The notes beneath the pieces are model-generated. The model was not told where the DNA came from. It searched no databases and saw only the letters and a list, made by a program, of their open reading frames with translations. The position numbers were made by a program, and so were the translations under genes. From Candidatus Vogelbacteria bacterium (lineage in GTDB: Bacteria > Patescibacteriota > Minisyncoccia > Phycocordibacterales > UBA12445), in NCBI GenBank assembly GCA_016201465.1, contig JACQCV010000030.1, positions 1 to 37,486 on the forward strand: 37,486 bases of DNA, written 5' to 3'. Shown here piece by piece: positions 1 through 37,486 of the stretch (positions within the stretch are counted from its first letter, which is position 1; every line of letters starts with the position of its first letter).

Positions 1-29
1 AAAAGCGATTAACCAATCGGTTAACCGCT
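1..29 (-). terminator. Rho-independent terminator downstream of the carbonic-anhydrase-like gene
   Basis: Minus strand reads AGCGGTTAACC-GATT-GGTTAATCGCT-TTT: 11-bp stem with one G-U wobble, tetraloop and short T tail, directly after the stop at 36. Confidence 0.7.
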
Positions 30-35
30 CAAACT

Positions 36-482
36 CTAAACCTCGAAGGCTCCCTTGAAATCAGCGTATACTTTTATGATCCGTACATCTTCCCTAAGGC
101 CATTTTTCTTAAGAAATCTCTCAACTACCTCCTCGGCACGGTTGAGTTCACCTCTGTAGAATGCCACCTCTGCCTCATCGTTATCTACAAACTGTTTGCC
201 ATATGCCGCGCAGTTTGCATGTGTCATAAGGACTACATTCCTAGCATCGTGGAACTTGATTGCAGCATGAATCTGGTTCAACAGATAATTCCTGCTATAC
301 GTACTACCGCTGACCAAATCCTTTGCCCCTCCAGCAACATAAACTGGATCTACGGTCTTGAAACCGTAGTAATCTTTCACTCCAGTCTCGAGACATTCAA
401 ATCTTCTATCAAAACACCAAACGACAACGGCATCAACGGTGTAATGTTCAGCACTCACATCAAAATCAACAATTCGCTTCAA
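36..482 (-). CDS. Minimal beta-carbonic-anhydrase-like protein (148 aa)
   Basis: C23-x-D25-x-R27 (WCFDRRF) and H88-x2-C91 (THANCAAYG) match the beta-CA zinc-site pattern; also an AGGAKDLV segment. Confidence 0.7.
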   Translation of the reverse strand: MKRIVDFDVSAEHYTVDAVVVWCFDRRFECLETGVKDYYGFKTVDPVYVAGGAKDLVSGSTYSRNYLLNQIHAAIKFHDARNVVLMTHANCAAYGKQFVDNDEAEVAFYRGELNRAEEVVERFLKKNGLREDVRIIKVYADFKGAFEV

Positions 483-568
483 CCTGGACCTCCTCTGGCC
501 TATAAGTTGGGTGTGAATTAAAGGTCTCGAATGAGTTTAACTAATTTCAGATAAATGTCAATAGTCAA

Positions 569-808
569 CTAATCAATCATCACATTCAACTTATTACCTT
601 CGCTCATTTCGAGGAAACCGGATTTAATTTCAAACGGAGTTCGTTTGTTGTCAGTAGAAATAATTTGAGCAGTGCATTTCTCGAGCGAAGTCACAAGTGG
701 ATGATGACCATTCAATATAGTGATGTCCCCATCGTAAGTTTTGACATTGAAACCCGAAACCTCACATCGATATTCAACTTTGTTTAAAGAAAGAATGGTA
801 AGTAACAT
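569..808 (-). CDS. atpC: F1Fo ATP synthase subunit epsilon, short form (79 aa)
   Basis: Position after atpD; sequence fits the N-terminal beta-sandwich (DGDITILNGHHPLVTSL); no C-terminal helical domain. Confidence 0.85.
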   Translation of the reverse strand: MLLTILSLNKVEYRCEVSGFNVKTYDGDITILNGHHPLVTSLEKCTAQIISTDNKRTPFEIKSGFLEMSEGNKLNVMID

Positions 809-829
809 TGTTCTTTTGTTTTTTTGGCA

Positions 830-2236
<1,407 letters not shown>

Positions 2237-2243
2237 TTAAAAT

Positions 2244-3176
2244 TTAATTTTGTAAAGCACTCTGCGTTGACGTGATCTCAATCAATTCTCTTGTAATATT
2301 TGATTGTCTAACTTTGTTGTAATCCGTAGACAGTTTACTAGCGACCTCATCGGCATTATCAGAGGCTGTTTTCATTGCGACTCTACGGGCCGAATGCTCA
2401 GACGCATTTGCTTCCAACATTACGTGATATAACTGCATTTTTATCAAATGAGGAATTAATTTGTTTAAAAGTTCGTCTTTTGGCGGTTCAAAAAGATAAT
2501 TAATCTCATTCATCTCCATTTGTTCAGGCTTTATATCTTTTAGCTCAGAATAACGTCCATGCGTTGGGACGATCTCAGCTACTGTTTTCCTGATCATATC
2601 AAAATTAACCGGCATGATCTGGCGCAACAAAGGCGTCTGCACTAGTGTTGTCTTAAAATTCATTGAGACTGACATAACCCGATCCCATTTCGCCGCCAAA
2701 AAACCTTCAATTATAAAATCCGAAACAGAATCCATTTGATTAGGTTTAGCCATGTTACCAAAATTAAGGAAATTTTTTTCACTTACATAACTATTTTTAA
2801 TTGTAAAGTTCATCGCCTTTTTTCCAATCGTTACCACTTTAAAATTGTCCGTGGTTAATTTATTTGATCTGACATATTCGTCAATAACTCTAAATAGTTG
2901 GTTATTAAATGATCCAACCAATCCTCGATCTGACGAAACGATCATCATTAACGTATTTCTTACCTCTCTTTCTTGCAGAAACGGAACACTGTCTGTCTTG
3001 TGACTGATCAAGCGGGAAAGTAGATCTAGGACCTGCCACGAATAAGGTCTCGAATTAACGGCCAACTCTTGAGCCTTTCTCATTTTGGTCGCAGCCACGA
3101 CCTCCATAGCCTTCGTAATTTTGCCAATGTTATTTATTGCTCTTAATCTATTTTTAATTGTCTGCAACGACTCCAC
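2244..3176 (-). CDS. atpG: F1Fo ATP synthase subunit gamma
   Basis: N-terminal RLRAINNIGKITKAMEVVAATKMRKAQ and C-terminal RVAMKTASDNADEVASKLSTDYNKVRQSNITRELIEI. Confidence 0.97.
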   Translation of the reverse strand: MESLQTIKNRLRAINNIGKITKAMEVVAATKMRKAQELAVNSRPYSWQVLDLLSRLISHKTDSVPFLQEREVRNTLMMIVSSDRGLVGSFNNQLFRVIDEYVRSNKLTTDNFKVVTIGKKAMNFTIKNSYVSEKNFLNFGNMAKPNQMDSVSDFIIEGFLAAKWDRVMSVSMNFKTTLVQTPLLRQIMPVNFDMIRKTVAEIVPTHGRYSELKDIKPEQMEMNEINYLFEPPKDELLNKLIPHLIKMQLYHVMLEANASEHSARRVAMKTASDNADEVASKLSTDYNKVRQSNITRELIEITSTQSALQN

Positions 3177-3182
3177 GTCTTT

Positions 3183-4715
3183 TTATTTGTTCAAATTTTT
3201 AAAATCTTGAATCGCACTCTTCAATTTTAGTTCAGTCTCATCACCAATCGCCCCCGTGGTAACAATTGGGTTCATAACGTCGTCGATATGTAAGCTTTCC
3301 ATATAATCAACAAACTTTTTTTCAAAATCCTTTACTTCCAGAGGAGTCAAATCATCTAAAAATCCGTTGAGGGCGGCGTACAAAACCAAAACCTGCCTTT
3401 CAAAATTCATTGGAGCACCATCCACCTGTTTCAGAATTTCGGTCAAAAGCTCTCCTCTCTTAATTTTTTGTTTTGTTGCCTCATCCAAATCCGAGGCAAA
3501 CTGTAGAAATGCCTGTAACTCTCTAAATTGTGCAAGATCAAGTCGGAGCTTTCCAGCAACCTTCTTCATGGCCTTAGTCTGGGCTGCGGAACCTACGCGC
3601 GAAACCGAAAGTCCCACGTTGATAGCTGGGCGCACACCACGAAAAAACAGGGACGATTCAAGATAAATTTGTCCGTCAGTAATTGAAATCACGTTTGTTG
3701 GCACATAAGCTGAAACGTCTCCCAGCTTTGTTTCAATTATAGGAAGCGCCGTAAGTGACCCACCCCCGCCAGCCTTATCAAGCTTGGCCGCCCTCTCAAG
3801 AAGTCTGGCGTGCAAGTAAAAGATGTCCCCCGGGTAAGCCTCTCTGCCTGGTGGCCTTCGAAGTAGTAACGACAACTGTCTATATGCATCTGCATGCTTA
3901 GAAAGATCATCGTAAATAACAAGTGCATCCTGACCTTTGTCTCGGAAATACTCTCCAATAGCGCAACCTGCGAACGGGGCAAGATATTGCAAAGCCGCTG
4001 GATCAGATGCAGATGCCGATACCACGATTGTATAATCCATCGCGCCATTATCCTCTAACATTTTTACTATTTTGGCAATTTTTGAACTTTTCTGACCAAT
4101 GGCCACATATATACAAATAACCTTGGATTTTCCCGATTCTTTCTTCTGGTTAAGAATAGTATCAAGCGCTATGGCCGTTTTACCGGTCTGCCTATCTCCA
4201 ATTATAAGCTCCCTTTGTCCTCTACCAATTGGGATCATGGCATCAACCGACTTGACCCCAGTATGCAGTGGTGTTCTAACAGATTCACGAGATAAAACAG
4301 ATGGTGCTGCCTTCTCAAACGTATAAGAGCTAGCTTCGGCCGGGTTTTCAAAAACCACCCCCTTTCCATCAATTGGTTCACCCAAAGCACTTAACACACG
4401 ACCTATGACCTGATCACCAACCAAAACAGACAATACTTTACCAGTACTCTTAACCCTATCTCCCGTTCTTACACCATCAGATTCACCCAAGATAACCGAA
4501 CCGATAAATCCCTGTTCCAAGTTAAATGCCACAGCTGGAATATCTCCTTTTTCTGTTTCAATTAAAATTAGTTCCTGACTTAAAGCCTCGTTTAATCCGG
4601 ATACCCTTGCGATGCCGTCAGATGCTTCAACAACTCGGCCCACAGCTTCAAATTCTGTAGACGCCTTAAAACCTGCAATATCCCTTTTTAATTTTTCTAC
4701 AATGTCATAGTTCAT
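3183..4715 (-). CDS. atpA: F1Fo ATP synthase subunit alpha
   Basis: [19 protein letters not shown]-loop, canonical alpha sequence and length. Confidence 0.98.
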
Positions 4716-5092
4716 ACTGTTTTTGAAAACATTTTTCTAAATTTTGCGGCTAAGCTAAAGTCAAGCTCTTTCTCATTATCAATCTCAATTCTAATCCCCG
4801 CCACAAGTTTAGAATTTACCTTTTTTTGAATTATATCCTTATTTCCAAACAGTTTCTTTATTTTTCCCTCCATCGAAACACTAATTGGTCTGGCTGTTTC
4901 AATTTGTATGACTTTGCCGCCACTATTCTTAACAACCAAAGATTCAAACAACCTTACAATATTGTCAATCCGCGACTCATCGCCATTTTTCTTCACCGTT
5001 AACCAAAAATTTTTTATTATCAACTTAGGGTCGAGTAAATCACCTAGAGATTCATACAACGATCTCGCGTATAATTCGGGACTGTATCTCAT
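4712..5092 (-). CDS. atpH: F1Fo ATP synthase subunit delta, short (126 aa)
   Basis: Operon position between atpF and atpA, 4-nt overlap with atpA, delta-like C-terminal region. Confidence 0.8.
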
Positions 5093-5595
5093 TTTATAGA
5101 ACTTTTAACGACATCGACAGCATCATTTATAAGTTTTTCATCAATAGACATCGGATTAATTTGAACCGCAGTCGAAAGCGCATTCATGAGTAGACTTTTT
5201 GCACCTGCTTCCATTTTTTCCATTTCTCTAATCATTAGCCTGCGACTAAGCTCTTCGGCCTTCCTCTTAACAGTCTCCGCCTCAGCCGCGGCTGTTTTTA
5301 AAATGGCGCCTCGATCCTCCTGACATGCCTTATTAGCTTGATCAATAATTGCTAGAGCTTCACGTTCACCTTTCATAATCTCCGCCTTTCGTAATTCGTC
5401 TATCTCACTCAACTTACGATCCATGTCATCCGCATTTTTGAGACCCTGCTCTATTCTCTGTCGCCTATCATTAATTAAGTTGACAAGTGGCTTATACAAA
5501 AAATAATTTAGAAGTAAAACCAATACAAAGAAGTTGGCTCCTTGTGCCAATAGCAACTTCCAATTTATCCCCAAATGAGTGAAGAGTGATTCCAT
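5089..5595 (-). CDS. atpF: F1Fo ATP synthase subunit b
   Basis: N-terminal TM helix followed by a long charged helix; operon position. Confidence 0.93.
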   Translation of the reverse strand: MESLFTHLGINWKLLLAQGANFFVLVLLLNYFLYKPLVNLINDRRQRIEQGLKNADDMDRKLSEIDELRKAEIMKGEREALAIIDQANKACQEDRGAILKTAAAEAETVKRKAEELSRRLMIREMEKMEAGAKSLLMNALSTAVQINPMSIDEKLINDAVDVVKSSIK

Positions 5596-5602
5596 TCGTT
5601 AC

Positions 5603-5842
5603 TTATACAAATTTTATGATGAGTGATACTACCAAACCATAAATCGCGATAGCTTCAGCGAATGCCAAAGCCAAAATCATTGCTGTTTGTACTTTGGGAG
5701 CGGCTTCTGGATTCCTACCAATAGCCTCAGCTGACTTTGAACCAATAATTCCGATAGCAATTGCAGGGGCTAGCGTTCCAAGTCCCATAATGAAAGCAAT
5801 CGCAAGAGTTTTCAATACTTCTGGAGTCATGATGTCTAACAT
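5603..5842 (-). CDS. atpE: F1Fo ATP synthase subunit c (79 aa)
   Basis: Two TM helices joined by the RNPE loop; carboxylate in ALAFAEAIAIYGL. Confidence 0.97.
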   Translation of the reverse strand: MLDIMTPEVLKTLAIAFIMGLGTLAPAIAIGIIGSKSAEAIGRNPEAAPKVQTAMILALAFAEAIAIYGLVVSLIIKFV

Positions 5843-5866
5843 AATTATTAATAATTGATAAACAAA

Positions 5867-6616
5867 TTAATGGGCAGACGAGTGTTCAACTGCCATATTG
5901 ATAAAGACTAACGTTAAAACAGAAAAAATCAAGGCTTGAATAAAACCGACAAAAATTTCCATGGCTAGAAACGGCAGCGGAATAACATATGGAGACAACA
6001 TTCCAATAACCAAAAGCAGTACTTCGCCCGCAAAAACGTTTCCAAATAATCTGAAAGCGAGGGAGATCATCTTAACAAATTCTGAGATAAGTTCCAAAAT
6101 TCCAACAAAGAACATTATGGGACTTTCGAAGTTAAAAAACTTCCCCAAGTGATGCCGCAAACCAATGGCTGTTACACCAAGAACATTGACCGAAAGTATT
6201 GATATGATCCCCAGGGCAAGCGTAAAGTTTAGATCGCTTGAGGGGGCGCGCAGGAGTGGTACAAAGGTCTCTTTACCAGCTTCATTAGTTCCACTTACAC
6301 CCAAAGCACTGAGACCAGGAAAAAGTCCTGACCAGTTAGAAAATAAGACAAAGAAAAAAATAGTGCCGATAATTGGCAAATATTTCTCGGTAACTTCTCT
6401 ACGGCCTAAGATTGTATCCATGAAGTCCATGATTCCTTCCAAAAGCATCTCAACAATGGATTGAATTTTACCTGGGATTGTGGTTAGACTCCTACTGATG
6501 ACATACGAAACAATTCCCAAGATAATCAAAACCAAGACAGAAAGTATTAAAGAGTTTGTAACAGGAAAATTCCCAATCGAAAATATTTTTTCAGCTGCAA
6601 TAGAAATCTCCTCCAT
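5867..6616 (-). CDS. atpB: F1Fo ATP synthase subunit a
   Basis: SLAFRLFGNVFAGEVLL with the conserved Arg; hydrophobic; first gene of the operon. Confidence 0.96.
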   Translation of the reverse strand: MEEISIAAEKIFSIGNFPVTNSLILSVLVLIILGIVSYVISRSLTTIPGKIQSIVEMLLEGIMDFMDTILGRREVTEKYLPIIGTIFFFVLFSNWSGLFPGLSALGVSGTNEAGKETFVPLLRAPSSDLNFTLALGIISILSVNVLGVTAIGLRHHLGKFFNFESPIMFFVGILELISEFVKMISLAFRLFGNVFAGEVLLLVIGMLSPYVIPLPFLAMEIFVGFIQALIFSVLTLVFINMAVEHSSAH

Positions 6617-6656
6617 ATAGATGAATAATATATATGTAAATCAAAATTTTTTCAAG

Positions 6657-6687
6657 TAAAAAGCCGTGATGCGCTTGGCACCACGGC
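6657..6687 (-). terminator. Rho-independent terminator after the 125-aa hypothetical gene
   Basis: Minus strand GCCGTGGTGC-CAAGC-GCATCACGGC-TTTTT, 10-bp stem with one wobble pair and T tail. Confidence 0.85.
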
Positions 6688-6696
6688 ACTAATCCC

Positions 6697-7074
6697 CTAC
6701 CACACGATCGTGAAAACTGGTTTGCCCTTATGAGTCTCTAGGAATTCTCGCACCTCGGTATCCATTGACGACCTACCGAGCATTTCATGGTAGACGCCCT
6801 CAATCTGTTGGATGAGGTCATCCGTGATAGGCTGCAGGTCTTCGCCAACGATCTGTTGGATCAACTCCCCAAAGTCATCAGGGCCAACATTTAATTCACA
6901 GACAGTGATACGCGGCGTATCTATTAATTTCGAACCCACGGCTACCACCTTATCGTTTTCATCGATAGCTAACCTTAAGTCGAAATGTTTAGAGCCCATG
7001 CAATTCGCTTGTGAAAACCTGTACTCTTCAGGAGTCATCCCCTCCAAAACATGAATATCGAGATCTGCTGACAT
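6697..7074 (-). CDS. Hypothetical protein (125 aa)
   Basis: AAAGGAG Shine-Dalgarno just upstream of ATG; followed by a terminator; family not recognised. Confidence 0.75.
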   Translation of the reverse strand: MSADLDIHVLEGMTPEEYRFSQANCMGSKHFDLRLAIDENDKVVAVGSKLIDTPRITVCELNVGPDDFGELIQQIVGEDLQPITDDLIQQIEGVYHEMLGRSSMDTEVREFLETHKGKPVFTIVW

Positions 7075-7099
7075 GTTTCTCCTTTAATTTTTAAATCAA

Positions 7100-7273
7100 C
7101 TACCTTGGTGTTAGATTGGTGATGATGCGGACCAGAATCTCATCCTGCTTCTTTGGCGCTCTTGCATAGCACACCGAGCAGAAGAGTTCGACCGCCACCG
7201 TTATACCAATCGTGCCAATATAGAGAACAGCCAGAATCATTGTGGGATTAACCCAACTTGCACGAGAGATCAT
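7100..7273 (-). CDS. Small single-TM hypothetical protein (57 aa), not in the supplied ORF track
   Basis: Reverse-complement reading: MISRASWVNPTMILAVLYIGTIGITVAVELFCSVCYARAPKKQDEILVRIITNLTPR*; AAAGGT upstream of ATG; lies between two minus-strand genes. Confidence 0.6.
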   Translation of the reverse strand: MISRASWVNPTMILAVLYIGTIGITVAVELFCSVCYARAPKKQDEILVRIITNLTPR

Positions 7274-7350
7274 TCTTTACCTTTCAGTTTTCAAATTTAA
7301 CCAAGTACACACGGCTTGATTTCTTCTCCCAGCAGTGTAGCATTGGTAAA

Positions 7351-8331
7351 TTAATCTGTCAAGTATTTAGCCTTATTTTTCCTGTGTTCTTCAAAGGTAA
7401 CAGCATAATGCATATTGCCATCTTTGTCGGAGAGATAGTAGAAATATTTTGAATCTGTTGGATATAGGGCGTCCGTAATAGCATCTAGACCGGGATTTGA
7501 AATGGCGCCTGGTGGCAAGCCTTTATACTTATATGTATTGTACGGGGAGTCAATCCTTAAATCATCAACAGTTATTTCCGAACTCGCTTTATCGAGCAAA
7601 TAGGCAAACGAGGCATCAACCTGAAGTGGCATCCCTTTATCGAATCTATTCCAAAGAATGCCTGATATCATCTTACGAGTAGCCCTAGTCCGCGCCTCCT
7701 TTTCTAATATTGACGCCATTATAATTATTTGACTGCGAGTTCGTTTTGAAGCAACTATTCCAGGCTTAATGTCAGCAATCTTGGTTTGAAAATTGTCAAA
7801 CATTTTATTCACGATCTTTTGTTCGTCATAGGTAATAGGGAAAATATATGTATCCGGAAAAAGAGACCCTTCATTTTTTTGAGCGATAGATAGAAACTTA
7901 TTACTGTTAAAACTAGGTAGATTTTTTAACAACAGAGCAGCAATCTCTTTATTTGAAAATCCCTCGGGAATAGTCATCTTAACAGCCCTCCCCTTGTAAG
8001 AGTTGTCGGTTAAATTCTCGACAACACCAACGACAGATAACGGCTCGTCAAATTTAAACTCACCAGCAACAATCTTACCACGAGATCCTTCTAATTTAAC
8101 CAGAAGCTTAAATAAAAACGGTGAACGAATAATTGATCTTTCAACCAAAAATTTTCCCGCTTCAGACACAGACCATCCATCCTGGATCTCAAAATATTTA
8201 GAAGATGGAAAAGAGGCCGGTGCAGAAATAAATAAGATATAAAAAAAATAAACGCTCAACAAAGAAATGCCGGCGACGGCCAGTAATCCAACTAAAAAAT
8301 ATTTAAAACTTGATACTGAATTTTCCTCCAT
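7351..8331 (-). CDS. mltG: Endolytic murein transglycosylase MltG/YceG-like
   Basis: N-terminal TM, IIIMASILEKEAR catalytic-Glu segment, SPYNTYKYKGLPPGAISNPGLDAI signature. Confidence 0.93.
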   Translation of the reverse strand: MEENSVSSFKYFLVGLLAVAGISLLSVYFFYILFISAPASFPSSKYFEIQDGWSVSEAGKFLVERSIIRSPFLFKLLVKLEGSRGKIVAGEFKFDEPLSVVGVVENLTDNSYKGRAVKMTIPEGFSNKEIAALLLKNLPSFNSNKFLSIAQKNEGSLFPDTYIFPITYDEQKIVNKMFDNFQTKIADIKPGIVASKRTRSQIIIMASILEKEARTRATRKMISGILWNRFDKGMPLQVDASFAYLLDKASSEITVDDLRIDSPYNTYKYKGLPPGAISNPGLDAITDALYPTDSKYFYYLSDKDGNMHYAVTFEEHRKNKAKYLTD

Positions 8332-8338
8332 CTATATT

Positions 8339-9559
8339 TTAAATTGGTAAATTAACAGGTGCTTCGCCACGTTTAGATTCGGACCTAGCAAAGGTAGGTG
8401 TAGCTGCAACGGCACCAGGAAAGTGATAAATTGTTGCGAGCTCTTCTGTATTAAGCACAAAAGGCAACCTGCTGTATGGTGGATAAAACCAACCACGCTT
8501 ACAAAAGGCCTCAAACAAACTCTCCTTGACTTTGGGTAACTTTTTCCCAAATGGATCCTGCCATGGATCATAACTTGTAGTTCTTGCAGGTTTAAAACCA
8601 TTTAAATTTAGAGAATTATATTGCTTAACAACGGACATAAGGCCACTAATGTTAGATGGATTAAATTTATCTTTCTCTGCTAAATAAATTACTCTGATAC
8701 CACAATCAAAACCAAGCTTCGAAATCTGCCTCTCAATAGCCTCAACAACACTTCTCTCACCAGGCGACAACAAAATTTCATTTGACAGCATAACCGCGTC
8801 TTTTAACTTATCTCGCTTCATAAGTGTATCAAGTAATTTTTTAGAATCTCCAACCCAGTCTTGCGTTTCAAAAAAAGTTCCCGGCTTTCTAAATCTTTTT
8901 TGCGCAGCCATAATGAGGATTTGAAACCAGACCTGCTCGCCTGGACCAACGGATCCCATAAACTCAAGTGCTGATGTCATTGGATCAACCTTAAATTCTT
9001 CCTTCGGATCTTTGTCTAATCCATAATCGACATAGGTCTTAATCGGATATGCGTCTTCTTTTGTAAATTTAAATTCTGTTCCAAAAAGCTGCCATCCTGA
9101 GTCCTTTTTCAGATATGGAACTCCGTACACATAATCCTGTACTTCGTGTATTTCGGCAGTAGGATATTGAGAGTAAATATGGGTTTCAACGGCAACTCTA
9201 TACTTTTTTATAATCCTAATAAAGAAATGGACATGGCCATCTATTGAAGCTATCTCAAGCGAAGACCATGGTCTAACATTACCCAGATAGTTTTCTTCGT
9301 AAACATTAATTCCAGGGGCCTGGTGGAAAGCCCCAAGGACAATTTCCATGGCCTTGGGTGATTTAAATGTCTCCTTGGGCAAAGTAATTTCAAGCATGAC
9401 CCATTCCAACTTAGAGATAAAGAAAGATTTAATGTATCTCTTCCACACACGCCAAAAAAAAATAGAAATTGCAATAATAAATACAATTGGATATACACGG
9501 AAAAACGCTTCCAAGGAAGCGTTTAGTCCGATCTGAAAAATTTGTGTTATCAGAGACAT
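8339..9559 (-). CDS. Conserved CPR-type membrane-anchored protein (406 aa; DUF8128-like, tentative)
   Basis: N-terminal TM followed by IDGHVHFFIRIIKKYRVAVETHIYSQYPTAEIHEVQDYV, recalled from CPR genomes near secretion-type ATPases. Domain name is from memory. Confidence 0.6.
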   Translation of the reverse strand: MSLITQIFQIGLNASLEAFFRVYPIVFIIAISIFFWRVWKRYIKSFFISKLEWVMLEITLPKETFKSPKAMEIVLGAFHQAPGINVYEENYLGNVRPWSSLEIASIDGHVHFFIRIIKKYRVAVETHIYSQYPTAEIHEVQDYVYGVPYLKKDSGWQLFGTEFKFTKEDAYPIKTYVDYGLDKDPKEEFKVDPMTSALEFMGSVGPGEQVWFQILIMAAQKRFRKPGTFFETQDWVGDSKKLLDTLMKRDKLKDAVMLSNEILLSPGERSVVEAIERQISKLGFDCGIRVIYLAEKDKFNPSNISGLMSVVKQYNSLNLNGFKPARTTSYDPWQDPFGKKLPKVKESLFEAFCKRGWFYPPYSRLPFVLNTEELATIYHFPGAVAATPTFARSESKRGEAPVNLPI

Positions 9560-9598
9560 ACTATACGCCTACACATAGTATATCTTATTTGGTCGAGA

Positions 9599-10636
9599 TT
9601 AGGCAATGGAATACTTCCCATCCTTGTCTTTCTTGAAGTATCGGCTGTTTTGAAGATTTACCAAAACAGTATTTTCTTTAACATACCTCTCTCTTAAAAC
9701 CTTTTTTAAGATTTCATCTTTCGTTTGAGGACCATCCTTCTCAATTATTGTTTTGACAATATCCCTTACATTCCCTCTCGCGTAACCCCACTTTGATAAA
9801 GCGTACAAGCCACGTCCAACCAAAACAAACCTCTTATCTTTAATCAATTCATTGTGGCACGTTGCGACATTCGCCTCCTTACCAAATGTCTTTGTTATGG
9901 CCTTAGCCACTTCTTCAAAATGCATTGGTGATCCGTGGCGCCTCAAAATTAGGTATGCCAAATCTCTAATACCTCTTGTCTTGATATTTGGAGAATGCGC
10001 CACACCCCACTCACCCAGTGTATTCTTATCAATTTTTTTCGATATAGATAACCACCTCCTAGCAAGCTCTTCATCTCTTGCGTCCTTGGCAACATGCTTT
10101 AAGTGATCAAAAAACTTCATGATCATTTCACTCTCAGAAATCAAGTCCTCTTCAGAAAGACTCTTGTACAAAGACCTGAGCGATTCCTGAACCTTGCCAC
10201 TCATCTCCGGGTCCAGACTCCATCTGTGTTTAAATTCTTCATCCTCCTTCAACTTTTCGAACTCCTCACCAAGTACTAAGAAGAAATTGATGTGGTTCTG
10301 AAAATCCTTATCCTTAGATAGGTGATCAAGAAAGTCCTGCTCGTGGACAATACCACCAAACTCAAGCATGTATTTTTTAAGCTCGTCAAAAACACTCTTA
10401 TAAGCCCCGAACGCATCAGACTTTCTGATAGCACTAATTGCAGAGTTCTCAATTTGTCGAACCCTTTCCCTGGTAATTTTATAGGCCTTGCCTATTGCCT
10501 CCAAAGTCATCTTTGGAGTATCCTCGTCGAGACCAAATCGCTTCTTGAGCACACTCCTCGACCTCTCAGGTAAGACGGCCAAAAAGCTCTTGGTGACCTT
10601 CTGGGGATTAAAAGATAGTTTATTTGTTTTTGCCAT
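9599..10636 (-). CDS. Sigma-70 region 4-like HTH plus HARE-HTH regulator
   Basis: TLEAIGKAYKITRERVRQIENSAISAIRKSD (sigma region 4) and RDLAYLILRRHGSPMHFEEVAKAITKTFG...KRFVLVGRGLYALSKWGY (HARE-HTH). Confidence 0.8.
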   Translation of the reverse strand: MAKTNKLSFNPQKVTKSFLAVLPERSRSVLKKRFGLDEDTPKMTLEAIGKAYKITRERVRQIENSAISAIRKSDAFGAYKSVFDELKKYMLEFGGIVHEQDFLDHLSKDKDFQNHINFFLVLGEEFEKLKEDEEFKHRWSLDPEMSGKVQESLRSLYKSLSEEDLISESEMIMKFFDHLKHVAKDARDEELARRWLSISKKIDKNTLGEWGVAHSPNIKTRGIRDLAYLILRRHGSPMHFEEVAKAITKTFGKEANVATCHNELIKDKRFVLVGRGLYALSKWGYARGNVRDIVKTIIEKDGPQTKDEILKKVLRERYVKENTVLVNLQNSRYFKKDKDGKYSIA

Positions 10637-10680
10637 ATAGATGTTCTAACATTTTCCTTTTTTAAAGTCAATACATGTTG

Positions 10681-13509
10681 TCAAATGACAATATTTATTA
10701 ACCGATTTTTGACTACAAATATTTTTTTTATCTTACTACTCCCAACCCACTTTCTAACATTTTCCCTTTGTAAAGCAAGGCTTTTTAGCTTATCATCCGA
10801 AATATTCATCGTCAACTCCATTGTGTCTCTGACCTTACTATTAACCTGAATTACAATTTTAATTTTAGAATTATTTTTGTGTTCTAATTTGTACTTAGGC
10901 CAAGCAGAAAGATGAATAGATTTTTTGTTTCCAAGCCTCTCCCAAAGCTCTTCGGTAACATGAGGTGCTAGAGGTGCAAGCAAAATTAAAAATGTTTCGA
11001 AATAACTTTTAGGAATTGAGACAGCTTTGTCAAACTCATTAACAAGAATCATCATCGCAGATACCGCGGTATTGAACTTCATCCCCTCGTAATCATCTGA
11101 GACTTTCTTGACTGTATTGTTCACAAGCCTATCAAGTTCATCATTTTTATTATTCTTATCATCGGAAATTTTTTCTATACATCTCCAAACTCTCTCAATG
11201 AATCTTCGAGATCCTGCGACGCTATCCGTATTCCAACTAATCGCGTCGGCAAATGGTCCCATAAACATTTCATACACGCGCAACGTATCCGCGCCCAACA
11301 ACTTAACAATTGAGTCGGGATTAATTACATTTCCTTTCGATTTTGACATCTTCTGACCGTCTGGAGCCAGCACAAAGCCATGGGCCGTTCTCTTCTTGTA
11401 AGGCTCTTTCGTTGGCACCAATTTTTGGTCAAACAAAAACTTGTGCCAAAATCTTGAATACAGCAAATGTAGTGTCACGTGCTCCATGCCACCGTTATAC
11501 CAATCTACCGGCAACCATGTTTTTAGTTTATTTTTATCTGCAAAAACTTTTTTATTTTTCGCATCAATGTACCGCAAGTAATACCAACTTGATCCAGCCC
11601 AGTTCGGCATCGTATCTGTTTCGCGCTTCGCCCACCCTTTACACTTTGGACACCTGACCTTAACCCAATTTTCGATCATGGCCAACGGAGATTCACCAGT
11701 ATCAGTTGGCTTGTAATTTTTTACATTTGGCAATTTTACCGGCAAATCCTTCTCGGGCACTGGCACTAGTCCGCAAATCGCGCAACTGACCACTGGTATC
11801 GGTTCACCCCAATATCTCTGTCTTGAGAACACCCAGTCACGCAACTTATACTTTGTTTTCTTTTGTCCTCCGACAAACTGAACAATTTCATTAACAACAT
11901 CAGAACTTAGTTTACCGTTAAATTTTCCAGAGTTGATCAAAACTCCTTGATCAGAGTGAATCAATAATTTCGAGTAAAAACTATTTTCAGCAATCCAGGA
12001 GTAAACATTCCCCGGTTCCTTGCCTGGCTCTTTATCATTAAATGTCGCACCATATCTATCAATAAGATCATTGGTCTTCTCGTTCAAAAACATTTCCTCA
12101 ATTCTACCGTCTTTGTGTTTGAAAATAAAATAGAATCCGTCACGAGTGCTGAATTCATTCCAAAAATGAGGCTCCATATTCTTTCTTATCAATTCCTTGT
12201 ACTTGTCAAGTTGGTCGTAAGGAATTTCAACTTCAAAGTAACCGTCATCAGTCTTCCTTAAAATTTCTACACCAATGCTCTCGATCGCAGCCTCATCCAC
12301 GCCCATGACATAACTCATACTTTTTTTAGATTCCTTTAAAATCACTGGAATAATTGGCAAATTAAATTTCTCAGCAAAATCTTTATCTCGCTTATCGTGA
12401 GCAGGCACGGCCATAATTGCCCCCGTGCCATAGTGAAATAAAACATAATCAGCAATGAAGATTGGGATCTCCTTTTGATTAGCAGGATTTATTGCTTTAA
12501 TTCCTTTCAACTCAATACCAGTTTTCTCTTTACCTTCTACAGTTCTCTCTAGCTCAGATCTCTTTTTTGTTTCAGTCGCATATGCGACCACCTCATCCCA
12601 ATTCTTTATCTTATCCCTTAGATCTAACAAGGTTGGATGATCCGGAGCTAATACTAAATATGTCGCACCAAAGATAGTATCTGCGCGAGTGGTGAAAACT
12701 GTGACTGGAGGATAGTCGCTGAAGGATTTTCGAGTGTCTGGCCGAGCTTCAGCGAGGAGATCCGAGGACCGAGTAAATCGTTCTGCGACTAGCCGGAAGT
12801 TGATCTCCGCCCCCTCACTTCTACCTATCCAATTCCTCTGTTGAAGTTTAATATTCGGAAGATAATCAACAAGATCAAGATCTTTATCTAATTTATCCGC
12901 ATACTTTGTAATAGACAGCATCCACTGCTCCTTCTCTCTTTTATCTGTCTCACCACCACACCTCTCGCAATGATTATCGATCACTTCCTCATTTGCTAAT
13001 CCGATCTTACACGAAAGACACCAATTAATTGGCATCTTCTTTTTATATGCCAATCCATTCTTCAAGAGCTGCAGGAATATCCACTGTGTCCATTTGTAAT
13101 AACCTGGATCTGTTGTATTCACCTCCCTATACCAGTCAAAAGAAAATCCGCAAGACTTTAACTGTTTCCTAAATATATCTGTATTCTTCTTCGTAATTTT
13201 TATTGGATGTATGCCGGTCTTGATCGCATAATTTTCTGTTGGTAAACCAAACGCATCCCAACCTATCGGATAAAGCACATTAAAGCCTTCCATGCGTCTC
13301 TTCCTTGAGATAATATCCATAGCTGTGTTACTTCTAATATGGCCAACGTGAAGCCCGTCGCCAGACGGATATGGAAACTCAATCAAAGAATAAAATTTAC
13401 TTTTTTTGGACTTATCAAGCGCCTTATAGATTCCAGATTTTTCCCACTTCTTTTGCCATTTGGCCTCGATTTTCTTATGATCGTAATTATTAATTTTAGT
13501 TTGCTTCAT
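10681..13509 (-). CDS. leuS: Leucyl-tRNA synthetase
   Basis: HVGH in PYPSGDGLHVGHIRSNT, KMSKSKGNVINPD, RLRDWVFSRQRYWGEPIP-type core (here KLRDWVFSRQRYWGEPIP), length 942 aa. Confidence 0.97.
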   Translation of the reverse strand: MKQTKINNYDHKKIEAKWQKKWEKSGIYKALDKSKKSKFYSLIEFPYPSGDGLHVGHIRSNTAMDIISRKRRMEGFNVLYPIGWDAFGLPTENYAIKTGIHPIKITKKNTDIFRKQLKSCGFSFDWYREVNTTDPGYYKWTQWIFLQLLKNGLAYKKKMPINWCLSCKIGLANEEVIDNHCERCGGETDKREKEQWMLSITKYADKLDKDLDLVDYLPNIKLQQRNWIGRSEGAEINFRLVAERFTRSSDLLAEARPDTRKSFSDYPPVTVFTTRADTIFGATYLVLAPDHPTLLDLRDKIKNWDEVVAYATETKKRSELERTVEGKEKTGIELKGIKAINPANQKEIPIFIADYVLFHYGTGAIMAVPAHDKRDKDFAEKFNLPIIPVILKESKKSMSYVMGVDEAAIESIGVEILRKTDDGYFEVEIPYDQLDKYKELIRKNMEPHFWNEFSTRDGFYFIFKHKDGRIEEMFLNEKTNDLIDRYGATFNDKEPGKEPGNVYSWIAENSFYSKLLIHSDQGVLINSGKFNGKLSSDVVNEIVQFVGGQKKTKYKLRDWVFSRQRYWGEPIPVVSCAICGLVPVPEKDLPVKLPNVKNYKPTDTGESPLAMIENWVKVRCPKCKGWAKRETDTMPNWAGSSWYYLRYIDAKNKKVFADKNKLKTWLPVDWYNGGMEHVTLHLLYSRFWHKFLFDQKLVPTKEPYKKRTAHGFVLAPDGQKMSKSKGNVINPDSIVKLLGADTLRVYEMFMGPFADAISWNTDSVAGSRRFIERVWRCIEKISDDKNNKNDELDRLVNNTVKKVSDDYEGMKFNTAVSAMMILVNEFDKAVSIPKSYFETFLILLAPLAPHVTEELWERLGNKKSIHLSAWPKYKLEHKNNSKIKIVIQVNSKVRDTMELTMNISDDKLKSLALQRENVRKWVGSSKIKKIFVVKNRLINIVI

Positions 13510-13607
13510 ACAAGATATAAATTACATTAAAATTGACAGAAATACAAATTACTATATGATTGGCCAAGATAATTTTAAAGTTCGTTAAAAATATAAGGAG
13601 GCGCGAG

Positions 13608-14057
13608 ATGATCACAGCAACCTGGCTGATTATAAGGGTTTGGCTTTGGGGAATAGTAGCTATCGCCTTATTTGATCTGGTGAGTAATACTTTTTACACA
13701 ATCACAGATTGGGTATGGTGCCACTATGGACCAGAGAAAAACGCTGGGCCAATACATATTCTGAAAAAGTTCAGGGAAACCGTAAGACTCTTCCAGACTA
13801 AAAACGCTAAATTGGTTAAAATACAAGAGGTACCAGACCTGGATCAGGAGCTAAGTGGTAGATACAAGGTCGACTACTTGGGTGACGACGGTCAGTTTAG
13901 TTTCCATTGGAAATCACTTTATCAAACTAGTTTTTTATCTCGACTAAATAGGCTTTGGAGACGACATCTTGTGCCCATAGTTTTCTGGCCTCTACTGCTA
14001 GGCATCTACATTCTTGGTTGTATTGAAACAAAAATTTACCAGGTCAGAAATAGTTAG
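13608..14057 (+). CDS. Hypothetical membrane protein (about 149 aa; track ORF starts at 13560)
   Basis: ATG at 13608 is preceded by ATAAGGAGGCGCGAG (strong SD); TM segments at both ends; terminator follows. Confidence 0.7.
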   Translation: MITATWLIIRVWLWGIVAIALFDLVSNTFYTITDWVWCHYGPEKNAGPIHILKKFRETVRLFQTKNAKLVKIQEVPDLDQELSGRYKVDYLGDDGQFSFHWKSLYQTSFLSRLNRLWRRHLVPIVFWPLLLGIYILGCIETKIYQVRNS

Positions 14058-14076
14058 ATTCTCACAGCACCTTCTG

Positions 14077-14100
14077 AGTCCCCGCCATGGGGACTTTTTT
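14077..14100 (+). terminator. Rho-independent terminator
   Basis: AGTCCCC-GCCAT-GGGGACT followed by a T-run. Confidence 0.88.
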
Positions 14101-14195
14101 ATTCCGATTTTTAAATTGATCCAACACTATAGACTTTTTACAAATTTCCTCATGTCCATCTTGCATATACTCAAACCAGCTTGATAGTGGCTTTA

Positions 14196-14218
14196 ACTTG
14201 GGGCCTTAGACCCCAAGT
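14196..14218. other. Intergenic hairpin of unknown role
   Basis: ACTTGGGG-CCTTAGA-CCCCAAGT, perfect 8-bp stem without a T-run, between two convergent terminators. Confidence 0.6.
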
Positions 14219-14230
14219 AGTGGTAGTAAT

Positions 14231-14265
14231 CGTAAAAAAACCGCCAAGTTGTAGCTTGGCGGTTT
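14231..14265 (-). terminator. Rho-independent terminator of the 278-aa gene
   Basis: AAACCGCCAAG-TTGTAG-CTTGGCGGTTT, perfect 11-bp stem; minus strand continues into a T7 run. Confidence 0.9.
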
Positions 14266-14281
14266 GATTGTTTAATATTTT

Positions 14282-15118
14282 TTACAACATCTTCCAAAGA
14301 GTAATAGCCAAATAATCATTGAGGACTTTCTCGGCTCGTGCTACGTCCTCAACGTCCGGGCCAAAGTCTGGATCAAAAACAAGAGTTAGCTCGGGAATAT
14401 TGTGACGAATTTTCTTTCCATCTGCTCTGACTATCTTGAAATTCCAAACCTGTTTCATCTGACGGTGCGCTGGGATAGAAGCAATTACCGTCCATCCATT
14501 CTTATCTATCTGGAATCGAAAAGATTCAACCCATTTCGCCCGAGGTGACTTACGATATGGCGTAACAACCGCGCCCTCAAGACTGATCTTTTTCTCAGCA
14601 ATCATACCCTCTGCAATCTTCCAAATATCTGACATGGATTGTTTAGTGATACTAGCCACTGTCTGAAGATAAAAATATCCTCCCCAGAAACTAGCGCCGC
14701 TACCGTCTTCGATAAACTCACCAGTCTTAACCTTTTCGATCAACGCCAAAATAATTTCAGGAATATGGTTCTTAATTGGTCGCTTAAACTGCCTCAGAAA
14801 CTCTTTTCTCAACTCTTTGTGACGTCTTCGTACAACCGATTTGCGATGTCGACATTTTTGCGGTTCACCAATACTGACCACACCATGCTCTGGGTCAATT
14901 TGCCAGCCAACCCCTTCTTTGAAATCACACTCACAATAAAGCTCTCGTCCGACATATTTCTCGCCCTCCCTACTACGATCAGTTATATCACAGAGAACAG
15001 AACCAATATATTCCATCCATGCCACTTCATGACTTAAAACCACAAAGGTCTGAAGAATAGAAAATTTTGGATCATCACCATGCGTTTCATAATATCTCGG
15101 CAAACAGTCATTTATCAT
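14282..15118 (-). CDS. Hypothetical protein (278 aa)
   Basis: Long ORF with GAAAGGAGGAG SD upstream of ATG and a strong terminator; family not recognised. Confidence 0.75.
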   Translation of the reverse strand: MINDCLPRYYETHGDDPKFSILQTFVVLSHEVAWMEYIGSVLCDITDRSREGEKYVGRELYCECDFKEGVGWQIDPEHGVVSIGEPQKCRHRKSVVRRRHKELRKEFLRQFKRPIKNHIPEIILALIEKVKTGEFIEDGSGASFWGGYFYLQTVASITKQSMSDIWKIAEGMIAEKKISLEGAVVTPYRKSPRAKWVESFRFQIDKNGWTVIASIPAHRQMKQVWNFKIVRADGKKIRHNIPELTLVFDPDFGPDVEDVARAEKVLNDYLAITLWKML

Positions 15119-15231
15119 TTACTCCTCCTTTCAACGTTCAACACCTAGAAACATAGTAGCAAACACACAATATATTTACTATCAAACATATACTTCATTT
15201 TAAAAGCAAAATAATGTAGAATAAAAATTGC

Positions 15232-15984
15232 ATGGAGCAATTATACAATATTAAAGAGAAAGAATCACAACCGAAACTTTTATTCAAAGTAATTTTAATG
15301 CGCCACCAGGAACCATTTTATAAGGATGAGGGACATGATTTAACAGAGAAGGGTGTGGCAGGATCTATTGTGGCAGGGAAAAACTTAAAGAAGGACGAGT
15401 TCTTTTCTAAAGATAAACCGATTATACTTTTTCACTCCCCAAAACCCAGGGCCAAAGGCACATTAAGTTTTGTTGCTGAAGGGGCAGAGATACCAACAGA
15501 AGATAAAAGAGAATTTAAGATATTGAGAGATAGTGATATTAAGAATAGGGATGCGGTTCTTACTAGAATTCAAGAAATTAACACTGATCCAGAAAAAATC
15601 GCTGAGGATCATTACAAAAATGAACTATTCCTAAACCGTCCTGAAATTATCGAACCGCAAGAAAATAAAAGAAAACGGCTTTACCGTGCTATGGAATATC
15701 TAATTAGGGTACTGACGAAGGGTGCGGTTAAGCCAAAAGAAGATATCCCACAAATTCTAGCCGTATCGCACTTTGAGGTAATTACACATCTAATCAACGA
15801 TGTTTTTGGAATTGAAAAAGTTGGTCAATATAATTCACCATCGTTCGGCGAACAAGTTAAAATTTCAGCTTACCAAATTACAGATAAAGACAAAATTTTG
15901 TTGAATATCGGCTTTCGTGATCTTGAAAAACGAGTTGTATTTAATAGAAAGACGAGATCAATTGAGCAGATAAGCACAATTTAA
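15232..15984 (+). CDS. Histidine phosphatase (phosphoglycerate-mutase-like) superfamily protein
   Basis: FKVILMRHQEP...LTEKGVAGSIVAGKNL N-terminal motif and AVSHFEVITHLI second-His motif. Confidence 0.78.
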   Translation: MEQLYNIKEKESQPKLLFKVILMRHQEPFYKDEGHDLTEKGVAGSIVAGKNLKKDEFFSKDKPIILFHSPKPRAKGTLSFVAEGAEIPTEDKREFKILRDSDIKNRDAVLTRIQEINTDPEKIAEDHYKNELFLNRPEIIEPQENKRKRLYRAMEYLIRVLTKGAVKPKEDIPQILAVSHFEVITHLINDVFGIEKVGQYNSPSFGEQVKISAYQITDKDKILLNIGFRDLEKRVVFNRKTRSIEQISTI

Positions 15985-15986
15985 CC

Positions 15987-16976
15987 ATGGGCAACAAAAT
16001 CTTTGTTTTAATTAACGAAGGAAAGATCGGAGGTTTTACTGAGAAACCAAAACTGATAGAAACTGTGATTTCACGAGTTTTTATTTTCGATAAAGAAAAT
16101 ATTGTTTTAAAATTTTATAAGAGAGACAACGACTGGTGGAACTCTGATATGAAGGATATTTCCAAAGGTCCATCAAGGATACAATTCATACGTAACGATT
16201 TTAAATTTAACCATTTTTTAAATCCAAAAACATACTTCGCACTAAAGACAGCGCAGATCGTGAACGGAAGTGTCAAACTGGCTGAATCAAAAAGTGACGA
16301 CGACGAACTTGTTATTGTAATGCACAAAGAAGATATCGCTCGAACGTTTACAAGTGTGCTGATTAAAAACACTTTGACACTGGATGAGTATAAAAACATA
16401 GGGCGAACTTTGGCTAAAGTTAAAATATCAATCCCAAAAGACTTTTTACCAGGCAACAAATCTAACTGGTATGAGCAGATGAAAATCCGACTTCAAGATC
16501 TAGCTGGCTGGGTATCAAATGAAAAAGATTTCCCTAGTGAAGTAGCAAATAAGGCACTGGAGTTGTTAAATAACGAGTTGGAGAAGAACAAAAATAAATT
16601 CCAGAAAATAAATAGAAATGATCTTTTTGTCTTAATTGATTGTAATTCAGAAAATCTTATATACTCAGATGGCAATTTACGATTTATTGATGCCTACTCG
16701 CCAAAGGACGACTGGCAAATAGGAGCTTTCGATGTGGATGTTTTTAGAACAGGAAGTGATATCTACGCACTGGCCGAGCAAAATGCCTTCGACGCCTATT
16801 TAGAGGGTGTTAATGAAGTCGCAGGTAATTATTTAGATAAAAGTCATTCGGACTTTTATCTTCTTTATGGCGCAACAATCATGGCTCCATATTTCTTCAT
16901 GCGGAGCAAAAAAGATAAGAAATACTTACCCATAGCCAAAAAGTATTTGAGGTTTATTATGAAGCTTCTTAAGTAA
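15987..16976 (+). CDS. APH/kinase-like fold protein (329 aa)
   Basis: LIDCNSENLIYSDGNLRFIDAYSP resembles HGDxxxxN...hhhID of aminoglycoside-phosphotransferase-like kinases; starts 3 nt after the phosphatase stop. Confidence 0.55.
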   Translation: MGNKIFVLINEGKIGGFTEKPKLIETVISRVFIFDKENIVLKFYKRDNDWWNSDMKDISKGPSRIQFIRNDFKFNHFLNPKTYFALKTAQIVNGSVKLAESKSDDDELVIVMHKEDIARTFTSVLIKNTLTLDEYKNIGRTLAKVKISIPKDFLPGNKSNWYEQMKIRLQDLAGWVSNEKDFPSEVANKALELLNNELEKNKNKFQKINRNDLFVLIDCNSENLIYSDGNLRFIDAYSPKDDWQIGAFDVDVFRTGSDIYALAEQNAFDAYLEGVNEVAGNYLDKSHSDFYLLYGATIMAPYFFMRSKKDKKYLPIAKKYLRFIMKLLK

Positions 16977-16999
16977 TCTTTACTCAAATTTAAAAAATT

Positions 17000-18391
17000 A
17001 TGCAAACACAAAAAGCTTTAGAATATTTTGAGAAGAACTACATAAACTTTCTTGAGGATCTCAAATCTCTTGTTCGTATTCCAAGTATCTCAGCCAGTGG
17101 CTTTGATCATAAGAATGTGGCTAGTTCGGCCGAGGCTGTATCAGCGCTCATGAAAGAGTCAGGCCTAGGGAACGTAGAAATCTTAGCGGTTAATGGTGGA
17201 CATCCATACACCTATGGAGAATGGCTTGGTAAGAAAGGTGCAAAGACTGTTCTCATGTACGCCCATCACGATGTTCAACCAACTGGTGATATTTCGAAGT
17301 GGCAAACAAAACCATTTGAGCCCGAACTGAAAGGTGATCGACTCTATGGCCGCGGTGCCGCTGATGATAAGGCCGGCGTTGTTTCAACTATTGCATCAGT
17401 GGCTTCGTACTTAAAGTCATCTGGCGAACTGCCCTTGAATGTAAAAATAATTATCGAGGGTGAAGAAGAAATTGGCTCCGAAAATTTACCACATCTTCTT
17501 AATCAATACAAAGAAAAATTAATGGCTGATTACATTATACTTTCAGACACTGGCAACTATGACATTGGGATTCCTGCAGTTACAACACAGCTACGCGGCA
17601 TAGTGGCCATTGATATAACTGTCTCAGCACTTAAACAACCAATGCACTCCGGTATGTGGGGCGGGCCACTTCCCGACCCCGTTCAAGCTCTCGCTAAAAT
17701 TATTGCAAGACTTACAGATGATAGAGGCAAAATTTTGATACCAGGAGTTTATGATGACGTGACAGAATTATCAACAGTCGAAAAAAAGAAAATTCAAGAT
17801 CTCCCATGGAACGAAAAGTTGTTCAGAGAACAAGCCTGCGTACTGGAAGATGTAGAACTAGAGCATGATACCGAGCATTCTCCGAACGAGCAGATCTGGT
17901 TTCGTCCATCGCTCTCTGTAAATGCAATCCAGGCATCATCACGGGAACAAGTTTCAAACATCATTGTTGATTCCGCTTGGGCGCATGTAGGAATTAGAAT
18001 AGTGCCAAATATGGATATGAATAAAGTTCTCACTTCACTTACAAATTTCCTACATGACTCTGCCCCAAAAGGCCTCATAGTTGAAATCAAACCTCACACC
18101 TCGGTCTCGTGGTGGAAAACTGACACCAAACATGCAGCATTCAAGGCAGCAAAGATGGCAATCGAAAAGGGTTATGGACGCGAGCCAGTATTTATCGGCT
18201 CAGGTGGTTCAATAGGTTTCGTGGAGCCATTCACAAGGGCCTTAAATGATGCACCGGCAATCTTGGTTGGTGTAGAAGATCCGCAAACCAACGCACACTC
18301 GTGGAATGAGTCTCTTTATCTTCCCGACTGGAGGAAGTGTATCATCTCAACCATCCACCTTTTTGCAGAGTTGGCTAGGATTAAGAAATAA
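17000..18391 (+). CDS. M20-family dipeptidase/metallopeptidase
   Basis: MYAHHDVQPTGDISKWQTKPFEPELKGDRLYGRGAADDKAG and IIIEGEEEIGSENL. Confidence 0.93.
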   Translation: MQTQKALEYFEKNYINFLEDLKSLVRIPSISASGFDHKNVASSAEAVSALMKESGLGNVEILAVNGGHPYTYGEWLGKKGAKTVLMYAHHDVQPTGDISKWQTKPFEPELKGDRLYGRGAADDKAGVVSTIASVASYLKSSGELPLNVKIIIEGEEEIGSENLPHLLNQYKEKLMADYIILSDTGNYDIGIPAVTTQLRGIVAIDITVSALKQPMHSGMWGGPLPDPVQALAKIIARLTDDRGKILIPGVYDDVTELSTVEKKKIQDLPWNEKLFREQACVLEDVELEHDTEHSPNEQIWFRPSLSVNAIQASSREQVSNIIVDSAWAHVGIRIVPNMDMNKVLTSLTNFLHDSAPKGLIVEIKPHTSVSWWKTDTKHAAFKAAKMAIEKGYGREPVFIGSGGSIGFVEPFTRALNDAPAILVGVEDPQTNAHSWNESLYLPDWRKCIISTIHLFAELARIKK

Positions 18392-18516
18392 GAAGAAATA
18401 ACATTCTCATTCATAAGAATATTTGAGTATCTACAAATTACTATACAAGTAGTTTATTTTGTGCTACAACAAATCAGAAACATCTAGATCTTTTACAGAG
18501 TAGAAAGGAGAATATC

Positions 18517-19281
18517 GTGGCATTAGGACCAAGCGAAGAGACTGTTCGAGAACAAGTTGAAAACGAAATTGAAGAACAGGCTAAACACTGTGCTGAAGAT
18601 GCAAATCGTCGTTGGGAAGAGATTGACGACTTAGAATCTAGGGGTACAGTAGTCAATATTGGATTTTGTGTTGTAAATCAGCGTAAATTCATGGTTTTGC
18701 CAATTGCTGAAAAGACCATGAGACTACTAACAAAACTCGGATATAAATGCAAAAAAGATGGAAAAGTTACTCGACAGCGTAACCAAAATGAAAACCAAAG
18801 CGGATATATTTTGGGAATCAGTGCCGAGAAACGCAAGGAGGATGATATGAGACTACCCGAACCTGAGAATCAAATTACGCAGGAAAAGAAAGAAATAGAT
18901 ATCAAGGTCGTGGCGCCCAACTCACCAGACAAACTAAAGGCTATTGATAAACTTCGTGATAGATACAACAGAGCAGTTAGAGACGACGAAGAAAAAGTCA
19001 GGGCGCACGAGGAGAAGCTTAAGGAAACTGCGAAATGGAACCTCGAGCAGATAATCGAAGATGCTGAAATGGCTGTAGACGAGAAACGAACTTTTGTTGA
19101 ATACGATTTTAGTCTTGTCACAGGCCGTGAGGATTTCGACAAAATTATATCTTACCTCGCAGAGTTGCTCGTAAACGAAGGATTTTACGTCCAAAAGCTG
19201 GGTGACATTCTGCAAAATGTACCCCGGCAAGGTGAGCTGAGTCAAACAATAGAGATCTCGGGGTGGGCGCCAAAAAAATAG
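18517..19281 (+). CDS. Hypothetical protein (254 aa), possible internal duplication
   Basis: GTG start with AGAAAGGAG SD; terminator follows; two similar-looking ~85-aa halves joined by a charged linker. Confidence 0.72.
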   Translation: MALGPSEETVREQVENEIEEQAKHCAEDANRRWEEIDDLESRGTVVNIGFCVVNQRKFMVLPIAEKTMRLLTKLGYKCKKDGKVTRQRNQNENQSGYILGISAEKRKEDDMRLPEPENQITQEKKEIDIKVVAPNSPDKLKAIDKLRDRYNRAVRDDEEKVRAHEEKLKETAKWNLEQIIEDAEMAVDEKRTFVEYDFSLVTGREDFDKIISYLAELLVNEGFYVQKLGDILQNVPRQGELSQTIEISGWAPKK

Positions 19282-19290
19282 GCTGTCCAT

Positions 19291-19316
19291 AGCCCATCGT
19301 TATGGTGGGCTTTTTT
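19291..19316 (+). terminator. Rho-independent terminator
   Basis: AGCCCATC-GTTAT-GGTGGGCT followed by T6. Confidence 0.85.
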
Positions 19317-19399
19317 ACTCGACATTTTTTTGGCATTATGATAGAAAGATATTCGAACCAAAAAAAGATCTTTCTAATTAAAATGACAAAGGAGGAACA

Positions 19400-19627
19400 A
19401 TGTTCACACCACTCATGTTTAAATTATTGGGACCAATCTGCTTCTTGATTTGTCTATATGATCCTCTACACGATCTATCCGGGGTATATAACTACGATGG
19501 GCCATTCAGACGTTATCAATATAAGGATGTGCCATATTCGATTGGTGAATTCTTCCACTGGTCTCTACCATTTGGTGTCTTGATTGTCTGGATTCTATTT
19601 ATGATCTACAAGGCCTTCGCCTGGTAG
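19400..19627 (+). CDS. Small hypothetical membrane protein (75 aa)
   Basis: AAAGGAGGAACA before ATG; two hydrophobic segments. Confidence 0.65.
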   Translation: MFTPLMFKLLGPICFLICLYDPLHDLSGVYNYDGPFRRYQYKDVPYSIGEFFHWSLPFGVLIVWILFMIYKAFAW

Positions 19628-19715
19628 AGTAATCTAAAAAACGATGATTACAGATGATTGTGATGGGGTTGACGAGGATGATGATGACTACAATTACAAC
19701 GGGCCAATGGCTTAA

Positions 19716-19730
19716 GACCTAAAGGAGGTC
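19716..19730 (+). promoter_or_regulatory. Shine-Dalgarno inside a short inverted repeat
   Basis: GACCT-AAAGG-AGGTC immediately upstream of ATG 19736. Confidence 0.4.
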
Positions 19731-19735
19731 CCGAG

Positions 19736-19981
19736 ATGAAAACCTTTGAATTTTATGATAGTGACATCACCAGAGAATGTTCAGTTTGTGGAGTTCGTAC
19801 TTGTAACATGCTGATCCTCCGGGAAGATAAGAAGCTTGTGGATATGCGAGTATGCAACAAGCTGGACTGTCTGACCCAAGTAGTCGAGAAGTTAAGAAAC
19901 AACCAGGTAGACAAGACCAAGACCAACGAAATTGGTCCAAGGGGTCCTGGCTTCCCCGGCTGCGCCCTTAACGGAGACTAA
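19736..19981 (+). CDS. Small Cys-containing (zinc-ribbon-like) hypothetical protein (81 aa)
   Basis: Strong SD; ECSVCGVRTC...VCNKLDC cysteine pattern. Confidence 0.62.
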   Translation: MKTFEFYDSDITRECSVCGVRTCNMLILREDKKLVDMRVCNKLDCLTQVVEKLRNNQVDKTKTNEIGPRGPGFPGCALNGD

Positions 19982-19995
19982 AAGGACAGAGAAGA

Positions 19996-20205
19996 ATGAC
20001 TAAAAGCAGAAATAAGACTCCTGAGAAAAACCTGGACAATGTAATCAATCCCGGAACTGGTAACAAGAACCGTGGCCGCCGAGAATCTGTTTTTGAGGAG
20101 ACCAACGACACTAAGGAAATTCCGCACTACGGCACCGAGCGTCAAGATAATGTCGGTACTGGCCCAGACGACACTGGTGGCCACGACGGTCCGGATGGAA
20201 TCTAA
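19996..20205 (+). CDS. Small hydrophilic hypothetical protein (69 aa) with Gly/Asp-rich tail
   Basis: AAAAGGACAGAGAAGA upstream of ATG; ORF ends just before a terminator. Confidence 0.55.
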   Translation: MTKSRNKTPEKNLDNVINPGTGNKNRGRRESVFEETNDTKEIPHYGTERQDNVGTGPDDTGGHDGPDGI

Positions 20206-20215
20206 ACAGGTAAAG

Positions 20216-20243
20216 CCCCCAGAGCAATCTGGGGGTATTTTTA
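20216..20243 (+). terminator. Rho-independent terminator for the 19.4-20.2 kb small-gene cluster
   Basis: CCCCCAGA-GCAA-TCTGGGGG followed by TATTTTTA. Confidence 0.88.
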
Positions 20244-20366
20244 TTTCTCCTTTTTGTTTTCTGCTTCCTGAAATATTTCTTTTTGCCGCAAATACCAGGC
20301 CAAAGGTAGAATGATCATTGCAACAATTGCGATACATCCAATAAATTGCCAAAGATTTGATATCAT
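20241..20366 (-). CDS. Small single-TM protein (41 aa), not in the supplied ORF track
   Basis: MISNLWQFIGCIAIVAMIILPLAWYLRQKEIFQEAENKKEK*; its ATG overlaps the TGA of the upstream gene (ATGA), suggesting translational coupling. Confidence 0.65.
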   Translation of the reverse strand: MISNLWQFIGCIAIVAMIILPLAWYLRQKEIFQEAENKKEK

Positions 20367-20803
20367 GGCGAAACCCTCGTACCGCAACCATAGATAGCGC
20401 AAAGACCGGCATTCCACTCTACGCAGTCTGGGTGAAACAAAACTTTACACGAAGGACACCTCTTAGCCTTATTGTGGATTTTAAAGTCTTCAGCACAAAT
20501 AGGACAATGTGGACCCAATTCGATACTTATCTTTTTATCTACCATTATCAACTTTCGTCTAACGAAAAATCCTACCACGACTCCAAGTATTATAGATATG
20601 GATCGCCAAATCCAATCACCCAACCTCTTGAACACAGCCCCAGATTTGCCGACAAGGTAAACAGGCCAAATCCAAATAATTACTAGTATGAGTAGTAAAT
20701 CAGGAAATGTCAGCTGAATAAACTCCAAAGAACTCAACTTATATATCAAGCAACAGGCAGTAAATATCGCTCCTAAACAGTAGATAATGTTTAGAAAGTC
20801 CAT
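20363..20803 (-). CDS. Membrane protein with C-terminal prokaryotic RING/PHD-like zinc-binding domain (146 aa)
   Basis: TM segments, then HCPICAEDFKIHNKAKRCPSCKVLFHPDCVEWNAGLCAIYGCG (C-x2-C-x12-C-x2-C-x4-H-x2-C-x8-C-x4-C); AAAAGGAG SD. Confidence 0.72.
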   Translation of the reverse strand: MDFLNIIYCLGAIFTACCLIYKLSSLEFIQLTFPDLLLILVIIWIWPVYLVGKSGAVFKRLGDWIWRSISIILGVVVGFFVRRKLIMVDKKISIELGPHCPICAEDFKIHNKAKRCPSCKVLFHPDCVEWNAGLCAIYGCGTRVSP

Positions 20804-20870
20804 AAAGTCCGCTCCTTTTAAAACGTTAAAGAACTATTTTACACAACACTATCATCTGGCAATCAGGGCG

Positions 20871-22529
20871 TCAAACAGGTCGCTTTATATGTGTTTGGGA
20901 ATATTCTCGAGATGAGTCTGTCTTCTTATTAGGATTGAAAATATTTTGAGGGTCAAAAATCTTCTTAATGTCTTTGAATATTTTATACACTTCATCCCCA
21001 AACATTTTCTGGATGTATGGCCCGCGTAGAAGTCCATCATTATGCTCAGCCGAAATTGATCCGTGATATTCAAAAACCAAATTATAAACCTCTTCCATAG
21101 ACGGTAAAATTTTTGACCTCTCGTTTTCATCTTTTAGATCCATTAGTGGGATAATATGAAAATTACCATCACCAACATGTCCTGCGATAGTGTACAAAAG
21201 TTTATACCTGTCTAAAATTTGATAAAGTTTTGGCAAAAACTCATTTAAATATTCCGGCTTCACAATTAAATCGTCAATGTATGGTGCCGTCTGTTTACCA
21301 ATAACCTTGTGGCGCAATAAATTAAAACTTTCGCGCCTAATCGTCCAATACTTTTTTTCATCCTCCGCATCTCTCGTGATTCGAGAATCAAAACCCATTT
21401 TCTTAATTGCGTCACGAAGGCCGATAGACTTTTGATTTAATTCTTCTTCGCTATCACCCTCAAACTCCACAAGAACCACGAGTTTAGGAATCCCAATCCT
21501 CACCACCTCAAAAACGTCTGGCAAAAAACTTAAAAGTAAAGAAGATAGATTTCGAAAACCCATTAATTTAAGTAAACCTGGCAGGAATCTTATAGACAAC
21601 TTAAGGGTATGGTCATCAAAAGATTCTAAGCTCGTTGGATTATACTTTAGTATCTGTGTAATTAACGACGGTAGTCCACCCAGATCCTTTAAAAAAACAA
21701 CAACCATGTGAGAAAACTTTTTTGTTTTGACTAATTTAAATGTCGCTTCTGTTGTAATACCCAAGGTTCCTTGTGAACCTACAAAAAGTTTAGTCAAATC
21801 AAACTCCCCCGTCTCTCTATTCCAAACATCCCAAACATTGTATCCAACAGAATTTTTCGAAACCTGTGGTTTAGCATTTTTAACCAATCTGTAATTACTC
21901 TCAAGAAGACCGTACATAGCACGATACATCCCACCCTCAAAATCGATCTGCTTCATTTTCTCATCCAGCTTCTCTTTATTCAATTTCTCAATTACATACT
22001 CTTTGCCATCAGATAGTACAACCTTAAGTTGAGAAACATAATTTTCCGTTTTCCCGTACACCAAAGATCTTTCACCTCCTGAGTTATTATTTACAATTCC
22101 ACCAATGGCGCACAATTCACGAGACGCTGGATAGGATGGCAAAATATAATCTTTAGTCAGTGTAACCTTCTCAAAATCCCTATAGAAAACACCAGGTGCT
22201 ACCGTAATTAACCCATCATCATTAATTGATCCGAGCCAATTAAAATGAGGAAGAAAATCCAAAACAATCGATTCCCCTAGTGATCCACCGGTCATATCCG
22301 TACCGGCCGATCTTGATGTAATCGATAACGAAGGATTTTGACGCTTGTTATCAAGAACAAATTTCACAAGCTTCTTAATATCATCAGAATCCAGAGGCGC
22401 AACCACGACATCTGGCTTAACCTCAAAGAGACTGGCGTCAGAAGTAAATTGTTTGATAGTTACATCATCTACAGATACCTCACCTGCAATTATTTTTTTA
22501 AGAGAATCAGCAAGCATCATTGCGTTCAT
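20871..22529 (-). CDS. FAD-binding oxidase, GlcD / D-lactate-dehydrogenase-like
   Basis: SRSAGTDMTGGSLGESIVLDF, GGIVNNNSGGERSLVYGKTENYV, GHVGDGNFHIIPL. Confidence 0.9.
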   Translation of the reverse strand: MNAMMLADSLKKIIAGEVSVDDVTIKQFTSDASLFEVKPDVVVAPLDSDDIKKLVKFVLDNKRQNPSLSITSRSAGTDMTGGSLGESIVLDFLPHFNWLGSINDDGLITVAPGVFYRDFEKVTLTKDYILPSYPASRELCAIGGIVNNNSGGERSLVYGKTENYVSQLKVVLSDGKEYVIEKLNKEKLDEKMKQIDFEGGMYRAMYGLLESNYRLVKNAKPQVSKNSVGYNVWDVWNRETGEFDLTKLFVGSQGTLGITTEATFKLVKTKKFSHMVVVFLKDLGGLPSLITQILKYNPTSLESFDDHTLKLSIRFLPGLLKLMGFRNLSSLLLSFLPDVFEVVRIGIPKLVVLVEFEGDSEEELNQKSIGLRDAIKKMGFDSRITRDAEDEKKYWTIRRESFNLLRHKVIGKQTAPYIDDLIVKPEYLNEFLPKLYQILDRYKLLYTIAGHVGDGNFHIIPLMDLKDENERSKILPSMEEVYNLVFEYHGSISAEHNDGLLRGPYIQKMFGDEVYKIFKDIKKIFDPQNIFNPNKKTDSSREYSQTHIKRPV

Positions 22530-22576
22530 TCTACCACACGATTGTATTTAGAAAAAATTACTTCAGTAAATCAAGT

Positions 22577-25500
22577 TTACTTTTCTGGAACGAGCCAATA
22601 AGAATTTTTTGGTCTTTTCTTAGTCTCTGCTTCAATTTCAGCTCTAACTATCTTATATGCCTGTGCGCGCAATTTGGATTCCGGCTCAACTTCTTCAGAT
22701 AGCATGGACTTTAGAAAAGAGATAATATACCCAACATCACCTTTAAGTTTTTCAGACTTCGAGGCCTTCATATACTCTTCAAGCTCTGGAGCCATGGCGG
22801 CGGCCGCCTGTCTTAGCGCGGCCGTTTTATCCATCCCCTTTTCTAAATTTTCCTCATAATTAAGTCTGGCAAGCTCCGTTGGTAAGACCAACATCTCTCT
22901 GAGTTCAACAATAATCTCATTTATACGATCACGCATCCAAGCGATTCTCGTTTCAAGTGCCGCGTTTGCAAAAGTGTTATCAAAATTATATGCCAAAAGT
23001 TTTTCTCTCTTGTCTTCGTCAATATCTAAAGTCTCAGTGCTGAAATCCTCTATTAGCTTGTCCCAATCAAGCCGGTCCCTCACAAACTTTTTATCATCAT
23101 AGCCACGTGTCTTAACTTTAACAGTTATCAACTTTCCATTCGCATCTCGATACTGCGCCATAAGTCCTTCGAGATTTTCCAAATTGCCCTCCTGCTGCGC
23201 GTATTCATAAATTTGAGCTATGGTCATGCCTTTAAACTTTTCTGTTAAATCCACTGCCGTCCGTGTGCCCATAGATTTAGCCCCGTCTTCGACAGCACTC
23301 CATTCGTCATTAACGCCAGTTTCTTTATCAACCGCGTTAAGAAGAATAAGCGACTTCTCACTACCATAATCAACAATATGTGCTTCGTCCGGTAGAATAA
23401 TTTCAAAAAGATATGTTTTGGATGGATCCATTTTGTCCTTGTTCATCTTATCAAGAAGTTCTTGGGCAGGCTTAGTAAAAGCATCGTTCTCAAAACTAAA
23501 CTTAGTTGATACGCGCCACTTTCCGTTCCAAAAGTAAACAATCCCCATTGAACCATTGGCCTTTTCAAAAACTTTTTCCGGGACAATGTTCAACTCCTCG
23601 AGAGGAATCTCAACCCCGGCCTTATGTGTCTTCTCAAAAGGTCTAGCCACCACAAGACCACCACTATCAATAATCAACCCTCTAAAATGTCTAAGCGTCG
23701 GTAGTTTTTCCCAAAGACCACTCGCATCTGTAGTTCGAGAGTAGTTTATGATTGTTAATCCCGCGTACTCGCCCATCCCTTCCTTTGTTTCGATCATTCC
23801 AAGTTCATCTGAGTATTTTACTAACGCGAGCAAATCAGCGCCACCTGGGAGTGCTCCGCTCTTCATGATTTCATACAGCTTTACCACAGAAGACTCTTCT
23901 GCAGATAAAAACTTGAGTTCGGGATAATACATTCCTTGTAGTACACCACGTAGTGGTGCATCTATGTCAAGCCCAACCGTACCCGAAATCATGTTCACTT
24001 GTGCTGGTGGTTCATCGTGTGTATGTCCACCAACCACCAGTATGCCAGGATCTTTTGCCACAACATTCTTAAGTTTTTCTGTCTGTATCCTACCTCCGGC
24101 AAATTCACCCTTTAATCCATGCACATATCTACTAGAATCTTTATCGATGTCTTTTGCTGAAAGTGGCATTCTTGGTAGTGATGCGTGAACAACTGCCAGA
24201 TTTTTCCATTCCATAAAGGTCGGGGCAACTTCAAGCATTTCAATTATTTTTTGAATTGACCTTTCACCCAATCTCTCCTTAAGCTCTTTAGCGGTTTGAT
24301 TTGTTTCGCGAGAACCGCCACCCAGATTACCCTTCAGCACCTTAAGGAGGTTCTCGTCATGGTTACCCTTTATTAAAACTGCCCTACCCTGCCGGACCAA
24401 CGCCGAAATATATATAACAGCCTCGGCATCGTATGGTCCTCGGTCCCCAATGTCACCAACGAAAACTATTTTTCTTTTCCGATATTCTTTATCGCCATGT
24501 TCTCCTTCAAGGTTTTCGTGTCTAATCTTACCCGTCAATTCTTTGACTGCTGTCACGCATCCATGAACATCACCGACAAGGAAAAGTGGCTCATCTTTGA
24601 GATCACTCTCTCTTTGTATATTGACGAAATCTTTATTTTCAATCGACGCTTGAGACACCGGAAAAATAGAGAGTTTCGTACCCTCTTCAGCGTCTTTAGG
24701 AATCTTCTCTACTCGCTCGATAACTTTGTCAATATTAAATTCCGTGGGATATGAAATAACTGAGGTAAGATTTAGTTTTGAGCGCTCTTTAATGATGTAA
24801 GACACAACGTCACTAACAGTCTGATCTGTAATTTCAGATGAAAGTCTCGTAGCCACAGATCTAACATCAATAACCTGGTGTGACATAAAGTTGTAATCCA
24901 AAAATTCTTTTGTCTTAAACATATCAACGTCTTTAACACGGATCAATGAACCGGCTGGAACGGATAAAACTTCACGAGATTCTAAATTTTCTTTCTTCAG
25001 CAGTCCGATCTCAGCGTAACCAAGAATAGTTTCAGATATCTTGGCCTCTTTCATCAGCTCCTTATCAGCCCCCAGGGAATCCATATACTCATCTGGCAAT
25101 TTGACAGCCACCTGAGATGCCACGTCCGGCTCGACCACATAAACAACTTTAATGTGCTTACTCTTTTCAAGAGCGTTCCTTACTAGCGAGTAACCACTTT
25201 TCTTTGACTTTATATATTCTGCGCCAGCATGCCTCTTCCTATCAGTATCTCTTTGAGCCGCCATCTCAGGGGGCACGTTCAAGAAAATGGTGACTATCTC
25301 TGCACCCGTCTTCTCTGCTATCTCGTAAAATTCGTTTCTCTTTTCCTCCGTTAGACTCTGCGCATCAAGAACAGCAATTTCATTTTGTTTAAGCCTTGTC
25401 TCCGCAATTTTTCGTGCGAGCAAGAAAGCTTTACTAGAAATAACCTGGTTATGAATATTGCCAGTCAGTTCATGTCTTAAACGATCTGTGCTAATTACAG

Positions 25501-25678
25501 AGTCAATAGGGAAATTATTGTATGCAAACGTGCTTTTTCCACTCCCCGGAAGACCCACCAGCAGTACCAAGGTTTTTTTACCAATCTCAATGCTGTTTTG
25601 TGACTCGTTAATCTCTACAATTCTAGGAACCTTATTTTCAACAGTCTTTGACGCAGATATATTTTCTTTATTTTTCAT
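22577..25678 (-). CDS. Polynucleotide kinase - metallophosphatase - Rnl1-like RNA ligase (track ORF begins at TTG 25696; ATG at 25678)
   Basis: GLPGSGKST kinase P-loop; GDVHGC/GDIGDRGPYD/KGNHDE metallophosphatase motifs; ligase EKANGSMG, TYLFEIILPDEAHIVDYGSEKSLILLNAV and VKVKTRGY. Confidence 0.85.
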   Translation of the reverse strand: MKNKENISASKTVENKVPRIVEINESQNSIEIGKKTLVLLVGLPGSGKSTFAYNNFPIDSVISTDRLRHELTGNIHNQVISSKAFLLARKIAETRLKQNEIAVLDAQSLTEEKRNEFYEIAEKTGAEIVTIFLNVPPEMAAQRDTDRKRHAGAEYIKSKKSGYSLVRNALEKSKHIKVVYVVEPDVASQVAVKLPDEYMDSLGADKELMKEAKISETILGYAEIGLLKKENLESREVLSVPAGSLIRVKDVDMFKTKEFLDYNFMSHQVIDVRSVATRLSSEITDQTVSDVVSYIIKERSKLNLTSVISYPTEFNIDKVIERVEKIPKDAEEGTKLSIFPVSQASIENKDFVNIQRESDLKDEPLFLVGDVHGCVTAVKELTGKIRHENLEGEHGDKEYRKRKIVFVGDIGDRGPYDAEAVIYISALVRQGRAVLIKGNHDENLLKVLKGNLGGGSRETNQTAKELKERLGERSIQKIIEMLEVAPTFMEWKNLAVVHASLPRMPLSAKDIDKDSSRYVHGLKGEFAGGRIQTEKLKNVVAKDPGILVVGGHTHDEPPAQVNMISGTVGLDIDAPLRGVLQGMYYPELKFLSAEESSVVKLYEIMKSGALPGGADLLALVKYSDELGMIETKEGMGEYAGLTIINYSRTTDASGLWEKLPTLRHFRGLIIDSGGLVVARPFEKTHKAGVEIPLEELNIVPEKVFEKANGSMGIVYFWNGKWRVSTKFSFENDAFTKPAQELLDKMNKDKMDPSKTYLFEIILPDEAHIVDYGSEKSLILLNAVDKETGVNDEWSAVEDGAKSMGTRTAVDLTEKFKGMTIAQIYEYAQQEGNLENLEGLMAQYRDANGKLITVKVKTRGYDDKKFVRDRLDWDKLIEDFSTETLDIDEDKREKLLAYNFDNTFANAALETRIAWMRDRINEIIVELREMLVLPTELARLNYEENLEKGMDKTAALRQAAAAMAPELEEYMKASKSEKLKGDVGYIISFLKSMLSEEVEPESKLRAQAYKIVRAEIEAETKKRPKNSYWLVPEK

Positions 25679-25695
25679 ATTGATAATTATATACA

Positions 25696-25724
25696 AAAAC
25701 CCCCATCAACAAAAGTTGATGGGG
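25696..25724 (-). terminator. Rho-independent terminator after the HD-hydrolase gene
   Basis: CCCCATCAAC-(4 nt)-GTTGATGGGG, perfect 10-bp stem; minus strand continues GTTTTT. Confidence 0.9.
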
Positions 25725-25735
25725 AGTTATTTTTT

Positions 25736-26404
25736 CTAGTAGGTGGAGTATTTAGAACCCTGGACAGAAGATTCGGCAGGCAGATACCTCATCTCAATCT
25801 CTCGCATAGCTTCATTTAGCTCATGGTAGAGAATCCAGTATTTCTCGGCGTAAGGCATATAGTAAAGCCGTGTCTCCTCAATCTTCCGCCGCATCTTCTG
25901 CTCGGAGCAAGCTCCCAAAGTCAACAGATTATGAAGACGATCGGCAAGCTTGATCAAGAAGAAATCTCGATCCGCGGTAGCAAAGAGAGCGTGGTAAGCC
26001 TTCTCTTGCTCTTCTTTGGAAGAAAATTCTGATCGCGGACGTTTGGTAAGACGCTCAACGAGCTCTGCCACACGCTCACCAAAATTCTCTTTGACCCTAT
26101 CGATTGGATAGGTTGGTAGATCTTCGGAATTATCATGAAGCATGCCTGCTAGAATGACGTCCAGATCTTTTACCCGGAGGTAGATTATGAGGATTAGAAC
26201 GACAAACCGAGGATGTTCAAAATAACGCTCTCCACTCTCCCTTGTAATCCCTTTAAAGCCCTGCTTTGTGTCCTCATACGCTCGACGCATGAGCTTGTGG
26301 CGAGGATCTAGAGATGGAAATATTTCCGAGACCACCTTAAAAAACAACTCCTTGTTCCAAGTGATTGAAAGAATGGCCTTAACTTTGTCGAGAAGTCCTG
26401 ACAT
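25736..26404 (-). CDS. SpoT/MESH1-like HD-domain protein, candidate small alarmone hydrolase (222 aa)
   Basis: YFEHPRFVVLILI, LAGMLHDNSEDLP, FGERVAELVERLTK, IKLADRLHNLLTL. Confidence 0.78.
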   Translation of the reverse strand: MSGLLDKVKAILSITWNKELFFKVVSEIFPSLDPRHKLMRRAYEDTKQGFKGITRESGERYFEHPRFVVLILIIYLRVKDLDVILAGMLHDNSEDLPTYPIDRVKENFGERVAELVERLTKRPRSEFSSKEEQEKAYHALFATADRDFFLIKLADRLHNLLTLGACSEQKMRRKIEETRLYYMPYAEKYWILYHELNEAMREIEMRYLPAESSVQGSKYSTY

Positions 26405-26580
26405 GACTACCTCCTCCAGTTAATCAATGAACAAGTTACTTATATACTACTTATAGACTACATGTCCAGATAAGTCAAGAAAGCTTGACAAAGATTTTAT
26501 TCTAAGTAGCTTATCACTTGTAGCTCTAACTCAGCATTGTACTTTGATTCTATACAATTCGTGCACAACGCACAGGAATA

Positions 26581-26595
26581 GACCTTAAGGAGGTC
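26581..26595 (+). promoter_or_regulatory. Shine-Dalgarno inside a short inverted repeat
   Basis: GACCT-TAAGG-AGGTC immediately upstream of ATG 26601; nearly identical to 19716-19730. Confidence 0.4.
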
Positions 26596-26600
26596 GGACT

Positions 26601-27308
26601 ATGTGGGAAGCTGTTACAGCAGCAGCTGCTGCTATCTTTGTGGTTGGGTCATGGCAATTTCTAGTGTTTGTCGCACTGGTTGTCCTATTCGCCCTTTGGG
26701 GGGTTCAGAATAAAAATGGTGACTGGGCTGCTGGAGTCATCGTGCTTGCGATGCTCGGATTCCAGTTGGTTGGGCCAGCTGATGGGTTTAAGCCCTTCAC
26801 ACTCATTCGTCAGAATCCAGGAACCTCAGCGATCCTACTGACGCTACACCTCGTAATCGGATTCCTAATCTATTCACCATTTGTTCGTTGGCTATTCTTC
26901 AGCACCGACAGACTGAACGAACTGTATGATCTGTTAACTGAGTTCATGAAGACCCATGACGTGAAGGGGGACGAGGTTCCAGCCGAGCTCATCGAAGAAT
27001 GGGTCAGCTACACCAAGCGCTATGGGTTCGACGCCACTGATCCACGACCCAAAATTGCAGATCACAAGCAGGACTATCTGCGATGGGCATTCATGTGGGA
27101 GGTTGACGCCCCCTGGACCCTGTCCCGCAAGCCACTAAAGCGTTTCGGCAACTTCTGCTACCGGTCCATGAGTGGTGCAATGGACAGAAGTTCCAACTGG
27201 TTCTGGAGAAATATGATCAAGAACTTCCCGGCCTTTCGTGCAGTTGCTGCCGCTACGACCGCTAACGCTACTGTCGCGTCAGCAGTTGAGACTCCCAAGA
27301 CTAAGTAA
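26601..27308 (+). CDS. Hypothetical membrane protein (235 aa)
   Basis: Strong SD, hydrophobic N-terminal half, soluble middle, Ala/Thr/Val-rich C-terminus, terminator downstream. Confidence 0.75.
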   Translation: MWEAVTAAAAAIFVVGSWQFLVFVALVVLFALWGVQNKNGDWAAGVIVLAMLGFQLVGPADGFKPFTLIRQNPGTSAILLTLHLVIGFLIYSPFVRWLFFSTDRLNELYDLLTEFMKTHDVKGDEVPAELIEEWVSYTKRYGFDATDPRPKIADHKQDYLRWAFMWEVDAPWTLSRKPLKRFGNFCYRSMSGAMDRSSNWFWRNMIKNFPAFRAVAAATTANATVASAVETPKTK

Positions 27309-27331
27309 CGCACAGTAACAGTATTAGAAAT

Positions 27332-27366
27332 CCCCGAGAGCTTAATGCTCGTCGGGGAATTTTTTA
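27332..27366 (+). terminator. Rho-independent terminator
   Basis: CCCCGAGAGC-TTAAT-GCTCGTCGGGG (one bulge) followed by AATTTTTT. Confidence 0.83.
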
Positions 27367-27485
27367 TTCGCAAAATATTCGTAGAAAGTTTTAACACCTA
27401 CACAGCCAACTAAATTGAGCTGTCAACCAGTTTTATTGCAGTCAAATCTACATTTTCCCAATTCCCCACTCCGGATGCTGTTTAA

Positions 27486-28052
27486 TCAACTTTTGTAAGT
27501 AGGAACGACCGGGGCAAATTTGATACCTTCTGCCACGAATAGTTCCCGATTCCAGACACAAATCGCAACATCCTCTGGATGAAGATTTTGAATAGCCCCT
27601 CTCTCTGAAAATCGCGAAGATATTTCGAGAAGCTTCTTACTCCTAAGCGAGAAGCCTCCATTACCAACAATTAGTTTGCCTAGTGAGTTCTGCGGGAAGT
27701 TGTGGGTATCGATCGACCACTGATTCACAAGCCAGGGTGCACCAACATAATCATACTTCAAGAACTCGCTTCGCCAAGAACCTGGATTGATCACAAATCC
27801 ATCATACTGGACCAGCAAAACGAAATCTGTTTCCACATACTTGTATAGGTCACGGACACAAAAATCTGAAAACGTCTCAATCGAACCGATATGTGGGATC
27901 TCAACTGTTCTCGGATAATTAGTCGACAGCGATGTTAAAAGTTTAACATCGGCAAACTGAATCTCCCTCGAAGAAATATCCAAAGCCCTCTGAAGTCTTT
28001 CAACGTTCAAGCAGTCAATTCCCATTAGAGTTACGTTTGAAAGTTCAATCAA
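27486..28052 (-). CDS. DUF5672-like (glycosyltransferase-like) protein (track ORF starts at 28103)
   Basis: SNVTLMGIDCLN, VQYDGFVINPGSWRSEFLKYDYVGAPW, VGNGGFSLRSKKLL, HPEDVAIC; AAGGAGG ahead of TTG at 28052. Confidence 0.72.
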   Translation of the reverse strand: MIELSNVTLMGIDCLNVERLQRALDISSREIQFADVKLLTSLSTNYPRTVEIPHIGSIETFSDFCVRDLYKYVETDFVLLVQYDGFVINPGSWRSEFLKYDYVGAPWLVNQWSIDTHNFPQNSLGKLIVGNGGFSLRSKKLLEISSRFSERGAIQNLHPEDVAICVWNRELFVAEGIKFAPVVPTYKS

Positions 28053-28074
28053 ATTTACCCTCCTTCTAAGCTCA

Positions 28075-28102
28075 AATAAAATGCCCCTGAAGGTCAGGGG
28101 CA
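28075..28102 (-). terminator. Rho-independent terminator after the dolichol-kinase-like gene
   Basis: TGCCCCTGA-(3 nt)-TCAGGGGCA, perfect 9-bp stem; minus strand continues TTTTATTT. Confidence 0.82.
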
Positions 28103-28109
28103 AATCAGT

Positions 28110-28724
28110 TCATGCACAAAAAGGGATTACTGCGACTGACGTAAGTGGCATAGTTAGATTATCATCTCTATACCATGCCGCACGACTTCCCACCGACTCA
28201 GCTAGAGCCATGGAAAAACTGATCAGAACAACCGAACTCCACGAATATCCCCAGAGACCACAAAGAATTGCGCCAACGATCCAAATGGCAGCAAAACCTG
28301 CCATGCTCTTATTCTTCGCCCATGGTAAGCGATATTTATCGCTCCCATACTTGTTACTGAAATAAATGCCAACAATTCTAGCGGCTGGATCACCAAGAGC
28401 CATAATAAGGATCATGAGGCTAAACTGAGATCGTGACAAAAAAGTCAGCGCGACAATAGACGATCCAAGCATTGGTAAGATGCCACAGAGCTTGGGAGGA
28501 AATGCTTTTTCCTCGTCGCTCATATAATCGCCAAATCTTTCTACCAGATAAGTCTGAAGAGCTTGGAACATTCGTCTTTCATGCTCAACGAATGCCACAA
28601 ATCCAAAAGCGACGCACAAAGCCGTGACTCCAAGCACCACAGCAGAGAAGAAACCCATAGTAATGGTCGAGACAACATGAAAGAGAGCCCTCTTCAGTCC
28701 CAGATTATTGTTTAGTAAATTCAC
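28110..28724 (-). CDS. Dolichol/phytol-kinase-like CTP-dependent membrane kinase (track ORF starts at 28733)
   Basis: Polytopic; MALGDPAARIVGIYFSNKYGSDKYRLPWAKNKSMAGFAA and DDNLTMPL resemble SEC59/VTE5-type enzymes; AGGAGG 8 nt before GTG 28724. Confidence 0.7.
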   Translation of the reverse strand: MNLLNNNLGLKRALFHVVSTITMGFFSAVVLGVTALCVAFGFVAFVEHERRMFQALQTYLVERFGDYMSDEEKAFPPKLCGILPMLGSSIVALTFLSRSQFSLMILIMALGDPAARIVGIYFSNKYGSDKYRLPWAKNKSMAGFAAIWIVGAILCGLWGYSWSSVVLISFSMALAESVGSRAAWYRDDNLTMPLTSVAVIPFCA

Positions 28725-28847
28725 AAAGACCACCTCCTAGACAAGAGTTCTACCATATTGTAAAAATAATACAAGAGTTAAAATTTGGTTTTCGCCTATT
28801 CGAGCTAAAAAGACTATGGTAGATCGACATATAATTAATTCTTAACC

Positions 28848-29252
28848 CTAACTCATGATCTCTTTAACAAGTTTATCCAATCCAATTTTCTTCTCCGCTG
28901 AAAATGGAATTACTTTATAATTTGGAAACGTCATTTGAATTTTCTTGAGTTGTTTTATTTTGTCTGATGATCTCAATTTGTCGACTTTATTTGCAATCAC
29001 AATCACATTTTTATTCTCCTTCTCCAAAATTCTCAACATTTCTAGATCGTTAGAGGTTGGGCCCACATAAGCATCTATTATCAAAACAACCTTTTTTTGT
29101 TTATAACCTGAATCTACCAAATACCACTTTGTGAGCTTCAGGATTTTCTCTCTCAGAGCAACTGGCGCCTTGGCATATCCATACCCAGGGTTTTCCAACA
29201 GACTATCTGTTCCAACAACACCCTTTATAAATTTCGCGGACTTGATCTTCAT
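28848..29252 (-). pseudogene. engB: EngB/YihA-like GTPase with internal loss of the G1/G2 region (134 aa; may be a pseudogene)
   Basis: Starts MKIKSAKFIKGVVGTDSLLEN then jumps to PGYGYAKAPVALREK..., NKVDKL, PFSAEKKIGLDKL; no GxxxxGKS P-loop. Confidence 0.7.
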
Positions 29253-29264
29253 TTCGTTATGCTA

Positions 29265-29295
29265 ACAAAAAATCGCCACAATAGCGATTTTTTGT
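29265..29295. terminator. Bidirectional-type terminator hairpin
   Basis: ACAAAAAATCGC-CACAATA-GCGATTTTTTGT, perfect 12-bp stem with A/T flanks. Confidence 0.8.
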
Positions 29296-29300
29296 AGAAA

Positions 29301-29360
29301 CTATTTCTTCTTCTTTGGTTTCTTTGTCTCTTTTCTCTGACGATTGTCTCCTTTCCCCAT
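29301..29360 (-). CDS. Very small Lys-rich peptide (19 aa), not in the supplied ORF track
   Basis: MGKGDNRQRKETKKPKKKK*; MGKGD start resembles bTHX-type small basic proteins; sits directly before a terminator. Confidence 0.5.
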   Translation of the reverse strand: MGKGDNRQRKETKKPKKKK

Positions 29361-29405
29361 AGTTTTTATTATTACTAATAATTGGACTTATTATAGCACG
29401 CGGTA

Positions 29406-32400
29406 TCAGATTTTCTTCTCCAACTCTTTTATAAGTGCCCCGCGAGCTTGATTCGCTTGTGAGTATTCACTAATATGTTTGAGACAATTTTGCAGAAGAC
29501 TTGGTGATCTATCAAGTAAATCTCTAAAACTTACGCCCGAAACAAATAAGAACGTACTGTTTTCGTTGGCTGTAACAGTACAAATTGCTCCATCATCAAG
29601 AATAAAAGATCTCTCACCAAACAAACCCTGCGTCAACGGAGTATCCAACAAACTTATCGACTCAACATCCCCTTCGCCTTCAGTTTGATTCAGAACAACC
29701 GATCCAGCCAAAAGTATATAGACACCCTCCGATCTCAGTCCTTGTCTTAAAACGACTTCACCCTTACTAAACTTCTTCAATACAGCTCTATCAGCAAAAA
29801 ACAATCGAAGATCTTCAACATCAATACCAATAAAAATTTCAAGCGACCTTAATTGATCTGAAATACCCAACTTCCGTTGAATCAAGATATTAACCAACAG
29901 TCTCTGTAAATCTGGATAATTCTGAGCTAATCTATCTAGGTCGTTCAAACCAATTTTCAATAATCGCGTAGCTGACTCTGCCATCACTGTGGCTGTCCTT
30001 TTTCTATTTTCCTCAAGCATTACAGCCTCTCCAATTACAGCACCCCTCATATCAATTCTACCAATCTCCTTACCGTCAACCAACACTCCGCAGGAACCGT
30101 GTACTAATATAAATAAAGAGTCAGCATTTTCCCCCTTCTTCACAATTGTCTCCCCCTGTTTAAAATCAACCGTAATAATATTTTCTGAAATGATTTGCAG
30201 ATCAGTTACGCTTGGTCTCAAATAATCCAGAAGAGGAATATTTTTTAGATCAAAATTATCACCTATGGGGTAATTCGGAAAGTTACAAAGTCTTGCTATC
30301 TCATCAGTGAGATGCCGAGAAGTCATCCGGCCAGTACGATACTCTTCGGTCAAATAAAATAGCTTGCTATTTAGTTCATTGAGAACCGGTAGGTCCTGAT
30401 TAGTAATCTGGAGTTGATCGTTCCAAAAAGTAAACTCACCCAAATAGCCTTCGGCACTTAGTAAATCCAGAAGTCTAAATAGATCACGTATAAATTTCTT
30501 TACTTTAAACACAAAGTCGTCTTTCTGCCCATAAGTAATAACTGCCGTATCTTTTATAAAAACTTCACCCATATTAATCGTCCCATCTTTAGTTAATGCA
30601 GGATAATATTCTGTGGTCTCATTAATATTTTTAAATGCAACTTTTCGCATAAGTAGCCCGAACGCAGCCTCTTCTCTGCCTGGTAAAGTTAAAAGATTTG
30701 CAAGACTTCTAAATAAAAGTGACATATCCAAGAGACTCGGGTCATCTTCATCTGTTATACCAACAAACAGATCAAGCTCGACCCTCTTTGGACTAATCTT
30801 TTTAGATAATCTTTCGAAGATGGCAGACAACTCTAGTGTTTCATTTAAATATTTTGAGATAGATCTTTCAGAATTAGTTTCTGATATACCCAAAAGTAGT
30901 AGAAAACATTTTGCCAAATGCCGTTCCCTAATTTCAAAAAATCTTTCCTCTATAGCGTCGACGAGAAGCCCCTTAGCCTCAGCGAGTTGCTTAAGAATTA
31001 AAACAAATCCATGACCTTCATAACCAAAAAAGTTTTGGTGATGTTTTGACGCCGCAGTCTTATATGGTCCACGGCACTTGACGAATGACACCGTTTCAAG
31101 ATCTATGATTCTTCCATCAAGAGAGTAGTTACCATTAGACCAAGCGCCGAGCATATAACGATAGGCAAAAAACTCGGCATCCAATTGAGCATATTCGGTC
31201 AAAATTTTATCAAAATCAATTATGATGCTTGGTGAATATTCAACATGACTCGCTCTATCGAGAGCACCATCATCAACCCTCACCAACAAAGTAAGCGGAA
31301 TCGGATTGATGGCCCACTTGAACTGCTTTGACTCCTTCAATGCCAAAACCGCAACGTGATCTATCGCACGCCTACTGAAATGATTAATCCACCTTGCCAA
31401 AACAACACGTCTAAACGACCCGATCATCTCCATCCTACCGGTACTGTGGCTCGGCTTAGTGCTCGTACAAAGCGAGGTTTTTCCAACACCTAAAACATTA
31501 TGATGCTTACCAAAGTAGACAGCACGACCAGATCCCTGATTACCCGACAGGCCGATATCCGTTTTATCTTTTTGTCTGTCTGCAAAAACCGGAATAGTCT
31601 CTGTATTCTGCGGACATTTGTCATCTACTAAAACAATTGCAAACTTTTTAGACTGCCTTTCGGGATCACCACCATATCCTGAACTTGTAAAATATTCTTC
31701 ATTAGAATATACAATCTCAAATTCATCCGATTGTAGCTGTCTTGCTTGATGGGGCACAAAGATCTCGGCACCGAGACGAGAGATTGCATCCGGCTTCTCA
31801 GAGAGATCATTGGTTACAGATTTGAAAGGTCGTCTTGCAACAATCCACCAGTGAGGCTCAGACTTCTGCCCCAAATTTTGTTCAACCAAACTATTAATAT
31901 CAACCAAATAGCTTTCATAATATTCCTTAAGAATTTCCATCGCCATGATCCCGCTATTCTGCCGTTTAGTTAAACCCTTGAGACCGAGCTTACGACTTGG
32001 ATACTGACTTGCAATGAAACAACCAGGTTTCAACTTCTTTATAAACTGCTTCCAGATTAAAATCGTCGCCAATATCCCATGCACATAATCTTTACTACTA
32101 ATAGAATCATAGAACTCTTTCAATTGTGGTGAGAGCTCCATGCCATCTTCCACCTCTAGAGAAAAGAATCTATCTTGACCGCCCTTCATTGCTAAAGCGA
32201 TGGCCATATCATCGAATGGATGGTTCGCCACAAGCGCATCTATTTTTATGGGAATATCTATACCAATCTGAGTGTCTTGCAGAAGTTTTGGAACTACTAA
32301 CACCTTCGCCTTCGGCATTATTTTTTGATACAACTTTTGTATATACTCTGCTGCGGCCTGGTCTTGTTCAATAAGAATTATCGTTCCATGAAATCCCAGG

Positions 32401-32534
32401 AGTGCCAGTCCATCACCAATCTTTTTCTCATATCCAGGCGCGACTTCAACTACAATACCGTCCATAGGAACATGATTGTCATGAAGTAACTTTTGCCATA
32501 TATATGATACAGACTTAATTTCTAAACTCATCAT
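29406..32534 (-). CDS. Multidomain protein: SAM-methyltransferase-like, SelO-like, two cyclic-nucleotide-binding domains (1042 aa)
   Basis: [32 protein letters not shown] and [13 protein letters not shown]; collinear SelO-like motifs in the middle; two cNMP-type barrels ([29 protein letters not shown] and [27 protein letters not shown]). Confidence 0.75.
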   Translation of the reverse strand: [1042 protein letters not shown]

Positions 32535-34984
32535 TAAGGCTGCTGGGGTTGTGCCAAAACCGATTGAGCTAGTGGGGGTAGTGTTTGAGCAAAGTCAGCT
32601 TCAATGAATTCCATCTTGGAGCCGGGGACGAGGGAGCCTTCAATAATTTTTTTAGCAATTGGTTCTTCAACCTGCTCTTGAATCGCACGATTCATTGGAC
32701 GCGCGCCGAAAGTTCGATTATAACCAGCCTCCATGATTTTACCGACGAGCATCGGATTTATTACAAGCCCTATCCCCTTCTCTTGCAATCTCTTGGCTAA
32801 TTTCTTCAACATTAATCCGGTAATCTGCCGTAACTCATCCTGATTAAGAGGGTGAAAGATAACAACGTCGTCAAATCTATTTATAAGTTCTGGTCTATAA
32901 ATTCCGTCTGACACAATCTTGTTTATTATTTCCGTTTTAAACTTCGACGCGTCATCACCTCGTTCTGTAATATCAAAAATCATCTGACTAGCAGCATTTG
33001 ATGTTGCTATGAAAATAATATTCTGAGTCGAAACCTTTTTACCACTCATGTCTGAAAAGAAGCCTTCATCCAAAATTTGTAGAAAAAGATTCAGAACATC
33101 CCTATCTGCCTTTTCAAACTCATCCAAAAGTAGGACGCCGTAAGGATTCTCACGAAGCATATTAGAAAGAACGCCGGGCTTATTATCTTGAAACGATCCG
33201 ATAAGCCTGTTAATTGAATCACCAGCCTGATATTCTGTCATATCAAGCCTTAACATATACTTTTCATCTCCATAGAATATTTGTGCAAGAGCCTTTGCCG
33301 TCTCTGTCTTTCCTACACCTGTTGGTCCCAAAAAAAGAAATGAACCAATCGGTTTTTTAGGATCACGAACACCGGCCCTGGAGCGACGAAGAGCATTACT
33401 CAATGACACAATAGCCTCTCCTTGTCCAACCACCCTTTTATGCAACTCAAACTCCATGTTAAGTAAAGTTTCCTTCTCCTTAGTCTGGATATCTCCGACC
33501 GGAATATTTGTTTTAACTCTAATAAAATCTAAAACCTCTTTCTTGTCAACGACTCCAAGTCCCGCAAACGAGGCATTCGCCGATAGTTCCTGTATTATGC
33601 TGATAGCCTTGCTCGGCATAACACCAGAGGTTATGTAATAAGTCGCTGACCTAATAAGTTCTTTAACCGCCAGGTAGGTAAAGACCAAATGCCGCTCAGC
33701 CTCAACCTCTCGTAAATAATATTCAATAATTTCCAAAGTTTTATTTTCACTCGGTTCTTCCACCATCACTTTCTCAAAGTATTGGCTAAGCGTGGGGTTG
33801 GTTTCAACTCGCTGATGGAACTTGGCCGGATCAGCAGTGGCCATAATCTGAACATTTTTACCGAGGAATGGACCAATCAAACTAGATAACTGTGTACCAA
33901 GAGATTCGGCCGATACCATGAACGACGGGAGATCTTGAATTACAAAAATAATGTTACCGGCATATAAGGACTCATTAAGACATCGTGTCAAATTGTCTTC
34001 AAATTGAGCCTTCTCTTTTGACTCAGAGATTAGTTTATTCCAATCAAGATCAATTACTCTACTATATGCAATATTTGAACTCACCCTGCCACTTTCAATC
34101 TTGCGCACAAAATCTAGTATAACTCCAAATACTCCAACTCCAGGATCACCAACAATAATTACGTTTGCCTCTCTTGATTTCGTAAAAATAATTTCGATCT
34201 GAGTCACCACATCCTCACGAAATGAATGTTCCGATCTTGAACTAAACAACAAAGGATCTAAAGATAAATCCCGACTAAATTTATCAAGAAAAAAAGTTCG
34301 GCCAAACGCCCAATCCTTACCAATTGCCCTGCGCTCGGAGAGATTTTGCCTTGTCCACCACCTCTCTTTATCGGCTAAATATTCGTTCTCAGCTTCGATC
34401 CAATCCAAAATTTCAAACAATTCCTTTTCCCCTATTCCAAAATCAAACAAAAATTTAGCAAAATCTCTATCAGCTCTGAAAATTGCCAAGATGAGATCCT
34501 TAGTAGAAAAGAAATCATCCGGTCCTATCTCTGGTAGTTCAACATCAACGAATTCACTTGTGCGTGAAGCTAAAAAATTAGCTAGCGATATAGGCGGAAC
34601 TCCAGCGCGCAACAAAAATTGCGTACCAAGTGGAATTGAAAAAAGTGAGGTTGTTAAATCGCCATTTTTTGCCTGATAAATGATTCTGCCGGCACCCAAC
34701 TCTGATTCCGTAATTCCAAAATAATAGTAAGACCGAAAGAAGATCTCACAGAGTAGTGTAATTATCGAAAAACCAATTAGAATCAAAGACAAACCAAGCA
34801 AATTTACCAGAATTGGAATATGCTGGTTGTATAATTTACTGATGTAAAGTCCGACCAAAAAAATAACAACGACATACCGACTAAGCTTGAGAATCCTGCG
34901 CCTCGCCGTGCGAGAGAAAAAATACTCAAGAATCAACACTGGGTAAAAACGTATATTTGTTTTTTTGAACTCACTTAATTTCAT
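32534..34984 (-). CDS. Membrane-anchored Clp-like AAA+ protein with degenerate D1 and intact D2 (816 aa)
   Basis: N-terminal TM segments; D2 FLFLGPTGVGKTETAKALAQIFYG and GVLLLDEFEKA; D1 IIVGDPGVGVFGVI lacks the Walker Lys/Thr. Confidence 0.9.
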   Translation of the reverse strand: MKLSEFKKTNIRFYPVLILEYFFSRTARRRILKLSRYVVVIFLVGLYISKLYNQHIPILVNLLGLSLILIGFSIITLLCEIFFRSYYYFGITESELGAGRIIYQAKNGDLTTSLFSIPLGTQFLLRAGVPPISLANFLASRTSEFVDVELPEIGPDDFFSTKDLILAIFRADRDFAKFLFDFGIGEKELFEILDWIEAENEYLADKERWWTRQNLSERRAIGKDWAFGRTFFLDKFSRDLSLDPLLFSSRSEHSFREDVVTQIEIIFTKSREANVIIVGDPGVGVFGVILDFVRKIESGRVSSNIAYSRVIDLDWNKLISESKEKAQFEDNLTRCLNESLYAGNIIFVIQDLPSFMVSAESLGTQLSSLIGPFLGKNVQIMATADPAKFHQRVETNPTLSQYFEKVMVEEPSENKTLEIIEYYLREVEAERHLVFTYLAVKELIRSATYYITSGVMPSKAISIIQELSANASFAGLGVVDKKEVLDFIRVKTNIPVGDIQTKEKETLLNMEFELHKRVVGQGEAIVSLSNALRRSRAGVRDPKKPIGSFLFLGPTGVGKTETAKALAQIFYGDEKYMLRLDMTEYQAGDSINRLIGSFQDNKPGVLSNMLRENPYGVLLLDEFEKADRDVLNLFLQILDEGFFSDMSGKKVSTQNIIFIATSNAASQMIFDITERGDDASKFKTEIINKIVSDGIYRPELINRFDDVVIFHPLNQDELRQITGLMLKKLAKRLQEKGIGLVINPMLVGKIMEAGYNRTFGARPMNRAIQEQVEEPIAKKIIEGSLVPGSKMEFIEADFAQTLPPLAQSVLAQPQQP

Positions 34985-35383
34985 TTAACTAAAACTTGTA
35001 ATAATCAAATTTATACCAACTCCAAAGACCGTTACCAAGATTACGGGCATTAAAATCCAAATTACTAAAAACAAAATAAGCAATGGTATAAGTAGGATTA
35101 TTGACAACAAACCAAGAACAATAGTAACAAATCTAACAACCATACCAAACAAACGCATAAGTGTTGTGACAAGAAGAGCCGTACCGACAGCGACAAGATT
35201 AAAGTAATTGTTCGTACTCTCTCCGAGTCTTTTCCATGGGATAAAAAAAGTCGATACCAACTTACCTATAGAAAAATAATTCCAAAGGAACCATTCAAAA
35301 TCCCACCAGATAAGAATTGCATTCTTTATGGCAATCGAATAATGCCAAAGAAAATAATTTGCTATCAGTTCGAATACAACCAT
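34985..35383 (-). CDS. Small polytopic membrane protein (132 aa)
   Basis: Highly hydrophobic; abuts the Clp-like gene in the same operon. Confidence 0.75.
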   Translation of the reverse strand: MVVFELIANYFLWHYSIAIKNAILIWWDFEWFLWNYFSIGKLVSTFFIPWKRLGESTNNYFNLVAVGTALLVTTLMRLFGMVVRFVTIVLGLLSIILLIPLLILFLVIWILMPVILVTVFGVGINLIITSFS

Positions 35384-35429
35384 TGTTTATATTATAACTC
35401 ATAAATGATAAAAATTATGCACAGACGAC

Positions 35430-37486
35430 TCACTCACCAGACTCTTCAACAAGACTTGGCTGAAAGTAATTATTTTGAGAAACCTGACTCTGGTTTACTT
35501 CTAGTAAGTTTGTTTTATCCAAAATTATTTCAAGCACGTCACCGGTCATAGTCTCCTTTGAAAACGGTTGGTCAAATATGAAATTGCCTAGACTATAATC
35601 GATAACTCCACCCTTGTACTTTTCCACCTCCTCGGCTACGTGTGGATGGTGACCAATAATGATCCTAGCCCCAGCATCAATTGCTGCATGCGCTAATTCG
35701 CGTTGTCTTTGTGTTGCTTCTGGCTGATACTCCTCTCCAAAATGAATGGAAACCACTAAATGATCAACCTTCTTCGCTGCGTCATTTATTATTTTTTTAA
35801 ACTGTGGATCGCTCGCAGACAAGATCGAGGGTAAATTTTCCTTCTCGGATAACCAGCTTGGTCCCACATCTGAAAATCCAAGAAAACCTATCTTGATCCC
35901 GTTCCTCTCAATAACCTTTACAGTTCTGGCATCGACACCATTGTATCCACCACCAACAGCCAAGATGCCACTGTCTTTTAATCTATTTAATGTGTCTTCA
36001 AAGGCGCTTAAACCCCAATCCCCAATATGATTGTTTGCGACAGATAATGCATCAAAACCAGCGAGAGACAGCGCAGATATAACTCTAGGGTCCATTCGAA
36101 ATGAATACAGATTTTTCATATCGTAACCAACGTTCGACACAGGTCCCTCCAAATTTCCAAAGAGTATGTCAGGATCCTTTAAAAAAGGAACAAACTCAAA
36201 CGGAAAAGAAAAGTCCCCACCACCATGTCTATCTATCATTTGTCTAACCCCACGATCCATCATTATGTCCCCAACAAACATTAGTGATATATTCTTTTCC
36301 GGTTCAATGGTAGTTGTCTCGAATTTTCTTCGATTTAAAACGGTTTCAAATTTAGTCCCATCCTTATATTTAAGAGCGCTAATTATAGCATTCATTATCT
36401 TGTCGACGTCTCCATTTCTATCGCTACTTTTAAGTATGGCGACCGAAAACTTCTTATGATCGAATTCTGTAAGTGGTATAGAAAAAGCACCCGCAAATGT
36501 CTGAAGTGCATCACTAGTAAAACCGTCTTTGCCTCCAATATAATATCTATTATTCTCTCTTACTAAGCGGTTTCTGTTTAGCCAGAGATGGTTTTTTGAC
36601 AAAGAGCCACCCAACACCTTGTAGGATTGTTTGGTCAAGATCAATACTATGTCACTTCTATTCTCTTCAATATACGCAATCAACCTATAAAGATCTTCGG
36701 GCGTTGAGGTATTTAATTTTGACAGCCCACTTGGGTCACTAAATTTAGTATTAAGCATTCCAATATCCCTAACCTTGCTATTCATAAGTGTTATAAATTT
36801 GTTTCGACCAATTCTCTCAGCAAACGCTTCGGCGGCATCGTTACTTGACTCAAGTAGCAGACAATTTAAAAGATCGGTGACTTTAAACTTTTCACCCACC
36901 GACAAGTTGCCCTGGTGTCCATAAGTATTCACAGATTGTTTTGAAATCTGAACAATATCATCCCCGTATAAACTGTCAGTCACGACCATCGCAGTAATTA
37001 ATTTAGATACGGACGCAATCGGAAATTCCCTAATACCACCCCGAGAAACTATATTTAACCCAGAGTCAAGGTCGTTCACGGAGTAGGCTTTCGCTTTCAC
37101 CGATAAACTTATTTTTTGAAAATCATTTGATAACTTGGGATTTAAAAACCCGAGAAATTCCTGGTCTTTCAAGGTAAGTGCATCAACTGATGTCGGAGAA
37201 CTAACCACAACTCTTGTTGAAAGATTAGAGAATTCAAAAGTTTTTTCCGCATCGGTATTATTTAACCTTACCGAGTAGACCAGTTCTGGGTCCGGTAGGT
37301 TGTTTTTTCCAAGCGGTGTACCGTGAATAAAATAATTACCTGCAAACGCGACAGAATAAGGTAATACCACGCCAAGTAAATTTGATCTATGCTCGATCTC
37401 TTTTGCCATAACCGTATATTCACCAGCAACAAGCATTGACGCACTCTTATCATCTCCTAGTGATACCACATTGAAGGAATCAGTCA
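35430..37486 (-). CDS. Fusion: degenerate L,D-transpeptidase-like region, D-Ala-D-Ala carboxypeptidase (DacA-like), CapA-like metallophosphatase; 5' end outside window
   Basis: NYFIHGTPLG...LVYSVRL (YkuD-like); ASVSKLITAM (SxxK), SSNDAAEAFAE (SxN), GGKDGFTS; FVGDIMMDRGVR, GNLEGPVS, ANNHIGDWG, HFGEEY, GHHPH. Frame is open to the window edge. Confidence 0.82.
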   Translation of the reverse strand, partial: TDSFNVVSLGDDKSASMLVAGEYTVMAKEIEHRSNLLGVVLPYSVAFAGNYFIHGTPLGKNNLPDPELVYSVRLNNTDAEKTFEFSNLSTRVVVSSPTSVDALTLKDQEFLGFLNPKLSNDFQKISLSVKAKAYSVNDLDSGLNIVSRGGIREFPIASVSKLITAMVVTDSLYGDDIVQISKQSVNTYGHQGNLSVGEKFKVTDLLNCLLLESSNDAAEAFAERIGRNKFITLMNSKVRDIGMLNTKFSDPSGLSKLNTSTPEDLYRLIAYIEENRSDIVLILTKQSYKVLGGSLSKNHLWLNRNRLVRENNRYYIGGKDGFTSDALQTFAGAFSIPLTEFDHKKFSVAILKSSDRNGDVDKIMNAIISALKYKDGTKFETVLNRRKFETTTIEPEKNISLMFVGDIMMDRGVRQMIDRHGGGDFSFPFEFVPFLKDPDILFGNLEGPVSNVGYDMKNLYSFRMDPRVISALSLAGFDALSVANNHIGDWGLSAFEDTLNRLKDSGILAVGGGYNGVDARTVKVIERNGIKIGFLGFSDVGPSWLSEKENLPSILSASDPQFKKIINDAAKKVDHLVVSIHFGEEYQPEATQRQRELAHAAIDAGARIIIGHHPHVAEEVEKYKGGVIDYSLGNFIFDQPFSKETMTGDVLEIILDKTNLLEVNQSQVSQNNYFQPSLVEESGE

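Follow-up and report, generated by a model that had tools for sequence, protein, structure and literature searches.

The window, a stretch of 37,486 nucleotides from a Candidatus Vogelbacteria bacterium, encodes a 1042-aa protein that joins a putative methyltransferase (MTase), a region supported by sequence profiles as a remote homologue of the pseudokinase SelO, and two cyclic-nucleotide-binding (cNMP) domains. This architecture is new and the family was previously unnamed. The fusion family is rare, but not a one-off. In an initial sequence-only reading of the window, no MTase/SelO/cNMP fusion was known to have been described, and in the open-licence literature no paper was found that holds all three terms. 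The coordinates of the features are collected in Table 1.

The known chemistry of SelO, a conserved pseudokinase, continues to grow and now comprises AMPylation, UMPylation and NAD hydrolysis. A divergent branch that consistently loses the Lys-Glu pair and the Asp, yet keeps the metal site and the arginines, would bear on how far the SelO site can be rebuilt. Fusion to a cNMP sensor would provide an allosteric handle that is absent from SelO itself, and the linked cassette hints at specialised small-molecule chemistry in Patescibacteria, a group commonly considered minimal in metabolism.

Table 1. Features of the fusion gene, its upstream neighbour and the related cassettes
Feature	Position	Strand	Basis or remark
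MTase / SelO-like / tandem cNMP-binding fusion gene, 1042 aa	29406..32534	-	uninterrupted ORF; four full-length or near full-length relatives
Predicted class I SAM-methyltransferase-fold domain, residues 1-235	31830..32534	-	AlphaFold, Foldseek, stand-alone homologues
Divergent SelO-like (kinase-fold) domain, about residues 245-605	30720..31802	-	hhalign; conserved columns
GSGR337, counterpart of SelO GDGR loop	31524..31535	-	invariant in 5/5 members
Metal-site segment N469...D478	31101..31130	-	preceding residue G/S where SelO has Asp
Helical extension, residues 606-775	30210..30719	-	family alignment; helices in AlphaFold model
cNMP-binding domain 1, canonical phosphate cassette GE...R-T-A	29916..30170	-	PF00027
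cNMP-binding domain 2, cassette Glu kept, Arg missing (GE...GAICTV)	29508..29777	-	PF00027
ClpA/ClpB-like AAA+ protein, N-terminal hydrophobic stretch	32534..34984	-	upstream of fusion gene
Cassette, contig C23 of the window's genome	L006 13089-18193
Cassette, Harrisonbacteria	L046 4781-10229
Cassette, Yanofskybacteria	L047 5027-10316
Cassette, Sungbacteria	L048 1805-8699
Cassette, Sungbacteria	L049 1691-4722

The fusion gene

The ORF at 29406-32534, for which the sequence-only reading gave no strand, is present and uninterrupted on the minus strand, and the plus strand over the same positions contains 53 stops. Since the relatives begin at the same residue, the start is correct. The ATG shares one base with the stop of the upstream ClpA-like gene and, therefore, the two genes are probably carried on one transcript and translated together. 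The base composition and third-position GC of the fusion gene agree with those of the neighbouring genes. Neither the other genome of the same genus nor three genomes of the same family contain the fusion gene; in relatives, the ClpA-like gene is followed by a tRNA-dihydrouridine-synthase-like gene in place of the fusion.

Relatives and distribution

When the genome collection was scanned with patterns shared by the window protein and a paralogue that contig C23 of its own genome encodes, six loci were returned (L044-L049); the scan is limited by these patterns, and other relatives may exist. Four of the loci encode fusion relatives that are 47-54% identical to the window protein. One, from a MAG (L044, 54% identical), is full length and has two cNMP domains, while that from Omnitrophota (L045, 49% identical) has one. 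The relatives from Harrisonbacteria (L046) and Yanofskybacteria (L047) are MTase-SelO proteins without cNMP domains, so that three of the five family members (the window protein, L044 and L045) carry this sensor. The remaining two loci, both from Sungbacteria (L048 and L049), encode the MTase alone. An earlier scan with patterns from the single window protein found no relatives, because those patterns are not conserved. Weak matches at L005 and L011-L021, which were inspected in part, were set aside as chance or as rRNA dimethylase-like MTases (L014 and L016).

Beyond the known carrier genomes, no full relative was found among 380 Patescibacteria, 297 genomes of the order and 334 Omnitrophota (drawn evenly), nor were any relatives found in phage, plasmid and viral contig collections. 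The patchy distribution of the fusion family suggests horizontal transfer. In the tree, the three cNMP-carrying members group together, with a support of 88/98 that is not decisive. From this grouping, a single acquisition of the cNMP sensor, with later movement of the gene between phyla, is probable.

The Omnitrophota ORF (L045 1005-13220) spans 4071 aa, has a signal-peptide-like start and contains nine RSE[MV]R motifs resembling module borders, with the MTase-SelO-cNMP module placed between two of them. A literature search on border motifs of this type found no paper.

Kinship of the middle domain to SelO

In the sequence-only reading, motifs of the middle region had been paired by eye with those of SelO. 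All of these pairs are present and collinear, and the match extends further than was first proposed, to about residue 270 N-terminally and about residue 610 C-terminally. Remote homology to SelO is supported by profile-profile alignment. When the five-member family was compared by hhalign with a profile of 11 SelO proteins (E. coli SelO and ten plasmid-borne bacterial and archaeal SelO proteins), the score was 53.6 over 299 columns, with a probability of 86% and an E of 5e-6 that refers to one comparison rather than to a library; none of 60 column-shuffled versions scored above 23.9. In a second set-up, the score was 43.9 and the highest shuffle score 33.3. Of the 40 SelO-invariant columns, 15 keep their SelO residue in each of the five members in this second set-up; among 80 shuffles the count never exceeded three, and the reversed alignment and unrelated real families gave 0-1. 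Aminoglycoside phosphotransferases, which have the kinase fold, scored 14-19, that is, at background. Thus, the predicted kinship is with SelO specifically rather than with kinase folds at large, and aminoglycoside phosphotransferase was ruled out as the nearest kinase-fold kin.

Single-sequence tests are too weak, and it is only by the five-member profile that the predicted kinship is settled. An HMM comparison against P0001 gave a weak E of 0.009, for one sequence, and the single window protein, aligned by hhalign with the SelO profile, was collinear and scored 33.6, while the highest-scoring of 100 shuffles reached 26.7. The SelO profile PF02696 matched none of the five members at E<=10 and nothing in the window's own genome, and no SelO sequence came up when the middle region was used for a profile search of the PDB. 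SelO has a kinase-like fold with a flipped nucleotide. An AlphaFold model of this region, the kind of check proposed in the sequence-only reading, was made from five sequences only and is of low confidence (pLDDT 60), and its Foldseek matches, none of them SelO, are meaningless. A Walker-A reading of VLGVGKT was dropped, as the first Gly of GxxxxGK[ST] is absent.

In P. syringae SelO, the gamma-phosphate is held by Lys113, Glu136, Arg176 and Arg183, and the metal ligands are Asn253 and Asp262 (PMC8097203). The counterparts of both metal ligands, N469 and D478, are invariant in all five members, in agreement with the claim that the metal-site Asn and Asp are kept, and R419 and R427, which correspond to Arg176 and Arg183, are likewise invariant across the family. 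The other kept SelO-invariant residues are G334, G336, R337, G349, G351, T353, G366, R375, G463, G474 and F484 (window numbering). The Lys, Glu and Asp of the site have been replaced. At position 348, the SelO Lys (K107 in E. coli, K113 in P. syringae) has become L, M or I in all five members, and Glu136 has become R376, again in 5/5. The Asp before the metal Asn (Asp252) is G468 in the window protein and G or S across the family. The last two changes had been read correctly from the window protein, as a Glu of IRE turned to Arg and a catalytic Asp turned to Gly; the loss of the Lys and the retention of R337, R419 and R427 are additional observations. With the Lys-Glu pair and the Asp substituted throughout the family, there is more reason to suspect, as that reading did, an inactive or altered domain. 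Residues that are invariant and specific to the family include K352, R376, H430 and E432. The C-terminal Cys-Ser-Ser tail of SelO, which is required for NADase activity (PMC13391479), is absent from all five member sequences.

Compared with SelO/YdiU (PF02696; PDB 6EAC, 6III, 6K20 and 9JYM), the middle domain is collinear over about 300 columns and shares the GxGR loop, GxGxT, the phosphate-binding arginines, the N...D metal site and the subsequent helices. It differs in the replaced counterparts of Lys113, Glu136 and Asp252, in having no Cys-Ser-Ser tail, and in its fusion to MTase and cNMP domains. Because it is missed by PF02696 and lacks both the Lys-Glu pair and the tail, the domain is not SelO by strict membership, but would be a SelO-related branch in a new architecture. 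Residues 606-775 are conserved across the family, and the part of this helical extension nearest the SelO-like core may be the counterpart of the SelO C-terminal region.

The methyltransferase-fold and cNMP-binding domains

The MTase-like domain, previously proposed from the sequence, is borne out by structure prediction. The AlphaFold model of residues 1-243, aligned with seven relatives, has a pLDDT of 87 and a pTM of 0.86, and in Foldseek it matches class I SAM methyltransferases with a probability of 1.00. The model assigns residues 1-235 to this fold, with putative methyl transfer. No Pfam or NCBIfam methyltransferase family matched the domain, whose motifs are EVAPGYExKIG, IExD, HPFDDM and QYPS...KRQNSG. 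By model and Foldseek, it has the Rossmann MTase fold of class I SAM methyltransferases, with the motif I and acidic motif II positions present, but differs from them in an atypical motif I (EVAPGYExKI) and in the HPFDD motif. Sungbacteria encode stand-alone homologues, as does contig C23 of the window's own genome. A distant relative of the domain occurs in another Patescibacteria family (L004 1294-3311), where a radical-SAM-like gene directly follows.

The tandem cNMP domains were recovered by PF00027 (E=5e-29; 100.5 bits against a cut-off of 27.5), and Pfam found nothing else on the window protein. The best PDB sequence matches of the region are to Plasmodium PKG (E 1e-18), and the complete GE...RTA cassette is the form found in PKG. 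The protein resembles other PF00027 proteins (Plasmodium PKG, the PKA regulatory subunit, CRP and PycTIR) in its tandem CNB domains and in the canonical cassette of the first. Unlike them, it has MTase-SelO as its effector part, in place of a kinase, DNA-binding or TIR domain, and its second CNB has no cassette Arg. The suggestion of c-di-AMP as an alternative ligand found no support.

A conserved cassette around the methyltransferase

In L046, L047, L048, L049 and C23, the gene order is a TrmB-type regulator (divergent), a P-loop kinase, a Gfo/Idh oxidoreductase and then the MTase. The kinase, which was not seen in L049, is similar to archaeal adenylate kinase, and the Gfo/Idh protein (477 aa) is 65-77% identical between loci. 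The terminal MTase is SelO-fused in L046 and L047 and stands alone in L048, L049 and C23. Thus, two versions occur in the window's genome: the MTase by itself within the cassette, and the MTase-SelO-cNMP protein elsewhere. Five of the seven genomes with this MTase family carry the Gfo/Idh gene, compared with two of 297 order genomes, the window's own being one of those two. None of the cNMP-carrying fusions adjoins a Gfo/Idh gene, and two of their three genomes (draft MAGs) are without one. An ABC-F ATPase of the ribosome-protection kind, from a single subfamily (60-64% identical), adjoins the L044 fusion and lies near the cassette in C23 and L048; this may simply be a common Patescibacteria gene.

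Distant relatives of the Gfo/Idh gene are found in Streptomyces plasmid clusters together with aminoglycoside-phosphotransferase-type kinases, GNAT, a PIG-L deacetylase and oxidoreductases, and these clusters look like carbohydrate-type specialised metabolism. Another distant relative, in a Patescibacteria locus (L070), is accompanied by a methyltransferase, a kinase, glycosyltransferases and an ABC-F-like gene, as judged by eye. The TrmB/kinase/Gfo/Idh/MTase cassette is possibly a small-molecule tailoring locus in Patescibacteria.

One cluster is common to Streptomyces and Embleya plasmids (L059, L060, L061 and L063), in the order citrate-lyase-like, MaoC, GNAT, phosphotransferase, Ldh, LLM, Gfo/Idh, phosphotransferase and PIG-L. 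In Harrisonbacteria, a 387-aa protein (L046 3599-4762) is seemingly a P-loop kinase joined to a CYTH-like domain.

Possible functions of the fusion

It is tempting to propose, though tentatively and well short of conviction, that the fusion serves a small-molecule cassette as a cNMP-gated enzyme of tailoring or nucleotidyl transfer. It would be a three-module cytosolic enzyme of a rare family: a SAM-methyltransferase fold, as given by the model and fold match; a SelO-derived kinase fold which, on profile alignment, keeps the metal ligands and phosphate arginines and has its Lys/Glu/Asp part rebuilt; and a predicted tandem cNMP sensor with the ligand cassette in its first domain and no Arg in the second. 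The first two modules may act on one small molecule, by methylation and by a Mg-nucleotide-dependent transfer such as adenylylation or phosphorylation. The fusion would then be the last enzyme of a tailoring cassette with the Gfo/Idh oxidoreductase and the adenylate-kinase-like P-loop enzyme, and a cNMP at the first sensor would switch activity in the sensor-carrying sub-family, the window protein included. In favour of this proposal are the domain assignments, the linkage to the cassette and its Gfo/Idh gene, the ABC-F gene nearby, the setting of the distant Gfo/Idh relatives, and the invariant metal ligands and three arginines; against it stand the missing Lys-Glu pair and Asp, and the separation of the cNMP-carrying fusions from the Gfo/Idh gene. 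The broader claim that these proteins form a new enzyme family, in which a fold derived from SelO was rebuilt to nucleotidylate or phosphorylate small molecules and works with a fused MTase in a tailoring cassette, with cNMP gating in one sub-family, is rather unlikely. If true, it would give ultra-small Patescibacteria a cNMP-controlled enzyme of specialised metabolism.

The main rival, itself a doubtful but serious possibility, is that the SelO-like domain is a dead pseudoenzyme, a nucleotide-sensing or structural scaffold, and that the MTase is the sole active part. The Lys, Glu and Asp counterparts are lost in all five members, and other genomes do without the SelO-like part, having the MTase alone at the same cassette position. 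Against this, N469, D478, R337, R419 and R427 are strictly kept, as are many family-specific residues such as K352 and H430; metal ligands and three arginines that stay invariant in relatives about 50% identical and drawn from at least two phyla would be surprising in a pseudoenzyme undergoing decay. The same retained metal and phosphate residues, with the collinear homology, would also suit a SelO/YdiU-style protein AMPylase or UMPylase with added cNMP control. Such an enzyme is improbable, since all three counterparts of K113, E136 and D252 are replaced, no member has the tail, and a SelO-type target is not indicated.

Two further explanations are very improbable. In a Pycsar-like anti-phage effector, the cNMP domain would sense cCMP or cUMP and switch on a toxic MTase/SelO part. 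The first cNMP domain does match PADLOC models of PycTIR and related TIR effectors (E 2.6e-24, over the cNMP domain only), and like Pycsar effectors the protein joins such a domain to an enzyme part, but this part is unrelated to TIR or membrane effectors. No cyclase family matched among the nine window proteins scanned (22.6-37.5 kb), and none was recognised by eye among the translated ORFs around L044; the Pycsar assignment was dropped for want of this partner. The probable co-transcription with a ClpA-like gene that is conserved in relatives, the two relatives without cNMP domains, and the lack of members in phage, plasmid or viral collections also argue against it. The other, an effector module that is secreted or directed at a partner and exchanged between episymbiotic Patescibacteria and Omnitrophota, is scarcely to be expected either. 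It would account for the patchy distribution and for the Omnitrophota module as a segment between RSEMR motifs behind a signal-peptide-like N-terminus. However, the window protein and L044 begin directly at the MTase domain with no export signal, and the base composition is native to the genome.

Other genes near the fusion

Directly downstream of the fusion gene lies an EngB-like GTPase fragment of 134 aa without the P-loop part (28848-29252, minus strand). Between the two is a lysine-rich tiny ORF, MGKGDNRQRKETKKPKKKK (29301-29360, minus strand), followed by a hairpin and T-run. A 1039-aa protein (22577-25696, minus strand) combines P-loop kinase with metallophosphatase domains; its C-terminal KANGSMG is similar to an RNA-ligase motif, and the protein is reminiscent of Pnkp RNA repair proteins. 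At 35430-37469 (minus strand), an S11 D-Ala-D-Ala carboxypeptidase is fused to a PGA_cap metallophosphatase domain. The ClpA-like gene of the other genome in the genus (L032 6771-7436) has lost the AAA modules and retains just the N-terminal 221 aa.
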